Assembly: GCF_029589435.1 (NCBI RefSeq)
Contig: NZ_JARRAG010000001.1
Location: 1,602,808 to 1,666,807 of the forward strand
Length of the DNA: 64,000 bases
Source: Paludisphaera mucosa
Lineage (GTDB): Bacteria > Planctomycetota > Planctomycetia > Isosphaerales > Isosphaeraceae
Reading direction: 5' to 3'
The notes under the pieces were generated by a model. That model saw only the letters and a list, made by a program, of their open reading frames with translations. It was not told the DNA's origin and did no database searches. A program made the position numbers and the translations under genes. Positions 1 to 64,000 of the stretch are shown in pieces (within the stretch, counting starts at the first letter, position 1; every line of letters begins with the position of its first letter).

Positions 1-942
1 GACGCCAGCGGCGGCCGCAGGCCGATCCGATCGACAGATGCGACGGGCGGCTCTCCGATTTCGGGCGGGACCGTCCCGGGACGATCCTGGAAGTCTGACG
101 GCACCGGAAGGAGGTCGACAGGCGGGGCGGGCTCGCTCCCGACGGATCTCCAGCCCGCGCCACTGGCTGCGGCCCCTGCGACAGGGGCGGGAGGGGCCGG
201 GGGCCTGATGTGGGGCGGCAGTGGCGGCGACGCTCCAACCGGTCCGCGAACGCCTCAGGAGGCCTCCGTGTCGGGCGTGAACGACGCATCGGCCGCGGGT
301 GGCGCGGAGACGAGGGCGACCGGTGACGGCCCGGCCGGGAAACCGACGGGAGCGAAGGGGATAGTGCCGTCGTCACCCGCAGCGATCGCCGCGGCGAAGG
401 CCGCCGCGAGATTGGGGATCGGCTCGTCTTCGTCATCTTCGGCCTCCACGACGAACGGGGCGGCTTCGCCAGGCCTGATGCTGGGGGCGGACCCGGACGC
501 GGGGAGCCATGGCGGCGGTTCGGGGTCGGGCGGCGCGGCCCCGAAGTCGCCCTCGGACAAGGTGGAGATGGAGCCGCTGATCAAGGACCCGGACAAGAAA
601 CGTCCGACGGCGATCGAGGTCCCGTTCGAGATCGTCCTGGCCTGCGGCGCCGACGGGGTGACGATTCAGCCGGGGGGTTACCGGATCACCAGCCAGGCGC
701 TTAAAGACCGCAAGGGCGAGGACCTGCTGGTCCGCAACCTGGAGGCCGTCGCCTTGAAGCGAGCCGAGGTCGATCCCCTCATCCGGCCCAGGCCGCGGGT
801 CAAGTTCCTGGTGGAGGACGACGGCGCGCCGAACTTCTGGGAGGCGCGTCGGCAGGTCCTGTTCTCGGGCCTCAACTGGCCGATGACGCTCCAGGTCGCG
901 GGGGTCCAGAATCCCCGGCCCCTGGAACGGGGGACATGGTGA
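1..942 (+). CDS. Envelope-associated protein of unknown function, ExbD/TolR-like C-terminus (5' end outside window)
   Basis: The reading frame is open from the first base, so the start lies upstream; the first internal ATG is at 208. The visible part begins with about 190 residues of low-complexity Gly/Ala/Ser/Pro sequence and ends in a compact domain of about 115 residues (from KRPTAIEVPFEIVLA to the end) with alternating beta/alpha character. That domain resembles the periplasmic part of ExbD/TolR proteins; this is an inference from pattern only. The next gene overlaps its stop codon, so the two are probably translationally coupled. I do not recognise a named family. Confidence 0.6.
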   Translation, partial: DASGGRRPIRSTDATGGSPISGGTVPGRSWKSDGTGRRSTGGAGSLPTDLQPAPLAAAPATGAGGAGGLMWGGSGGDAPTGPRTPQEASVSGVNDASAAGGAETRATGDGPAGKPTGAKGIVPSSPAAIAAAKAAARLGIGSSSSSSASTTNGAASPGLMLGADPDAGSHGGGSGSGGAAPKSPSDKVEMEPLIKDPDKKRPTAIEVPFEIVLACGADGVTIQPGGYRITSQALKDRKGEDLLVRNLEAVALKRAEVDPLIRPRPRVKFLVEDDGAPNFWEARRQVLFSGLNWPMTLQVAGVQNPRPLERGTW

Positions 943-2006
943 TGACGTCGAAATTTCGACAGGCGCTGCCGATCCCCAGCGTGCTCGCCGGGATCCTCCT
1001 TCTGATCTTCCTCGTCGATCGGTCGCGGGTCGCCAGGCCGGTCTCGGTCACGCCGACGCCGATCCCGGCGGCCGCCCCGCAGCCGGCTCCGCTGGCCCCC
1101 GCGGCGACGGAAGTTGCGGAAGCCGCGGCTGAGCCGGCACCCGAGCCGGCCGTCGAGTCGCCGTCCCCGCCGCCGGTGCTGGATCGCGCGGCGGTCGCGA
1201 AGGCCGAGGCCGACCTCGATTCCGCCAGCCGCGACCGGGCCCGCGCCGAGGCTCGCGCGGCCGAGGCGAAGCGGGCCCTGGCGGCGTCGGCCAACCAGGC
1301 GGCGCTGGAGGCGTCCAAGGCGCGCAAGCTGGCCTTCCGGGTCCGCGACCCCTCGGCGCAGATCGCCCGCGTGTCGGCGAAGGGCGGGTTCCTCAAGGCC
1401 GATCGCGACAAGCTGGCGAGCGAGGTCGCCGCCCTCCGCAGCCTGCCGCTGCCCAAGGCGACTTCGATCCTGTCCAAGAACCCGGTCGCCCGGCCCGCGA
1501 AGGCCGACGAGTTCCACTTCGAGCTGCGTCACGATCGGATCAGCTTCATCGACCTGGACCGGCTCCTGGAGCTGGCCAAGTCCGATGCACAGGTCAAGCT
1601 CCGCATGGCCGACCGGACGGGCGTGCTCTCGTCCCAGGTCGGGCCGGTCGGCTGGTTCTCGCTCAGCTACGTCCTGGGCCGGGCTCAGTCGAGCATCGAG
1701 GAGCTGTTGGAGCGACACAGCATCCGCTTCGACCTGCGAGGCTGGGAGGTCGTGCCGACCGTTGAATCGCGCGGCGAGACCTACGACGCGACCCGCAACC
1801 CGATCTCCGAATACGCCCGCGCCATCAACCGCCTCAGTCCCGGGCGGGTGGTGGTGACGATGTGGGTCTATCCCGACAGCTTCGGGCTCTTCCGCAGGCT
1901 CCGCGACGAGTTGAACGACCGCGGCTACAGCGTCGCGGCGCGACCGTTGCCCGAGGGGATGACGATCCGCGGCAGCCCGCTCGGCTCGCTCTCGGCGAGC
2001 CAGTGA
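936..2006 (+). CDS. Single-pass membrane protein with coiled coil, unknown function
   Basis: About 356 residues. A hydrophobic segment (PSVLAGILLLIFLV, residues 13-26) follows a short basic N-terminus, so the protein is probably anchored with most of its length outside. A Pro/Ala-rich linker is followed by an Ala/Arg/Glu-rich heptad region (about residues 85-150, coiled coil likely) and a folded C-terminal domain. The start is ambiguous: ATG at 936, GTG at 939 and ATG at 942 are consecutive codons; the last gives a TGATG overlap with the upstream stop. Pairing with the upstream gene suggests a two-component envelope complex, perhaps an ExbD/TolR-like pair working with an ExbB/MotA-type channel outside the window. 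Function is not established. Confidence 0.7.
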   Translation: MVMTSKFRQALPIPSVLAGILLLIFLVDRSRVARPVSVTPTPIPAAAPQPAPLAPAATEVAEAAAEPAPEPAVESPSPPPVLDRAAVAKAEADLDSASRDRARAEARAAEAKRALAASANQAALEASKARKLAFRVRDPSAQIARVSAKGGFLKADRDKLASEVAALRSLPLPKATSILSKNPVARPAKADEFHFELRHDRISFIDLDRLLELAKSDAQVKLRMADRTGVLSSQVGPVGWFSLSYVLGRAQSSIEELLERHSIRFDLRGWEVVPTVESRGETYDATRNPISEYARAINRLSPGRVVVTMWVYPDSFGLFRRLRDELNDRGYSVAARPLPEGMTIRGSPLGSLSASQ

Positions 2007-2019
2007 GACGCCATACGGC

Positions 2020-2826
2020 TCAGCGCCCCGAGCCTACGTCGTGCAGGTTCCCGGGACGCGAGGCGTAGCGCCCGCCGCTGTCGCGCGCGATCCGCTGGAG
2101 GGCGTCTCCGGCCAGTCCGCCGGCCATGTCGACGCAGTGGATGGGGATCTTGCGGCCGTTCGCCCTGGCGACGGCCTCGACGGTCCCGTCGGGGAAGTCG
2201 CCGTCGGACAGGAGGAAGACCGCGTCGGGCCGCAGCGAGAGCGCCTGCACGACCGCCTCGCGGGGGCTGGTGCCGCCGTCGGGCTCGATCATCCGGAGCC
2301 AGGTCCGTAGGAGGTCTTTGTTCCGCTGGTCGGCCGAGCGGGGGATGGGGCCGCCGGGCATGGTCGTCGCTTCTTCGTTGTAGAAGAAGACTTCGAACTG
2401 CTGTGGGCTCTGGAGCGCCGCGACGCTCTTTCGCAATTCGATCGTGGCCCGGCTCATCCGGTCGTCGTCGATCATGCTGCCGGACTGGTCCAGTACGTAC
2501 ACGACGAACCGCCCGCGGACCGCGATCCCGAAGAAGCTGGCCCGGCTCCACGGCGGCAAGTCGCGAAGGTTCTCGCCGTCGTACTTCGCATCCTTCTCCG
2601 ACCCGCCGGGTCCTTGTAGGAAGGGGCTGCGCTTGCGGGCCTCGTCTTCCTCGGGCGTACGAACCTTCGGCGCTTGGTCACGCTCGCGGCGAGGTTTCGC
2701 TTCGGGCTTCGGCTTCTCGACCTTGGAAGCGTCGGCCGGCGGGGCTTGCTGCGCGGACGCGCGCAGCGTCATGCCGAATAGGACCAGACCGAGCAAGGCG
2801 ACGGTGGTTCGACGTGTCGCTCGCAT
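2020..2826 (-). CDS. Exported VWA-domain protein
   Basis: 268 residues. Residues 1-25 form a Sec signal peptide (basic start, hydrophobic core, ASA before QQ). A charged Lys/Pro/Arg/Glu linker (about 30-68) precedes a von Willebrand factor A domain whose MIDAS motif DQSGS is at residues 113-117 (D113, S115, S117), so metal-dependent ligand binding is likely intact. The start at 2826 was chosen because the signal peptide begins there; the frame stays open upstream but that part lacks coding character. It converges on the preceding gene with only 13 bp between stops. The target of binding is unknown. Confidence 0.8.
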   Translation of the reverse strand: MRATRRTTVALLGLVLFGMTLRASAQQAPPADASKVEKPKPEAKPRRERDQAPKVRTPEEDEARKRSPFLQGPGGSEKDAKYDGENLRDLPPWSRASFFGIAVRGRFVVYVLDQSGSMIDDDRMSRATIELRKSVAALQSPQQFEVFFYNEEATTMPGGPIPRSADQRNKDLLRTWLRMIEPDGGTSPREAVVQALSLRPDAVFLLSDGDFPDGTVEAVARANGRKIPIHCVDMAGGLAGDALQRIARDSGGRYASRPGNLHDVGSGR

Positions 2827-2939
2827 CCGAGGCCCCCGGCTTCGAGACGGCCGACGTGACACGAGGGTGGAAGTCCCTCGGAAACAAGACCCGTCAGCCG
2901 AGACTACGAGAACCGCCATCCCACGGCCAGACGATTCCG

Positions 2940-3761
2940 TCAGTCGGCGACCTGAGTCTGGAGAACCTCGCGAAGCTTGTTGAGGACGCGGGTCTTCTCG
3001 TTGCTGACGGTCTTGGGGGCGACGCCCCAGTGGAGGGCGATCTCGGCGGGGGTGCGGCCCATCAGGGATTCCTGGATGAGGCTGGCCTCGCGGGGGGTGA
3101 GCGAGCGGTCGATGGCCTCGCGGAGGGCGTCGCGGCGGCCCTGGGTCTCGGCGTCGTCGAAGCCGACGGCGGCGACGTCGTCCAGAGGCTGGTAGGTCCG
3201 CTCGCGCTGGACGCGCTTCTTGACCATGTCCACAGCGCGGAAGAAGTCGACGCCCTCGGACGTCTCCTTGGTGAAGACCTCCTTGACGCCCCAGCGGCCG
3301 ACGTCGTTCAACATGGCGTCGAACCGGCTGCGGCCGAGCTGTTCGAGCAAGGTCGTGTAGACGGCCTGCGAGGAATCCTCGAACGCTTGCGCGGGGAGCC
3401 CCGCGCGTTGCCAGGAGCGACTCAGGTAGCGGTCGAGCTGATTCAGGCCCGAGGCCATCGCCTGCGAATCGACCGGCGCGATGACCTCGGGCTCGGCGGT
3501 CGTCGTCCGCAAGCTCGACAGCAGGCCGTCGAGCCGTGCGTCGAGGAGGGCGGCGTCCCACGCGTCGCCCGAGAGGCCGGGGAGGTCGGCGAGCGTCGAA
3601 GCCGAAGGAGGGGCGTCCAGCAGCGCCGAATGTTCGATCGTCAGCACGGGCATCGCCGCGGCGTGGGCGGCGCCCGAGAGCAGGCGCAGCACCTCCATCG
3701 CCTCGACGGCCGGTTTATAAGACCGATGCACCCGACGTTCTCGCCTCGTGCCGCCCGCCAC
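2940..3761 (-). CDS. Sigma-70-like transcription factor (ECF-type) with LEPR/RLLS-like N-terminal motif
   Basis: 273 residues from a GTG start at 3761. That start is supported by an AAAGGAGG Shine-Dalgarno sequence 8 bases upstream on the minus strand; no comparable site precedes the ATG at 3854. The C-terminus (about residues 215-268, SLTPREASLIQESLMG onward) is a sigma region 4 helix-turn-helix; the middle resembles region 2 only weakly. The N-terminus carries KPAVEAMEVLRLLS, which looks like the LExLExRxLLS motif found at the start of many planctomycete secreted proteins, which is odd for a cytoplasmic regulator. The protein probably directs RNA polymerase to its own regulon or acts as a sigma-like DNA binder. 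Targets are unknown. Confidence 0.75.
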   Translation of the reverse strand: MAGGTRRERRVHRSYKPAVEAMEVLRLLSGAAHAAAMPVLTIEHSALLDAPPSASTLADLPGLSGDAWDAALLDARLDGLLSSLRTTTAEPEVIAPVDSQAMASGLNQLDRYLSRSWQRAGLPAQAFEDSSQAVYTTLLEQLGRSRFDAMLNDVGRWGVKEVFTKETSEGVDFFRAVDMVKKRVQRERTYQPLDDVAAVGFDDAETQGRRDALREAIDRSLTPREASLIQESLMGRTPAEIALHWGVAPKTVSNEKTRVLNKLREVLQTQVAD

Positions 3762-4055
3762 GCCCGTCCCCTCCTTTGCCGTCAGTCGGTCTCCTCCACG
3801 CGTCGCATCACGTCGAGGCCCGATATCAGGACCATAGGATGTTTGGCCCGCCATGTGACCTCTGGCGGGCGCTCAACTTAATCGAATCCCGAGACCCCTT
3901 CGAGGCCAATTCTCGCCACCCACTGAAATGATATCATGCATGTAAATGGTCGTCCAAGTAGAATACGTTCACCACCAGGAAAACCTTACAAAGATAGCCG
4001 GATTCCGCCCCAACGCGGCGGCGCATGGGGCCCACGCCGCCCGATCGGAACGGCT

Positions 4056-5810
4056 TCAGGGCGTCGCTTCGGCGACCGGCACGGAGACCGCGCCCAGGAT
4101 CGTCTTGTCCAGGTCGTCCTGGACGAATGCCACGACGCTGAGGTCCTTGAGGGCGACAGCGGGCGGGGGAGCGTGGAAGGGCTGCTGCTTGGCGAAGTCG
4201 CTGACATATTCGTCGATCCGCTTGCGGACGTCGGCGAGATCAAGTTTGATCTCGACCTTCCCCTTACCGCCGACGATCGTAGCCCCCTCGGCGCCGCCCG
4301 GCAGGGCCCGCACGACGTGATGGTGGAACCGCAACTTGTTGCCGCCGACGTAGCGGATCGATTCCTCGGTGAGCGCCAACCGGAGCTTGATCGTCGAGGC
4401 GGCCTTGTCGCCGGCCTTCGGCTTCGCGGCGTCGGCCTTGGCCGCGTCCGAGGGTGCCGGCGTCGTCGCCTCGGCGAGGATGGCGATCTCGTCGCCCGTC
4501 CGCTTCGCCGAGACGGTCACGTCGGCCGTTCGCTTCTTCTCGAGCATCCCGTCGATGAGCCCGCGGTACTCGTTGTACTTATCCTCGGAGGCGGCCATCG
4601 GGCCGCCGCCGGGGGCCTCGGGGCGGCCGTTGAAGAAGGTCGAGGGTGTGCCGCGGACCTGGTCCCCGTAGTATTTCTGGCGAGCCTCCGAGTCGGGGTT
4701 CGTGAGCGGGTCGGGGCCTGGGACGTGCAGGTGGTACTGGAGGCCGATGAACTCGGTCGGCTTGTACGTTTTCAGCAGGGCGTCGAAAGCGACGTCGGCG
4801 GCGACGCAGGGGGGGCACTGCGCGCCGGTGAACAGCTCGAAGACGACGGTCTGGCCCGCGTCGGACTTCTTGCGGCCCTCGAACGGGGTGAACGAGAAGG
4901 GGGGGACCTTCTTCTGATACTCCTCGTCGAGCTGGGCGTCGAGCTTGGCGGCGCGGGCCTCGGCGTCGGCGGCGAGGTCCGCCTTGCCCGCGTTGCGGGC
5001 GGCGAAGGCGAGCAGGCCCGCGATCGCGTGCCGGTTTTCGGTCGTGACCTCGGGCGTCAGCGACTTTTCCAGCTCCTGGCCAAGCCGGAGCGCCGTGTCG
5101 GCATAAGTCTTTTGCGGGGCGATCAGCCCGAACGACCGGATGGCGATCTCCTGCGCCCAGGCCGGGCCGAACGGCTCGGCCTCGCTGCGCCATGCGGCGA
5201 TCAGTTTCTCGACCTCGGCGGACGGCAGTCCCGCGGCACCGGCGGCCCCGAGGATGCCCGTGTAGGCGAGCTGGCAGACGGGGGCGCCGGCGTTCTTGGC
5301 GAGGATCGCCTTGAACTTCTCGACCTGGGCCTTGGGGTCCTGCTCGTTGCGGGCCTTGAAGAAGTCCTGACCGATCGCGTTCGGCTTGGCCGCGCCCAGT
5401 TTCTCGTCGCGGGTCTTCTCCAGCTTGGCCGGGAAGATGTTGTTCTGCAGCTGGATCGTCCCGAGGACCTGGCCGGCATAGGGGCCGTTTTTGGCCAGGC
5501 CGCCGGCGAATTTCATCGTCATGGCCGGCCCCTTGACGGCGAAGGAGGCCCGATCGTCCTCGAGCTTGAGGTCCAGGACCTTGCCGCCTTCCAACAGTCC
5601 CTTCCGGCCGTCGACCAGGACGCCCTTCGCCTCGCCGTCCTGGCGGTGGAGGTCGACGATCGCGAAATCCTCGTCGCCGAACGCCAGGACGACCAGTTTC
5701 CAGATCCCCGCCGGCTCGGCCGCCGCAGCGGGCGCGGCCAAAAACGCCGCAAGGCAGAGGCCGGCCGTCGCGCGGGCGAGCCAGGATCTCGACGAGTGGA
5801 CTCGAATCAT
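4056..5810 (-). CDS. Exported thioredoxin-like protein
   Basis: 584 residues with a clear signal peptide (AAFLAAPAAAAEP, cleavage near residue 32). An N-terminal beta-rich region of about 100 residues is followed by an alpha-helical region (about 130-300) and then a thioredoxin-like domain with FTGAQCPPC near residue 330, giving a CPPC active-site pair, and a later cis-proline-type motif (RGTPSTFFNG). A C-terminal beta domain follows. The likely role is thiol-disulfide exchange or sensing in the periplasm. The single-copy gene stands alone, with about 290 bp of AT-richer non-coding DNA upstream of the preceding gene. The substrate is unknown. Confidence 0.8.
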   Translation of the reverse strand: MIRVHSSRSWLARATAGLCLAAFLAAPAAAAEPAGIWKLVVLAFGDEDFAIVDLHRQDGEAKGVLVDGRKGLLEGGKVLDLKLEDDRASFAVKGPAMTMKFAGGLAKNGPYAGQVLGTIQLQNNIFPAKLEKTRDEKLGAAKPNAIGQDFFKARNEQDPKAQVEKFKAILAKNAGAPVCQLAYTGILGAAGAAGLPSAEVEKLIAAWRSEAEPFGPAWAQEIAIRSFGLIAPQKTYADTALRLGQELEKSLTPEVTTENRHAIAGLLAFAARNAGKADLAADAEARAAKLDAQLDEEYQKKVPPFSFTPFEGRKKSDAGQTVVFELFTGAQCPPCVAADVAFDALLKTYKPTEFIGLQYHLHVPGPDPLTNPDSEARQKYYGDQVRGTPSTFFNGRPEAPGGGPMAASEDKYNEYRGLIDGMLEKKRTADVTVSAKRTGDEIAILAEATTPAPSDAAKADAAKPKAGDKAASTIKLRLALTEESIRYVGGNKLRFHHHVVRALPGGAEGATIVGGKGKVEIKLDLADVRKRIDEYVSDFAKQQPFHAPPPAVALKDLSVVAFVQDDLDKTILGAVSVPVAEATP

Positions 5811-5926
5811 GTGTGGGCCTCGACAGGAGAAGAGGGCGCGGGTGGAAGGCGTCTCGTGGGCCTTCAGTGTACCGCCGTACCAACCCGCGCCACAACCGCC
5901 TGAAGAGGCCCGAGGAACGGTCGGGC

Positions 5927-6688
5927 TCAGCCCTCGCCGAGGAAGCGGCCGCCGTCGACCCGGTAGCAGACCCCCGTGACGAAGTTCGTCCCATCGAGCA
6001 AGTAGGCGATCAGCCGATTGACGTCGTCGGGCGAGCCGAGCCGCCGCAGGGGGGTGGCGTCGATCACGGCCTGCTTGTCGTCGTCGTTGAAATCGGGCGG
6101 GGGCTCGATCATCGCCGGCTGGATCGTCGCGACCGGGATGTAAGGGGCGAGCTCGACGGCCAGGGCCATCGCCAGCGTCGTCATCCCGCCCTTGGCGGCG
6201 AGGTAGGGCAGGTAGTCCTTGTGGGGCCGTTCGGTCGCCCAGTCGCCCAGGAAGACGATCTTGCCCTTGATGCCGTCGACCGCGGTCTGGTCCGACATCC
6301 GCCGCGCGGCGGCGATCGCTGCGTGGTAAGGGGCCGCGAGGTTGGCGGCGATCATGGCCTCGAAGTCGGACGGCTTGAGTTCGGCGAGCGGGGTCTTCTT
6401 GTAGACGCTCGCCATGTTGACGAGGGCGTCGATCCGGCCGAAGCGGCGGATCGTCGCTTCGACGGCCTCATCGGCCTGAGCAGGATCGGTCAGGTCGGCG
6501 GCGACGGCCAGGCCCTCGGAGCCGGCGGCCTCGACGGCGGCGACGGCGCGCTCGATCGCCTCGCGGCTCTCGCGATAGGTCATGGCGACCCGCCAGCCGC
6601 TGGCGGCGAGTTGCTTCGCCAACACCGAGCCCACGCGACGACCGCCGGTGATCAGCACGACTTTACCGGGGTTATCCACGGCCGTCAT
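5927..6688 (-). CDS. Short-chain dehydrogenase/reductase, pteridine-reductase-like
   Basis: 253 residues. The Rossmann start LITGGRRVG binds NAD(P)H; NMAS takes the place of the NNAG motif; the catalytic YxxxK is present (YLAAK). The catalytic serine position reads IVFLGDWATERP, so an aspartate sits where most SDRs have serine; FolM and PTR1 pteridine reductases share this change and also have an Arg in the glycine-rich loop. The substrate could be a pterin, but this is inferred. The start overlaps the stop of the upstream adenosyltransferase gene by 4 bases (ATGA), so the two are co-translated. Confidence 0.85.
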   Translation of the reverse strand: MTAVDNPGKVVLITGGRRVGSVLAKQLAASGWRVAMTYRESREAIERAVAAVEAAGSEGLAVAADLTDPAQADEAVEATIRRFGRIDALVNMASVYKKTPLAELKPSDFEAMIAANLAAPYHAAIAAARRMSDQTAVDGIKGKIVFLGDWATERPHKDYLPYLAAKGGMTTLAMALAVELAPYIPVATIQPAMIEPPPDFNDDDKQAVIDATPLRRLGSPDDVNRLIAYLLDGTNFVTGVCYRVDGGRFLGEG

Positions 6689-7236
6689 TTCTTGGAGATC
6701 CAGGGCACGTCTGCGACGCCCGCGTGATGGTTGACGGTCCGCGCCATGACGAACAGCAGGTCGCTGAGCCGGTTGAGGTAGATCAAGAGGGTCGACGGCA
6801 CATCTTCTTCGGGCAGGTGGGCCAGGTGCACGACCAGGCGTTCGGCCCGTCGGCAGATCGTCCGGGCCAGGTGGAGCTGCGCCGCGGCCGGCGACCCGCC
6901 CGGCAGGATGAAGGTCCGCATCGGGGCCAGTTCGGCGGTGAAGTCGTCGATGGCCCGTTCCAGGTTCTCGACGTGCTCGTCCGAGATCTTGTTGTGGAAG
7001 GGCCCCTGCGGGTCGGGATCGGCCAGGGCCGCGCCGAGGGTGAACAGCTCGTCCTGCACCCGCGCGGCCACGTCGTCCTCGGTCGACTCCATGACCAACG
7101 CGCGGGCGAAGCCGATCGCCGCGTTCAGCTCGTCGACCGTGCCGTAAACCTCGATCCGGGCGTCGTCCTTGCGGAGCCGCTTGCTCCCCAGGATGCCCGT
7201 CGTGCCCTCGTCGCCCGTCTTGGTGTAGATCTTCAC
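6685..7236 (-). CDS. Cob(I)yrinic acid a,c-diamide adenosyltransferase, PduO type
   Basis: 183 residues, the usual length for PduO-type ATP:corrinoid adenosyltransferases, which form adenosylcobalamin from reduced cobalamin and ATP. The N-terminal ATP-binding motif KIYTKTGDEGTTG, the VYGTVDELNAAIG segment and the C-terminal RRAERLVVHL and YLNRLSDLLFVMAR motifs are all present. The start is GTG. It is the first gene of a two-gene unit with the SDR downstream. No cobalamin riboswitch is evident upstream. Confidence 0.93.
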   Translation of the reverse strand: MKIYTKTGDEGTTGILGSKRLRKDDARIEVYGTVDELNAAIGFARALVMESTEDDVAARVQDELFTLGAALADPDPQGPFHNKISDEHVENLERAIDDFTAELAPMRTFILPGGSPAAAQLHLARTICRRAERLVVHLAHLPEEDVPSTLLIYLNRLSDLLFVMARTVNHHAGVADVPWISKK

Positions 7237-7330
7237 GTCTGCGATGCCTCAACCCCGATGGCGTGCCCGATCGTCGGCCCCTATACTAGGCGATCCACCT
7301 GAACGAAGGAAGATCCGGAGGCTCGAACTG

Positions 7331-8410
7331 ATGTCCTTATGTACGACGTCCGCCCTCATCCTGAGCACCGCCTTGATTGCCCAAGCGGGGGGTGGCGGAC
7401 AACGACCGCCCTCGGCCGAGGAGGTTGCGAAGATGGAAGCCAAGCACCTGGCGAACATCCGCCAGGTGACGTTTGGGTTCTTCCGGGCCGGCGAGGGTTA
7501 TTTCAGCGCCGACGGCAAGCGAATCGTCTTCCAGGCCGTGCCGAACCTGCCCGAGGCCGTCTTCCTCGAGCCGAAGCCCAATCAGTACGAGTACCAGATC
7601 TTCACCTCGGAGCTAAACCCGGGTGCGCGGCCGAAGCTGATCAGCACCGGCGAGGGAGCCTGCACCTGCGCCTTCTTCTCGTCCGACGGCGCGTCGCTGA
7701 TCTTCGGATCGACCCACCTCAACCCGACTCCGTCGGCGCCTCGCAGCGCGGCATACGGCCGGTCGGGCAGTCGCTACCGCTGGAGCTTCCCCGAGGGGAT
7801 GGACATCTTCCGGTCCGACCTCGACGGCAAGAACCTGAAGCGCCTGACCGAGTCCAACGGCTACGACGCCGAGGGGAGCTTCTCGCCCGACGGCAAGCAG
7901 ATCGTCTTCACCTCGTTCCGCGACGGCGACGGCGAAATCTACGTCATGGACGCAGACGGCAAGAATCCCCGGCGGATCACCCACGCCAAGGGTTACGACG
8001 GCGGGCCGTTCTTCTCTCCGGACGGCAAGCGGATCATCTACCGCAGCGACCGCAAGGGCGACGACCTGCTTCAGATCTACATCAACAACGTCGAGGGCTC
8101 CGACGAACGCGCCCTGACCGCCAACGACGCCGTCAACTGGGGGCCGTTCTGGCACCCCGACTCGAAGCACATCGTCTACTCGACGAGCCGCCACGGCCAC
8201 TCCAACTACGAGGTCTACCTGATGAACGTGGACACGAATGCCGAAGAGCGCCTGACCTTCCACGACGGATTCGACGGCCTCCCCGTTTTCAGCCCCGACG
8301 GCAAGCAGATGATGTGGACCTCCAACGCCCGCGGCACAGACCGCAACAGCCAGCTCTTCATCGCCGACTTCACGCTCGACCCGGCCCCCGCGGCGGCCTC
8401 GAACCCCTGA
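7331..8410 (+). CDS. Exported TolB-like WD40/PD40 beta-propeller protein
   Basis: 359 residues. The ATG at 7331 has a GGAGG site 9 bases upstream and begins a signal peptide (TSALILSTALIAQAGGGG). The rest consists of repeated PD40 units with the signature FSPDGKxI (for example near residues 198, 241 and 326), forming a six- or seven-bladed propeller as in TolB and DPP-IV N-termini. It has no attached peptidase domain. Such proteins act as periplasmic protein-interaction scaffolds. It diverges from the adenosyltransferase gene. Confidence 0.85.
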   Translation: MSLCTTSALILSTALIAQAGGGGQRPPSAEEVAKMEAKHLANIRQVTFGFFRAGEGYFSADGKRIVFQAVPNLPEAVFLEPKPNQYEYQIFTSELNPGARPKLISTGEGACTCAFFSSDGASLIFGSTHLNPTPSAPRSAAYGRSGSRYRWSFPEGMDIFRSDLDGKNLKRLTESNGYDAEGSFSPDGKQIVFTSFRDGDGEIYVMDADGKNPRRITHAKGYDGGPFFSPDGKRIIYRSDRKGDDLLQIYINNVEGSDERALTANDAVNWGPFWHPDSKHIVYSTSRHGHSNYEVYLMNVDTNAEERLTFHDGFDGLPVFSPDGKQMMWTSNARGTDRNSQLFIADFTLDPAPAAASNP

Positions 8411-8465
8411 GCAGGCCGACGAGGAGCCGTCGCAACCACCTCTCCCCGCACGCAGGAAGAAACTC

Positions 8466-8957
8466 ATGACCGCCAAGGAATTGATCCGCAAAGCGTTCGG
8501 AACCTCGGAGATGATCCTCGGCCGGTACATGGAGGGACTGACCGATCCGGACCTCATGGTCCGCGCCGTCCCGGGGATGAACCACCTCGCATGGCAGATC
8601 GGACACCTGATCTCCGCCGAGCGGGGTATGGTCGAGATGATCCGGCCCGGGTCCGCCCCCAGTCTGCCCGCAGGTTTCGACGACACTCACTCCCGGAAGA
8701 ATACGGGCGACGACGACGCCTCGAAGTTCCTCTCCCTCGAAGCGTACAAGACGCTGTGGAAGGCCCAGCGCCAGGCGACGCTCGCCCTGCTCGACGCCCT
8801 ACCCGATGCGGAGTTGGATCGCGAGGAGCCCGGTAAGTTCCCGCCGTTCGCGCCCTCGGTCGGCTTGCTCATGCACACGGCCGGGACGCACCCCATCATG
8901 CACGCGGGGCAATTCGTGGCAGTCCGTCGCCTGCGGGGCCTGCCGATCGCATTTTGA
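8466..8957 (+). CDS. DinB-family protein
   Basis: 163 residues, the typical length of DinB/YfiT four-helix-bundle metalloproteins. Histidines at NHLAWQIGH, GLLMHTAGTH and MHAGQF match the metal-ligand triad of the family. Members act as putative metal-dependent hydrolases or thiol S-transferases; the reaction here is unknown. A purine-rich AGGAAG site lies just upstream of the ATG. It follows the TolB-like gene after 55 bp and may be co-transcribed. Confidence 0.85.
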   Translation: MTAKELIRKAFGTSEMILGRYMEGLTDPDLMVRAVPGMNHLAWQIGHLISAERGMVEMIRPGSAPSLPAGFDDTHSRKNTGDDDASKFLSLEAYKTLWKAQRQATLALLDALPDAELDREEPGKFPPFAPSVGLLMHTAGTHPIMHAGQFVAVRRLRGLPIAF

Positions 8958-9042
8958 CGGCACTCCTACAATCTCACGGGCGGTCGAGGACCGCCCGGGG
9001 ATTCGTGATTCCGCTTCCGATCCGTCGAGACGGGAAACGCTC

Positions 9043-10110
9043 ATGCCGCGGGGGACGGTTCGAATCGGCATCGTCGGGGCCGGCGGGATCGTGCGTTCGC
9101 GGCACGTGCCGGGCTTCCGGGCGATCCGAGGCGTCGAGCTGGTGGGGGTCTGCAACCGCCGCCGCGACTCGTCGGCGAGGGCGGCGCGCGAGCTGGGCCT
9201 CGCCAAGACCTACGGCAACTGGGAAGAGGTCATCCAGGACCCCACCGTCGACGCCGTGTTGATCGGCGCGTGGCCCTATCTCCACTGCCCGGTGACGCTC
9301 GCGGCGCTCGACGCCGGCAAGCACGTGCTGACCCAGGCCCGGATGGCGATGAACGCCCGCGAGGCCCAGCGCATGCTCGACCGGACTCGGGAGCTGCCCG
9401 GACAGGTCGCCATGGTCGTCCCCAGCCCCTACGGCCTGGCTGGAGAGGCGTTCGTCCGTTCGCTGATCGCCGAGGGTTTTCTCGGAAACCTCCGCGAGGT
9501 CCACGTCGACGGCCTCACCGACGAACTGGCCGACCCCGAAGTCCCCTTGAGCTGGCGCCAGAAGACCCGTTATTCGGGATTCAACATGCTGACCCTGGGC
9601 ATCCTCCATGAGACCGTCCAGCGCTGGCTGTCGCCGCCGGTTCGCGTACTGGCCTACGCCTCGAAACTGATCACCGAGCGATTCGACCCCGAATCGAGCA
9701 AGTTGAAGCCCGTCGGCACGCCCGACAGCGTGCAGGTGCTGGCCACCCACGAGGACGGCTCGGTCGCCACCTACCGGCTCAGCGCAGTCCTTTGGGGGGG
9801 CCGGTCGCTGAGCGTCGCACTGCACGGCTCGGAGGGCTCGCTCTTCTACGACCTGCTCAAAGACGAGATCCGCGGGGTGCGCCGCGGCGAGGAGTCGCCC
9901 CGCGTCCTGCCGATCCCCGAGGCCCTTCGCGGCGGCTGGCGGGCCGAGGCCGACTTCATCGCGGCCATCCGGGGCGAGCGGCCGGTCACGCACACCGACT
10001 TCGCGACCGGCGCCCGCTACATGCAGTTCACCGAGGCCGTCGCCCGCAGCTCGCGGCACCAGGTCCCGGTGACGCTTCCCTTGAAGGAGTTCTCCAACCC
10101 CAGCCTGTGA
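9043..10110 (+). CDS. Gfo/Idh/MocA-family protein lacking the EKP motif
   Basis: 355 residues. The N-terminal Rossmann fold begins with GIVGAGGI (residues 9-16) and continues with VCNRR and the DAVLIGAWPYLH segment typical of NAD(P)-binding Gfo/Idh/MocA oxidoreductases. Where active members have GKHVxxEKP, this protein reads GKHVLTQARMAM (about residues 93-104), so the lysine that assists hydride transfer is absent. It may be a catalytically different or non-catalytic member. The C-terminal beta-sheet domain is complete. The gene converges on rbsD. Confidence 0.85.
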   Translation: MPRGTVRIGIVGAGGIVRSRHVPGFRAIRGVELVGVCNRRRDSSARAARELGLAKTYGNWEEVIQDPTVDAVLIGAWPYLHCPVTLAALDAGKHVLTQARMAMNAREAQRMLDRTRELPGQVAMVVPSPYGLAGEAFVRSLIAEGFLGNLREVHVDGLTDELADPEVPLSWRQKTRYSGFNMLTLGILHETVQRWLSPPVRVLAYASKLITERFDPESSKLKPVGTPDSVQVLATHEDGSVATYRLSAVLWGGRSLSVALHGSEGSLFYDLLKDEIRGVRRGEESPRVLPIPEALRGGWRAEADFIAAIRGERPVTHTDFATGARYMQFTEAVARSSRHQVPVTLPLKEFSNPSL

Positions 10111-10122
10111 GCCGCCGCCCGA

Positions 10123-10518
10123 TCAATAAGCGCTGCCGGCGACGATCCGGACGTTGGCGTACGGGCTGAACTCGGCGGTGCGGATGATCCCCTTCACGTC
10201 GAGCGACTGTTCCTTGAATTCGTGGAACGGGATCTCATCGACGTCGATCTCGCCCACGCATTTGAGGATCTCCTGGTAGAGCCTCGGGCTGTGGTCCTTG
10301 ATCTCCAGGGGGACGGCGATCGCGTCGATCACCAGCTCCTCGGCGACGGCCCGGAGCACGTCGAGCAGGCGGGGGATGCCCGGGGTCAGCGTCAGGTCGA
10401 TGACGTGGGCATCGCTCGGCAGGGGATAGGCGGCGTCCACGAGCAGGAGTTCGTCGGTGTGGCCCAGCTCGGCGAGCAGCGAGCAGATCGCCGGATTGAG
10501 AATGCCGCCGCGTTTCAT
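10123..10518 (-). CDS. rbsD: D-ribose pyranase / RbsD-FucU family mutarotase
   Basis: 131 residues starting MKRGGILNPAI, preceded by a GGAGG site. The motifs GHTDELLLVDAAYPLP and the C-terminal FSPYANVRIVAG match RbsD closely (LGHTD with the catalytic His; SPYANxI). RbsD interconverts beta-pyran and beta-furan forms of ribose; FucU relatives act on fucose. No ribose or fucose transporter or kinase is adjacent, so the physiological sugar cannot be set from context. Confidence 0.9.
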   Translation of the reverse strand: MKRGGILNPAICSLLAELGHTDELLLVDAAYPLPSDAHVIDLTLTPGIPRLLDVLRAVAEELVIDAIAVPLEIKDHSPRLYQEILKCVGEIDVDEIPFHEFKEQSLDVKGIIRTAEFSPYANVRIVAGSAY

Positions 10519-10781
10519 GGGGCCTCCTTCTTGTCTGCAATGGAGTCCGGATCTTCGCGTGCGACGCGGAGGCCCGAGGTCGCCCTCGGGGCCCGACGAA
10601 GCGTCTCGCCGAGATCCTGGGACGCCCGGAGGCGCGACCGCACGACCTGAGGAGGGTTTGAGCGCCCTCGATCTCGTCAGTATAACGGTTGGTGGGGGCG
10701 TGCTCCACCCGAACGACGGCCTGAGAGGCCGCACGGCTCACGAACGACGACCCTTCACCTCCCGGAACCGAACGAGGCGCG

Positions 10782-13016
10782 ATGCGAAGCCAGCGGGCGC
10801 GACGCCCACCGTTCCCGGCGATCCTGACGCTGGCGCTGCTCGGCCTCGTCCCGGACGCCGGCTGCTCTCGGCCTGGTACCGGCGACCTCTCCAGCGGCGA
10901 TCCTCGGACCGCGCCCGCCGAGATCGACCCGGCGGTCATGCTCACGATCTCGCCCGTCGAGAAGCTGGACGACCCGAGGCTCGGCCACTTGCTCGAAGCG
11001 GCGTCGCACTGGCGGCGGTCGCGGGGGCCCGAACGCAAGGTGGTGGACCAGGTCGTCCTCGCGGCCGACGTCCCGAGCTATCTCGCGGCCGTCGCCGCCT
11101 GGGACCAGCACACGTACTTCCCGGTCCTGATCGACGACCCGACCTGGACCCTGCCGTTCCTCCGCGCCTTCCGGCCGTCGCGCGTCATCCGCCTCAAGAC
11201 CGAGAGTCGTCCCCGGGGAGCGGGAGCGTTCGACGCCTGGCTGGCGGCGGCCGAGGCCGTCAGCCGATCGTGGATCAGGGACGAGCCCGAGACGACGGAA
11301 TGGCCACCGTCGGGTTCGCCTCCCCGTTGGCTTGGCGCCACGCCGCCCGGCGTCGTCTTCAGCCATCCCGACAGCCCTTCCCTGGCCGGTGCCGTGGCCC
11401 TCGCGGCGGGCCGCTTCCAGCCTCTGGTCCGACTTGAGCGGATGAGCGTCGACGCGGCTTCGGGCAAGACTCCGAAGGTCCTTGGTGGGAAGGATGTGGC
11501 GACCGAGGAGCAGGCCGTGGCCCTCGCGCGCCGGGTCGAGTCGCGCGTGGCCTCGATCGCCGGTTCGTACGCCAGGCTCGGCGACGACGTCGACTTCCTC
11601 ACCATGGCCGGCGACTGGCCCTATCGCTATCGCCCCGACCGCGATTCGGGCATGGTGCCCGAGGGCGGTTGCGCGCTCGACGACCTGGTCGGCCGCGTCC
11701 TCGACCCGGGGACCGTCGACCTGAACGCGGCGCGGTCGCGTTGGGCCTACGCCGGCAGGCTCCTCGGCGACCCCGCCGCGTCCGTGTACCGGGCGATGGC
11801 TTCCCTGTTCCTCCAGCCGGAATCGGCCCTCCTCTGGAATACGTATGCCGGCGGTTCCATATGGACCGACTACGAGATGAACGGCGCCTCCAAAATCCTG
11901 GGCCGGATCCGGCCCGAGGACGCGATCGCCGTCCGGGGAGGCGCGGCGGCCGACCTGGCGGCGTGGCACGCGGCCTTTCCTCCCGACGACCGGCCCGGCG
12001 TGCTACTGATCAACTCCTCCGGCGGCCCGGGCGAATTCTCGATCGCGGGCGGGCCCGGAACGGCGGCCGACGTCCCATTCGGTCCGCCCAGGATCGTCTC
12101 GATGATCCACAGCTTCTCCGCGGCCGACCCGACCGACGCCGCCACGATCGCCGGCCGGTTCCTGGAACGGGGCGCGTTCCTTTACTTCGGGTCCATGAAT
12201 GAACCGTACCTGACGGCCTTCCGGACGCCATACGTCCTCTCGCTGTTGATCACCGCCGAGATCCCCCTCGGCGCGGCGCTGCGGCAGGGGCCGTTCGAGG
12301 CGTTCGGACAACCCTGGCGGCTCGCCTACCTCGGAGATCCGCTTTACACGGTCGACCCGATTGCAATCGAGTTTCGCCCCGCCAGGACGGCGCCCGACGC
12401 CGCCGCGACCCTCGCGCCCCCTCTCATCCCCCGCGTCCGCCCCGACGCCGCGGACGCAGCCGGGACCCTCGACTGGTGCCACGAGGTCGTCCTGCAGTCC
12501 CTGCTTCAGGCCCCGCCCGAGGCTGCGCCTGTGGACGTATCCGAGGTCTTGCCGGCCCTCTCGAAGCTCGACCGAGTACGGCTCGCCCCCGGCCGTCGCG
12601 GGCTGCTCGACGCGCTCCTGATCGACCAGTCGATCGCAGCCGGCGAAGCCGCGGGCCTGCTGGACACCCTGTTGAAGATCCCGGCAGCAAACCGTTCCCC
12701 GATCGTCTGGCGAGCGATCGAATCCACCGCGCTGGACCGGATAGCATCTCTGAGCCGAGTCGGAGAATTCCAGGGACTTCTGGACCTCTGGTCCCGCCTG
12801 GTGATGGGCCCCTGGCCGCCTGGTTCGCGGTATCCGGCCGAGCTGACGCGACGCGTGGCCGCCGCAGCCTCGGCCGACGCCCCGATCCGCGTCGGCCCCT
12901 TCCGGAGAAGCCTCGTCGAGGCTCGCGAACGCCTGACGACCCTGAAGATCTTGCCCGAGCGCCGGCAGATGCTAGACGAGCAACTGGAACGGATCGCCAG
13001 GCCCCCGGGCGCATGA
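10782..13016 (+). CDS. Large exported protein, gingipain/C25-like fold suspected
   Basis: 744 residues. A hydrophobic N-terminus ending in LGLVPDAGC suggests export and possibly lipidation, although Asp at -3 is a poor lipobox. The region PYLTAFRTPYVLSLL...LAYLGDPLY (about residues 470-530) resembles the end of caspase-fold proteins of the gingipain/TIGR03790 type seen in planctomycetes and myxobacteria. The preceding VLLINSSGGPGEF and IVSMIHSFSA segments could correspond to the strands bearing the catalytic dyad, but I cannot identify the His-Cys pair with confidence. The remaining C-terminal part is helical. The function is unknown. Confidence 0.65.
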   Translation: MRSQRARRPPFPAILTLALLGLVPDAGCSRPGTGDLSSGDPRTAPAEIDPAVMLTISPVEKLDDPRLGHLLEAASHWRRSRGPERKVVDQVVLAADVPSYLAAVAAWDQHTYFPVLIDDPTWTLPFLRAFRPSRVIRLKTESRPRGAGAFDAWLAAAEAVSRSWIRDEPETTEWPPSGSPPRWLGATPPGVVFSHPDSPSLAGAVALAAGRFQPLVRLERMSVDAASGKTPKVLGGKDVATEEQAVALARRVESRVASIAGSYARLGDDVDFLTMAGDWPYRYRPDRDSGMVPEGGCALDDLVGRVLDPGTVDLNAARSRWAYAGRLLGDPAASVYRAMASLFLQPESALLWNTYAGGSIWTDYEMNGASKILGRIRPEDAIAVRGGAAADLAAWHAAFPPDDRPGVLLINSSGGPGEFSIAGGPGTAADVPFGPPRIVSMIHSFSAADPTDAATIAGRFLERGAFLYFGSMNEPYLTAFRTPYVLSLLITAEIPLGAALRQGPFEAFGQPWRLAYLGDPLYTVDPIAIEFRPARTAPDAAATLAPPLIPRVRPDAADAAGTLDWCHEVVLQSLLQAPPEAAPVDVSEVLPALSKLDRVRLAPGRRGLLDALLIDQSIAAGEAAGLLDTLLKIPAANRSPIVWRAIESTALDRIASLSRVGEFQGLLDLWSRLVMGPWPPGSRYPAELTRRVAAAASADAPIRVGPFRRSLVEARERLTTLKILPERRQMLDEQLERIARPPGA

Positions 13017-13137
13017 CCACCAGGGCGTGCCGGCTTCGAAACCGCCGGGCAAGTCTCCTTGCCCTTTGCTCGGGGCTCGTGTAATTTAGAGCCCTTGCGA
13101 CGGGGAGGTCGGGCCCGGCCCGCTCTCGCCAACCGTC

Positions 13138-13208
<71 letters not shown>

Positions 13209-13253
13209 CTCGCCCCATTCAAACACATCCCACTCAGCGTGGTACGCTCGATC

Positions 13254-13286
13254 GAAGAGGCCGCCGGTCGATACGGCGGCCTCTTC
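13254..13286 (+). terminator. Hairpin downstream of tRNA-Cys, likely terminator
   Basis: A perfect 13-bp inverted repeat (13254-13266 with 13274-13286, arm GAAGAGGCCGCCG) encloses a 7-base loop 46 bp after the tRNA. There is no U-tract, which is common in GC-rich genomes. It probably ends the tRNA transcript, or acts in both directions because a gene converges from the right. Confidence 0.6.
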
Positions 13287-13367
13287 AACGCGCCACTCGG
13301 CCGACCGGCGTTTCCGTTCGTTCCCGGGAACGGCTTCGAGTTGGCCGTCGTTTGATCCGGGTGGCCC

Positions 13368-13886
13368 TTAGGCACGTCGAGGATTCGGCCTCTTGCCCGC
13401 CCCGAGGAGTTCCAGGGCCGTCTCGTAGGCCTGGTTGATCTGCACCATCGCGTCGGGGTTGCCGCCCCGGTCGGGATGATTGGCGGCGGCGAGGCGGCGG
13501 TAAGCCGATTTGATCTGCTCAAGGGTGGCTTCGGTGCCCAAGCCCAGCTCGGCGAGCGCGGGATGGACGCTTTCGGGCGGTGGCGAGGCTTGGCCCGTCA
13601 AGACGTCTTTGAGGCGTTGGGACGCGGCTTTTCGTCGCTCATTTTCGATTCCAGCCCGTTCCGAATCGGTCGAAGAGTTTCGGGAGATTCGTCGGGGACG
13701 GGGCTTCGGGAATGCCCCCCGGGCGTTGCTTGCGGCCAAGGCGTCCCAGGCGGCCTGGGCGGCTTCCCTGGTGTCGTGCGGGCCCAGGTCGTAGATCGTC
13801 CGCTGCCGGGGCCAGCCGTCCTCGCGGTAGCTCTGCACGACGCGCCAGTACGTCCGGCCGCCCGACTTCCGGAATCGCAGGAACAT
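13368..13886 (-). CDS. J-domain protein with transposase-like N-terminal segment
   Basis: 172 residues. The C-terminal about 60 residues are a J domain: HPD at 137-139 within AAANHPDRGGNPDAM, preceded by the helix II pattern IKSAYRRLA; it should stimulate an Hsp70 ATPase. The N-terminus (about residues 1-36, MFLRFRKSGGRTYW and QRTIYDLG) closely resembles the first residues of IS1634-family transposases. The middle (60-105) is polar and likely disordered. The combination suggests capture of a transposase N-terminus by a chaperone partner, or a shared RNA/DNA-binding module. No Hsp70 gene is nearby. Confidence 0.8.
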   Translation of the reverse strand: MFLRFRKSGGRTYWRVVQSYREDGWPRQRTIYDLGPHDTREAAQAAWDALAASNARGAFPKPRPRRISRNSSTDSERAGIENERRKAASQRLKDVLTGQASPPPESVHPALAELGLGTEATLEQIKSAYRRLAAANHPDRGGNPDAMVQINQAYETALELLGAGKRPNPRRA

Positions 13887-13943
13887 CGCTCGCCCCCAGT
13901 CCTCGCCGCGTTCACGGGCCTGACCGTCCCGAATGCGATGCGC

Positions 13944-14180
13944 CTACTCCCCCGCGCCCTTCGCGGAATTTTTGTAGGTCGTCCGGCTGAGTTCCTTCGC
14001 CATCCGGGAATGCGCACGCTCGACAGGGGCTTCGAGCAGGGTGCTCAGAAGCTCGGCCAGCGTCGTCTTCCGATAGGCCGCGATCACCCGGGCCTGGTCG
14101 ACCAGCCGTCGATCGAGCTTCACAGGGACGTCGTCGCGATATCCCCGCGGCCGTCCCGCCCCACGCTTGGTCTCGGACAT
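13944..14180 (-). CDS. Small basic protein, possible ribbon-helix-helix type
   Basis: 78 residues from ATG 14180 (MSETKRGAGRPRGY). The basic N-terminus is followed by VPVKLDRRLVDQARVIAAYRKTTLAELLSTLL, a strand-helix-helix pattern like plasmid-type RHH regulators or orphan antitoxins. No toxin gene is adjacent. It lies 57 bp upstream of the J-domain gene on the same strand. The frame is open a little further upstream (ATG at 14210), but the shorter start fits the RHH pattern better. Confidence 0.6.
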   Translation of the reverse strand: MSETKRGAGRPRGYRDDVPVKLDRRLVDQARVIAAYRKTTLAELLSTLLEAPVERAHSRMAKELSRTTYKNSAKGAGE

Positions 14181-15040
14181 GGCTCGCCCCCGCATCACGA
14201 CCGCCCGCACGAACCGCCCCGCTATGCTATCGAAACGAGATCGACTCGTCGACTCCGAGTCAGAAAATACCCGGTCGCCTAGTTACGGGGATCCGTAAAA
14301 CATCCGGTAACCTGCAATTCTGGTAACCTGGATACCATGTGATGCAACCCAACGCCTACGGGGCGGCATCCACCCGGAAAGCGCTTCCCAGGCTCGCAGG
14401 CGATCGCTCCGCTGGCCCGACGGGGGGGCGTCGAGCCGGGAGATGCTCGATCCCATCCGACGTCGAAATGGCCATCCGGTCTTGTGGGAGTTGCGGCAGG
14501 CGTTATAACCCCGATCGACGGAAAAACGGGAGGCATCTCGCGCGCCTCGTCCCGTCTCGTCATCGCGGCGGCCCGGCGCCCCGGCGGCATGGCGGGCCCA
14601 GGGTCTGCACACGGCCGCGGTCCATGGCGGCTGCGACGAACTCCACGGGTCTTTCTAACCTAAGCTCGAGGGTCGCCGTCTGGATCGAAGGCGCGGTGCT
14701 GGGACGACTCGCATGGCACTCCTCCTCTGATCATGCTATGATCAGGATGGGAAATGTCCGATAACAGGCCAAAGCATGGACGAGGCGGACGACCCGAGTC
14801 TTCCCCCGATCGCGGTATCCCATCTGCTATTCGCTTTCTTTCCAGGTCGGGTCGCTGAGCTTTGGACGGTCGAGTCGACCCGACGATCCACCGGACCGGA
14901 TCGTAACTTGCGTAGGATGCTTCATTGCCTTACCTTGCAAGGAAACGGATTTGGTCGGAGCCCAGGCGGGGCGTCCGTCGTGAGTACGCCCGGACGCCGG
15001 GGGGCGGCGATACCTCTGCTGCATCCTTAGGCGTCATCCC
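14181..15040. other. 860-bp gene-free region with small repeats
   Basis: I see no convincing gene here; the open frames lack codon bias and family motifs. It holds a 9-bp direct repeat GGTAACCTG at 14306-14314 and 14322-14330 (16-bp period), a perfect 8-bp inverted repeat with a 3-base spacer at 14727-14745 (CTGATCAT-GCT-ATGATCAG), and AT-richer patches. The 3' end must contain the promoter of the desaturase gene. Confidence 0.6.
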
Positions 15041-16006
15041 ATGAACGTACTCGAAAGCATGCAGAACTACGTCGAGGGCAATCTGTCCCTCCTGATCTCG
15101 GTCGAGCAGAGCTGGCAGCCGACCGATTACCTCCCGGACCTCACGGGCGACGACTGGTCCGAAAACCTGAAGCGGTTCCGCCAGGAGGCCCTATGCCTCC
15201 CGGACGACCTCCTCGTCGTGCTCGTCGGCAACATGATCACCGAGGAAGCTCTGCCGAACTACGCGATCTCCCTGGAGCGCGTGGCGCGAGACCCGACCGG
15301 CACGACGGACACGCCCTGGGCCGTGTGGCTGCGCGGCTGGACGGCCGAGGAGAATCGCCACGGCGACCTGCTCAACGCCTATCTCCGGCTCACCGGCCGA
15401 GTCGACATGCGGGCGGTGGAAGTTACGACCCAGAACCTGATCCGCAACGGCTTCTCGTCGGGCCACGAGGGCGACCCCTATTCGGGGCTCATCTACGCCT
15501 CGTTCCAGGAGCGTGCCACGCGGCTGAGCCACGGCAACCTCGCCCGGCTCGCCTCCGCACGCGGCGAGGCGAACCTCGCCAAAATCTGCCGCAAGATCGC
15601 CGCCGACGAGGCCCGACACGAGATCTTCTACACCCGCGCCGTCAACGAGCTGTTCGATCGCGACCCCGAGGGGGCGATCCTCGCCTACCGGACGACCCTC
15701 AAGAAGCTCGTCGCCATGCCTGGCAGCCGGATGGACGACGGCCGCGGCCCGGGGCTTTTCGATCATTACACCGCCACGGTCCAGCGCACGGGGGTCTACA
15801 CCTCGCGCGACTACGCCGCGATCATCCGCCACCTGAACACGGCCTGGGGCCTGGAGAACCGTTCCTTCTCGGGCAAGGCGGCGAAGATCCAGGACTACCT
15901 CTGCCTCCAGCCCGAGCGTTACGAACGCCTCGCCTCCGAGATCGAGAGCCGGGCCGTGGGCCAGCCCCCCTTCCCGTTCTCGTGGGTCCACGACAGGTCG
16001 GCCTGA
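15041..16006 (+). CDS. Acyl-[acyl-carrier-protein] desaturase (di-iron)
   Basis: 321 residues. The two di-iron half-sites are visible: EENRHG at residues 103-108 and DEARHE at 189-194, with further ligand glutamates near 68-69 (TEEALPNY) and around 157. This matches soluble plant/bacterial type acyl-ACP desaturases, which introduce a cis double bond into saturated acyl chains using O2 and reduced ferredoxin. It stands alone after an 860-bp non-coding stretch. The regiospecificity cannot be read from the sequence. Confidence 0.92.
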   Translation: MNVLESMQNYVEGNLSLLISVEQSWQPTDYLPDLTGDDWSENLKRFRQEALCLPDDLLVVLVGNMITEEALPNYAISLERVARDPTGTTDTPWAVWLRGWTAEENRHGDLLNAYLRLTGRVDMRAVEVTTQNLIRNGFSSGHEGDPYSGLIYASFQERATRLSHGNLARLASARGEANLAKICRKIAADEARHEIFYTRAVNELFDRDPEGAILAYRTTLKKLVAMPGSRMDDGRGPGLFDHYTATVQRTGVYTSRDYAAIIRHLNTAWGLENRSFSGKAAKIQDYLCLQPERYERLASEIESRAVGQPPFPFSWVHDRSA

Positions 16007-16178
16007 TCGGAGCCACGGCTCCGGCTTGCGGCCAACGGCGTCGGCGATCAGAATCGATCGTTCGTCGCGACGGATCATCCCGATACGCCCGCCGTCCCTC
16101 CCCTCGGTCGCGACCGACGCGGGAGAGACGACGGCTCGATGGATCGCCCATTCGGCGGTCCAGCACCAGGAGTCGCCC

Positions 16179-17015
16179 ATGCCTTCTCTCTCCGACGTCG
16201 TCAGGGGCGTCATGGCCCTCGGCCTCTCGATGGTCGCCCTGTTCGCCGGAACCGAGGTCCGCGGGGAAGCGGGGGCGAAGGCGGGCCACCTGGTCATCTG
16301 CGGCGGCGGCGGGCTCCCCGATCCGGTGCGGGCCCGGTTCGTCGAGTTGGCGGGCGGGCCCAGGGCGCGGATCGTGGTCGTACCCACGGCCAGCGAAGAC
16401 GCCGACGCCAAGGGGCGGGAATTGGAAGAGTTCCTGGAGCCCTGGAAAAAGCGCGAGGTCGCGTCAGTGACGCTGCTCCACACTCGCTCACGTGCCGAGG
16501 CCGACAAAGCCGAGTTCGCCGCCCGGCTCGACGAGTCCGACGGCGTCTGGTTCAGCGGCGGCGATCAATCGCGGGTCACGGAAGCCTACCTCGGCACCGC
16601 CTTCGAGTCCGGCCTGCGCAGGCTCCTCGCCCGAGGCGGCGTGATCGGGGGGACGTCGGCGGGGGCTGCGATCATGTCGCGGGTCATGATCACCGGCGGT
16701 GCGGAGAAGGCGACCGTCGGCGTGGGCTTCGGCTTCCTGCCCGACGTCGTCGTGGATCAGCACGCGCTGCGTCGGAGTCGCCTCAATCGCCTCGTCGGCG
16801 TCCTGACCGAACACCCAGAAGTGGCCGCCGGCGTCGCCATCGATGAAGGGACGGCCTTGATCGTCGACCTGGGCGCGAAGCGATGGAAAGTCGATGGCGC
16901 GTCTTACGTCGTGGTCCTGCGACACGTCAAGGAGGCTCCGCCCCCCCTGCGGATCGACGTCTTTCACGCGGGCGAAGAAGGCGACCTCGGGACCTGGCGG
17001 GTTCAGGCCCGCTAG
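16179..17015 (+). CDS. Exported cyanophycinase-like serine peptidase (S51)
   Basis: 278 residues. The ATG at 16179 has AGGAG six bases upstream. Residues 1-30 form a signal peptide (VMALGLSMVALFAGTEVRGEA). The peptidase S51 features are HLVICGGGG, FSGGDQ (126-130), the nucleophile motif GGTSAGA with Ser160, and DQH (VVVDQHAL). Cyanophycinases cleave multi-L-arginyl-poly-L-aspartate; an exported version would act on extracellular polymer or peptides. Its stop overlaps the convergent downstream stop within CTAG at 17012-17015. Confidence 0.85.
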   Translation: MPSLSDVVRGVMALGLSMVALFAGTEVRGEAGAKAGHLVICGGGGLPDPVRARFVELAGGPRARIVVVPTASEDADAKGRELEEFLEPWKKREVASVTLLHTRSRAEADKAEFAARLDESDGVWFSGGDQSRVTEAYLGTAFESGLRRLLARGGVIGGTSAGAAIMSRVMITGGAEKATVGVGFGFLPDVVVDQHALRRSRLNRLVGVLTEHPEVAAGVAIDEGTALIVDLGAKRWKVDGASYVVVLRHVKEAPPPLRIDVFHAGEEGDLGTWRVQAR

Positions 17016-19249
17016 CGGGCCTCGTCATCGACGGGCGGCGAGGCCGGCACCTCATTCCCGGCCTGTCGTCCGATCCGCTGGATCCGGCTGCGGTCGAGGC
17101 CTTTGAGGGCGCTCCATTCGCGCAAGGCTGCTTCGGTCGAAATCTCATGGGGGGAGTCGGCCATGGGCAGGGCCCACCAACCCGTCGGGAATCCGCCGGA
17201 GTAGCCGTTGATGGTCGGGACGCCGGCCTCGATCCCGGCCCACATGGCGTCGACCCCGTAGAACATGAATAATTCGTCATTTTCCGGTCGATAATAGAAC
17301 GACTCCGCGGACGGGTCGATCCGGCGGGCGACGTCGTCGATCCGGGCTCGGCTCAGGGCGACGTCGTAGGTCTTCGTCGTGCCCGTCTGTTCGGCCAGGC
17401 AGAGCAGGGCGAGGCCCCAGGCCGCGGCCCCCCATCGGCCCCGGTCGAGCCGTTGCACCATCGCCGCGATGCCGAGCGCGGCGGGGAGGACCATGATGAG
17501 CACGACCCGGCAAGGAACCCGGATGGCCTGAGATCCGGGAATCCAGGGCGAGCAGGCGAGCCAGAGCGAGTTGTGCCCGTAGAGCAGGATCACCAGCGGG
17601 AACGCGACGAGCAGGATCCTGAGCTGCCACACGGCGCTCGGACGCAGCCGCTCCGACGCGCCGGCCGCCCATCCCAAGGCCGCCCCCAGGGCCGCGCCGG
17701 TCAGGATCCATGGCCGGCTCTCGAATGTCAGCCAGATCGCCGACGCCAGCACGAGACCGATCGTCGCGGAGGTCACGAAACGCCGACGGGCGGGCTGGTA
17801 GAATCCGAAGAGCAGCGCCGGGGGGGCGAGCACGCCCGCCATAGTCGCCGCCGTCGGGATCGCCAGGGAGTTCAACGCCAGGATCGCCAGGATGGAGGCC
17901 GGTGCGAACTGCTTGTCGATGAGGCCAGGACGCGATGCGACTCGGACGAAGCAGAAGACCATCATCACCACCGTCAGCGTCCGCATCACGTCGTTGAACG
18001 GCGAAGCCGTCAGAAGGAACGCCGTCGCGAGCGCAAACGCCGCCGCCCCCCGTTCGGACCAGTCGGGCTCGCGGAACAGGCAGCCCAGGGCGAAGCAGAC
18101 GGCGACCGCCGCGAGATTCGCGACCTGCGGGCCGGGCACCATCGTCATCGTCGCCAGCCCGAGCAGCATCGTGGCGAGCGCCACCCGGATCAGCGGCCGA
18201 CCTCGGCCCAGGTAGAGGCCAACCCCGCAGGCGGCCGTCGTCAGGTAGCCGATCCCCAGGTGATGTTCCCAGGGAAACGGGTTCGATTTCAAGGGCCAAC
18301 GTCGCTCGACCCAGCCCCACATCCAGTTCCCTTCGCCGAGGCTCCACCAGGACTCGGTCGTCGGATGCGCGTAGATCTGGATCTGGTTGAAGTTGGATCC
18401 GAATTCGCGGGCCGCGGGGAGGTAGTGCGTCAGGAACGGGATGAGCGCGACGGCCGCCACGAGCGCGCCCGTCGCCGCCGCCCACCAATCCCGCCTCGCA
18501 ACCTCCAGCACCGCGTCGCGTGAAAGCTTCAGGACGATCGCCGCGGCCGCCGTGAACGCAAGCCCGACGCCGAAGAACCACCCGAGGTAGACGCCGCCGT
18601 ATAGCTGCGCCGCCACGGCCAGCCCGATCGCGACCCAGCACGCCGCTCGCTCGCCCGCGCCGATCTTCGGCGCGCGGAAGATGCGGCAGAGCGCGTACAG
18701 CGCCAGGATCTGGTAGAAGAACGGGACGAGCTGCGCATGCCCGAGCTGGTTGACCCGGGGCGCCCCGAAGGCGATGAGTCCGGCCCCCGCGGCCGTGGCC
18801 GGCGCCCCGAACCCGAGCCCTTTGCGGAAGAGCAGGACGCCCGCCGCGTAATTCAAGGCCGTGGCCGCGATCAGGAAGGCGCCGAACGCCGTATCGGGTG
18901 CGAGCCCGGCCAGCCGCATGGGCCAGTACAACGGCCCGTAACTGAGCATCGAGTCCGAGAAGGCGATCACGTTCGGGACGGGATGGAAGAAGGGGGCGTC
19001 CCAGAACCGTTCGTGGCCCGGCGTCCGCCTCGCCCAGAGCCATCCGTGCTCCAGCAGATAATTGAGGAGCCGGCTGTCCCCGAGGTCGGTCTGGATCTTG
19101 CGGAATCCCGACAGCAGCATCGGGTGATGGGCCGCCGCGACGCCCGCGAGCCCGACCGCCGTCACGAGCGCGCCCCGGGCGATCCGCGCGGGTCGGTCCG
19201 CTTGCAACTGCGGCAGGGAAGGATCGTCGACGTCCGCAAGTCGATCCAT
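17012..19249 (-). CDS. Polytopic membrane protein, GT-C glycosyltransferase-like
   Basis: 745 residues with about a dozen predicted membrane segments across residues 25-590 and a soluble C-terminal part of about 150 residues. The first outer loop (GFRKIQTDLGDSRLLNYLLEH) contains acidic residues (QTDLGDSR) in the position where GT-C enzymes such as YfhO/PMT relatives bind a polyprenyl-phosphate sugar. Transfer of sugar to an envelope polymer or protein is inferred. The gene converges with the cyanophycinase-like gene, sharing CTAG for both stop codons. Confidence 0.7.
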   Translation of the reverse strand: MDRLADVDDPSLPQLQADRPARIARGALVTAVGLAGVAAAHHPMLLSGFRKIQTDLGDSRLLNYLLEHGWLWARRTPGHERFWDAPFFHPVPNVIAFSDSMLSYGPLYWPMRLAGLAPDTAFGAFLIAATALNYAAGVLLFRKGLGFGAPATAAGAGLIAFGAPRVNQLGHAQLVPFFYQILALYALCRIFRAPKIGAGERAACWVAIGLAVAAQLYGGVYLGWFFGVGLAFTAAAAIVLKLSRDAVLEVARRDWWAAATGALVAAVALIPFLTHYLPAAREFGSNFNQIQIYAHPTTESWWSLGEGNWMWGWVERRWPLKSNPFPWEHHLGIGYLTTAACGVGLYLGRGRPLIRVALATMLLGLATMTMVPGPQVANLAAVAVCFALGCLFREPDWSERGAAAFALATAFLLTASPFNDVMRTLTVVMMVFCFVRVASRPGLIDKQFAPASILAILALNSLAIPTAATMAGVLAPPALLFGFYQPARRRFVTSATIGLVLASAIWLTFESRPWILTGAALGAALGWAAGASERLRPSAVWQLRILLVAFPLVILLYGHNSLWLACSPWIPGSQAIRVPCRVVLIMVLPAALGIAAMVQRLDRGRWGAAAWGLALLCLAEQTGTTKTYDVALSRARIDDVARRIDPSAESFYYRPENDELFMFYGVDAMWAGIEAGVPTINGYSGGFPTGWWALPMADSPHEISTEAALREWSALKGLDRSRIQRIGRQAGNEVPASPPVDDEAR

Positions 19250-19560
19250 GAAGACCTCCTCGCCTGTGACACCGAAGGATTTCGCCCGCTCATCCTAAAC
19301 CTCCTACGCCTGTCAGGCAAGCGTCTTCGCGACGGCTTTCCGGTCAGGTCGACCGCCGAATCCTCGCATGAACCGGGAGGGCACGGGGTCGCGTCGGGGG
19401 CCGAGGGGACGAAAAGCCACGTCATCGAGATCGACAGGGGTCGGCTCCAGCGTCTGGCGAGGGGGGACGGCTCCATGCGATACTCGATGTGCAGGCACGT
19501 TTCGACCCGCCCCCCGATCGAGCGGGCGCCGCGTCCCGGGCCCGGCATGCGAGGCCGCCC
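19250..19560. other. Divergent intergenic region
   Basis: 311 bp between divergent start codons. No gene, RNA or strong hairpin was recognised; promoters for both flanking genes should lie here. Confidence 0.5.
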
Positions 19561-20385
19561 ATGGAGCCCACAAGCTCCTCGAGTATCCCCGTCGAGCTCT
19601 CGGAGGACGACCTGCGCGGCGTCGAGCGCGTCGTCCAGCGCCTTCGCCGGGCGAGGCGGGTGCTCGCGGTCACGGGAGCCGGCATGTCGGCCGACTCCGG
19701 TATGCCGACGTATCGCGGCGTCGGTGGCCTTTACCGCTCGGAACGGCCCACGGCCCACGGCTTCTCGATCGAAGAGGTCCTCTCGGGCCCCATGTTCCGG
19801 GAGCGGCCCGAGCTCACCTGGAACTACCTGAAGGAGATCGAGCGGGCCTGCCGGGGAGCGCGGCCGAACCGCGGGCACCGCGTGCTCGCCGAGATGGATG
19901 GCTATTTCGACTCCGTCTGGGTGCTCACCCAGAACGTCGACGGGCTCCACGGCGCGGCCGGCTCGCGGCACGTCCTGGACGTCCACGGCGACCTCCACGA
20001 GATCCTGTGCACGCATTGCGACTACCGGACGCGCGTCGAGACCTACGACGGTTTCGCCGACCCGCCGTACTGTCCCTCCTGCCGGAGCGTACTGCGGCCG
20101 GACGTCGTCCTGTTCGGCGAGTCGCTCGACCCCCGCAAGATCCGCCAGCTCGAGATCGAGCTGGTCCGGGGTTTCGACGTGGTCTTCAGCATCGGCACGA
20201 GCAGCCTGTTCGACTACATCGTCGCCCCGCTCCGGATGGCGCAGGCGGCGGGGAAGACGACCGTCGAGGTCAACCCCGACTTCACTGCCATGTCCGGCCT
20301 CGTCGAGGTCAAAATTCGCGCCCGCGCGGCCATCGCGCTCGATCGGATCTGGGAAGGCCACCTGGAGTGGTGGCCCCACACATGA
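19561..20385 (+). CDS. Sir2-family NAD-dependent protein deacylase
   Basis: 274 residues. NAD-binding motif GAGMSADSGMPTYRG at 39-53, TQNVDGLH at 123-130, catalytic His142 (DVHGD), and a zinc ribbon with Cys150/153 and Cys171/174. All key residues are present, so it should remove acetyl or other acyl groups from lysines using NAD. The ATG at 19561 follows a GAGG site by six bases. It is monocistronic and converges on the moxR gene. Confidence 0.93.
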   Translation: MEPTSSSSIPVELSEDDLRGVERVVQRLRRARRVLAVTGAGMSADSGMPTYRGVGGLYRSERPTAHGFSIEEVLSGPMFRERPELTWNYLKEIERACRGARPNRGHRVLAEMDGYFDSVWVLTQNVDGLHGAAGSRHVLDVHGDLHEILCTHCDYRTRVETYDGFADPPYCPSCRSVLRPDVVLFGESLDPRKIRQLEIELVRGFDVVFSIGTSSLFDYIVAPLRMAQAAGKTTVEVNPDFTAMSGLVEVKIRARAAIALDRIWEGHLEWWPHT

Positions 20386-20399
20386 GTCGCCGGCCCCGA

Positions 20400-21410
<1,011 letters not shown>

Positions 21411-21450
21411 CGGGACGGGCACCGGCCGGGATCGGGACGTGAGGGTCGAC

Positions 21451-22401
21451 CTAGCGGTTCGCCCTGCGCTTCTCCATCAGCTTCCGCAGGATCTCGGTGG
21501 CGGCGTCGCTCGTGTCCTTGAACTGCTGATTCGCGCCGCCGGTGTTGGCCGGACCCGCCGCGGCCCCCTTGGCCGCCTGCTGCTGGGCCTTCTTGGCGGC
21601 GTAGAAGGGGTTCGACTCGTCGACGAACTCCTCGACGGCCTCGGCCTCGCCTTCCTCTTCGTCTTCTTCCTCCTCGTCGTCGTCCGCGGTCTCGTCGTCT
21701 TCGTCTTCCTCCTCCTCGTCGTCCTCCTCTTCCTCATCCTCTTCGGGTTCGTCCTCGTCCTCCTGGGCGATGGGGACAGGGGCCGGTGGCTTGGGGGGGG
21801 CGGCGGAGGCGTCCGCGGCGTCCTTGAACGCGGCGATGGTGATGGTGTCGCCGCCGTAGACGTTGGTGGGAACGTCGGAGCCGCTGCCCGTGGCTTCGCC
21901 GACGAGCCAGGCGTCGATCTCCTCGTTCAGCACCTCTTCGGGGGCCGACTTTCCGCCCTTGGGCGGGGCCGCGGCGGGGGGCTTGGGCGCGGCCTTGGGG
22001 GCCGAGGCGGCCGCCTTGGGCGGGGCGGGAGCGGGCGCCGGCGCCTGGGCCGCGGGGGCGGCCTTGGGCGCGGCCGGCTTGGCCGCGGCGGCCGGCGTGG
22101 GAGCGTCCTGGATCGAGACGGCGAAGGTGAGCGGGCCGACCTGGACGAGGTCGCGGTCCTTCAGGGCGCAGGGGCCGGTCGTCAACGCCTTGCCGTTGAC
22201 CAGCGTGCCGTTGCGGCTGCCCAGGTCGGCGACCGAGACGACGCCGTCGACGATCGTGAATTCGGCGTGTTCGCGGCTGACTTGCTCGCTGTTCGGCCGC
22301 AAGTGGCAGGTCTCGCCCCGGCCGATTTTGAACTTCGAGCTAGCCAGGGGGATCACTTTCCCCTCGGGCTTGCCCCGCACGACGATGAGCTGAACTTTCA
22401 T
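21451..22401 (-). CDS. FHA-domain protein with Pro/Ala linker and acidic tract
   Basis: 316 residues from ATG 22401. An FHA domain (about 20-95) has the phosphothreonine-binding residues: GRGE (27-30), SREH (42-45) and GSRNGTLVNG (61-70). A Pro/Ala/Lys-rich linker (100-150) is followed by residues 213-258, composed mostly of Glu and Asp, and a basic C-terminal helix EILRKLMEKRR. The FHA domain should recognise a kinase target; the acidic tract may bind basic surfaces or RNA polymerase. It probably forms an operon with the MoxR gene. Confidence 0.88.
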   Translation of the reverse strand: MKVQLIVVRGKPEGKVIPLASSKFKIGRGETCHLRPNSEQVSREHAEFTIVDGVVSVADLGSRNGTLVNGKALTTGPCALKDRDLVQVGPLTFAVSIQDAPTPAAAAKPAAPKAAPAAQAPAPAPAPPKAAASAPKAAPKPPAAAPPKGGKSAPEEVLNEEIDAWLVGEATGSGSDVPTNVYGGDTITIAAFKDAADASAAPPKPPAPVPIAQEDEDEPEEDEEEEDDEEEEDEDDETADDDEEEEDEEEGEAEAVEEFVDESNPFYAAKKAQQQAAKGAAAGPANTGGANQQFKDTSDAATEILRKLMEKRRANR

Positions 22402-23024
22402 GAGAACCGTCCCGACCTTCTCGGTCAACAACGATTGGGGGGGGCAACGTCCACGCACCGCGGTCGCAAACCGTCAGAACCGATTATGACCGAAGCCGCG
22501 GCCCAGGACCACGCGAGGGGGGATGAACTCATCCTCGCTTTTCCGGAACGCGGCGAGTCTTCATGTTGGTCGACGGCGCGCCGGCTCGCTCGTTCGATGG
22601 CCGGGCCGCGCCGAGTTCGATCGGCCGAAGGGGTCGTCAGAGAGCGTCGTCGGGGGATCCCCATACCGCTTACCTGTCGTCGCAATCTTCAAGGATGTGA
22701 GGCCCTCGTCGAGCGGCCGTAAGCCGGTTCGTCGGCAAGGGTGATGCGTCATTCTAACGGATTCCTTCGGAACTCCAAGCCCCCAACCCCGTCGCCCGGC
22801 CTCGGTTTTACGATCATTCGGCCGGCCCAACGTGCGCAACGACGAGCGCCCTGCATTCCTACCTTGTCGGTCGTCGGGCGTGTCGTAAGTTGCAGAAACC
22901 CCCGTCTCTCGGCCGGCCGTGCATCGGGTAAGCTGTGCCGTCGCCCCGTTCGGAACGATCCCGAGGAGTCATCGGGTCGACTCGGTGCGACGATTCGGCC
23001 CGGATCTCTTCGAAAGGCCTGCCC
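22402..23024. other. 623-bp gene-free region
   Basis: Divergent space between the FHA gene and the methyltransferase. Open frames here lack family motifs or good start sites. A short palindrome GGGGATCCCC occurs at 22653-22662. Nothing else recognised. Confidence 0.5.
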
Positions 23025-23810
23025 ATGATCCACACCTGGTCGATAGGAGTGGCGGACGACCACATGGGCGAGGAGATCCTGATACGGACGGGGGATCGGG
23101 TCCGTCGCCATCCCTGGTGGCTCGCGCGCGCACGGTTGACGCGGGCGCTGCTGGCGCGACGGGGCGTCCACCCGCCCGCCTGCGTGCTCGACGCCGGGTG
23201 CGGCTGGGGCGTGACGCTGGAGGCGCTCGAGGCCGCCGGCCACGATGCGTTCGGGCTCGACGTCTCCCCCCGCATCCTCGCCCACCTCGACCGGCCGGGC
23301 CGCAAGCTCATCGAAGCCGATCTGTCGCGGCCCCTTCCCACCGACGTCGAGACGTTCGACGCCGTGCTCGCGCTCGACGTGATCGAACATCTCGACGACG
23401 ACGGCGGCGCCGTGGCCGCGCTGGCCAACCTGGTCGCGCCGGGAGGCCTCCTAATCGTAAGCGTCCCGGCCCAGCCGTCCCTATTCTCCGAATTCGACGC
23501 CATCCAAGGGCACCGTCGGCGGTACCTACCGGAATCTCTTCGCGCCGCGTTCAACGGCTCGGGGCTGGCGGTCGAATCGATCTTCTGGTGGGGCGCGTGG
23601 ATGACGCCAATCTTGCGGCGGCGATTGGGGAGGGACAAGGCGCAGACCGGCGACGACCCGGCCGAGGTCTATCTCCGGCATTTGTCCCTGCCACCGTGGC
23701 CGGGACCGCTGGTCCTCCGCGCGGCGTACGCCCTGGAGCAGCCCCTGGCGCTCCGGGGGCTGCTCTCGACGGGGACCTCGCTCTTCGCCGTGGCCCGGCG
23801 GCCGGTCTGA
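23025..23810 (+). CDS. Class I SAM-dependent methyltransferase
   Basis: 261 residues. Motif I VLDAGCGWGV (about residues 55-65), acidic loop GLDVS, motif post-I ALDVIEHL and motif IV/V APGGLLIVSVP define a Methyltransf_11/12-like SAM fold. The start at 23025 is preceded by AAAGG about eight bases upstream. RRYLPESLRAAF is typical of family members that act on small molecules or sugar/lipid acceptors; the substrate is unknown. It converges with the giant gene with 4 bp between the two stops. Confidence 0.88.
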   Translation: MIHTWSIGVADDHMGEEILIRTGDRVRRHPWWLARARLTRALLARRGVHPPACVLDAGCGWGVTLEALEAAGHDAFGLDVSPRILAHLDRPGRKLIEADLSRPLPTDVETFDAVLALDVIEHLDDDGGAVAALANLVAPGGLLIVSVPAQPSLFSEFDAIQGHRRRYLPESLRAAFNGSGLAVESIFWWGAWMTPILRRRLGRDKAQTGDDPAEVYLRHLSLPPWPGPLVLRAAYALEQPLALRGLLSTGTSLFAVARRPV

Positions 23811-23814
23811 GGCG

Positions 23815-26800
23815 TCACTCTCGCGTCGGCGGGCCCGTCTCGACCGGCGCGTCCTCGGCGTTGCCCCACTCCGACCAGCCGAGATAGTAGTTGCGGGTCG
23901 GGAAGCCGAGCCTTTCCAGCACGAAGGCGTCGACCGACGCCCGTCCGCCCCCCTGGCAATGCGAGACGACGGCATCGCCTTCCTTGACGCCGCCGGCCTT
24001 GAGCTTCTCGCGGAGGGCGTCGGGCGCGAGGAACCGCCCGTCGGCGTCGACGAGCCGCGTCCACTCGACCGGGCAGGCCCCGGGGATGCGTCCGCCGCGC
24101 TTCGACAGGACCTTCTCGCCGGTATGCTCGGCCTCGCTGCGGGCGTCGACGACCCGGGCCGATCCCGACTTCAAGACCTCGGCCACGTCCTCGCGAGTCG
24201 CCAACCGGTCTTTCCTGAAGGCGACCGAGAATGAGGACGGGGCCGGTTTCGCGGCCTCGCCCATCGTGGGCCGCGACTCGCGCTCCCAGAGCTGGTAGCC
24301 TCCGTCGATGAGCGCGACGCGAGGCACGCCGAGGTAGCTGAGCAGCCACCACAGCCGCGCGGCGTCGAGCTGACGCTCGGCGTCGTAGACGACCACTTGT
24401 GCGTTCGGGGCGATCGCCAGGTCGGCGATCCAGGCTTCCCAGGCCCGGGCGTCCTGGAGGCCGCCGGGCGCGGCGGCGAGGGCCTCGGCCTTCTTGACGT
24501 CCACCCAGACCGCGCCGGGGATGTGCGCCTTGTCGTAGTCGGCCTTCGGGCGAGCGTCGAGGATCCGCAGGGCCGGATCGTTCAGGCGGGCCTGGAGGGC
24601 GTCGAACGGCAGGAGATTGGCGGCGCCCTGGGGAGTTTTCTCCGATCCCGGCGCGATCAAACTCCGGGCCCGTTCGGCGGATTGGGTCTGGGCCGGGTCG
24701 ACGAGGATCTTGCGGGCTTCCGCATCGAGCGCGTCGGGCCGGATGCGGCCGGACGCGAGGGCCTCGACCAGGGCCTCGCGGCGGTCGGCCTCGCGAGTCA
24801 AGGCCTGCACGGCGAACTTGCGATTGTCGGGCGTGAGCCGGTCCAGGGCCTCCAGCAAGGGGGCGACGATCCGCGCCGACGACACGTCGGCCAGGGCGGA
24901 GACGGCCCCCTGATGAAGCTCGGGATCGAGTCCATTCGCGAGATAGCGGGCGAGGTGCTCGCCGTGCCGATCCCAGGGCTCGGCACCCAGCATCCGCAGT
25001 GCGTCGTAGCGGGTCCCTGTGCGGACCGAGGCGTCGTCGGCCATCTTCGAAGCGAGGGCGATCGACCGATCCCAGCGGGCTTTCAGCGCCGGGGCGTCCT
25101 TGAGGATCGTCTCGAACCTCGGCCCGGGGAGCGGGCCCGACAGGCTGACGCCGTTGATCAGGCCGCCGCCGAGCACCACCGCCCGCCAGTCGTCGAGCTT
25201 CGCGTCGGGGGAATCGGCCGGAAGGGCGACTTCGAGGATTCTCTTCAGTTCGTCGCCGTCGTCGCGTTTGCCGGCGGCGATTGCGACCCGCCAGATCCAG
25301 GGGATGCGGCGATACTGCTCGGCCTCGTCGGCGTGGTCGAGCCCGTCGGCCAGGGCGGCGATCAGCGGGGCCGACTGGCCGGAGAGGCGATCGATGAACG
25401 CCTGACGATCGCCGTCGGCCGTGGCGGGGTCGAGGATCGTGCGGGCGACGTCCACGGGCTTTGTGGGCTCGGCCGCCTGGGCTGGGTTGACGTCGCCGGC
25501 CTCGCCGGGGGTCAGGATGATGGCGCGAACGTCGGCGAGGGCGCCGTGCATCGGGCCTTCGGGGCGAAGATCGATCCGGTGGACGCCCTTGTGGAAGACC
25601 TGGTTGGCGATCGAGGCCCGGACGTAGCGGCCCCAGCCGCCGGTCCCCGGCACGACGCCGCGGATCGTCTGGCCGCCGAGCTTGAGCATGTAGGCGTTGC
25701 CCGCCGAGCCGTCGTCGCAGGCCCATTCGAGGGCCACGTTGAACATGGCTCCGTGGTCGACCTCGAAGGTCCAGCCGGCGTGGTCGGCGGCGGCGTGCCA
25801 GTAGCCGAGGTTGCCGTGCTCGGTCTCGAAGAGGAGGTTGGGGCCGAAGATCTCGGCGTCGGCCGCGATCAACCGGATCACGCCGTCGGGGCCGGCCTTG
25901 ACGACCTCGGGCCGGTTCCCCTCCTGGACCTTGGGGCGGGAAGCGCCCTGGGACAGGTAGGCGACGACGTCGGCGACGTCGGTCGGCTTCAGGTCGTTTT
26001 CCAGGCCCTCGGGCATGAGCGAACGGCCCGACGAGGCGATCTCCTCCAGGTCGTCGCGGAGGACGACGTCGGCCGCGCCCTCCTGCCGCTTCAGGGTGAT
26101 CGCGCTGGCGGTCTCGTTGGCGATCAGGCCGGAGAGGGTTCGGCCGTCCTTGAGGGCGGCGTTGTAGCTGACGTAGCGGGCGTCGACCTCGCGGTTGGGG
26201 TCGAGGATCGCGGTCAACAGCGCGTCGGCCGAGAGGTCGGTGAGGGCGGCCAGGTCGGGGCCGACCTCCGCGCCGAAGCCGTCGAGCTTGTGACAGGCGG
26301 CGCAGGCTCGCTGGAACGCGGCCTTGCCTCGGGCGGGGTCCCCGTGCGAGGTCTTCACCGAATCGTAGGCGGCGAGGACCTCGCGACGCGCGCCGATCGT
26401 CAGCGCGCCGAAGGCCGCCTGCGCCCGCTTGCGGAGCGGCTCGGTGCCCGACCGCAGGAGCCGTTCGCGGTGCTCGGCACCGACCTGCGAGGACGCGACG
26501 CGGCCGGCTTCGAGCGCGCCGATGAGTGCCGTCTCCGACGCCTCGCGGGAGATCAGGGCGTCGAGCGCGGCCGCCCGGGCGGCGGGCCCGAGGCGGGCCC
26601 AGCGGTCGAGGATCGCCTCGGCCGCCGCGGCGTCGCCGAGTCGCGACAGGGCGCCGAGGGCGGCGGACTGGACGTCGCCCGGCTCGGCCGGGTCGAGGAG
26701 CCCGGCGATCGCCGCACGATCGGCTTCGCGCGACGCCTCGGTCCGGCCGAGCAGCCGGAGCGCAGCGACCCGCTCGTCGCCGGGGGCCTCGGCGTCGACG

Positions 26801-29800
26801 GCCTTCCGCCTCGCGGCGACCATGAGGGGGAGGACGGCACGGTCGGCCGCGAGGGCCTCGTCCCCGGCGGCGTCGAGCAGTTCGGCGACCGCGCCGAGCC
26901 GCCACCGGGCGGGCTCGGCGTCGCCGGACGCGATCAGCGCCAGGGCCGCCGCGACCGACGTCCGATCGCGCGTCCCGGCGATCGTCGCGATCAGCGGCTC
27001 GACCATGTCGGAGGCGGGGCCGTCGGGCCCGGCAGCGGCGATCAGGCGCTCCAGGACCGCGCGGGCGTGGGGCGTCGCCGAGCTGAGGACGGCGGCCCGG
27101 AGCCATTCGTCGCCGCCGTCGCGAGCCGCGATCGCGCCCAGCGCCCGGCCGGCCTCGGGCGCGGGCCAGGCGCCCAGGCTCAACGCGGTCTGATAGCGAA
27201 CCCGGACGTCGGCGTCGTCGGCCCGTTCGATGACCTTGAGGCCGATGGAGGTGTTCCGGGCCAACCTGGGCTCGGCGATCCGGACGGCCTCCCGGCGCAC
27301 GCCTTGGTGCTCGTCGTCGAGCGCGGCGGCGAGCACCTCGTCGTCGAGATCGCCCGCGACGTCGAGCGCGGCGAGGGCCTGCGCGCGGGCCGCGGGAGTA
27401 TGGCTCCCGCGCGCGATCGCGGCGAGGATCGGCTTCGCCGCGCGGTCGCGGCGGTGGTCGAGCAGGCGCTGGACGGTGTCGCGCACGGTCCCGTTTGGGG
27501 TGTCGAGCGCGGCGGCGAGGCGGGCCGTGGGCATCGCTTCGAGGTTCTCGACCGGTCGAATCGGTCGGCCTTCGGGGACGATGCGGTAGATCCGGCCCTT
27601 ATCGGCACCGGCGCGGACGTCGAGCGTCGCCAGCCGCTCGGGGCTGATCCAGCGCGGGTGTTCGATGACGAATCGATACATGTCGACGACCCACAGCGCC
27701 CCGTCGAGCCCGGTCCGCACCTGGACGGGCCGGAACCACGAGTCGGTCGAGGCCAGGAACTCGCGGTCCTGCTCATCCGCGGCTCGACGGCCCGTGAACG
27801 TGACGCCCTCGGGCTCGAGCACCACGCGGCGGACCAGGTTGTGGACCGACTCGCAGGCGAAGCCGTCGCCGAAGTATTCGTCGCCAAGCAGCGGGTCGCG
27901 GTGGACGAGCGGACTGCTCGCGCTCGTGACGCGGTTGGCGTTCTGCGGCTCGTTGTAGCGGATCAGGGTGTGGCTGGCCGGGAAGAGCTTGCCCGGGTCG
28001 GCGTCGCCCCGGGGGACGACGGCCGGCGGCGGGGCGGAGACGCGGGGATTGCGTCGCACGTCGTGGTCGGCGAGCGGGTAATGCTGGATCAGGATGCTGT
28101 TGTTGCCGCCGAACTGGTTCCCCCAGTCGTCGTGGACGCGGCCTTGCTGGGTGATTCCCGAGGCCGGTTCGAAGACCCCGAGGTCCGGCTTGAAGCGGAA
28201 GTCGCGGCTCCCCAGGTCGACCTCGCGGCCGTCGGCACGGCCGTGGATCTTGCCTCCGATCAGGCCGTTGGCCCCGTAGACCCAGCCGTCGGCGGCGTAG
28301 GCCAGGCCGTTCACGCGCGCCTGGTAGTTGTCGGTCGCGAAGCCCTCGTACAGCGTCCTGCGGACGTCGGCCTTGCCGTCGCCGTCGGAGTCCTCGGCGT
28401 AGAGGATCTGGGGTGCGGCGCAGATCAACACTCCTTTGCGCCAGCACATCAGGCCGGTCGGGAAGGGAAGGTCCTCGATGAACGTGGCGGCGGTCTCGTA
28501 GCGGCCGTCGCGGTCGCGGTCTTCGAGGACGCGGACCCGGCCGCCGGGCTTGTACTTGCCGTCCATTCCCGAGGGATAGTCGCGCATCTCGCAGACCCAG
28601 AGCTTGCCGTCGGCGCCGAAGTCGACGGCGACCGGACTCTCGATCAGGGGCTCGGCGGCGACCAGCTCGACCTTCAGGCCGGGCTTGGTGTGGAAGGTCT
28701 GGAGGGCCTCCGCGGGCGTCAGGGCCGGCGGGTTCTCCTCGTCGACCTTCGCCGCGACCTTCGCCCTGGTGGGCTCGAATCCGGCTCCGGCGACGCGGTG
28801 GACGGCGTCGAGGATGAGCTTCTCGACGCCGGTCTTGAGTCGCGTCGGCCGGGCGTAGTAGGTCATCGCCTCGCCCCCCTCGTAACCCCCCTCGCTGAGG
28901 ATGCGCTCGGACGGGATGTAGCAGGGGACGTCGTTGGCGTAGGCCGTGACCCAGGTGCGCGACGGGTCGAATTCCTTCTTGATCCTCAGCACGTAGTCGA
29001 CCACGACTTCGCCGGGGAGGAAGACCATGAGCAGGTCGTCGCCGAACCGCCAGGCCTGGGCCGAGTAGGGCAGGGCGGCCGGCAGCTTGCCGTCGCGGTC
29101 GATCTGGGCGAGTTGCAGCGTGGCGAAGTGGCCCCGCGGGCCGCCGGCGGCGACGAGCTTCTCCAGCTCGGCGCGGGTCGGCAGGGTGTCGTAGGGCAGG
29201 TCGAAGCGCTCCATCGCGGCCTGGGGCGGGCCGGCCACCGGCTTCCATTCGCCGCGCATCAGGCGGGCGACCTCGTCGGCGAGGGCGCGGCCGTGAGACT
29301 CGGCGTCGGCCGACTTGCGGCGCGGGTTGGGGTTCGAATCGGCCCCGCAGCCGACGACCGTCAGGGCGATGCAGCCGGGGTTGTCGGCCTCGATGCCGCG
29401 CTGGGCCGCCCCCGCCCAGTCGCCGTCGACGAGGTTGTCGGCGGGGTCGAGGGTCGTGCAGTGGCAGGCGTAGTTGGCGACGATCGCCCGGATTTTCCCG
29501 TCCGGTCCGGTCGCCCGCAGGACGGGCAGGCTGTGGTCGACGGGGCCGCCGGGCGTCCTGCGGTTGGCCGCGAAGCCGACCTTCCCCTGCGCCCACGAGA
29601 GCGTCGCCGGCTTGCGGTCGGCGAGGGCTTCCAGGCAGACGCGTTCGATCTTGTCGACGAACTCGCGGGTGTAGGCGTCGATCTTCGCCTGCTGGTCGGC
29701 GGCGATCGGCTTGCCGAAGATGTTGGGGAGGACCCCCGTCAGCAGCGGCGCCGAGTGCGTGTGCGACGCCCCCAGGGCCAGCCGTTCGCGGGGCAGACCG

Positions 29801-30123
29801 ACCTTGCGCTCGAGTCGCTCGGCGATCTCGCCGACGATCGCGTCGGAGACGCCGACGTTGTCGACCGAGACCAGGATGACCGGCTTCTGGTCGTCCGAGC
29901 CGATCGCGAGCGCCTTGGCGTAGATCGGGTGGCCGATCCCCTTCGACTCGGTCGTCCGGGCCAGATAGCCGCTGAGCCGGATCGGCCCCGACGGCGAGAC
30001 GTCGACGCGCGCGACGCCGACGGCGACCTCCTCGGCGCGGCCTGCCCCGGCAGCCGCGGCGAGCGTCAGCCCGAGGCCGACGCAGGCCGCCGTCCGGATC
30101 GTCATCCTTCGAATGCCTCTCAT
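23815..30123 (-). CDS. 2102-residue exported fusion: ceramidase-like + dehydrogenase propeller + cytochrome c + CBM-like + tandem rhodanese
   Basis: A signal peptide ends near GAGRA (residue 30). Domains in order follow. About 31-450 is a neutral/alkaline ceramidase-like hydrolase (GASHTHSAP and YACHC hold metal-site histidines). About 465-850 is a planctomycete membrane-bound dehydrogenase propeller (DGKLWVCEMRDYP, GLMCWRKGV). About 855-1230 is HEAT-type repeats. About 1255-1395 is a cytochrome c domain with CAACH near 1272-1276 and a later Met (SLMPEG). About 1412-1537 is a CBM6-like module. A second helical-repeat region follows. Two rhodanese domains lie at about 1835-2100, with the catalytic Cys near 2055 (VVSHCQGGG) only in the second, as in sulfurtransferases. 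The ATG overlaps the stop of the upstream lipoprotein gene (ATGA). It probably combines hydrolysis and oxidation of an extracellular substrate with sulfur transfer. No stop or frameshift interrupts it. Confidence 0.85.
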   Translation of the reverse strand: MRGIRRMTIRTAACVGLGLTLAAAAGAGRAEEVAVGVARVDVSPSGPIRLSGYLARTTESKGIGHPIYAKALAIGSDDQKPVILVSVDNVGVSDAIVGEIAERLERKVGLPRERLALGASHTHSAPLLTGVLPNIFGKPIAADQQAKIDAYTREFVDKIERVCLEALADRKPATLSWAQGKVGFAANRRTPGGPVDHSLPVLRATGPDGKIRAIVANYACHCTTLDPADNLVDGDWAGAAQRGIEADNPGCIALTVVGCGADSNPNPRRKSADAESHGRALADEVARLMRGEWKPVAGPPQAAMERFDLPYDTLPTRAELEKLVAAGGPRGHFATLQLAQIDRDGKLPAALPYSAQAWRFGDDLLMVFLPGEVVVDYVLRIKKEFDPSRTWVTAYANDVPCYIPSERILSEGGYEGGEAMTYYARPTRLKTGVEKLILDAVHRVAGAGFEPTRAKVAAKVDEENPPALTPAEALQTFHTKPGLKVELVAAEPLIESPVAVDFGADGKLWVCEMRDYPSGMDGKYKPGGRVRVLEDRDRDGRYETAATFIEDLPFPTGLMCWRKGVLICAAPQILYAEDSDGDGKADVRRTLYEGFATDNYQARVNGLAYAADGWVYGANGLIGGKIHGRADGREVDLGSRDFRFKPDLGVFEPASGITQQGRVHDDWGNQFGGNNSILIQHYPLADHDVRRNPRVSAPPPAVVPRGDADPGKLFPASHTLIRYNEPQNANRVTSASSPLVHRDPLLGDEYFGDGFACESVHNLVRRVVLEPEGVTFTGRRAADEQDREFLASTDSWFRPVQVRTGLDGALWVVDMYRFVIEHPRWISPERLATLDVRAGADKGRIYRIVPEGRPIRPVENLEAMPTARLAAALDTPNGTVRDTVQRLLDHRRDRAAKPILAAIARGSHTPAARAQALAALDVAGDLDDEVLAAALDDEHQGVRREAVRIAEPRLARNTSIGLKVIERADDADVRVRYQTALSLGAWPAPEAGRALGAIAARDGGDEWLRAAVLSSATPHARAVLERLIAAAGPDGPASDMVEPLIATIAGTRDRTSVAAALALIASGDAEPARWRLGAVAELLDAAGDEALAADRAVLPLMVAARRKAVDAEAPGDERVAALRLLGRTEASREADRAAIAGLLDPAEPGDVQSAALGALSRLGDAAAAEAILDRWARLGPAARAAALDALISREASETALIGALEAGRVASSQVGAEHRERLLRSGTEPLRKRAQAAFGALTIGARREVLAAYDSVKTSHGDPARGKAAFQRACAACHKLDGFGAEVGPDLAALTDLSADALLTAILDPNREVDARYVSYNAALKDGRTLSGLIANETASAITLKRQEGAADVVLRDDLEEIASSGRSLMPEGLENDLKPTDVADVVAYLSQGASRPKVQEGNRPEVVKAGPDGVIRLIAADAEIFGPNLLFETEHGNLGYWHAAADHAGWTFEVDHGAMFNVALEWACDDGSAGNAYMLKLGGQTIRGVVPGTGGWGRYVRASIANQVFHKGVHRIDLRPEGPMHGALADVRAIILTPGEAGDVNPAQAAEPTKPVDVARTILDPATADGDRQAFIDRLSGQSAPLIAALADGLDHADEAEQYRRIPWIWRVAIAAGKRDDGDELKRILEVALPADSPDAKLDDWRAVVLGGGLINGVSLSGPLPGPRFETILKDAPALKARWDRSIALASKMADDASVRTGTRYDALRMLGAEPWDRHGEHLARYLANGLDPELHQGAVSALADVSSARIVAPLLEALDRLTPDNRKFAVQALTREADRREALVEALASGRIRPDALDAEARKILVDPAQTQSAERARSLIAPGSEKTPQGAANLLPFDALQARLNDPALRILDARPKADYDKAHIPGAVWVDVKKAEALAAAPGGLQDARAWEAWIADLAIAPNAQVVVYDAERQLDAARLWWLLSYLGVPRVALIDGGYQLWERESRPTMGEAAKPAPSSFSVAFRKDRLATREDVAEVLKSGSARVVDARSEAEHTGEKVLSKRGGRIPGACPVEWTRLVDADGRFLAPDALREKLKAGGVKEGDAVVSHCQGGGRASVDAFVLERLGFPTRNYYLGWSEWGNAEDAPVETGPPTRE

Positions 30124-30572
30124 CGCACCTGGCCTTTCGAGCGCTTCGAGACGTCGACCTTGGGGAAGTCGAAGGTGAAGGCGTTGGGCCCGCCCGCCTT
30201 GACCTCGGCGTCGATCGGGCCGCCGATGACGGTCTTCGAAGGCTTCGTCTTGGGTTGCAGGGAGAAATTGTTCAGCTTGTCCTCCTCGGGCCGCTCCACC
30301 GCCTCGGTGACGGACACCTGATACTTGCCGGGGGGCGGGCCGTCCGCCCGGGCGACCTCGAAGGCGCCTTCGGCGACCTCGCCGCCGGCCTCCGTCCCGC
30401 CGCCCGCGGGCCGGAAGAGGATCGACCCCTTCGCGAGGGGCTGGCCCTCGATGGTCACTTTACCCGAGACGGGCTCGCGGGGAAGCAGGTCGCCGGTTTC
30501 GCCGCAGCCGGCGAGCGCCAGGGCCAGGCCGGCGGCGGCCATCGGGCCGGCGGGGAAGAATCGTCGTGTCAT
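30120..30572 (-). CDS. Small lipoprotein, carboxypeptidase-regulatory-like
   Basis: 150 residues. Lipobox LALAGC near residue 23 after a hydrophobic signal; the mature part starts with PVSGKVTIEGQPLAKGSILFRP, the usual opening of small Ig-like/transthyretin-like planctomycete lipoproteins that sit behind DUF1559 genes. It is translationally coupled to the giant gene downstream and separated from the DUF1559 gene by a hairpin. It should be outer-surface or periplasm anchored. The binding partner is unknown. Confidence 0.85.
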   Translation of the reverse strand: MTRRFFPAGPMAAAGLALALAGCGETGDLLPREPVSGKVTIEGQPLAKGSILFRPAGGGTEAGGEVAEGAFEVARADGPPPGKYQVSVTEAVERPEEDKLNNFSLQPKTKPSKTVIGGPIDAEVKAGGPNAFTFDFPKVDVSKRSKGQVR

Positions 30573-30589
30573 GCGCGTGCGGCTCCGGG

Positions 30590-30618
30590 CGCGGCCGTCG
30601 TCGGCGACGACGGCCGCG
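30590..30618 (-). terminator. Strong hairpin between DUF1559 and lipoprotein genes
   Basis: A perfect 13-bp inverted repeat (30590-30602 with 30606-30618, arm CGCGGCCGTCGTC) closes a 3-base loop. It lies in the 70-bp gap inside a co-directional gene set and has no U-tract. It may partially terminate or stabilise the DUF1559 mRNA so that this gene is expressed above the two genes downstream. Confidence 0.55.
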
Positions 30619-30642
30619 GGGGAAGAAGGGGGTGGTCCCGAT

Positions 30643-31656
30643 TTACAGGGAGTCGGCGCTGACGATCTCGCCGCCCTGGGTGCTGCTTATCGACGACCAG
30701 GTGTTCAACCCGATCGAGTCCTTCACGAACCGGACGCTGCCGTCGCACATCGACACGTTCACGCCGCCGGCGTGCTTGCTGCGGGCCGCCGTGTACCAGG
30801 TGACGTCGGCCGTGGTGCAGGGCGGGTTGACGCCCCCCTTGGGCGAGTTGCACAGGCCCGGCCAGATGACGTCGGGCGAGCGGCTGTTGGGGGCGGTCCA
30901 GGCGGTGAAGGTGCCCAGCGGCCCGCACCACGAGAACCCGCGGAGGTCGAGCTGCCCCCCCTGCGTCTGGCCGACCAACTGTTCCGAGAGCATCATCGTG
31001 TTGCTCAGGCCGTCGGTGATCGAGGCGAAGGAATAGCACGTGTTGGGTACGCCCGAAATCTCGCGGTCGCGATAGCCGTCGATGTCCACGAAGGGCGAAC
31101 CAATGCAGGTGAACGGGGCCCCCTTGAACGTGACCCCGTCGAGGGTCCGCTGCTGCATCATCGTGTTGCCGAAGTTCACGACGTAGTTCTGCGAGGTCAC
31201 CATCAGCGTCTGGCCGTTGACCGTGATGCCGATCCCGCTCAGCGACGCGTTGTTGGGATCGCTCGGGCACATGAAGCCGGAGATCCGCGCGGAGGTCACC
31301 GTGATGTTGCAGGCCCCGTTGTAACGCAAGGGACCGTCGACGGTCCCCGGCAGGCCCGAGTTGTTCCCCTGGTAATTCCAGGCGTTGAACGAGCTCATCT
31401 GTTCGATATACGGCAGCAGGCACACCATCCAGCTCCCCCACGCGTCGCCCTTCTTGCCCGGGGACAGCGAGTTGAGGGCGGACTGATAGTTGTGGACGGC
31501 CAGCCCGATCTGCTTGAGGTTGTTGACGCACTGCGAACGCCGGGCGGCCTCGCGGGCCGATTGCACGGCGGGCAGCAGCAGGGCGATCAGCACGGCGATG
31601 ATCGCGATCACCACCAGCAACTCGATCAGCGTGAAGCCGGGACGTCGGCGCGACAT
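30643..31656 (-). CDS. DUF1559 protein with type IV prepilin-like N-terminus
   Basis: 337 residues. The N-terminus [21 protein letters not shown] is a class III prepilin signal: cleavage follows G before FTLIE. The family-typical [19 protein letters not shown] follows, and the C-terminus contains H-x9-DG ([13 protein letters not shown]). DUF1559 proteins are multiplied in planctomycetes and probably form pseudopilin-like surface structures. The start at 31656 fits the prepilin leader and has a GAGG site upstream. It is the first gene of the unit leading to the giant enzyme. Confidence 0.95.
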
Positions 31657-31790
31657 GGGCGATCCTCTTCTGGAGACCGGTCGAATGATCGGGCAAGGGG
31701 GTTGTGGGACGGGCGAGGACGCGCGAGAGGCGCGAACGGCCTGCGCGTCCGGCGGAGAGAGGGGACCCGCCGAGCTTATCCCACACTGAT

Positions 31791-31804
31791 ACATCGCGCG
31801 ATGT
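31791..31804. promoter_or_regulatory. Perfect 14-bp palindrome upstream of DUF1559 gene
   Basis: ACATCGCGCGATGT lies 135 bp upstream of the DUF1559 start and 52 bp after the stop of the ECF sigma gene. CACAC and GTGTG at 31782 and 31803 extend its symmetry partly. It could be an operator or a rho-independent-like signal; no regulator can be assigned. Confidence 0.35.
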
Positions 31805-31855
31805 GTGACAGGTCTTTTCCGGACGGCCGGGGATCGACCGGAAGGGAAGGTCGGT

Positions 31856-32515
31856 TCAGGCGTTGCGAGGATCGTCGGCCGCGTCGGGGGTGCCCGCCGG
31901 CTCGCCCAGGACCTCCTTGAGCCGCCGCAGGACGCGCGACTTGGACTGACGGACGGCGGCCGGGCTGACGCCCAGCTCGTCGGCGATCGTCGCGGGCGCG
32001 TGGCCCTCGACGGCGGCCCGCCAGAAGGCGTGCCAGGTCCGCTCCTCGAACTCGATGCGCACCGTCTCGAGCGCGTCGCGATAGAGATCGCCGATCAGCG
32101 ACCGCTCCTCGTCGTCGCAGGCCTCGACCGCCGGCGCGGGGAGGAGCAGGGTGCGCTCGTAGAAGTCGGTCCCCCCCGGCCCCCGCGCGTCGCCGCGACG
32201 CAGGAGCGTCAGGACCTTGTGCCGCGCGACGCCGTGCAGCCAGCCCCGGAACGAGCCGTCCTCGCGGTCGCGGCGGAAGCCTTCGAGGCTCACCGCCACC
32301 GCCTGGAAGACGTCCTGAGCTACGTCGTCGAGGTCCTCGGGGCGCACGCCCCAACGGCGGAACCAATGTCGCAGGAGGGGCGTGTACAGGCCGACGAGGC
32401 GGCCCCAGGCGTCGCCGTCGCGGGTCTTCACGCGCTCCAGGAGCGTGAGCGAAGTCTCGCCCGCCTCAGCGCCGGAGGTGGACGACCGGGGTCGCACGGC
32501 GATCGGTCGCTCCAT
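31856..32515 (-). CDS. ECF-type RNA polymerase sigma factor
   Basis: 219 residues from ATG 32515. Region 2 is clear ([47 protein letters not shown]). Region 4 follows ([19 protein letters not shown] then [17 protein letters not shown]). This is the planctomycete ECF type that is usually paired with a protein kinase, and such a kinase is encoded divergently 151 bp away. It reads in the same direction as the DUF1559-lipoprotein-fusion operon 200 bp downstream and is the obvious candidate to control it. Confidence 0.92.
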
Positions 32516-32666
32516 GGCTGACGTCCTCGACAGGTGCGGCTCGGACGGCCCTTCAAGGGGGAGCGGGGTCAAGGCGCGTTCGCGCGGCGAGTTCGTCGCG
32601 TTACGATACGGCGGACGGGCCGCGTGCAAGGAGGGGAAGAGCCGCCGCGTCGTCGAGGTCATCGTA

Positions 32667-34352
32667 ATGGAGCCGACAGTGCCGTCGCAAGTTCGATCCG
32701 ACGCCTGCCCCGACGATGCGATCCTCCGCGCCTTCATGCTCGGCGACCTGCCCGAGGCCGCGATCGACGCCGTCCGTCGCCACCAAGAGGCTTGCCCCGC
32801 CTGCGAGACCCGGGCTCAGGCGCTCGACCAGCGCACCGACCCCGTCCTCGACGAGCTGAGGCGATCGATCGCGACGGCGTCCCGCCCCCGGCCTGAATCC
32901 GGCTCGGCCCCGGAACGCATCGCCGGCCCGCCGGTCCTCCCCGATTACGAAATCGACGACCCGCCGATCGGCGTCGGCAGCACCGGGCTGATCTACAAGG
33001 CCCGGCATCTTAAACTCGGCCGCGTGGTGGCGCTCAAGATGATCGCCGGCCGCCCGGACGTGGTCTCGCGGCTTTTCGAGATGGAGGCCAAGGCGTTCGC
33101 GCAGCTCCAGCATCCCAACATCGTCCAGATCTACGATATCGGCCGGCACGGCGAGCACCCATTCCTGGCGCTGGAATTCGTGGACGGCGGGTCGCTCGAA
33201 CAGCGGATGGCCGCCGGACCTCAGCCTCCGCGAGCCGTGGTGGAGTTCATCCGCACGGTGGCCCTGGCCGTCCATCACGCCCACCGCCAGGGGATCGTGC
33301 ACTGCGACCTGAAGCCGGCGAACATCCTCATCACGCGCGAGGGCGCGCCCAAGATCGCCGACTTCGGCGTCGCCAAGTGGAACGAATCCGATCGCTATTG
33401 GGGCGTCGAGGGCGGGACGCGCGGGACGCCGCGGTACATGGCCCCCGAACAGGCGGGCGGCGGCGGCGAGGTCGGGCCCGCGACCGACGTCTACAGCCTG
33501 GGCGTCATCCTCTACGAATGGCTCGCCGGCCGCGTCCCGCATCCCGCGGCCTCGGCCGTTGAGACGTTGAGGATGGTCCGCGAAGACGCCCCCCCGCCGC
33601 CGAGCTGCGTCCGACCCGGCCTGCCGCGCGACCTGGACGTGATCATCCTCAAGTGCCTTCGCAAGCCGCCGTCCGGACGCTACCCGGACGCCCGCGAACT
33701 GGCCGACGACCTCGGGCGGTTCCTCGCCGGCGAGCCGATCCAGGCCCGTCCGGCCGGGGTCCTCGAGCGGACGTGGAGGCTGGCGAAAAGGCGGCCGGCC
33801 GCGGCGCTTTTGGCCGTGCTGACGATTGCGGCAGTCCTTCGGCTCGCGACCCGTCCCCATCCGTCGCCGCCCGCGATCGTGCACACGGCCCCCGCGACCG
33901 AGGCCAGGGCTTTCCGGGAGATGGTCGGCCCGCCGATCCCCAGGGCGATCATCCAGGAGGACGGCTCGATCCGGCTGGGGGCGTCGGCGGCGTCGCTCTC
34001 GGGCCGCTCGCTTCGGTTCGAGCACTCGTTCGGCAACCTGGGATACTGGCACGGCCGCGAGGACGTCGCCTCGTGGACCTTCCACGTCGCCGAGGAGGCG
34101 ACCTACTCGCTCGCCCTCGATTACGCCAATCGCAACGGCGGGGCCGGCAACCGCTACGAGGTCCGGCTCGACGGCCGGACGTTCGTCGGCGAGGCGCACG
34201 GGACCGACGGTTGGTCCGACTACCGGAGCTTCCCCGTCGGCGAGTCGCCCCTCGCCGCCGGCGTCCACTCGATCGAGGTCCGCCCCAGGGAGCCGCTCCG
34301 CGGCGCGCTCTTCGACCTTCGCGCCATCACGCTGGCGCCCGTCGACCCCTAG
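32667..34352 (+). CDS. Transmembrane Ser/Thr protein kinase with zinc finger and extracytoplasmic CBM-like domain
   Basis: 561 residues. The N-terminus has an anti-sigma type zinc finger pattern, C14 and H39-x3-C43-x2-C46. The kinase domain (about 92-355) has a Gly loop IGVGSTG, VALKMI with the ATP lysine near 123, DFG Asp232 and MAPEQ. The catalytic loop reads HCDLKPAN (212-219), so the HRD arginine is Cys. One membrane segment is at about 377-395. The outer domain (432-561) is homologous to the CBM-like module of the giant protein. The finger may hold the divergent ECF sigma factor, the kinase releasing it on ligand binding; this is inference. The stop shares CTAG with convergent lgt. Confidence 0.9.
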   Translation: MEPTVPSQVRSDACPDDAILRAFMLGDLPEAAIDAVRRHQEACPACETRAQALDQRTDPVLDELRRSIATASRPRPESGSAPERIAGPPVLPDYEIDDPPIGVGSTGLIYKARHLKLGRVVALKMIAGRPDVVSRLFEMEAKAFAQLQHPNIVQIYDIGRHGEHPFLALEFVDGGSLEQRMAAGPQPPRAVVEFIRTVALAVHHAHRQGIVHCDLKPANILITREGAPKIADFGVAKWNESDRYWGVEGGTRGTPRYMAPEQAGGGGEVGPATDVYSLGVILYEWLAGRVPHPAASAVETLRMVREDAPPPPSCVRPGLPRDLDVIILKCLRKPPSGRYPDARELADDLGRFLAGEPIQARPAGVLERTWRLAKRRPAAALLAVLTIAAVLRLATRPHPSPPAIVHTAPATEARAFREMVGPPIPRAIIQEDGSIRLGASAASLSGRSLRFEHSFGNLGYWHGREDVASWTFHVAEEATYSLALDYANRNGGAGNRYEVRLDGRTFVGEAHGTDGWSDYRSFPVGESPLAAGVHSIEVRPREPLRGALFDLRAITLAPVDP

Positions 34353-35233
34353 CGGACCGGAGCGGACCAGGTAACGGCCGCGACCAGCTCCGAAACCGGC
34401 TCCTGCGACGCGGGCAGGTCGGCGTATCGGGACTTCGGGCAACGCGAAAGCCAGTACCAGTAGGCCGCGGCGGCGGCGAGCAGGCCGACGCTGATCGTCT
34501 GCGAAATGGTCAGGCCGGCGAAGAAGATCCCCTCGTCGTTGCGGACGTACTCGATCAGGAACCGCGTGATCGGGTAGGCGATCATGAGCACACCCATGAC
34601 CTCGCCGTCGCGACGTCGGAATGGATAGAAGGCGCTCAGCAGGATCAGCAGGACGAACGCGTCGAGCGCGGAGTAGAGCTGCGTCGGATGCAGCGGCAGC
34701 GAACGGAGGGCGTCGGGCGGGATGAGCCCCAGCCGGACCTCGCTCTCCCAGGGCGGAGATTCCCTGGGGAACCGGACGCCCAGCGCCGTGTGGCAGACGT
34801 CGCCGAAGCAGCAGCCGTTCAGGAAGCAGCCGAGGCGGCCGAACAGGGTTCCCACCGCGATCGAGGGCGCGAGGGCGTCGAGGTACGGGCGGACCGGGAA
34901 CGGGTTGAATCGGCGATAGACGAAGAACGCCAGAGCCCCGCCGAAGATGCCGCCGTAATAGACGATCCCCCCCTTCCAGAACTGGAAGACGTCGAGGACG
35001 TTGTCTATCCCCCGTCCCCAGTACTGGATGCAGTAGAAGAGTCGCGCCCCGGAGAGGCCGCCGGCGAAGATCCAGAAGGCCATGTCCATGACCAGGTCGC
35101 CGTCGAGCTTCTCGCGCCGCGCGCGGTAGACGGCCAGCCAGGTCGACGAGGCGAAGGCCAGCACGAGCATCACGCCGTAGCCGAAGATCTTGACGCCGCC
35201 GAAAACCGGGATCGTGAAGAGGATCTGTCGCAT
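34349..35233 (-). CDS. lgt: Prolipoprotein diacylglyceryl transferase
   Basis: 294 residues, seven membrane segments expected. Family motifs are visible: the GGIVYYGGIFGG segment, the signature GRLGCFLNGCCFG (Lgt signature GRxGNFxNxE replaced by the Cys-containing variant common outside Proteobacteria), HPTQLY and RFLIEYVRNDEG. It transfers diacylglycerol from phosphatidylglycerol to the lipobox cysteine of prolipoproteins at the membrane. It follows panD after 33 bp on the same strand. Its stop overlaps the kinase stop by four bases. Confidence 0.95.
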   Translation of the reverse strand: MRQILFTIPVFGGVKIFGYGVMLVLAFASSTWLAVYRARREKLDGDLVMDMAFWIFAGGLSGARLFYCIQYWGRGIDNVLDVFQFWKGGIVYYGGIFGGALAFFVYRRFNPFPVRPYLDALAPSIAVGTLFGRLGCFLNGCCFGDVCHTALGVRFPRESPPWESEVRLGLIPPDALRSLPLHPTQLYSALDAFVLLILLSAFYPFRRRDGEVMGVLMIAYPITRFLIEYVRNDEGIFFAGLTISQTISVGLLAAAAAYWYWLSRCPKSRYADLPASQEPVSELVAAVTWSAPVR

Positions 35234-35266
35234 GGCGTTACTCTCGCGTCTTCCGGTCGCCCGGGA

Positions 35267-35695
35267 TCAGATCGTCTCGGCCCACGCCGGCCGGCCGTTG
35301 GTCAGCGGGGCGTCGGCCGCCTCGCCAAGCGGGGGGTAGTCGATCCGCTCGACGACCCGGTTCTTGGCGTCGAGGGCCACGACGCGGGGCTGGTGGGCGT
35401 CCACCTCGGCCGCGTCGAGCTGGGCGAAGGCCATGACGATCACCCGGTCGCCGACCGCGCCCAGGCGGGCCATCGCGCCGTTCAGCTCGATGGCGGCCGA
35501 GCCGCGGACGCCGGGGAGGATGTAAGTCTCGGCGCGGTCTCCGGTGGCGACGTTGCTGACGAGGATCGCCTCGTACGGCAGCAGGCCCACGGCGTCCATC
35601 AGATCGGGGTCGATGGTCAGGCTGCCGTGGTAATACAGGTCGCTCCGGGTGACCGTGGCGAGGTGGAGCTTGCTCCTGAGCACCTTGAGCTGCAT
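35267..35695 (-). CDS. panD: Aspartate 1-decarboxylase
   Basis: 142 residues. The self-cleavage site YHGS gives the pyruvoyl serine (G-S bond), and KLHLATVTRSDLYY precedes it as in all PanD proteins. The enzyme makes beta-alanine for pantothenate. ATG 35695 puts KLH at the usual distance from the N-terminus; an alternative GTG at 35710 overlaps the panC stop (GTGA) and would add five residues. It is co-directional with panC directly upstream. Confidence 0.94.
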   Translation of the reverse strand: MQLKVLRSKLHLATVTRSDLYYHGSLTIDPDLMDAVGLLPYEAILVSNVATGDRAETYILPGVRGSAAIELNGAMARLGAVGDRVIVMAFAQLDAAEVDAHQPRVVALDAKNRVVERIDYPPLGEAADAPLTNGRPAWAETI

Positions 35696-35706
35696 GCTGG
35701 GTCGTC

Positions 35707-36564
35707 TCACTCCGTCAGCCGGGCGTTGTCGATCAGCCGGGTCTCGCCGAATCGGGCCGCCAGCAGGGCGACGGCGGGCCGCCCGGGCTCGATGCGGTCG
35801 AGTTTTTCGAGGGTTTCGGCGTCGACCACCTCGACGTAATCGAGGGCCGCCGCCAACTCGGATTCTATCGGGGAACGCAGGATCTGTCGAACCCGGTTGG
35901 CGTCGGTCTCGCCGCCGGCGACGGCCTTGCGGGCGGCGTCGAGGGCCCGTGAGAGGGCGAGCGAGCCGCGGCGCTGGTCGGCGTCGAGATAGATGTTGCG
36001 GCTGCTGAGCGCCAGGCCGTCGGCCTCGCGGACGATCGGGTGGGTGACGATCTCGATGGGCAGGTGCAGGTCGGCCGCCATCCGCCGCAGCAAGGCCTGC
36101 TGCTGGTAGTCTTTCTGGCCGAAGATCGCGACGTCCGGGCGGATGATCTCGAAGAGCGCCAGGACGACCGTCGCCACGCCGCGGAAGTGGGTGGGCCGGA
36201 TCTCGCCTTCGAGGACGTGGGACAGGCCGGGCACCTCCACGAACGTCGCCGCCGGCACGCCCCGGGGATACATCTCCTGGGCCGAGGGCTTGAAGACCAG
36301 GTCGACGCCGGCCGCCTCGCAGGCGCGCAGGTCTTCTTCGAGCACCCTGGGATAGCGGTCGTAGTCCTCGCCGGGGCCGAACTGGGCGAGGTTGACGAAG
36401 ATGGAGACCGCCGTGAAGTCGGCCAGCCGCCGAGACTCCTCCATGAGCGCGACGTGCCCGCGGTGGAGCGCCCCCATCGTCGGCACCAGGCCGATGCGCC
36501 GGCGCTCGCCGCGGGCCTGCTCGACCGCCATGCGGGCCGACGCGATCGTGGTCGCAACCTGCAT
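35707..36564 (-). CDS. panC: Pantoate--beta-alanine ligase (pantothenate synthetase)
   Basis: 285 residues, typical length. PTMGALHRGH holds the HxGH adenylate-binding motif; FVNLAQFGPGEDYDRYPR, FGQKDYQQQALLRRM and LALSSRNIYL are the pantoate and ATP binding segments. It condenses pantoate, made elsewhere, with the beta-alanine from PanD. panB is not in the window. The gene starts 4 bp after the ferredoxin stop codon. Confidence 0.97.
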   Translation of the reverse strand: MQVATTIASARMAVEQARGERRRIGLVPTMGALHRGHVALMEESRRLADFTAVSIFVNLAQFGPGEDYDRYPRVLEEDLRACEAAGVDLVFKPSAQEMYPRGVPAATFVEVPGLSHVLEGEIRPTHFRGVATVVLALFEIIRPDVAIFGQKDYQQQALLRRMAADLHLPIEIVTHPIVREADGLALSSRNIYLDADQRRGSLALSRALDAARKAVAGGETDANRVRQILRSPIESELAAALDYVEVVDAETLEKLDRIEPGRPAVALLAARFGETRLIDNARLTE

Positions 36565-36568
36565 CGGA

Positions 36569-36937
36569 TCAGCTCCCCGAAGGCTCGCCGGCTCGGTGTG
36601 GACACCTGGGATTGTTGAGGCACTCGTCGGCGATCTGGAGGTCGGTCAGGATCTCGCCGCCGAGGATCGTCCGCTCGACGATCCGGGGCACGTCCGCCGC
36701 CGTGACGGGGCCGTACCAGACGCCCATGGGGTAGATCGCCACGACAGGGCCGTGCTCGCACTGGTCGAGGCAGCCCGCGTGGTTGGCCCGCGCCAGGGGG
36801 CCGAGCCCCGCTTTCTTGAGCGCGACCTTGAAGGCGTCTTTCAGGGCCTGCCGGCCCTCGGGATCGCAGCATCCCCGCTTGGCCCCGGGCTCCCGGACGT
36901 TGCCGCAGATGAACACGTGATGCGTGAAGACGGACAT
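36569..36937 (-). CDS. Thioredoxin-like [2Fe-2S] ferredoxin
   Basis: 122 residues from ATG 36937. The cysteines FICGN, RGCC and GCLDQC match the four cluster ligands of the thioredoxin-fold 2Fe-2S ferredoxins (C-x(10-12)-C then C-x3-C), with the HHVFICGN start typical of the family. It likely acts as a soluble electron carrier. An in-frame TTG at 36961 would extend it by eight residues without a ribosome-binding site. It heads the fdx-panC-panD-lgt set. Confidence 0.9.
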   Translation of the reverse strand: MSVFTHHVFICGNVREPGAKRGCCDPEGRQALKDAFKVALKKAGLGPLARANHAGCLDQCEHGPVVAIYPMGVWYGPVTAADVPRIVERTILGGEILTDLQIADECLNNPRCPHRAGEPSGS

Positions 36938-37133
36938 GGGCGATTTGATGTTTTCTAACAATTCGATACAATCTGGTCACGCCGCCGTTGCGAGCGGCCC
37001 GGCCGCGCGCGGCGGAACTCAGGATAGCATGGACCCCCGGGGCTGTCATTCCCCCGCGTGAGCCGACAGCCGGGGTTGGAGCGTAGAACTGGCGCGTCTC
37101 TCGTTATAGTATTCCACTGGCGAGAGTCCGGGC

Positions 37134-39278
37134 GTGAGATCGTCTTCCCAAGACGTGGGGTCCGCTGTGGCTTCGACCTTCGACGCGCGCGATCGAAATC
37201 CGGGGGCGGGACGCGACGTCGTCGCGCCTGACGGGGACGCGCGCGGCGGCGACGTCGGGCTGATGCGGCTGCACCACCGGATGCTCCGGGAGGGCCCGCA
37301 GCCGTTCGCGACGATCGACCTGCAACGGCGCATCGATTACGTCAACGACGCCTTTTGCGACCTGGTCGGATACTCCCGCGAGGAGCTGCTGGGGATGTCG
37401 GTCCTGGACCTGACGGACCCGCTCTTCCGGGATATGACCATCGAGTCTCACGAGCAGATCCTGGCGGCCGGCCGGCGCGAGACGGTCGTCAAGCGGTATC
37501 GCCACAAGGACGGCCGCCAGATCCCCGTCGAGCTGCTGATCGACGTGGCGCGCGACGAGGAGGGCCGGGTCGTCGGCTTCTTCGCGTTCATCACCGAGAT
37601 CAGCCAGCGGATCCAGGCCGAGGAGGCGCTCGTCGCCTCCGAGCGGCGGGTCCGCACGATCTTCGACGGCATCCACGACGCCGTCTTCGTCCACGACCGC
37701 CTGGGGAAGATCCTGGACGCGAATCCGGCGGCCTCGTCGCTGCTGGGCTACAGCCTGCCCGAGCTGGTCGGCCTGGACGTCGGCGCGATCGACGACGCCG
37801 ACTTCGCCCGCGGCTTCCGCGACCGGCTGGACCGGGTGCTCAAGGAGGGCCAGATCACCTGCGAGGCCGCCTACCGCACCAAGTCGGGCCGGACGATCCC
37901 GGTGGAGATCACGACGTCGACGATCGACTTCGACGGCCAGGTCGCGGTCCTGGCGATCATCCGCGACGTGACCGAGCGGATCGCGCTGGAGCGCACCCGG
38001 CGGCGGTTCTCCGAGGTCCAGATGAAGTCGGCCCAGGCGCTCGAGGCCAAGAACCGCGAGCTGTCGCAGTCCGAGGAGCGCTACCGCCGGCTGACCGAGG
38101 GGAGCCTCGACGCCATCATCGTGACCGACGGGGCGGGACGCATCCTGCTGTTCAACCCGTCCGCCGAGGCGGTCTTCGGCTACGAGTCGCGGCAGATGCT
38201 GGGCGAGCCCCTCGACGTGCTGATCCCCTTCACCTCGCCCCGTCGCGGCGACGGCGACGACTCGGCCGGGCGCGCCTTCGACGGCGCATCGATCCTCAAC
38301 AAGACGGTGGAGCTGTCGGGCCGCCGCCGCGACGGGACCGAATTCCCGATCGAGATCTCGTTCAGCTCGGTCGAGACCGACGGCCGGGTCGAGTACATCG
38401 CCTCGATCCGCGACCAGACCGAACGCCAGCGGATGCGCGCGATGCTGGCCCACACCGACAAGCTGGCCTCGATCGGCCTCTTGAGCGCGGGGGTCGCCCA
38501 CGAGATCAACAACCCGCTCTCTTACGTCGGCAACAACCTCGCGGTGCTGCGCCGCGACGTGAAGGGGCTCCTGGCCATGCTGATCGAGGGCGAGGCCGCC
38601 GTCGCTTCGATCAAGGACCTCCGGCCCGAGACCTTCGCCCGGCTGGAGGCGATCTCCGAGGAGATCGACTGGCCCTACATCCGCCAGAACCTGGAACCGA
38701 TGATCGACCGCACGCTGGAAGGGGTCCGGCGGGTCGCCAACATCGTCCAGAAGATGCGGGGATTGGCTCGTACGTCGCGCCCCAAGTGGGAGAGGGCCTC
38801 GCTCGCCGAGCTGATCGACAGCGCCCTGGAGATGACCCGGGGCCGCCTCAAACGCGACCGGATCGAGGTCAGCGTGGCCAACGAGGGGGTCGACTGCATC
38901 GATTGCGTCCCCTCGGACATCTCGCAGGTGCTGCTCAACCTCGTGATCAACGCCCTCCAGGCGGTCGAGTCGGCGGGACGTGAGGACGGCGGGCGGATCG
39001 AGATCGCGGCGAGGAGCCTGGGGAGCTGGGTCGAGATCAGCGTGGCCGACAACGGCGGCGGCATCGCCCCCGAGGACCTCGACCGCCTGTTCGACCCGTT
39101 CTTCACGACCAAGCCCGTGGGCGAGGGGACCGGCCTGGGGCTGGCCATCAGCCACGGCATCATCACGGGCCACGGCGGCCGGATCGAGGTCGACGCCAAC
39201 CTCGGGCGGGGCAGCCGCTTCCGCGTGCTGCTCCCCCAGGCCGCCGCCGACCGCCCCTCCGCGTCGCCGCCGCCCTGA
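37134..39278 (+). CDS. Cytoplasmic sensor histidine kinase with three PAS domains
   Basis: 714 residues from GTG 37134; the first ~45 residues are low-complexity and the true start may be later. PAS domains lie at about 55-165, 175-285 and 315-430. The dimerisation/phosphoacceptor helix has HEINNPLS with His456. The ATPase domain (about 560-705) has N-box NLVINAL, G1 DNGGGI, F-box FFTTKP and G2 GTGLGLA. No membrane segment or signal peptide, so the input is cytoplasmic. It opens the signalling cluster. Confidence 0.92.
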   Translation: MRSSSQDVGSAVASTFDARDRNPGAGRDVVAPDGDARGGDVGLMRLHHRMLREGPQPFATIDLQRRIDYVNDAFCDLVGYSREELLGMSVLDLTDPLFRDMTIESHEQILAAGRRETVVKRYRHKDGRQIPVELLIDVARDEEGRVVGFFAFITEISQRIQAEEALVASERRVRTIFDGIHDAVFVHDRLGKILDANPAASSLLGYSLPELVGLDVGAIDDADFARGFRDRLDRVLKEGQITCEAAYRTKSGRTIPVEITTSTIDFDGQVAVLAIIRDVTERIALERTRRRFSEVQMKSAQALEAKNRELSQSEERYRRLTEGSLDAIIVTDGAGRILLFNPSAEAVFGYESRQMLGEPLDVLIPFTSPRRGDGDDSAGRAFDGASILNKTVELSGRRRDGTEFPIEISFSSVETDGRVEYIASIRDQTERQRMRAMLAHTDKLASIGLLSAGVAHEINNPLSYVGNNLAVLRRDVKGLLAMLIEGEAAVASIKDLRPETFARLEAISEEIDWPYIRQNLEPMIDRTLEGVRRVANIVQKMRGLARTSRPKWERASLAELIDSALEMTRGRLKRDRIEVSVANEGVDCIDCVPSDISQVLLNLVINALQAVESAGREDGGRIEIAARSLGSWVEISVADNGGGIAPEDLDRLFDPFFTTKPVGEGTGLGLAISHGIITGHGGRIEVDANLGRGSRFRVLLPQAAADRPSASPPP

Positions 39279-39402
39279 TCGGCCGCCCCGGCGGAGGGTT
39301 CCCGCGCCGGGCCGACGTGGTACAGTGAAGGCGAAGCGCGGGGGGCGGTCGACCCCCGGCCGCGGTCGCGCAACGGGGTCCCTTCGGAGAGAATGGGCGG
39401 CC

Positions 39403-39918
39403 ATGGCCAAGACCAAGCACTGTCTCCTGATCATCGACGACGAGCCCAACGTGTGCGATTCCGTGCACGACCTGCTCCGCCGCGAGTACCGCGTCCTGAA
39501 GGCGCACAGCGGCGAGGAGGGGTACAAAGTGATGCAGGAGGAAGAGGTCCACATCGTGATGTCGGACCAGCGGATGCCCCAGATCACCGGGGTCGAACTG
39601 CTGACCCGGCTCAAGTCGCGATATCCGCAGGCCGTGCGGATGCTCTTCACCGGGTTCGCCGACCTGGAGTCGGTGATCGCGGCGATCAACCAAGGGCACG
39701 TCTTCCAGTTCATCCGCAAGCCCTGGCAGCCCGAAGAGCTGCTGGAGGCCGTACGGCAGGCCGCCTGCGAGTACGACCGGCTGGAGCAGGCCGCGTCCGA
39801 GCGCGAACTGCTCCTGAACGAGATCGACGGGCTCAAGGGCCGGGTGTCGTGCCTGGAATCGCTGGTCCTGCACCTGAAGGATAAGGCCGTCTCCGAACCC
39901 GACCCCCTCGGCGCCTGA
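39403..39918 (+). CDS. Receiver-domain protein with coiled-coil tail
   Basis: 171 residues. The receiver has acidic pocket D12-D13, phosphoacceptor Asp55 (VMSDQRMP), Thr (LFTGFAD) and Lys in IRKPW, the RpfG/CheY-like class without an HD-GYP output. About 45 residues of heptad-like sequence follow (AASERELLLNEIDGLKG), likely a dimerisation helix. It lies 124 bp after the histidine kinase and is the probable phosphate acceptor. Output would be by protein-protein contact. Confidence 0.92.
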   Translation: MAKTKHCLLIIDDEPNVCDSVHDLLRREYRVLKAHSGEEGYKVMQEEEVHIVMSDQRMPQITGVELLTRLKSRYPQAVRMLFTGFADLESVIAAINQGHVFQFIRKPWQPEELLEAVRQAACEYDRLEQAASERELLLNEIDGLKGRVSCLESLVLHLKDKAVSEPDPLGA

Positions 39919-40118
39919 CCGAGGGGCGCGGCCGCGAGGCCGCCGACTTCCGCGTGCGAGCCGGACGGGGACTGCAAACGCATGTCGAAACGGTATGATG
40001 GATCTAGGGGTTCCGTCGGCGCGGGCGTCGGCGGCCCCCGGCGGAGCGAGGCGGTTCGAAACGAGGCGGGTCGGGTCGGAGGCTTCGAAGCCTTCCGACG
40101 GCGGGCGGAGCGAACCGG

Positions 40119-41354
40119 ATGAAGCGTCGGCATACTCTCCTGATCGTCGACGACGAAGTGGACGTGCTCGAGAGCCTCCGCCACCAGTTCCACCGCGCCT
40201 ATCGCGTGCTCACCGCGCCCAACGCGTCGTCGGCCCTCCAGATCCTGGGCGAGAACGAGGTCCATCTCATCCTCTCGGACCAGAGGATGCCCGGGATGTC
40301 GGGCGACGCCTTGCTGGCCGAGACCAGCCGGCTCCAGCCCGACGCCATCCGGATGCTCTTCACCGGCTACGCCGACATCCAGGCGGTGATCAACGCGGTG
40401 AACGAGGGCCACATCTTCCGCTACATCCTCAAGCCCTGGGACGCGGTCGAGCTGGAAGGCGTGATCCGCGAGGCCGCCCAGAAGTACGACCTTCTGGCCG
40501 AGCGCAAGGCCCTGATCGCCGAGCTGCAAGAGGCCAACGGCCAGCTCCTCAAGGCCAACGACGAGCTGTCCCGCGTCGACCGCCTCAAGACGGCCTTCAT
40601 CGAGGTCGCCAGCCACGAGTTCAACACGCCGATCACCCTGGTCCTGGGCCTGACCGAGCTGCTCCGGTTCTCGTCGGCCGGCCGGCCGGCCGAGGAGGCC
40701 GAGATCCTCAGGCAGATCACCTCCAGCGGCAGGCAGCTCTCGCGGCTGGTCACCAACATGCTGACGCTGCTGAGGGCCGAGGACTTCCGGCGGACCCTGG
40801 AGCGCCGGCCCGTCGAGCTGGCGACGGTGATCCACGGCGTCGTCGACCAGGTCCGGCCCTTCCTCCACGCGCGGGGGATCCAGCCGACCCTGGAGGTCGC
40901 CGCCGACCTGGGCGCGTTCGAGATCGACGCCGACAAGGTGGGGGCGGCCCTCGTGAACCTCATGACGAACGCCATCAAGTTCACCCCCGACCGCGGCGCG
41001 ATCGCGCTTCGGGCCCGTATGGACGGCCCCGACGAGGCGGTGATCGAAGTCGAAGACCACGGCGTGGGCATCGAGCCCGAGGCGTTCCGCCACCTGTTCG
41101 AGCCGTTCTTCACCCAGCTCGACCCCAGTTGCCATTCCTCGGGCGACTTCGGGTTCCAGAAGCGGGGCCTGGGCCTCGGCCTGAGCATCGCCAAGCAGTT
41201 CGTCGAGATGCACGGCGGCGGCGTCGCGGCGGAGCGCCTGGACGGCGGAGGGACGCGGATGACGGTACGCCTGCCCCGCCGGGGCGAGGCCGCCGCGCCG
41301 CCGACCGAGGCCGGGCCCGCCGAGGTCGAACGGGAGACGGCCACCCCCACCTGA
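40119..41354 (+). CDS. Receiver-histidine kinase hybrid
   Basis: 411 residues with the receiver at the N-terminus: D11-D12, phosphoacceptor Asp54 (LSDQRMP), LFTGYAD and LKPW, closely similar to the preceding receiver protein. A coiled-coil linker (about 125-150) leads to the HisKA helix with SHEFNTP, His166, and an ATPase domain (N-box LMTNAIKF, DHGVGI, GLGLGLSIAK). Control of a kinase by its own N-terminal receiver suggests it is downstream of the triple-PAS kinase. GGAG lies nine bases before the ATG. Confidence 0.93.
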   Translation: MKRRHTLLIVDDEVDVLESLRHQFHRAYRVLTAPNASSALQILGENEVHLILSDQRMPGMSGDALLAETSRLQPDAIRMLFTGYADIQAVINAVNEGHIFRYILKPWDAVELEGVIREAAQKYDLLAERKALIAELQEANGQLLKANDELSRVDRLKTAFIEVASHEFNTPITLVLGLTELLRFSSAGRPAEEAEILRQITSSGRQLSRLVTNMLTLLRAEDFRRTLERRPVELATVIHGVVDQVRPFLHARGIQPTLEVAADLGAFEIDADKVGAALVNLMTNAIKFTPDRGAIALRARMDGPDEAVIEVEDHGVGIEPEAFRHLFEPFFTQLDPSCHSSGDFGFQKRGLGLGLSIAKQFVEMHGGGVAAERLDGGGTRMTVRLPRRGEAAAPPTEAGPAEVERETATPT

Positions 41355-41415
41355 GGCCCCTCCGGCCTCGAACCCGGACGCCCCCCCGTCCGGTCCCCCG
41401 ATCCGCGAGAACCCG

Positions 41416-42174
41416 ATGCCCACAGCGCTCATCGTCGAAGACGAACCGGAAGCCAACAAGCTCTTGGGGATGCTCATCAAGTTGCGCGGCTATCGTTCAG
41501 CCTCCGCCTTCAACGGCCGCGAGGCCCAGGAGCAGCTCGGCCGGCACCAGCCCGACGTCCTCTTCCTCGACCTGATGCTGCCCGACCTCAGCGGCTACGA
41601 CGTCTGTCGCGCGGTGAAGGCGGCCAAGGCGACCTGCCTCATCCCCCTGATCATCGTCTCAGCCCGGATCGCCCAGCGCAACCGGATCGACAGCTACCTC
41701 GCGGGCGCCGACGAGTTCGTCGCCAAGCCCTACACCCCCGACCAGATCTTCGAGGCCCTCAAGTACGCCGAGGCCCTGCGCGAGCAGGCCGACCGCGAGC
41801 GGATCGAGGGCACGGCCCGGCTCGCCGATCCGGACGACGAGGCGTCGGTCCGCGAGGTCGCGCGGCTCCGCAGCCTCATCCTCGGCCGGACCCCGCTCGA
41901 CCAGGAGGAGGCCGGCCGGGTCAACGCCCTGATCGCGCAGGCCGAGGACCGGATCGTCGCCTGGTCGGATGCGCATCCCGGCGGCGCGCCCGGGACGCTC
42001 CATTACGAGCTGTCCGCCGACCGCCTGGTCCTGACCTTCCGCGAGCCGATCGCGTGGTTCGAAGAGTTGCAGCGGACCCCGGACGACCCGCTCTTCGCCG
42101 GCCTCGAACGCTTCCAGGAGGTGTCCCTCGACCGTCGCGAGGGCCGGCTGACCTTGATCAAGCAATGGGCGTGA
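41416..42174 (+). CDS. Response regulator with novel C-terminal domain
   Basis: 252 residues. OmpR/CheY-like receiver with E8-D9, phosphoacceptor Asp52 (LFLDLMLPD), Ser in IIVSARI and Lys in FVAKPYTP. The C-terminal ~125 residues are not a DNA-binding, HD-GYP or GGDEF domain that I recognise; they contain a helical part and then a beta-rich part. The following two genes are tightly linked (19 bp gap, then 11-bp overlap), suggesting that the output acts with them. Confidence 0.85.
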   Translation: MPTALIVEDEPEANKLLGMLIKLRGYRSASAFNGREAQEQLGRHQPDVLFLDLMLPDLSGYDVCRAVKAAKATCLIPLIIVSARIAQRNRIDSYLAGADEFVAKPYTPDQIFEALKYAEALREQADRERIEGTARLADPDDEASVREVARLRSLILGRTPLDQEEAGRVNALIAQAEDRIVAWSDAHPGGAPGTLHYELSADRLVLTFREPIAWFEELQRTPDDPLFAGLERFQEVSLDRREGRLTLIKQWA

Positions 42175-42193
42175 CGCCCTCGGAGCCGTCTTC

Positions 42194-42991
42194 ATGACGA
42201 CCTCGATCGACGTCGAGAGCGTGGCCCGGGCGCTCGCCGACCCCGCCGGCCTCGAACGCCTGAGGCGGCGGCACCGCGAGGAGGCCCGGGCGGACCTGGA
42301 CCGGATCCACCCCACCTGGCTCGTCCGCGCGCTCCAGGACGAGTCCCCCGCCGTCCGCTCCGTCGTCGCCGCCCACGGCCCCGAGGGCCTCGGCCGGGCC
42401 CTTCCGTCGGCCGGAGGTCTCCCCGCGCCCGACCGCCCGCCGCACCCCGAGGTCCTGACGTGGGTGCTCTCGCTCTGGGCCGAACGCCTGGTGGGAGGTT
42501 CCGACCGCGACGACCATCCCCCGGTGATCGCCGCACTGACGCGCACCTCGCCGCGCGAGGCTTACCGATTATGGCGCGGCGTCGGCCTCGTGAAGTCGGC
42601 CCTGGCCCGCGAGGGCGGGGGCCCGGGCTGGGTGGAGGAACGACTGGGGAAGCCCTCGCCAGAGACCCGCGTCTGGGCCGCTCGCGACGCGGCGGCCGTC
42701 GCGCGCTCCGGGGTTACCGGCATTCGAGGCGCGGCCCTGCTGGGCCTCGTCACGGCGTTCCGCCTGCTCCCGGCTTGCGAGCCGTTCGTGATGCGTTGGG
42801 CGCTCCAGCGGCTGCCTTATCCGATCGTCCGCCAGGCCCGCGGCGTCGCGCCGCAGTCGTCGCGACCTTCGCCTGCGGTCTTGCGGTTGGAAGGCCTCAT
42901 CCTGAAGACCGCCTGGGACCGAGTCGACCGCGAAGGCCGCATCCTCACTCCGCATCCCGCGCCGGCAGCCAGGAGCGACGATGAGCGCTGA
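42194..42991 (+). CDS. Protein of unknown function next to SpoA protein
   Basis: 265 residues, mostly helical, rich in Arg, Ala and Pro; no signal peptide or membrane segment. The N-terminal segment HPTWLVRALQDESPAVRSVV is reminiscent of FliG-type or HEAT repeats, but I cannot assign a family. The stop overlaps the next start by 11 bases, pointing to a shared complex with the SpoA protein, possibly an adaptor between receivers and a switch-like ring. Confidence 0.7.
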   Translation: MTTSIDVESVARALADPAGLERLRRRHREEARADLDRIHPTWLVRALQDESPAVRSVVAAHGPEGLGRALPSAGGLPAPDRPPHPEVLTWVLSLWAERLVGGSDRDDHPPVIAALTRTSPREAYRLWRGVGLVKSALAREGGGPGWVEERLGKPSPETRVWAARDAAAVARSGVTGIRGAALLGLVTAFRLLPACEPFVMRWALQRLPYPIVRQARGVAPQSSRPSPAVLRLEGLILKTAWDRVDREGRILTPHPAPAARSDDER

Positions 42992-44162
42992 CGCCGCCGA
43001 GCCCTCCGACGTTTGGGACGGCCTCCCCCGGCTCTCGGTCCGATCGCTCGCGCTGGAGCGGCGGGTCGAGGCCTGGCGCGAGGGCGATCCGATCCGGTCG
43101 GCCTTCGCATGGCTTGGCGCGGCGGGGCTGCCGGGCGTCGCGTTCGACCGGCCCGAGGTCGAGCCCCGGGCGTCGGCGCTGACGAGGCCGGGGCTGGTCG
43201 CGCAGCTCCGCTGGCCCCGGCTGCGGACCCGCCTGGCCTTCGGGGTCGAGGTGCCGATCGTCCACGCCGTCGTCGACGGCCTCCTCGGGTTCGAACGGCC
43301 CTTCGCCGACGCCCGGCTCCAGACCACGCCCGTCGAGTGGGGCGTCTGGACCTACCTCGTCGTCCGCTCGTTGGAGGCGATCCAGGCGGCCGGCGCGAGC
43401 CCTTTCCGCCTCGGCGGCCGGGCCGAGGACGACGCCTTCGACGCCTCGATCGACCGCGTCGGCCCCAGCCCGTTCGACGTCGAGGGCCTCGGCGACCTCG
43501 TCACGATCCGCTGGGCCGTTCGCGTGGGGCAGGTGGCCGGCGCGGTGCGGCTCTGGCTCCCGGCCACGCTGGCCGAGTACTGGGTCGTCCCCGAGACATC
43601 GGCGAGGTCGCGACGGCCGTTCCCGCCCGGGGCCGTCGAGACGTCGTCCGACTGGCGGGCCGTCGCCGGCTCGTCGGCGATGCCGCTCGGACTGGGCCGG
43701 CTCCGCGCCGGGGCCGTGCTGCCGCTCGCCGGTTCGCGGCTGGCCGGGCGTCCCGACGAACCGTCAGGCGCGCTCGACCTGGTCTGCCGAGGGGGCGACG
43801 GCTCGGAGTATCGGATCGCCGTCGAATACGCCCCCGGCTCCGCGGGCCGTCGGGTCCGCGTCGCCGGCCCGCTCCTCCATCCGACCCACCCGGGAGACGC
43901 CCGAATGAGCCCCGAATCGAACCGTCCCGCAAGCCCCGTCGTCGACCCGCTCGACGCCCCGGTGACCCTGACCGTCGAGCTGGGCCGCGTCAGCCTGCCC
44001 CTCAGCAAGCTGGCCGACCTCAAGCCGGGCGAGGTCATCGAGCTGAATCGCCACAGCCGGGAGCCCGTCGAGATCACTTCGAACGGCCGCCTCGTCGCGC
44101 GCGGGGACCTGATCCTGATCGACACCGAGATGGGCGTCCGCGTGACGAGCGTCTTCCTCTGA
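42981..44162 (+). CDS. Protein with FliN-type SpoA domain
   Basis: 393 residues. The last ~80 residues (from about 315, DAPVTLTVELGRVSLPLSKL, LKPGEVIEL, ISNG-like TSNGRLVARGDLI) are a SpoA domain as in FliN/FliM and type III secretion SctQ. The N-terminal ~300 residues are not recognised and are rich in Trp/Arg; the overall layout resembles SctQ/FliM, in which a poorly conserved N-terminal part precedes SpoA. An AGGAG site precedes the ATG by five bases. No flagellar or secretion genes follow in the window. Confidence 0.8.
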   Translation: MSADAAEPSDVWDGLPRLSVRSLALERRVEAWREGDPIRSAFAWLGAAGLPGVAFDRPEVEPRASALTRPGLVAQLRWPRLRTRLAFGVEVPIVHAVVDGLLGFERPFADARLQTTPVEWGVWTYLVVRSLEAIQAAGASPFRLGGRAEDDAFDASIDRVGPSPFDVEGLGDLVTIRWAVRVGQVAGAVRLWLPATLAEYWVVPETSARSRRPFPPGAVETSSDWRAVAGSSAMPLGLGRLRAGAVLPLAGSRLAGRPDEPSGALDLVCRGGDGSEYRIAVEYAPGSAGRRVRVAGPLLHPTHPGDARMSPESNRPASPVVDPLDAPVTLTVELGRVSLPLSKLADLKPGEVIELNRHSREPVEITSNGRLVARGDLILIDTEMGVRVTSVFL

Positions 44163-44171
44163 TCCGATCGA

Positions 44172-45671
44172 TCAGAACGGGTACACGACCTGGATCAGGG
44201 CCTGGAGCCCCAGGGTCTGGAGGCCAATCAAAACGACGGTGACGAAGACGGCCCTCGGCCCGCCGCCGAGCCGGGTGAGGCCGACGCCCGCGGCCGTGAA
44301 CAGGGGGGGGAGGAAGATCATCCAGAGGCGGGCGACCTCGCCGAGGTTGCGGCCCGTCAGGTTGGCGAGGGTCAGCACGCCCAGGCCGCACCAGAAGGCG
44401 CGGGGCACGTAGCGGCGGTCGCCGAAGGCGCCGGTCAGGCACCAGACGACCGTCGGCAGGCCCATCGCCACCGCCAGCTCGACCGGGTTGACGAGCACCC
44501 AGGCGAGGTACGAGCGGTGCATCTCCAGGTAGAACCGGGCGTGATGGTAGAGGTTCCAGCGCCAGACCACGAGGGGGTCGGCACGGGTCGCAAGCCAGGC
44601 GGATCCCACGAACGCGAGGAAGCCGACGCCGATCCAGGCGATGACCTGGAACCGCCGCGGCCACGAGACCGACCGGGTCGCCAGGACGACGAGGGCGACG
44701 ATCAGGCCGATGGGCAGGAAGGCGAGCGTGAACATCATCCCGAACGCCATCACCACACCTGAGATAACCGCCAGCAAGGCCGACGCCCAGGCCCCCGAGC
44801 CGGGCGAAGGCCGCAGCCGGGCCGACCAGGCGGCCGTCGCCAGCGCGGTGGCCGAGAGCAGGGGATACGCCGAGTCGGCCAGCGGCTGGAACAGGTTCAG
44901 GGCCGGCGCCAGCGGCCAGAAGGCTGCCGAGGCCCACGCCAATTGCGGCGGCAGCGACTCCCGCGCCAGCAGGTACAGCGGCGCGACGGTCCCGGCGCAG
45001 GCGAGCAGCGTGATCAGGCTCACCAGGTAGATCTCGGCCCGGTCGGCCCGCGGGATCGTCTTCTGGTGCAAGACCTCCAACTGCCGAAAGGCCGACGTCA
45101 CCGAGGGGGGCATGGCGGCGTTGAGCACGTCGCTCGCTCCGCGGTGCCGCTCCATCGCGGCCAGGAGCGCGGCGTGCATGGCGATCAGGCCCGGCGGGTG
45201 GGTGCCGATGTGGTAGGGGTCCTGGGCCTGGATCCACGTCGGGTAGTCGGCGAGGAACTTCCAGGGATCGGCCGACGCCTGCTCGCGGGCGATCTCGTAG
45301 TAGCCCGTCGACCCGCGGAAATAATGGACGTAGGCCCATTTCGTCAGGTCGTACTCGTCGGCCGCGCTCATCGGGATCACGACCTGGAGCAGGACGGCCG
45401 AGCCGACGAGGCCTGCGACCCAGGACATCTCGCGGAAGCCCCGCCGCGAGGGGACGCCCAGGGCCCGGAACCCCAGCGCGGCGTAGCCGCCGTAGGCGGC
45501 GACGCCCGCCACGCCCAGGATGACGCCGAGCAGCGACGGCCTCGCTCCCACGAGCGGCCAGACCCATTCGCCGGCGACGCCCAGGGGGATGTCGCGCGAG
45601 TAGACGCCCACCACCAGGCCGGCGACGAGGAGGGCCGAGACCGCCAGCGCCAGATCGATCTTCCGATTCAT
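44172..45671 (-). CDS. Polytopic membrane glycosyltransferase-like protein
   Basis: 499 residues from ATG 45671 with about 11-12 membrane segments. The first large loop carries an acidic motif (SAADEYDLTKWAYVHYFRG) and THPPGLIAMH, features of GT-C enzymes (ArnT/PMT/PIG-V-like), which use polyprenyl-phosphate sugars. The acceptor is unknown. It converges on the SpoA gene with a 9-bp gap and diverges from the MFS gene. Confidence 0.75.
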   Translation of the reverse strand: MNRKIDLALAVSALLVAGLVVGVYSRDIPLGVAGEWVWPLVGARPSLLGVILGVAGVAAYGGYAALGFRALGVPSRRGFREMSWVAGLVGSAVLLQVVIPMSAADEYDLTKWAYVHYFRGSTGYYEIAREQASADPWKFLADYPTWIQAQDPYHIGTHPPGLIAMHAALLAAMERHRGASDVLNAAMPPSVTSAFRQLEVLHQKTIPRADRAEIYLVSLITLLACAGTVAPLYLLARESLPPQLAWASAAFWPLAPALNLFQPLADSAYPLLSATALATAAWSARLRPSPGSGAWASALLAVISGVVMAFGMMFTLAFLPIGLIVALVVLATRSVSWPRRFQVIAWIGVGFLAFVGSAWLATRADPLVVWRWNLYHHARFYLEMHRSYLAWVLVNPVELAVAMGLPTVVWCLTGAFGDRRYVPRAFWCGLGVLTLANLTGRNLGEVARLWMIFLPPLFTAAGVGLTRLGGGPRAVFVTVVLIGLQTLGLQALIQVVYPF

Positions 45672-45873
45672 GCCGACGATCTTAGCGGGCCGTCCGCCGC
45701 CTGGCGAGGGGCTTTCCCCCGCCGGGGTCGAAGCCCGGTTGCCCCGCGGTCGCCGTCGTGGTTTGATCGTCGTTCCAGCCTCGCGACGCGGCCGAGTCGC
45801 TCCCCCGCCCGCCGCCGCCCCGTCGTCGCGGGCGGTCCCGATTCGCCCGATCCGTCGCCCGGAGCCCCGCGCC

Positions 45874-47274
45874 ATGCATCTGCCCCACGACCCCGCCCCG
45901 GCCCCCTCGCTCGCGGGCGACGCCCCCTGGTGGCGCGACCTGACCGGCTACCAGTGGTTCGTCTTCCTCGTCGCCACGCTGGGCTGGCTGTTCGACACGA
46001 TGGACCAGCAGCTCTTCAACCTGGCCCGCGTGCCGGCCGTCTCCGAGCTGCTGGGCGCGACCCCCGGCGCGCCCGGGGGCGAGGTCTCGTTCTACGCCGG
46101 CGTGACGACCTGCATCTTCATGCTCGGCTGGGCCACGGGGGGCATCTTCTTCGGGATCCTGGGAGACAAGGTCGGCCGGGCGAAGACCATGATGTTGACC
46201 ATCCTGACCTATTCCGCCTTCACCGGCCTGAGCGCGCTCTCGAAGGGGGTCTGGGACTTCGCCGCCTACCGGTTCCTGACCGGGCTGGGCGTGGGCGGAC
46301 AGTTCGCCGTGGGCGTCTCGCTGGTGGCCGAGGTCATGTCCGACCGCGCCCGGCCCCACGCCCTGGGGTGGCTCCAGGCGCTCTCGGCGGTGGGGAACAT
46401 GATGGCGGCGGTGATCGGCATCAGCCTGGGCAAGCTGCAGGCGGCCGGCTACGTCGCCAGCTCGTGGCGGGCGATGTTCCTGGTCGGACTGCTGCCTTCT
46501 CTGCTGGCGATCCCGGTCTTCCTGAAGCTCAAGGAACCCGAGCGCTGGAAGGCGGCCGTCCGGAAGGAAGACGACCCCGACCTCGGGACGGCTCCCACGC
46601 GGAAGCTGGGCTCGGTCGCCGAGCTGTTCACCGACCCGCGATGGCGGCGGAACACGATCGTCGGCATGATCCTGGCGTTCTCGGGCGTCGTCGGCCTGTG
46701 GGGGATCGGCGTCTTCAGCAACGACCTCAGCCAGCTCGTCCTCCGCAAGCACTATCGGGAGGCCAACCTCTCGCCCCAGGAGATCTCCGGGAAGCTCACC
46801 TTCTGGGCCGGCATGACGCTCTTGATGTTCAACGCGGGGGCCTTCTTCGGCATCCAGGGGTTCGCCAAAATCACGCAAAGGATCGGCCGGCGGCCGGCGT
46901 TCGCGATCTCGTTCGTGCTCGCCGGCCTGTCGACGGCCGCTTCGTTCTGGCTGCTGAACGAGTTCTGGCAGATCTTCGTATTCGTCCCTCTGATGGGCTT
47001 CTGCCAGCTCGCCCTCTTCGGCGGCTACGCGATCTACTTCCCCGAGCTGTTCCCGACCCGCCTGCGCAGCACCGGGATCTCGTTCTGCTACAACGTCGGC
47101 CGGTTCGTCGCCGCCTCGGGCCCGTTCGCCCTGGGCTACCTCACCAGCACCGTCTTCGCCGGCCGCCCCGAGCCCATGCGCTACGCCGGCGTCGCCATGT
47201 GCGGCGTCTTCATCTTCGGCCTGCTCGCCCTGCCGTTCGCCCCCGAGACCCAGGGCAAGCCGCTGCCGGAGTGA
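45874..47274 (+). CDS. MFS transporter, sugar/organic-acid type
   Basis: 466 residues, 12 membrane segments expected. Motif A GDKVGRAKTM follows TM2; YRFLTGLGVGGQFAVG matches the sugar porter/aromatic acid:H+ symporter class; LFPTRLRSTGISFCYNVGR near TM11 is typical. The start is the ATG before HLPHDPAPA, after which the first membrane segment begins near residue 28 (WFVFLVATLGWLFD). The substrate is not predictable. Confidence 0.9.
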   Translation: MHLPHDPAPAPSLAGDAPWWRDLTGYQWFVFLVATLGWLFDTMDQQLFNLARVPAVSELLGATPGAPGGEVSFYAGVTTCIFMLGWATGGIFFGILGDKVGRAKTMMLTILTYSAFTGLSALSKGVWDFAAYRFLTGLGVGGQFAVGVSLVAEVMSDRARPHALGWLQALSAVGNMMAAVIGISLGKLQAAGYVASSWRAMFLVGLLPSLLAIPVFLKLKEPERWKAAVRKEDDPDLGTAPTRKLGSVAELFTDPRWRRNTIVGMILAFSGVVGLWGIGVFSNDLSQLVLRKHYREANLSPQEISGKLTFWAGMTLLMFNAGAFFGIQGFAKITQRIGRRPAFAISFVLAGLSTAASFWLLNEFWQIFVFVPLMGFCQLALFGGYAIYFPELFPTRLRSTGISFCYNVGRFVAASGPFALGYLTSTVFAGRPEPMRYAGVAMCGVFIFGLLALPFAPETQGKPLPE

Positions 47275-47287
47275 GGACGGAGCAGGG

Positions 47288-47318
47288 GGCCCGGGCGGCA
47301 AAAGGTCGCCGCCGGGCC
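47288..47318. terminator. Bidirectional terminator-like hairpin
   Basis: Arms GGCCCGGGCGGC (47288-47299) and GCCGCCGGGCC (47308-47318) pair over 11 bp with one bulged G. It sits between two convergent stop codons, 60 bp apart, so it can serve both transcripts. Confidence 0.6.
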
Positions 47319-47334
47319 TTGCATGCGTCGGCCG

Positions 47335-48615
47335 TCACTCGGGCTTGGTCGGCGTCTCGGACATCTTCGTATTGAACGATCCCTTGCGGCCGATGAAGAG
47401 GCGGTCGCCGGGGAAGATCTGGTAATTGGTCCGGGTCTCCCCGCGTACGATGATCCCCTTGAGATCCACCGAATAGGTCCTGGGCGGTTTGCCATTGCGC
47501 CCCGGTCGCACGAGGATGACGTCGCCGGAATCCCCAGACGAGACCAGGCCGCCGGCGTACTGGATGGCGTCGAGGACCGTCTCGTTGCCTGTGATAGGGA
47601 GCTTTCCCGGCGCGGCGACGTCGCCCAGGACGAAGTAGTTCTTGCTGTTGTAGGCCGTCACGTCGACGAACACGCGGTCGTTCTCCTGCGGCGGAGCCGG
47701 CCGCCAGTTGATCGGGTCGTCCAGGTCGAAAGCCGGCCGGACCCCAACAAAAGGTTCCTCGAGATTCGCGGGCCTGGGCTTCGTCTCCACCTCGATGCGG
47801 ATCGTGACCTCGCCCTGCGTCGTGACGCTGATCGCCTTCGCGGGCTCCTCGGCTGGAGCGGGCGTGGCTTCGGCCGGCTGTTCTCCGGGCTCCTGGAACG
47901 GGCCGGGGAGCGCCACCCGGGCGAAATAGTTCTTCTGGGCCGAGCCCCCTTGCCGCCATCGTCGCGTCAGGGAGTCCGTCCGGCTGGACTCATAGGTTCG
48001 AAGCCAGTCCCGCCATTCGACGGAGCCCTGCACCCTGGCCACCTTCCATTTCGCTTCGCTCAGAAGGGCCGCCTGAGGCGGTCCGCACTGGGGCGGGGAC
48101 GGCCGGGTCGGCTCGGGCCGATGTAGTTCGAGCGGGTTGGACGCCTCCTCCCGAAGCCCGAGGACATCGTCCGAGAGGTAGCTTCTCAGATGCTTGATGA
48201 TCTTGACCTTCGCCTGCTCGATCGTGAGCCCCCGGACGTGGACCTCTCCGTAGAAGCCCAGGGTGATGGATCCGTCGGGCCGCACCAGCCGCTCGCCGGA
48301 GATCGGGCGGGCCGGCAACGCCTCCAGGACCTCGATCAGGATCAGGTCGGGGGGCTCGATCCGGTAGGGGGGCTGGTCGATCATCGCCCCCTCGTGGGGC
48401 GGCGGGTCGGGGATGTCGGGCTCGGGCTTGGGGGTCAGGTCGTAGGCCTCGATGACCTTGGTGATCTGCTTCTCGATCGACTCCTTCTCGGCCGGTGGCG
48501 CCTGGGCGGGCTCGGGCTTGGCCTCCTGTCCCGAGACGGGGACGAGGGGCAGGGCGAGGCCGGCCCCGGCGGCGACGGCCGCGAGAAGCCAGGGCGGGGC
48601 GGGGGATCGAGTCAT
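47335..48615 (-). CDS. Polysaccharide biosynthesis/export protein (Wza-like, SLBB)
   Basis: 426 residues. A signal peptide ends near VSGQEA (residue 30). The Poly_export domain (about 82-148, PYRIEPPDLILIEVLEALP and RPDGSITLGFYG) is followed by an insertion of about 165 residues rich in Pro/Glu, then an SLBB domain (YFVLGDVAAPGKLPITGNETVLDAI, about 325-357). It should form the outer-membrane conduit or a periplasmic collar for exopolysaccharide export. No polymerase or tyrosine kinase genes are adjacent. Confidence 0.88.
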   Translation of the reverse strand: MTRSPAPPWLLAAVAAGAGLALPLVPVSGQEAKPEPAQAPPAEKESIEKQITKVIEAYDLTPKPEPDIPDPPPHEGAMIDQPPYRIEPPDLILIEVLEALPARPISGERLVRPDGSITLGFYGEVHVRGLTIEQAKVKIIKHLRSYLSDDVLGLREEASNPLELHRPEPTRPSPPQCGPPQAALLSEAKWKVARVQGSVEWRDWLRTYESSRTDSLTRRWRQGGSAQKNYFARVALPGPFQEPGEQPAEATPAPAEEPAKAISVTTQGEVTIRIEVETKPRPANLEEPFVGVRPAFDLDDPINWRPAPPQENDRVFVDVTAYNSKNYFVLGDVAAPGKLPITGNETVLDAIQYAGGLVSSGDSGDVILVRPGRNGKPPRTYSVDLKGIIVRGETRTNYQIFPGDRLFIGRKGSFNTKMSETPTKPE

Positions 48616-48900
48616 GGCGTGTTTCCCGGGTGATCGACGGGGCGGGACGGCCGCTCAGGCATGATCCTGAAGGACCCTTCAGGACGAAGCAAGCGAAAAA
48701 CGTCCCGGTCGAGCCGGGCCCGGGGGCGACGAGTCCTTGCCGCACCCGCTCCCGAGAGCCGACAATCGACGGCGTCGGGGCGTCGATCCGCCCGAATCGG
48801 CCGCGGGACGCGGGAAGGCCTCAAGCAAAGCGCGGCGTAAACGAAGACTCTCCGGCTGGACGAACGGTCGTCCGTACACTCCCTCTGGGACATCGCACGC

Positions 48901-49950
48901 ATGGAATCCTTATCGTTTGAAGACATGGCGCGACGCCGCCGCCAGGGCCCGCCCAGCGAGGCCTGGCGGCGGTACCTCCCGTTCATCCCCTGGGTGCTGG
49001 GGGGGCTGGTCGCGATCTTCCTGATCTCGGACTTCAGCTACACCGTCGAGCCCCACGAGCAGGCCGTGGTGCTCCGCTTCGGCGCGTACAAGGCGACGAC
49101 GATGCCGGGGCTGCACTTCAAAATCCCCATCGTCGACCAGGTGATGAAGGTCAGCGTCGAGGAGCACGGGCTCTCGCTCCCGTTCAGCCCGGTCGGCCAG
49201 ATGGGGCCGGGCCGGGTCGACTCGAACCTCCTCCGAGCCCGCCAGGTGCAGACCGACCCCGACGACGACGAGACCCTGATGCTCACCGGCGACCTCAACA
49301 CGGCCTCGGTCGAGTGGACCGTGCAGTGGCGGGTGACCGAGCCGTCGAACTACCTCTTCAAATTCCCCATCGGCGCGGACGACCAGGCGGCCGGCGAACT
49401 GCTGACCTACGTCTCGCGCACGGTCATGAACCGGCTCGTCGGCGACTACTCATTCGACGAGATGATCGGCCCCAAGCGCGGGGACATCGCCGTGCAGGCC
49501 CGCGACGACTCCCAGCGCATCCTCGACGCGTACGACTGCGGCATCACCGTGACGGCCCTGCAGATGCAGCGGGTGATCCCTCCCGACCGCGTGAAGCCCT
49601 CGTTCGACCGGGTCAACGCCTCGATCCAGCTCAAGCAGAAGCTGGAGAACGAGGCCGAGTCGACCCGCAACAAGCTGATCCCCGAGGCTCGCGCCAACCG
49701 CGACAAGCTGATCCGCGAGGCCGAGGGCTACGCCTCCCGCACCAAGGCCGAGGCGCAAGGCGAGATCGAGGCCCTTCTCGCCCGCTACCACGCCTACCAG
49801 CGCGCCCCCGACGTCACCCGCCAGCGGCTCTACATCGAGGCCATGCAGGGCCTGTTCGAGTCGGTGAAGGACAAGACGATCATCGACGCCGACCTCAACC
49901 GCGCCCTGCCGATCCTGAACCTCAACGAGAAGGGGGGGATCGCCAAATGA
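48901..49950 (+). CDS. hflK: HflK-like SPFH membrane protein
   Basis: 349 residues. One N-terminal membrane segment (WVLGGLVAIFLISDF, about 24-38) is followed by an SPFH/Band 7 domain (TVEPHEQAVVLRFG, WTVQWRVTEPSNY) and a helical C-terminal region with repeated Glu/Ala/Lys (ENEAESTRNKLIPEARANRD). Family members cap the FtsH protease with HflC. ATG 48901 is used; the next gene starts inside its stop codon. Confidence 0.9.
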   Translation: MESLSFEDMARRRRQGPPSEAWRRYLPFIPWVLGGLVAIFLISDFSYTVEPHEQAVVLRFGAYKATTMPGLHFKIPIVDQVMKVSVEEHGLSLPFSPVGQMGPGRVDSNLLRARQVQTDPDDDETLMLTGDLNTASVEWTVQWRVTEPSNYLFKFPIGADDQAAGELLTYVSRTVMNRLVGDYSFDEMIGPKRGDIAVQARDDSQRILDAYDCGITVTALQMQRVIPPDRVKPSFDRVNASIQLKQKLENEAESTRNKLIPEARANRDKLIREAEGYASRTKAEAQGEIEALLARYHAYQRAPDVTRQRLYIEAMQGLFESVKDKTIIDADLNRALPILNLNEKGGIAK

Positions 49951-51095
49951 CGCCCCGCCAACGCCTCGCCGCCCTCATCGGCCTCGCCCTGGTCCTCGCC
50001 ATCCCGGTCGCGCGCAGCGTCTGCTACGTGGTGAACGAGCGCGAGCTGGCCGTCCTGCTCCAGTTCGGCGAGCCGGTCGCCAGCCGGACCCGGCCCGGCC
50101 TCTACTTCAAGACCCCGTTCATCCAGGAAGTCCTGCGGCTGCCCAAGACCCTGCAGATCTGGCACGGCGACCAGCAGGCCAAGCTCGTCGACGTCCCCAC
50201 GGCCGACGGCAAGAAGATCGAGGTCACGCTCTGGGCCGTCTGGCGGATCACCGACCCCGTGAAGTTCGTCCGCACCCTCCGCACCCTGGAGAACGGCGAG
50301 TCGCGCGTGAAGGCCTTCGTCCGCAGCACGGCGCGCGACACGATCACGACCCACAACCTCGCCGAGCTGATCCGCAGCACCGACCGCAAGATGACGTACA
50401 CCCTGGGCCTCCCCCCGGAAGTCGTCGCGGCCGCCTCGCGCGACGCCGCCGCCCGGCCCAAGGACCCGAACAAGCCCGCCGACGCCGTGACTTCCACCGA
50501 CCCCGACGTGCCCGACTTCCTCGTCCCCCCCGAGGCCCGCGAGCCGGTCTCGCTGGGCCGCCTCAAGATCATGGAGCAGATCAAGCAGACCGCCAGCAAC
50601 GCGCTGCTGGAGGACGGCCGCAAGGACGGCGACTCCCAGGGCCGAGGCGTCGAGCTGGTCGACGTCGGCATCTCTCGGGTCGAGTTCGTCCCCCAGGTCC
50701 GCGAGGCCGCCTTCGACCGCGCCATCTCGCTCATGGAGGCGATCGCCGCCAAGGCCATCGCCGAGGGCGAGCAGCGCAAGAAGGAGATCATCAACCGCAC
50801 CGGGGCCGAGGTCTCGAAGATCGAGGGCGAGGGCAAGCAGGAGGCCAACGTCCTGCGAGGCAAGGTCGACGCCGAGGTCATCGACGACTACGCCAAGGCC
50901 ATCCGCGAGTCGGGCGACTTCTACAACTTCAGCCGCACCCTCGAAGCCTACAAGACGGCCTTCAAGGGCGAGACCCGCCTCATCCTCACCACCGACGGCG
51001 AGCTGCTGAAGATGATCAAGACGCTTGAGCCCGCCAAGCCCCCCAAGTCCGACGCCCCCTCAGTCACCGCCGCGGAAAATCCCCCAAAGCCCTGA
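49947..51095 (+). CDS. hflC: HflC-like SPFH membrane protein
   Basis: 382 residues starting at the ATGA overlap with hflK. N-terminal membrane anchor (LAALIGLALVLAIPVARSV), SPFH domain (NERELAVLLQFGEP, WAVWRITDPVKFV) and a C-terminal coiled coil (EGEQRKKEIINRTGAEVSKI). Between about 155 and 205 there is a Pro/Asp-rich insertion absent from E. coli HflC. With HflK it should form the membrane cage that restrains FtsH. Confidence 0.9.
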   Translation: MTPRQRLAALIGLALVLAIPVARSVCYVVNERELAVLLQFGEPVASRTRPGLYFKTPFIQEVLRLPKTLQIWHGDQQAKLVDVPTADGKKIEVTLWAVWRITDPVKFVRTLRTLENGESRVKAFVRSTARDTITTHNLAELIRSTDRKMTYTLGLPPEVVAAASRDAAARPKDPNKPADAVTSTDPDVPDFLVPPEAREPVSLGRLKIMEQIKQTASNALLEDGRKDGDSQGRGVELVDVGISRVEFVPQVREAAFDRAISLMEAIAAKAIAEGEQRKKEIINRTGAEVSKIEGEGKQEANVLRGKVDAEVIDDYAKAIRESGDFYNFSRTLEAYKTAFKGETRLILTTDGELLKMIKTLEPAKPPKSDAPSVTAAENPPKP

Positions 51096-51106
51096 AAGCC
51101 GAACCC

Positions 51107-51140
51107 CCGACCTCCCGATGGGCGTACCATGGGAGGTCGG
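51107..51140 (+). terminator. Terminator hairpin after hflKC
   Basis: A perfect 10-bp stem (51107-51116 with 51131-51140, arm CCGACCTCCC) continues inside as ATGG/CCAT. It begins 12 bp after the hflC stop. The rest of the 334-bp gap to the next gene (51096-51429) holds no gene that I recognise. Confidence 0.65.
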
Positions 51141-51429
51141 AACCCCCTCTCCTCGGTCCGATATTCGCGGGTCGCACCCGAATATGCGAGGCGAAGGATG
51201 ATGGACGGGCTCACCGCCGGGTCGTGCGATCGAAGCCCCTCGTCGGGGGCTTACGATCGCCGGCCCGTCCTCGTTTCTCCGTCGAATCGAAAAATACGCC
51301 CGGGTCCGCACATCTGCCATTCGAGCCGAAGCCTCCACACGGTATGCTGGAGAGATCGATGAAATTTCTTTCATCATCCATCCCGCCGATCGCCCACGTC
51401 GGTCGCGGGGGTTGAGCCGAGGAGCGATC

Positions 51430-52851
51430 ATGCCTGCCATTGGTGAGTCCGCCCCCCCCCAGTCGCAGCCCTCGCAGGAACCTCGCCAGGTCCACCCCGA
51501 CGCCCAGGCTTCGGCGCAAGGTGGCCGGGGTTCGTCCAGCTTACGACGGACGGCCGTCCTGTTGACGCTGGCGATCGTCGGGGGAGGTAGTTACTTCGTC
51601 TACGCCGGCAAGACTCCGAAGGAATGGCGCGAGGCCGTGACCCGCGTCTGGACTTCCCACCCCGCCAGCCCGGGAGCGGAGCCGGCCGCGCCCGCGAGGC
51701 TTGAGAAGAAACCGAGCAAGCCCTGGAACGGGCTCGTCGACCTCGACGACGAGCAGATCGCCTCGATCGGCGTCCTGGTCGTCCCGGTCCGGGCGCAGAC
51801 CGAGCCGATCAAGCTGGAGCTGACCGGGCGCACCGCCTACAACGAGAACTCGCTCACCAAGATCCGCCCCCGGTTCGACACCCTGGTCGTGGGCGTGCTC
51901 GCCGAGAAGGGCCGCCGCGTCAAGAAGGGGGACCCGCTGGTCGAGCTTTACAGCACCGAGCTGGCCTCGGCCAAGAACCGCTACCAGATCAACTACGTCC
52001 AGTGGCAGCACGACCTCCGGTTCCTCAAGGTCCGCGAGAAGCTCGTCAAGACCGGGGCCATCTCCGAGCAGACCTACGTCGACACGATCAACGAGGAGAG
52101 CAAGAGCCGGCTCGACTATTTGACCGCATGGGAGAACCTGCGCATCCTCGGCGTCCCCGAGACCGAGATCGACCCCCTGACCGCCCACCTCGGCGAGGCC
52201 TCCTCGGCCGGCGACCTGCTCAACGTCGCGGACAAGGCCAAGATGACCCTCCGTTCGCCCGTCGACGGCATCGTCATCCAGCGCGAGGTGGTGCCGGGCA
52301 ACCTCTACGACAACAACGACGTCCTCCTCGTCGTCGCCCCCCTGGACCAGCTCTGGGTCTGGGCCAACGTCTACGAGCGCGATCAGGCCAAGGTGAAGCT
52401 CGGCCAGCGGATGAACATCCAGTTCCCGTTCCTGGATCGCACCTTCGCCGGCACGGTCGAGTACGTCTCCAGCGAGGTCTCCAAGGACTCGCGCGCGATC
52501 CAGGTCCGCGCCTCGATCCCCAACCCGGACTCCCAGCTCAAGGCCGACATGCTGGTGCGGACCGTGCTCGACGTCCCGCCGATCGCCGGCCAGACCGTCA
52601 TCCCCCGCGTCTCGATGGTGATGCTCCACGGCGAGCCCTTCGTCTTCGTCCGCAATCCCGCGGCCGAGAAAGACGTCAAGACCAAGCTCTTCGAGCGGCG
52701 GCGGATCACCCCCGCTCAGGAGAACACCGACACCGTCATCGTCCACGACGGCCTGAAGGACGGCGAGGAAGTCGTCTCCAACGGCAGCCTCATCCTCGCA
52801 CAGCTCTACGAGGACCGGCAAATCAGCGCCTCCGGGACGCCTCCCGAATGA
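51430..52851 (+). CDS. RND-type efflux periplasmic adaptor
   Basis: 473 residues from ATG 51430, preceded by GAGGAG five bases upstream (an in-frame TTG 18 bp earlier lacks this). A membrane segment at about 39-55 (TAVLLTLAIVGGGSYFV) anchors it. The lipoyl/barrel-sandwich halves (VLAEKGRRVKKGDPLVEL and TLRSPVDGIVIQREVVPG) flank a helical hairpin (residues 175-260), followed by beta-barrel and membrane-proximal domains, as in CusB/HlyD-type adaptors. The matching inner-membrane pump is not adjacent, which is unusual. Confidence 0.88.
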   Translation: MPAIGESAPPQSQPSQEPRQVHPDAQASAQGGRGSSSLRRTAVLLTLAIVGGGSYFVYAGKTPKEWREAVTRVWTSHPASPGAEPAAPARLEKKPSKPWNGLVDLDDEQIASIGVLVVPVRAQTEPIKLELTGRTAYNENSLTKIRPRFDTLVVGVLAEKGRRVKKGDPLVELYSTELASAKNRYQINYVQWQHDLRFLKVREKLVKTGAISEQTYVDTINEESKSRLDYLTAWENLRILGVPETEIDPLTAHLGEASSAGDLLNVADKAKMTLRSPVDGIVIQREVVPGNLYDNNDVLLVVAPLDQLWVWANVYERDQAKVKLGQRMNIQFPFLDRTFAGTVEYVSSEVSKDSRAIQVRASIPNPDSQLKADMLVRTVLDVPPIAGQTVIPRVSMVMLHGEPFVFVRNPAAEKDVKTKLFERRRITPAQENTDTVIVHDGLKDGEEVVSNGSLILAQLYEDRQISASGTPPE

Positions 52852-53049
52852 CGCTGCTCGCCCGTTCCGGCGCAGTCGTCGTAATCAACACGATCGTCAA
52901 AATCGCTGCACCTGGCCGACACATGGCGAGATCCCGTAAAGGTATAGGAACTTTAGGCAAAATGGATTGATTGCGAAGCTTGGTGCGTTAAGGTTGTACC
53001 AGTCGGCGAATTCGCCACGGTCCCTTTTCCCCCTTCGCGAGAACATCCG

Positions 53050-53943
53050 ATGACGGCGGCTGGTCTGTACCTGATTCTGGCGGCCTCGGTGGGGACGATC
53101 CACTCGGGCCACGACACGGTTCGGGCGGAGTGTTCCGACTGCGGAGCGGAGCAGTCCGCGGTCCAGGAGAAGGTCGTCAAGCTGCGGACGGCCTCCCTCT
53201 GGGTGGTCCGTCGCAAGGCGGCGAGGGGCCTGCGAGCCTACGACTGGGAACGTCACCCCGAGGCGGTCGAGGCGCTGGCCGACGCCGTTCTGCACGATCG
53301 CCAGTGCCTGGTGCGGCAGGAGGCGGCGGAATCGCTCGGGAAGATGAAGCCCTGTCTCCCCGTCGCCCACGAGGCCCTCGCCTGCGCGGCCGAGAGCGAC
53401 AAAAGCCTGATCGCCCGGCACGCCGCAAAAAAAGCGCTCAAGGCCGTCGGCAAGTCGTGCGTCGAGCCCTGCGACGTCTGCGGAGTCGATTCGGAGGTCA
53501 TCGAGGAGGGAATCCCTCCGTTCCGTGCCGATCCGGGCGATGCGGCCTTTCCGACGATTCCGGAAACATCCCCGATCGTCCCGGAGACCTCGCTCGATCC
53601 CCTGACGCCGACATCGCTGGAGGTCCCGGTCCTGCCTCCCACGCCCTCGCCGTTCATACCCGACCCAGACGCCCCCTTCCCGGCGCGTCCCCCCGTCGGC
53701 CGTCCCCGGATCCATCCCGAGGACGCCGTCCCGCTCACGCCTCCTAGCGCGCCGGTCGACCGTCTCAATCCCCGACCCGACGAGCTGCCGCCGACCCCCC
53801 TCGGCGACGACGCCGCGGCCCCTCGACCGGCATGGCCTTCCCAGGCCTTCGCCACCGGCTCGCGGCCTGAACGCCCGGTCCTGGGATCTCAGGCCAAGGT
53901 GGCCCGCAAGCCCGCACGGCGAGGCGACGGGCCGAAGAGATAG
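53050..53943 (+). CDS. HEAT-repeat protein with Pro-rich tail
   Basis: 297 residues. A weak signal sequence (MTAAGLYLILAASVGTIHSG) precedes HEAT-like repeats (about 40-140: WVVRRKAARGLRAYDW, RQEAAESLGKMKP, RHAAKKALKAVG). Several cysteine pairs (CSDC, CDVC) could bind metal or form disulfides. The C-terminal half is rich in Pro, Thr and Asp, probably disordered. Such proteins are common, unassigned planctomycete exported scaffolds. Confidence 0.8.
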   Translation: MTAAGLYLILAASVGTIHSGHDTVRAECSDCGAEQSAVQEKVVKLRTASLWVVRRKAARGLRAYDWERHPEAVEALADAVLHDRQCLVRQEAAESLGKMKPCLPVAHEALACAAESDKSLIARHAAKKALKAVGKSCVEPCDVCGVDSEVIEEGIPPFRADPGDAAFPTIPETSPIVPETSLDPLTPTSLEVPVLPPTPSPFIPDPDAPFPARPPVGRPRIHPEDAVPLTPPSAPVDRLNPRPDELPPTPLGDDAAAPRPAWPSQAFATGSRPERPVLGSQAKVARKPARRGDGPKR

Positions 53944-54038
53944 AGGTCGATTCGCCCCAACTTCGCTTCGTGCGCGTCAGGCCGAGCGAGCCCGATATGC
54001 TCGTGGGTGACGACTTTCCTCTCGGCAACTTGCGAAAC

Positions 54039-54066
54039 CGTCCCATTCTCTAGGATGGGGCGTTTT
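54039..54066 (+). terminator. Rho-independent-type terminator
   Basis: Arms CGTCCCAT (54039-54046) and ATGGGGCG (54055-54062) form an 8-bp stem with one G-T pair and an 8-base loop, followed by TTTT and TAGTTT. It ends the HEAT-repeat gene 95 bp downstream of its stop. The 318-bp gap 53944-54261 contains nothing else recognised. Confidence 0.6.
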
Positions 54067-54261
54067 CTAGTTTCGGAGGGCGAACGATGAATATGACTCG
54101 GGTCGAGACCACCGGCGGAGGGGAAAAACACGACACGTCTCGCGCCGGCGAAAACGCCGAATTTGCGACCTAAGTCATGAAGACGTGATTGATTGCGTCC
54201 GATGGCTTTGTTGGTCGCGGCGACGAAGGGAGCCGATCCGAAGCCAACGGCCGGGCGGCTG

Positions 54262-54633
54262 CTATTCGGTCGTCAGGTATCGGCGGATCAGGTCGGGGAG
54301 TTGGACCGTGAACTTGCTGCGCGGCATGACCTCGCGGCAGCCGGCGGCGCGGGCGGCTTCGAGGGCCTCGGCGTCGACGTGGGATCCGAAGGCGATGAAC
54401 GGCGTGTCGGCCCCGGCCTGCTCCTGGAAGAGGGCCAAATTCTCATTGGCGACGAGGGGCCCGGCGGCCAGGTCGACGAACACGGCGCGGGGTTGGATCT
54501 TGGCGATCAGGGCCGACGCCAGGTCGACGTTCCCCGCGACCTGGACGTGGGCGCCCAGCTCGCGGGCCGTGCTGGCGATCTTGACCGTGAAGAGCAGGTC
54601 GCGGCTCAGCAGGAGACCCGGTACGTCGGCCAT
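54262..54633 (-). CDS. Stand-alone pseudo-receiver protein
   Basis: 123 residues with a receiver-like alternating beta/alpha pattern. The first strand ends LLLSRD, so only one of the two acidic pocket residues remains; the VFVDLA strand keeps an Asp near 53, and the conserved Lys region reads MPRSKF. Phosphorylation is therefore doubtful and it may act as a binding protein. It lies 14 bp downstream of the HAD gene and is likely co-transcribed. Confidence 0.7.
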   Translation of the reverse strand: MADVPGLLLSRDLLFTVKIASTARELGAHVQVAGNVDLASALIAKIQPRAVFVDLAAGPLVANENLALFQEQAGADTPFIAFGSHVDAEALEAARAAGCREVMPRSKFTVQLPDLIRRYLTTE

Positions 54634-54647
54634 CGTCGGAGTTCCTT

Positions 54648-55349
54648 TCACGGGGCCGGCGCGCCGGCGAAGGTTGCGTCGATCCAGGCGGGGGTCAGCG
54701 TGGCCAGGCCGTCGATGACGGCGTCGGCGCCGGCGCGGAGCAGGTCGTCGGCGGGGTAAGTCTGTGTGATGCCCACGGCCTTCATCCCCGCCCCCTTGGC
54801 CGATTGGATCCCGGCGAGGCTGTCCTCGATCACCAGGCAGGTCTCGGCCTGGATGACCGCGCGGGGGAACTTCGCCCGCAGGGCGTCGAGGGCCTGGACG
54901 TAGCCGGCCGGGTCGGGCTTGCAGCGCAGGGCGTCCTCGGCGGCGATGATCGCGGCGACACGGTCGCGGACGCTCAGGCGCTCCAGGGCGAAGACGATCT
55001 CGGCCCGGAGGGCGCCGGAGTTGATCGCGACGGGGTAGGCTTCCTGCATGCGCCGGATGGTCTCGGCGGCCTCCGGGAAGAACTTCAGCCCTTCCGCGGC
55101 GACCTCGAAGTACCGCTTCCCCTTGCGGGCGATCATGTCGGCGATCCGGGCCGCGTCGTAGGACTGGCCGGCGTCGTCCAGGACGTGCTCGAAGCAGCCG
55201 GCGTCGTCGTAGCCGAGGTAGCGGTCGTGGTAATCCTGGTAGGTGATGACGACGCCTTCCTGCTCCAGCACCTCGCGGAACAGGTCGAAGTGGATCCATT
55301 CGTCGTCGACCAGGACGCCGTTGAAGTCGAAGATGACCGCGGAAATCAT
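54648..55349 (-). CDS. HAD-superfamily phosphatase-like protein with Asn in motif I
   Basis: 233 residues from ATG 55349 (GTG at 55361 also possible). Fold and motifs match beta-phosphoglucomutase/gph-type HAD proteins: FDFNGVLVDDE (7-17), INSGAL (motif II), KPDPAGY (motif III) and IEDSLAGIQSAKGAG (motif IV). Motif I has nucleophile Asp8 but Asn10 where the general acid Asp is expected. Catalysis may be slowed or changed. Follows the PII gene on the same strand after about 100 bp. Confidence 0.87.
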   Translation of the reverse strand: MISAVIFDFNGVLVDDEWIHFDLFREVLEQEGVVITYQDYHDRYLGYDDAGCFEHVLDDAGQSYDAARIADMIARKGKRYFEVAAEGLKFFPEAAETIRRMQEAYPVAINSGALRAEIVFALERLSVRDRVAAIIAAEDALRCKPDPAGYVQALDALRAKFPRAVIQAETCLVIEDSLAGIQSAKGAGMKAVGITQTYPADDLLRAGADAVIDGLATLTPAWIDATFAGAPAP

Positions 55350-55452
55350 GAGGTTCTTCACCGGGTGATGCGGGGGGCGTCGAGGTCGGTTCGACCCCTA
55401 AGCGGGGTAGGATGAGGCGATCGATCGCCGCGGGGCGGGCGCCGGCCGACGG

Positions 55453-55800
55453 CTAGATGGCCTCGGGCCCGCGCTCGCCGGTGCGGATCCGGATGCAGTC
55501 GTCGAGCGGCAGGATGAAGATCTTGCCGTCGCCGATCTTGCCGTCGGGGCCGCTCCGGCCGGCGTCGAGGATGGCGCTCACGGTCGGCTCGACGAAGTCC
55601 TCGTTGACCGCGATCTGCAGCTCGATCTTGCGCAGGAGGTTGACCGTGACCTCGTGGCCGCGATAGACCTCCGTATAGCCCTTCTGGCGGCCGAAACCCT
55701 GGACGTCCATGATCGTGAGCCGGAAGACCTCGACCTTCGAGAGGGCTTCCTTGACGGCTTCGAGCTTCGTCGGCTGGATGATCGCGATGATGAGCTTCAT
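55453..55800 (-). CDS. glnB: PII signal-transduction protein lacking Tyr51
   Basis: 115 residues. Start MKLIIAIIQPTKLEAVKEAL, T-loop GFGRQKGYTEVYRG (35-48) and the C-terminal ATP-binding GDGKIFILPLDD and RIRTGERG are all typical. Position 51, the tyrosine uridylylated by GlnD in E. coli (GAEYMV), is Val here (GHEVTV). It should still bind ATP/ADP and 2-oxoglutarate. No amtB or glnA is adjacent. The start is the family ATG; an upstream extension of the frame lacks family sequence. Confidence 0.95.
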   Translation of the reverse strand: MKLIIAIIQPTKLEAVKEALSKVEVFRLTIMDVQGFGRQKGYTEVYRGHEVTVNLLRKIELQIAVNEDFVEPTVSAILDAGRSGPDGKIGDGKIFILPLDDCIRIRTGERGPEAI

Positions 55801-55918
55801 GGAGGTCCGGGCCCGCGCGCGAAGGGGGAACGGGCGCGGGTCTCGCGCCCAGGGGACGATTTTCGAGCAGAGCCGCACCCGGCGTCAACCGGGGCGTCGT
55901 CGAATTGCGCGCCGGGGC

Positions 55919-56083
55919 TCACTCGGCGGCGTGGGCGTGGCCGTGGACGTGTTCGTGCCCGGCGGCGAACGGTCCGCCCTCGATCGAGGGCGGATAGTCC
56001 CGCTTCGTCTCGGTCCAGGTGCATCCGATCAACCCCAGCGCGAGCGCGAGGCACGAGAGCCCGATGGCGGCCTTCCTGGCCAT
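55919..56083 (-). CDS. Small His-rich lipoprotein
   Basis: 54 residues. Lipobox LGLIGC near residue 21 after a hydrophobic signal, then a short mature part ending HEHVHGHAHAAE. The histidine cluster could bind Zn, Cu or Ni at the surface. It follows the next lipoprotein gene on the same strand by 20 bp. No homolog family is named by me. Confidence 0.75.
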   Translation of the reverse strand: MARKAAIGLSCLALALGLIGCTWTETKRDYPPSIEGGPFAAGHEHVHGHAHAAE

Positions 56084-56103
56084 GGGTCGGTTTCCTTCCT
56101 GGA

Positions 56104-56469
56104 TCAGGGGAGCTGGGGCAGGGTCGCGGAGGGGGGCGTGAATGGTCCGGCGGCCGGCTGGGCCGGCGGCGCGGGCGGCGGGGTGGCGGTCGCGCCGGGC
56201 CCGGAGCCGCTCCCCGCGCTGTCGTCGCTCGACGCCGGCGCGGGCGTCGTGCCGGACTCGCGGGTCGCGGAGGGGGAGAGCGGATCGGCCGTCGCGCCGG
56301 GGCCGCGGTAGCGAGGCTCGGCCTCCAGCGGCGGGCCGGTGTACGAGCCGGGGAGGGCCGCATAGCGGCCCGGGACCGGGAAGTCGTCGCACTCGTCGCA
56401 GAACGTCGCGCAGCCGATCCCGCCCATAGCCAGGGCGACGGCCGCCACCGCGTCTCGTAGCCTGAACAT
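56104..56469 (-). CDS. Small Pro/Ala-rich lipoprotein
   Basis: 121 residues from ATG 56469. Lipobox MGGIGC near residue 20; two further Cys (FCDEC) follow directly. The mature part is Pro/Ala/Gly/Ser-rich and likely disordered. A GAAGGGA site precedes the ATG by six bases. It pairs with the downstream His-rich lipoprotein in a small operon. Role unknown. Confidence 0.75.
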   Translation of the reverse strand: MFRLRDAVAAVALAMGGIGCATFCDECDDFPVPGRYAALPGSYTGPPLEAEPRYRGPGATADPLSPSATRESGTTPAPASSDDSAGSGSGPGATATPPPAPPAQPAAGPFTPPSATLPQLP

Positions 56470-56653
56470 GACGAATCCCTTCTCCAAAGTCCGACCCGAC
56501 CACTCCGTTCCATCCTGCGCAAAGCGGGACGCATCCCGGCGGGGCGAGGCCGTGAGCCGCGCCGGCCCGCCAACGATCATCGGCAAGCCCCGACGCCGAC
56601 GATGAGCCGAATTCTTGCGAACCGACCCTCCGGACCTTGCCGTCCTCGGCGCA

Positions 56654-56668
56654 TTACGCAACGCGTAA
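56654..56668. promoter_or_regulatory. Inverted repeat in divergent promoter region
   Basis: TTACGC-AAC-GCGTAA is a perfect 6-bp inverted repeat in the 396-bp divergent gap 56470-56865 between the lipoprotein pair and the sigma factor gene. It could be an operator. Nothing else was recognised in this gap. Confidence 0.35.
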
Positions 56669-56865
56669 GCCCCTTCGGGCGTGGTTTCTCGGCCGCATCC
56701 GCGGGTCGAGTTGACCGGGGCGCAGGACGTCTTACGGTATTCAGGACGGCACCGTCAGGGAGGATTCGCGGACCGTCGAGCCAGCCCGGCGGCCGCCGGG
56801 CGACCCCGATCTCGACGCGTCCGCCGATTCGGGGCGACTCGATCATCCTCCTGGGAGCAACCCCC

Positions 56866-57720
56866 ATGATTTCCAAGAACGCCAACCGCCGCGATTCGGG
56901 CGGGTCGCCGCTCCAGATCTACCTCCAGGACATCAACGCGACCCCGCTGCTCTCCGCCGAGGAGGAGCGTGAGCTGGCGGAGCGGGTCACGGCCGGCGAC
57001 CCCCTCGCCCGAGAGCACATGGTGAAGGCCAACCTGCGGCTCGTCGTCAACATCGCCCGGGGCTACCTGAACAAGGGCCTGAACCTGGAAGACCTCATCG
57101 AGGAAGGCAACCTCGGACTGATGCGCGCCGTCGAGGGCTTCGACGGCACGATGGAGACCCGCTTCAGCACCTATGCAAGCTACTGGATCAAGCAGTCCAT
57201 CCGCCGGGCCGTGATGAACAACGGCAAGCCCATCCGCCTGCCGGCCTACATGGTCAGCCTGCTGGCGAAGTGGAAGCGGGCGTCGAACATCCTGGCCGAG
57301 CGCATTGGCCGCCAGCCCACGCCCGACGAGATCGGCAAGGCGCTGAAGCTCACCAAGAAGAAGGTCGGGATCGTCGCCAAGGCCATCCGGGTCAACAGCC
57401 TGACCCATCAGCACGAGAACTCCGAGGACGAGAAGCAGATCCTCGACGACGTCCTGACCGACGAGCGGGGCAAGGGGCCCGACGAGCTGATGCTCGAGGC
57501 CGACGACCTGGAACGTATCCTCGTGCGGCTCGACCTGCTCGACGACCGCGAGGCCACCGTCATCCGCATGAGGTTCGGCCTGGAGCCTTACGACCCCATG
57601 ACCCTCCGCGAGGTGGGCGAGCGCCTGGGACTCACCCGGGAGCGCGTCCGCCAGCTCGAACATCAGGCCCTCCGGCGACTGACCCACGACCTCGAAGACC
57701 TGAGCGACATGGCCTCGTGA
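56866..57720 (+). CDS. Sigma-70 family RNA polymerase sigma factor (group 2/3 type)
   Basis: 284 residues. Region 1.2 (LQIYLQDINATPLLSAEEE), region 2 (ANLRLVVNIARGYLNKGLNL, DLIEEGNLGLMRAVEGFD, FSTYASYWIKQSI), region 3 (GRQPTPDEIGKALKLTKKKV) and region 4 (VIRMRFGL, TLREVGERLGLTRERVRQLE) are complete, while region 1.1 is absent. It is too short for the principal RpoD and so a likely stress or growth-phase sigma factor. It converges with queA, 8 bp apart. Confidence 0.93.
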   Translation: MISKNANRRDSGGSPLQIYLQDINATPLLSAEEERELAERVTAGDPLAREHMVKANLRLVVNIARGYLNKGLNLEDLIEEGNLGLMRAVEGFDGTMETRFSTYASYWIKQSIRRAVMNNGKPIRLPAYMVSLLAKWKRASNILAERIGRQPTPDEIGKALKLTKKKVGIVAKAIRVNSLTHQHENSEDEKQILDDVLTDERGKGPDELMLEADDLERILVRLDLLDDREATVIRMRFGLEPYDPMTLREVGERLGLTRERVRQLEHQALRRLTHDLEDLSDMAS

Positions 57721-57728
57721 CCCCGGGA

Positions 57729-58802
57729 TCAGCCCAGGATGAGCATGGCGTCGCCGTAGCTGAAAAACCGGTATCTCTCTCGCACGGCCTCGGCGTAGGC
57801 GGACCGGATCAGGTCCCGCCCGCCGAGGGCGGATACGAGCACCAGCAGGCTGCTTCGCGGCAGGTGGAAGTTCGTCACCATCGCGTCGACCGCTTGGAAG
57901 GCGTGGCCGGGGCGGATGAAGAGGTCGGTCGGGCCATGGAAAGCCTCGACCCGTCCCGAGGCCGCCGCCGATTCCAGCGTCCGCGCCGAAGTCGTCCCGA
58001 CGGCCACGACGCGTCCGCCTTGCGAGCGGGCCGCGTTAAGGCGTTCGGCCGTCGCCTCGGCGACCTCGGCCCATTCCGCGTGCATCTGGTGGGCCTCGAT
58101 CGTCGCGGCCTCGATCGGCCGGAAAGTCCCGACGCCGACGTGCAGGGTGACGTCGACCGTCGCGATCCCACGGGAAGCCAGCTCGGCGAAGACGGCTTCC
58201 GTGAAGTGCAGGCCGGCCGTCGGGGCGGCCACGGAACCGGGCCGGCGGGCATAAACGGTCTGATAGCGCAGCACGTCGTCGTCGGCGGCGCGGCCGCGGC
58301 GGATGTACGGCGGCAGGGGCGTGAGCCCGTAACGTTCCAGCAGGGCGAAGGTCGACGCGTCGCCACTCTCGGCCGGCGCAGGCTGAGGCCGGACGATCCA
58401 GGATCCCCCGGCTCCGCGATCCACAAGCGCAAGAGAGAGGCCCGGGTCGTCGCCGACGACCACGACCTCGCCCAGTGCCGGACGGCCGCGAGTCCGTGCC
58501 AGGATCTCCCAAGTCCTGTCCTCCTTGTCGCGAAGGAAAAGCCCTTCCCACTTCCCGCCCGTGGCGACCCTTCGACCGACCAAGCGGGCGGGGACGACCC
58601 GCGAGTCGTTCCGGACGAGGACGTCCCGGCTATCGAGCAGCTGGGGAAGCTCGGCGAAGCGTCGATGCGCGATCGTGCCGGCGCGTCGGTGGACCACCAT
58701 GAGCCGTGAGGCGTCGCGAGGCTCGACGGGGTGCTGGGCGATCAACTCGTCGGGCAGGTCGAAGTCGTAATCCGAGGTCAACACGGGGCGGCGGGCTCTC
58801 AC
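57729..58802 (-). CDS. queA: S-adenosylmethionine:tRNA ribosyltransferase-isomerase
   Basis: 357 residues, normal length. DYDFDLPDELIAQHPVEPRDASRLM is the family opening; VLVRNDSRVVPARL, VAAPTAGLHFT, THVGVGTFRPI-like LHVGVGTF, GTTSARTLES and TNFHLPRSSLLVLVSA are conserved. It transfers ribose from SAM to 7-aminomethyl-7-deazaguanine in tRNA, the penultimate step to queuosine. The start is GTG 58802; GTG 58784 is an alternative. No tgt or other queuosine gene is near. Confidence 0.96.
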   Translation of the reverse strand: MRARRPVLTSDYDFDLPDELIAQHPVEPRDASRLMVVHRRAGTIAHRRFAELPQLLDSRDVLVRNDSRVVPARLVGRRVATGGKWEGLFLRDKEDRTWEILARTRGRPALGEVVVVGDDPGLSLALVDRGAGGSWIVRPQPAPAESGDASTFALLERYGLTPLPPYIRRGRAADDDVLRYQTVYARRPGSVAAPTAGLHFTEAVFAELASRGIATVDVTLHVGVGTFRPIEAATIEAHQMHAEWAEVAEATAERLNAARSQGGRVVAVGTTSARTLESAAASGRVEAFHGPTDLFIRPGHAFQAVDAMVTNFHLPRSSLLVLVSALGGRDLIRSAYAEAVRERYRFFSYGDAMLILG

Positions 58803-58881
58803 TTCGGCTCATTGGCGGGTTAAGATCGGGCGAGGTGGACGCTGACGTTTCCACCCCGGTCCCCAGACGACGAGTATACCG

Positions 58882-60066
58882 TTGCAGAGCCTGAAGCGAC
58901 GCCTGGAGTCCACGCGACGACGCTCCCGGCCCTGGCCCGACGCCCCCGTCCCCATCGCCCTGACGATCACCGACCTCGACGTCGGCGGGGCCGAACGAGC
59001 GCTGACGAGCCTCGCCCTCGGACTGGACCGCCGTCGGTGGTCGCCCCGGGTCGTGAATCTGAGCGCGGAGGGCGTCCTGGCGGCGACGATCCGGGCCCAC
59101 GACATCCCCGTCGAGAGTCTGGAGCTGGACCGAAAAAGGCCGGATGCCGGTGTCATCAGGATGGCGAAGGCCCTGCGCCACGTTCGGCCGGCCCTCGTCC
59201 AGAGCTTCCTCTTCCACGCGAACGTCCTCTCGCGCCTGGCGGGCCCGCTCGCGGGTTCGCCCTGGGTCCTGGGCGGGATCCGCGTGGCCGAGCATCAGAA
59301 ACGCTGGCACTTGACGCTCGACCGCCTGACAAGCCGCGCCGGTTGCGGCTCGGTCTGCGTCTCGACGGGGGTCCTGCGTTTCAGCGTGGAGCAGGGGGGC
59401 CTCGACCCGGAGAGGCTGACGGTCATCCCCAACGGCGTCGACCCGGCTCGATTCGACGCGGCGAAGGCCTCCTGCCGATCGGAACTGGGCGTACCCGAGG
59501 ACGCCTTCCTGGCCCTGGCCGTGGGGCGGCTCGACGCTCAGAAGGGCCTGCCCGACCTGCTGGCGGCCTTCGAACGCCTTGGGGAGTCTTCGTCCCCATG
59601 GAGGCTGGCGATCGTCGGCGACGGCCCCTTGCGAAGCTGGCTCGACGGCCAGATCGCCGACCGGCCGGGGCTCGCCGGCCGGGTTTCCACCCTGGGGCGA
59701 CGCGACGACGTCCCCTCGTTGATGCGAGCCGCCGACCTCCTGGTCCACTCGGCCCACTGGGAGGGCATGCCCAACGTCGTGCTCGAGGCGATGGCCGCCG
59801 GCCTGCCCGTGGTCGCCACGGCCGTCGAAGGGGTGGGCGAGCTGGTCATCCCGGGTGAGACCGGCTGGATCGTCCCCCCTCGGGACTTCATCGCGCTGGC
59901 CCGGGCGATCGGCGAGGCGATGCAGCAACGCGAAGCCTGCCTACGCCTGGGCCGCGCCGGCAGGCATCGCATCGAGGAGGATTTCTCCACGTCCCGGATG
60001 GTTACCCGCTATGAGGACCTATGGGCGGCCGTGCTGGGCTACTCGCACACCGTCTCCGGGGTCTGA
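58882..60066 (+). CDS. GT4-family glycosyltransferase
   Basis: 394 residues. The N-terminal Rossmann domain has DLDVGGAERAL; the C-terminal GT-B domain has LAVGRLDAQKGLPDLLAAF, LVHSAHWEGMPNVVLEAMAAGLPVVAT with the ExxxxxxE pair (E at WEGMP and E at VLEAM), consistent with a retaining nucleotide-sugar transferase. The start is TTG (58882); no closer ATG fits. It is divergent from queA with 79 bp between the start codons. Confidence 0.9.
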   Translation: MQSLKRRLESTRRRSRPWPDAPVPIALTITDLDVGGAERALTSLALGLDRRRWSPRVVNLSAEGVLAATIRAHDIPVESLELDRKRPDAGVIRMAKALRHVRPALVQSFLFHANVLSRLAGPLAGSPWVLGGIRVAEHQKRWHLTLDRLTSRAGCGSVCVSTGVLRFSVEQGGLDPERLTVIPNGVDPARFDAAKASCRSELGVPEDAFLALAVGRLDAQKGLPDLLAAFERLGESSSPWRLAIVGDGPLRSWLDGQIADRPGLAGRVSTLGRRDDVPSLMRAADLLVHSAHWEGMPNVVLEAMAAGLPVVATAVEGVGELVIPGETGWIVPPRDFIALARAIGEAMQQREACLRLGRAGRHRIEEDFSTSRMVTRYEDLWAAVLGYSHTVSGV

Positions 60067-60096
60067 AACCCCGACCGCGAGCGATCCCGAGTGTCT

Positions 60097-60753
60097 TCAG
60101 GAATTCCCCTTAGACCAGGCCGTCGCCCGTCGAAGGCGATCGGCCGCCTCCGGCCGCTCGCGCGAAGCCTCGGCGACCGTCAGGGTGCATTCCAGGGGAT
60201 CGAAGTGCGAACTCGCCTGATCGCGGATCGTCCGGTGCAACGTCCGCGTGAAGGCCGGGCTGAGAGTCACCCCACGCTGGGCGAGTACGAGGCCGTCGGT
60301 GCTGTCGACCAGAGAGATCCAGAGCAGAGCCCGGCTCTCGGGCGAGGGGTCCAGCGGCGGCGTCGCGCGGGCCTCTCGATGCTGGAGATGCCACGAATAA
60401 GGGACGTCGCGCCAGCCGGCCTCGGCGCCGAAACGGTAGGCCAGGAAGAAGATCGGGCCGCTCACGCTGATCGCGAACCGCGCCTCGCCGCGACGGACGG
60501 CGGCGACGACCTCGTCGCTGGGATCGGGGGTGAAGATCGTCAACTCGTGCCCATGGGGCCCGTAGCCGTACTGGGAACCTTCAGGCCAGGTCGTCCGACC
60601 CGCGATGTACAGCTCGCCCACCCGGTAGCATGGGGCGGAGGGAGTGTCGTCCATGGCCGGCTCGCGAGTCCCTAAGTATGCCAACACCATGCGGTTGCGG
60701 GTGTTCATCTGGACCTCGACCTCTCCGAAGAGTCCTGTCATTCCCGGCTTCAT
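60097..60753 (-). CDS. Conserved-looking protein of unknown function
   Basis: 218 residues with normal codon use for this genome. No signal peptide or membrane segment. Central motifs GYGPHGHELTIF, ARFAISVSGPIFFLAYRFG and PYSWHLQHRE read as a compact alpha/beta domain; I recall similar small uncharacterised actinobacterial proteins but cannot name a family. Starts at 60753 or at the ATG 12 bp later are possible. It converges on the GT4 gene. Confidence 0.65.
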   Translation of the reverse strand: MKPGMTGLFGEVEVQMNTRNRMVLAYLGTREPAMDDTPSAPCYRVGELYIAGRTTWPEGSQYGYGPHGHELTIFTPDPSDEVVAAVRRGEARFAISVSGPIFFLAYRFGAEAGWRDVPYSWHLQHREARATPPLDPSPESRALLWISLVDSTDGLVLAQRGVTLSPAFTRTLHRTIRDQASSHFDPLECTLTVAEASRERPEAADRLRRATAWSKGNS

Positions 60754-61623
60754 CCCCGGCCGGGATCGACGTCGACCGTCGCGGATGCCCGTCGTCGCGA
60801 CAGGTTCATCCCGCCCCAGGCGTCATGCTTACGTCCCGAGGTGACGACGCCTCCATCCATGACGCGTACCTCACGTCAAGAAAGCGTCCTCATGGACATA
60901 GAACGCGAGGGTGCATGGCGATCTTACAGAGGTGCGGCCGATTTCTTGAAAGCGGTGATTCGCATCGAGGTTGGGCGTTTTCCCATCGAGGCATGAAGGG
61001 GGATTTCAAGATTTTCCGCCGAAATTCCTAGGAGTTCCGTGGCGAACCATCGATCGAATTCGATGAAGTTTATGTTCATCCGATCCCCTGGAAGAAGTCC
61101 GCAAAGCCGCTCTTTTCGTTTGCAGTCATCCAAGGTGTGTTGAGTCTGTGCGACGGACGGCGAGGATCGATCACGAGGCCCTGCGACGCGAACGAGACGC
61201 CCTGGGAATTGCACATCGCTAAGTCGACACGACTCGAATCGTCGATATCTCGAGTCGGCTCCTCGTCGCTTCGAAGTCCTTACATCTTCCTTATGTTCCA
61301 CAGAAACCACGCCTCCCGGCGAGCTAGTTCATGATCGGCGGCGGGACACGATTCGAACTCAAAGCCCTGACCCGGGGATTGGCACTCTAGCAGACGGACG
61401 AGGCAGTCGTTCTAAAGCCGGCAGGCTCGAAATGTCGTTTAGAACCACCCGTTCCTGAGAAATTCTTCTTTTATAGGCCGTTGCATCCGTTTCGCAATTG
61501 ATTTTTTTGGGGGAAGTCGTACCATTCCATTAACAGTAGGATCCGTGCCCGGAATTGGGGCGAGTCCCTTCGGATCATGCCGATCTGATGACGTTGGAAC
61601 CGATGGTAGAAACGAGAAGTTCC
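60754..61623. other. 870-bp gene-free, AT-richer region with tRNA-like relic
   Basis: No convincing gene. Open frames here have unlike codon use and no family features. On the minus strand around 61337-61370 the sequence TTGAGTTCGAATCGTG followed by CCCGCCGCC resembles the T-arm and acceptor end of a tRNA, but the T-stem does not pair well and no matching 5' half is evident, so it is probably a decayed copy. The base composition is lower in GC than the flanks. Confidence 0.4.
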
Positions 61624-62121
61624 ATGAACCTTGCGAAACGAATTCGCGACCTGCGCTACGCCAAGGGCTGGGGCCCCGACGAGCTGGCAAGTCGCGCGAA
61701 GATCTCCCGTACCGCGCTCTACCAGATCGAACGCGGTAACACGAGCAAGCCCCAGGCAGGGACGCTGCGACGCATTTCACGGGCGTTGGGCGTGCCGCTG
61801 GAGGTGCTGTTGGATTCCACCCCGCTCCTCGGCGACCACGACGGGGAAGACTCGGCCCCGGTGGGCACCACCCACGTCGGCGGCATGATGTCGTTGGATC
61901 GTCCCCTGCCGACCGAGCGTGGCGATGAGCTGATGGAGAAGTTCCGTCTCCTCCTGGCGTCGCCCCTGGCCGACGGAATTGCCCGCATCGTCGAGGAGTC
62001 GTTCCGGCTCCTGCCGATCATCCCGCCGCCGGTCCAGAGCGAGACTTCCCGCTACCTGGCCGCGATGGACGCGGAGCCGAATCGTCGCTCCCGGCCCCGG
62101 ACGCAGGCCTCCGGCGAGTGA
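61624..62121 (+). CDS. XRE-family helix-turn-helix transcriptional regulator
   Basis: 165 residues. The N-terminal HTH_3 domain (about 3-60) reads IRDLRYAKGWGPDELASRA, ISRTALYQIERGN and LRRISRALGVPLEVLLD. The C-terminal ~100 residues have no recognised sensor fold. GAGAAG lies upstream of the ATG at 61624. It adjoins an AT-richer, gene-poor segment, as regulators of acquired DNA often do, but no target gene is evident. Confidence 0.9.
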   Translation: MNLAKRIRDLRYAKGWGPDELASRAKISRTALYQIERGNTSKPQAGTLRRISRALGVPLEVLLDSTPLLGDHDGEDSAPVGTTHVGGMMSLDRPLPTERGDELMEKFRLLLASPLADGIARIVEESFRLLPIIPPPVQSETSRYLAAMDAEPNRRSRPRTQASGE

Positions 62122-62143
62122 ATTGAGAATCCGCTTTTTTCCG

Positions 62144-62161
62144 CCCCCGCCCCGGCGGGGG
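62144..62161. terminator. Compact GC hairpin after XRE gene
   Basis: CCCCCGCC pairs perfectly with GGCGGGGG around a CC loop, 22 bp after the regulator stop codon; a TTTTTT run lies on the 5' side, not the 3' side. It probably ends transcription on the plus strand without a U-tract. The 300-bp gap 62122-62421 holds nothing else recognised. Confidence 0.45.
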
Positions 62162-62421
62162 TGTCCTTGCCCGCCTTACCTGAATCCACTACGCATGCTG
62201 GATTTCGAGACCTGATCCAAGACCTCATCTCTTAGGGATGCAGGCTTCGTTTCGTTTTGCGCGCGGCGATGGTGCCGCGAAGATTGGCGTCGGCTTCGCA
62301 GGTCGTTGTTGACCTTGCCCGTTAGGACGTTCTGGCTAGAATGCCGACGCTCACGGAATGACGAGCGGCGCAGCTCTGACTCGCGCCCGATCCCGATACG
62401 TCCCCGCCGGAAGGAGCCTGC

Positions 62422-63207
62422 GTGGTCCGTCGTCGCCCGGTCCTGTGGATACTCGGCGTCTCCGGCCTGCTGATCGTGGGTCTGGCGGCGAGCCTGGCGG
62501 TCGCCCGAGATCGATGGATGGAGAAGCGCGTCCAGGTGGTCTACCCCGGTCGTCTCGTTCGTGGGGCCTGGCAGCAGCCGATGCCCCTGAGGCGGATCGT
62601 CGCCCGCGAGGGGATCAAGACGATCGTCACCCTGACCGCCATCAATTCCACGGACCAGAAGTTCGTGAGCCAGAGCCAGGTCGTCCGCGATCAGGGCCTC
62701 GACTGGGTGATCGTGCCGATGCGCGGCTCGCGAGCGACGGTCGAGCAGATGGCGATCGCGGCCGACTTGCTGGCCGACCCTACACGTCAGCCCGTCTTTT
62801 TCCACTGCGTCGCCGGACATCATCGCACGAGCCTGGCCCATGCGGCTTACCTGATCCGGCACGAGGGGTATTCTGCGAGACAGGCATGGGAAACCATCTC
62901 GGCCTACTCCTGGGCCCGGCCTGACGCGCTCGTCGATCGCAACGATCAATTCCTGATAGAAGAATTCGCGCGGGTCCAGGAGACGCTGGCCCCGGAACCC
63001 GGCAGCGGCTACTGGGAGGTCGGGAGTGGCAAGCACGCGCAGACGGCTCGTTCGCAAGACCCTGGCGATGCTCGCCTTGCTGCTCCTGGGCCCGACGGCC
63101 TGGATCGGCTGGAACCAGGCGCACGACAACTTCGGGATCGTGCAGCCGGCCCGGATCTTCCGATCGGCGCAGATGTCGCCGACGCATCTGGCCAAGGCCC
63201 TTCGTGA
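62422..63207 (+). CDS. Membrane-anchored dual-specificity phosphatase-like protein
   Basis: 261 residues from GTG 62422, with AAGGAG five bases upstream. One N-terminal membrane segment (VLWILGVSGLLIVGLAASLAV) precedes a DSP/PTP-like fold with the active site HCVAGHHRTS (Cys129, Arg135). The last ~60 residues (from about 202) overlap the next gene in another frame and look like low-complexity read-through; the conserved fold ends near residue 190. Either the overlap is real or a frameshift has removed the proper stop. The substrate is unknown. Confidence 0.8.
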   Translation: MVRRRPVLWILGVSGLLIVGLAASLAVARDRWMEKRVQVVYPGRLVRGAWQQPMPLRRIVAREGIKTIVTLTAINSTDQKFVSQSQVVRDQGLDWVIVPMRGSRATVEQMAIAADLLADPTRQPVFFHCVAGHHRTSLAHAAYLIRHEGYSARQAWETISAYSWARPDALVDRNDQFLIEEFARVQETLAPEPGSGYWEVGSGKHAQTARSQDPGDARLAAPGPDGLDRLEPGARQLRDRAAGPDLPIGADVADASGQGPS

Positions 63208-63751
63208 CCACGGCGTCCGCACGGTCCTGAACCTCCGCGGGCCGAACCCGAATCAGTCGTGGTACCGTGACGAACGCGCCGCAAGCCTCGCCGCCGGGGC
63301 GACCCAGGTCGACGTCTCGCTCTCGTCTTGCGTCTGGATGTCCCGAATCCAGCTCCGCACACTGATCCGCGCCTTAGACGAGATGCGTTATCCGATCCTG
63401 ATCCACTGCGCATGGGGATCGGAGCGGACGGGCCTGGTCTCAGCCATCGCCGAGCTGCTGCGCGAGGGCTCAACGCTCGACGACGCTCGCGCCCAGCTCG
63501 CGTTACGTTATCTCTACCTCCCCGTCGGCGACGGCCGGATCATGTCGGAAGCCATCGATCAGTATGAGGCGTGGTTGAAATCAGAGGGCGACGAGCATCG
63601 GCCCGAGGTGTTCCGGCGCTGGGCCGAGTCCGGCTACCGGCCGGGAAAACCGAGCCGCGAGGATTGGCCTTATGACCCTTATCCCCTGATCTTGATCACG
63701 CCCCCGCCGACCCCCCAGACGGCGGGAGAAGTCGGACCCACGCGGCGTTGA
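63026..63751 (+). CDS. Membrane-anchored dual-specificity phosphatase-like protein
   Basis: 241 residues from GTG 63026, preceded by GGGAGG about six bases upstream. Same layout as its upstream neighbour: N-terminal membrane segment ([17 protein letters not shown]) then a DSP fold with [10 protein letters not shown] (Cys128, Arg134) and a family-typical VRTVLNLRG strand. The pair probably arose by duplication, with modest sequence identity. It may hydrolyse phosphate esters in the periplasm or on the membrane surface. Confidence 0.85.
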
Positions 63752-63798
63752 TCGGCCGCAATGGTCGCTGCGGCGCCCAAGCCATGAGGGATGAGGCG

Positions 63799-64000
63799 AT
63801 GAACGAGGTCGTGACCTGCGATACGCCGATCCGCGTCCGGTACGCCGAGACCGACCGCATGGGTCTCCTGCATCATGCCAACTACGCGGTCTATTTCGAG
63901 ATCGGCCGGACCGAGCTGCTGCGCGCTCGCGGCGAGACCTATCGGGACGTCGAGGACGCCGGCTTCTTCCTCGTGATCGTCGACCTCGAGTGCAAGTTCC
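63799..64000 (+). CDS. YbgC-like acyl-CoA thioesterase (4HBT), 3' end outside window
   Basis: The first 67 codons are visible. [19 protein letters not shown] and [14 protein letters not shown] match the hot-dog 4HBT thioesterase motif with the catalytic Asp (D19) in ETDRMG. ATG 63799 was chosen because an AGGG site sits eight bases upstream; an in-frame ATG at 63784 is possible. It is co-directional with the phosphatase gene pair. Confidence 0.9.

Follow-up and report, generated by a model that had tools for sequence, protein, structure and literature searches.

The window analysed here is a 64,000-nucleotide stretch of the Paludisphaera mucosa genome. Its minus strand holds a very long open frame whose predicted product carries ceramidase-like, dehydrogenase, cytochrome c, CBM-like and rhodanese modules. 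The locus raises two questions: is this one gene made from normally separate ones, and what might its product do? The features of the gene are as follows.

23815..30123, minus strand: whole fusion gene, 2102 aa (frame, Pfam and NCBIfam matches; architecture repeated in genome G005)
30031..30123, minus strand: N-terminal signal peptide, about residues 1-31 (judged by eye)
28756..30036, minus strand: CER, zinc domain of neutral-ceramidase fold, residues 30-456 (Pfam, profile, fold, alignment)
27559..28731, minus strand: PRO, DUF7133/TIGR02604 propeller of PQQ sugar-dehydrogenase fold, residues 465-855 (Pfam, NCBIfam, fold)
26374..27546, minus strand: HEAT-repeat spacer, residues 860-1250 (Pfam HEAT_2 under cut-off, profile, fold)
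25939..26352, minus strand: CYT, cytochrome c, TIGR02603, residues 1258-1395, with CAACH at 1274-1278 and distal Met1370 (Pfam, NCBIfam, alignment)
25489..25902, minus strand: CBM6/35-like module, residues 1408-1545 (profile and fold matches)
24649..25476, minus strand: HEL, second HEAT-like helical module, residues 1550-1825 (some Isosphaeraceae encode it separately)
24613..24648, minus strand: fusion junction or short linker, residues 1826-1837 (the stop codon of unfused orthologues lies here)
23830..24612, minus strand: RHO, tandem rhodanese, residues 1838-2098, with active loop CQGGGR at 2056-2061 (Pfam, profile)

Homology supports a single reading frame

The frame starts with the ATG at 30123 and its stop ends at 23815. 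The opposite strand of the same GC-rich DNA is likewise open over 1974 aa; thus, open length by itself is weak proof of a fusion gene. At the level of sequence, the proof is homology. Pfam matched DUF7133 at residues 470-851 (462.6 bits), Ceramidase_alk at 35-247 (44.1 bits against a cut-off of 32.1, covering only profile positions 3-229 of 509), and Cytochrom_C at 1264-1392, and placed Rhodanese on two separate stretches (98.9 bits); a HEAT_2 match stayed under its cut-off. The NCBIfam models TIGR02604 (257.1 bits, cut-off 122.2) and TIGR02603 (129.1 bits, cut-off 68.15) were exceeded, and the 3-mercaptopyruvate sulfurtransferase model was matched over its full length with a score under its cut-off. 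These matches confirmed the frame of 2102 aa given in the original prediction, and the modules named there were all present behind one signal-like N-terminus, as judged by eye. A simple hydropathy scan of the protein found no transmembrane stretch, a search for promoters of consensus type found none, and terminators showed no excess over chance. A single full-length product is predicted.

The first six modules form a widespread planctomycete enzyme

The ceramidase-like domain and the dehydrogenase-HEAT-cytochrome c unit had been described as normally separate proteins. This did not hold. Ceramidase-like domain, propeller, HEAT and cytochrome c were found in one frame in 58 of 82 distinct loci chosen by similarity and, among the matches listed, in no fewer than 26 of the 59 genomes, which represent six families. 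The CBM-like and second HEAT-like modules were also present in many planctomycetes. Relatives had been expected to carry stops at the module borders if the genes were separate. Such stops were found at the HEL/RHO border in all four other Paludisphaera. Four further Isosphaeraceae (G014, G025, G031, G035), in which HEL is located elsewhere, have them at the CBM/HEL border.

The order of propeller, HEAT and cytochrome c is that of the PVC-type heme-binding CxxCH proteins (TIGR02604/DUF7133 plus TIGR02603), which have this ceramidase-like domain in frame at 61 of the 82 loci; they differ in the tandem rhodanese, which among the loci read occurred only in G005. The window's genome has 42 places matching this enzyme type, though some belong to a single gene. 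These results indicated that modules one to six represent a form of the PVC-type heme-binding proteins widespread among planctomycetes, and that the new part is the C-terminal tandem rhodanese. A unique fusion of normally separate genes was therefore rejected for the first six modules.

Among the open-licence PMC papers found, no title or abstract opening described this architecture, and we found no statement on the substrates of the large 'PVC heme-binding' enzymes. PMC5352709 counts 26 genes longer than 5 kb in P. borealis; its main text contains none of the terms ceramid-, rhodanese and cytochrome.

Fold and conserved residues of the putative catalytic modules

CER matched the structure 2zws by fold (Z 38.9, rmsd 3.9, 395 aligned) and 2zxc by Foldseek (6.6e-26). 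Its residues H121, H123, H221, E372 and Y402 were invariant. Four of them (H121, H221, E372, Y402; two His, Glu, Tyr) occupy the zinc-ligand positions and were kept in 57 of 57 rows, in a register taken from the profile alignment with 2zws, the second stretch of which (Glu and Tyr) scored only 4.2 bits. At 261-266, CER reads ADSNPN where the ceramidase has GDVSPN, with Ser as the nucleophile. With the register at this position set by eye, without residue-level superposition, the Ser position held Asn in 54 rows, Asp in two and Gly in one, and Ser in none of the 57. Hydrolysis by CER is therefore not assured. A pattern search of ten distant ceramidase-like frames (≤31% identity) found neither the Asn nor the Ser motif.

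The best fold match of PRO was 3a9g (Z 25.3, rmsd 3.3, 285 aligned). Foldseek E-values were weak for the 1086-residue model (best 1.2e-06), and the propeller assignment rests on a second look, in which PQQ or sugar dehydrogenases, led by 3a9g, filled each of the top ten rows; these rows agreed on a six-bladed propeller of the sGDH/Asd/AA12 fold. The PRO alignment had only four mostly-His columns (46, 41, 32 and 49 of 53 rows), none of them at the by-eye site of the catalytic His (sGDH His144), for which, as for the PQQ/Ca residues, there was no sequence match to align.

In CYT, both CxxCH and the distal Met were invariant in 60 rows. A profile of residues 462-1547 matched Kustd1711 (7zs0; 1.8e-24), as did the fold; the distal Met aligned with the MP of Kustd1711, and the titles of entries 7zs1 and 7zs2 name M292 mutants. 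The CBM-like module had no Pfam match of its own. Its profile matched 8zvk (4.3e-12) and the CBM35 2vzp (1.2e-05), the latter also by fold. At E ≤ 1, CBM_35 was matched by 16 of 32 members and CBM_6 by 14 of 32, but neither by the copy in this protein. HEL gave only HEAT-type or weak matches to PDB and NCBIfam.

Two other readings of the catalytic modules had to be weighed. CER could be a true neutral ceramidase acting on sphingolipids, as its complete catalytic-domain fold and the zinc ligands that it shares with 2zws and 4wgk would allow; however, PMC5874051 gives GDVSPN as the neutral ceramidase motif, which is replaced in CER as described above. We consider this reading improbable. The part of CER aligned with 2zws stops near residue 488 of that structure. 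The loss of Ser in a conserved ceramidase fold defines a family with a chemistry open to testing. It is somewhat less improbable, and can be entertained tentatively, that PRO is not redox active at all but a hydrolytic or binding propeller, with the cytochrome c serving another partner. Directly behind the ten dehydrogenases stood Hedgehog-interacting protein with a Z of 21.8, together with propellers of DFPase type at about 21.5, so that the fold alone is no proof of redox work; the PRO sequence profile found no PQQ enzyme and no useful match in the PDB; and the PQQ-synthesis genes were not found (PqqC 0/21; PqqE 0/21 above cut-off), although the PqqC controls were also silent (0/14) and its absence thus carries no information. 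Against a DFPase/SMP30-like or Hedgehog-interacting-protein-like role stand the ten best fold rows and the cytochrome that follows in the same chain. The latter recalls the Coprinopsis cinerea pyranose dehydrogenase CcPDH, a fungal quinohemoprotein which, according to PMC6881789, carries an AA8 cytochrome b, an AA12 PQQ propeller and CBM1 on one secreted chain. Both chains would thus unite a six-bladed sugar-dehydrogenase propeller with its own cytochrome and with a module that binds carbohydrate. In the fusion protein the cytochrome is of type c rather than b, a CBM6/35-like module takes the place of CBM1, and the zinc domain, HEAT and rhodanese modules are additional; its use of PQQ is putative.

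The tandem rhodanese was added once and retained

RHO matched 1e0c, of Azotobacter origin, with an E-value of 2.5e-40, both rhodanese halves being matched over 7-259 of the RHO query. Like this RhdA-type protein, it has two rhodanese domains with the catalytic Cys loop in the second half (Cys2056); it differs in the loop (CQGGGR instead of CQTHHR) and in being fused to an exported oxidoreductase. The tandem rhodanese was, as predicted, normally separate: when the three best candidates were scored in each of 397 genomes of the class, only two, the window's strain and Paludisphaera G005, had it in frame with the large enzyme. In three of the unfused Paludisphaera the rhodanese has a gene of its own, the product of which begins with a signal-like stretch, as judged by eye. 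In the fourth (G002) the same rhodanese is joined to a GDSL-type exported hydrolase, so that it has been attached to another enzyme twice, independently. All four unfused Paludisphaera have close copies of RHO outside the large protein; neither of the two fused ones does. The fused rhodaneses formed one clade (support 100/100), while a single clade of all six Paludisphaera rhodaneses was rejected (p-AU 0.038). The species tree gave no firm branching order among the window's strain, G005 and G004. RHO is under purifying selection. Beyond the gene itself and overlapping frames, no neighbour of the separate rhodanese was common to more than three of 12 stretches, and none tied it to the large enzyme.

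That an assembly or frame error had joined neighbouring genes, which the original prediction had itself raised, is extremely improbable. All seven modules lie in one frame in the independent genome G005, at 74% identity over residues 12-2100, and the downstream gene order is identical; these two genomes with the same downstream flank rule the error out in practice. Codon-position GC and constraint were also similar on both sides of the junction, and the single clade together with a dN/dS of about 0.15 points to one retained fusion. A retained RHO might still be a passenger, fused by chance and no better than the separate protein, or an internal start might additionally yield it as a protein of its own. 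Its rarity, the short linker, an in-frame TTG near the junction and G002, where the unrelated hydrolase suggests that the fusion partner may not matter, speak for this; its dN/dS of 0.154 is like that of the rest of the protein, where the modules range from 0.117 to 0.224, and an internal product would lack the signal peptide that the separate copies appear to have. We regard a passenger role as possible but doubtful.

Proposed function and genomic neighbourhood

We favour, with a probability of roughly 0.55, an exported, glycan-docked hydrolase/sugar dehydrogenase with a built-in cytochrome c and an appended sulfurtransferase on one chain. The gene would encode a single multi-part enzyme of the cell envelope. 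The CER zinc domain may cleave an acyl, amide or related bond; PRO would oxidise the exposed, probably sugar, product; and electrons would exit via the His/Met cytochrome c. The CBM6/35-like module may dock the enzyme on a glycan, with the HEAT-like modules as putative scaffolds. In the ancestry of the window's strain and G005, one fusion probably placed the coding part of an exported rhodanese, minus its signal peptide, at the old 3' end. Because a close separate copy is missing from both fused genomes, the fused RHO probably does the sulfur-transfer job of the separate protein. This job may be to handle persulfide or thiosulfate, or to remove cyanide next to the heme. The scheme builds on the observed architecture and folds, the conserved zinc, heme and rhodanese motifs, the junction, the single clade of the fused domains and the purifying selection; the substrate, PQQ or another cofactor, the electron acceptor, the sulfur coupling and the benefit of co-location are what we infer in it. 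Nothing in the analysis pointed to a sulfated polysaccharide or sulfolipid, which had been suggested earlier.

A bolder version is quite unlikely: sulfane sulfur at Cys2056 would be oxidised via the propeller's heme, and the chain would couple removal of a glycan or glycolipid group with sugar and sulfur oxidation, including a Ser-less zinc enzyme of ceramidase fold widespread in Planctomycetes and Verrucomicrobia. If such coupling of RHO and cytochrome were true, the joining in G002 would mean that exported hydrolases of Paludisphaera repeatedly recruit the same rhodanese. The fusion also serves as a natural label, suggesting that the large 'PVC heme-binding' enzymes have a working partner in the exported rhodanese that many Isosphaeraceae possess.

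The genes upstream of the fusion are as follows.

30120..30572, minus strand: small gene immediately upstream, sharing 4 bases with the start of the fusion gene (by eye, begins like a lipoprotein; Pfam gave no match)
30643..31794, minus strand, as the fusion: DUF1559/N_methyl pseudopilin-like gene
31856..32737, minus strand, as the fusion: ECF-type sigma factor (Sigma70_r2)
32382..34352, plus strand: divergent protein kinase that ends in a CBM-like domain (true start probably further in)

The C-terminal domain of the kinase is related to the CBM-like module of the fusion enzyme. With this kinase and the sigma factor as neighbours, the fusion enzyme may be under the control of a sugar-binding sensor that switches it on.

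Architecture of the fusion gene

The C-terminal fusion is real and rare, and it sits on an ordinary planctomycete architecture. As the original prediction held, the modules lie in a single uninterrupted frame; their borders were set from blast and profile matches.

23815-30123, minus strand: fusion gene, one frame of 2102 aa
residues 30-456: CER, ceramidase-like module
residues 465-855: PRO, propeller (DUF7133/TIGR02604)
residues 860-1250: HEAT, HEAT-repeat spacer
residues 1258-1395: CYT, cytochrome c
residues 1408-1545: CBM-like module (CBM6/35-like)
residues 1550-1825: HEL, second HEAT-like module
residues 1838-2098: RHO, tandem rhodanese

A 1974-aa frame is also open antisense to this gene (24397-30321, plus strand), an effect of high GC; the length of the fusion frame is therefore no evidence by itself.

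The core is widespread in planctomycetes

With the whole protein as query, 57 of 59 genomes had matches at E <= 1e-100; among the matches listed, at least 26 of the 59, from six families, showed a single match that begins no later than residue 36 and reaches at least residue 1390. The 88 loci that we read, 51 of them from a named genome collection, represent 82 distinct places. The loci were chosen by query similarity and some are truncated at contig ends, so the following counts out of 82 are not frequencies. CER and PRO shared a frame in 61, which contradicts the claim that the ceramidase-like and dehydrogenase/HEAT/cytochrome c units are normally separate. CER-PRO-HEAT-CYT occupied one frame in 58 and CER to CBM-like in 24; the frame extended through HEL in 17 (18 with L044) and through RHO in two. 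L044 was rejected as a HEL-bearing locus, its match being only a cross-match of HEL to the HEAT region. The new part of the protein is RHO; its core is of a kind usual in these bacteria.

Other front ends occur on the propeller-HEAT-cytochrome chassis (L025, L028, L081, L082, L068): LamG plus ceramidase-like, which passes the Pfam cut-off, and a weaker case of polysaccharide-deacetylase-like plus FG-GAP, whose deacetylase part falls below it. At L084 the order is permuted, with a distant ceramidase-like match after the cytochrome c and not in front. The P. mucosa genome (G000) also holds ceramidase-like and propeller-cytochrome proteins as separate neighbouring genes (G000:C2:3684681-3689207), and a core paralogue from CER to CBM with 54% identity (L002, G000:C4:14825-19402) on a 120,636-base contig, perhaps a plasmid.

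Joining of the rhodanese

A HEL plus RHO query matched across both parts only in G000 and one other Paludisphaera, G005, among 45 Isosphaeraceae genomes, and again only in these two among 397 genomes of the class, with three candidates scored per genome. This rhodanese is usually made as a separate protein, as predicted. Among the 112 other rows of the matches listed in the class search, 45 of 58 HEL matches lay in frames of at least 1600 aa, and none of the frames with the 54 RHO matches exceeded 1187 aa, counted from stop to stop. The RHO match of G004, long in this search, was a 322-aa frame in a separate rhodanese search; that of G059 (928 aa) is a normal gene preceded by open sequence. 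A 600-aa frame (L156, G394:C1118) holds two tandem rhodaneses one after the other, the second with CQGGGR and the first, by eye, with no Cys in the corresponding loop.

Checked for stops at module borders, the unfused Paludisphaera proteins end at the HEL/RHO border, a few residues past an SAxRAxRxL motif (AAERARRIL in G002); in the fused proteins a short linker and then RHO follow this motif. Downstream gene order is alike in five of the six Paludisphaera genomes and rearranged in G002, and only G000 and G005 have RHO between the old gene end and the convergent methyltransferase gene. The two fused rhodaneses formed one clade (support 100/100; 100/99 in a second tree). Pairwise dN/dS between G000 and G005 (NG86) was 0.20 for CER, 0.13 for PRO, 0.22 for HEAT, 0.12 for CYT, 0.21 for CBM, 0.22 for HEL and 0.15 for RHO. 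The joining of RHO appears from these sequences to be one event, still constrained. A tree forcing all six Paludisphaera rhodaneses together was weakly rejected (p-AU 0.038), so the fused RHO may stem from an older duplicate or have come from a different lineage of Isosphaeraceae. Later loss of the fusion in G004 is possible, because the tree leaves the species order of G000, G005 and G004 unsettled. HEL is a separate gene in G031, G014, G025 and G035 (L151-L154; frames of 313-413 aa, with a signal-like start in the first two), where the core ends after CBM; the C-terminal end has therefore been extended or divided on more than one occasion.

All four Paludisphaera without the fusion carry RHO copies at 52-61% identity; G000 and G005 carry, besides the fused RHO, only copies at 35-36%. 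G001, G003 and G004 encode the rhodanese by itself, and its start is signal-like. In G002 this rhodanese has undergone another fusion, the second within Paludisphaera: it lies in frame behind a GxDLY plus Lipase_GDSL_3 hydrolase with one signal-like start (scores 162.1, 214.8 and, for the rhodanese, 89.8 bits).

L137 5052-7259 (G002:C1:280051-282258): GDSL-rhodanese joining, 736 aa

The other five Paludisphaera have this hydrolase at 67-72% identity, with no rhodanese match in the same hit. In this assembly the joined frame shifts directly after CQG of the active loop, the remainder lying in another frame, so the G002 product may be broken or a base call wrong. Twenty-eight separate rhodanese loci were scanned for the loop; four had no frame and one a wrong frame, and CQxGGRA was present in 21 of the 23 usable loci, the exceptions being L113 (CQSGARA) and the distant L118 (CNGGVAA).

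Predicted folds and a possible mechanism

The CER model (pLDDT 95.2) aligned with neutral ceramidase 2zws (Z 38.9, rmsd 3.9, 395 aligned), and its zinc-site residues were unchanged in 57 of 57 aligned rows. At the Ser position of the ceramidase hexapeptide these rows have Asn (54), Asp (2) or Gly (1). A GDxSP-like string occurred in just two of 77 ceramidase-like frames, both also holding the Asn motif; ten distant frames of the 77 had neither. For the PRO-to-CBM model (pLDDT 89.5), a second structural comparison gave as best match to PRO the PQQ-dependent sugar dehydrogenase 3a9g (Z 25.3, rmsd 3.3, 285 aligned), followed by nine further PQQ or sugar dehydrogenases; Hedgehog-interacting protein (21.8) and DFPase types (at most 21.6) came after these. 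Foldseek matched this model to CBM35 as well and to Kustd1711, a diheme cytochrome. In CYT, CxxCH and the distal Met were retained in 60 of 60 rows. The CBM-like profile matched 8zvk (4.3e-12) and the CBM35 of 2vzp (1.2e-05), and the nearest solved structure to RHO was 1e0c (E 2.5e-40).

Most likely, the CBM-like module would dock the enzyme on a glycan, the zinc domain would take off a group, and the propeller would oxidise the product and hand electrons to the built-in heme c, with RHO bringing sulfur transfer to the same place. We infer the step order, the nature of the substrate, the use of PQQ and any exchange between sulfur and heme. The proposed electron transfer resembles that of CcPDH, whose PQQ domain, as PMC6881789 describes, passes electrons to its own heme b. 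Against this mechanism count the missing Ser of the CER hexapeptide and the lack of a PQQ motif at sequence level in PRO. To these is added a search for PQQ-synthesis genes that came up empty, PqqC in 0 of 21 but likewise in 0 of 14 controls, which makes it uninformative, and PqqE above the cut-off in 0 of 21. The G002 joining, in which the partner is an unrelated exported hydrolase, allows two readings: the rhodanese is repeatedly useful on exported hydrolases, or it is a mobile passenger.

Upstream genes

Upstream, the fusion gene is preceded on its own strand by three genes, one small, one DUF1559 pseudopilin-like and one for an ECF sigma factor; a protein kinase is divergent from these.

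31856-34352: ECF sigma factor and divergent protein kinase

The set is retained in G001, G002 and G003, and in G004 as far as the contig reaches; the 7.5 kb of upstream sequence read in G005 did not show it. The kinase has one predicted transmembrane stretch and a C-terminal CBM6/35-like domain 42% identical to the enzyme's CBM-like module, and a natural guess is that it would serve the operon as a sensor for the sugar bound by the enzyme.
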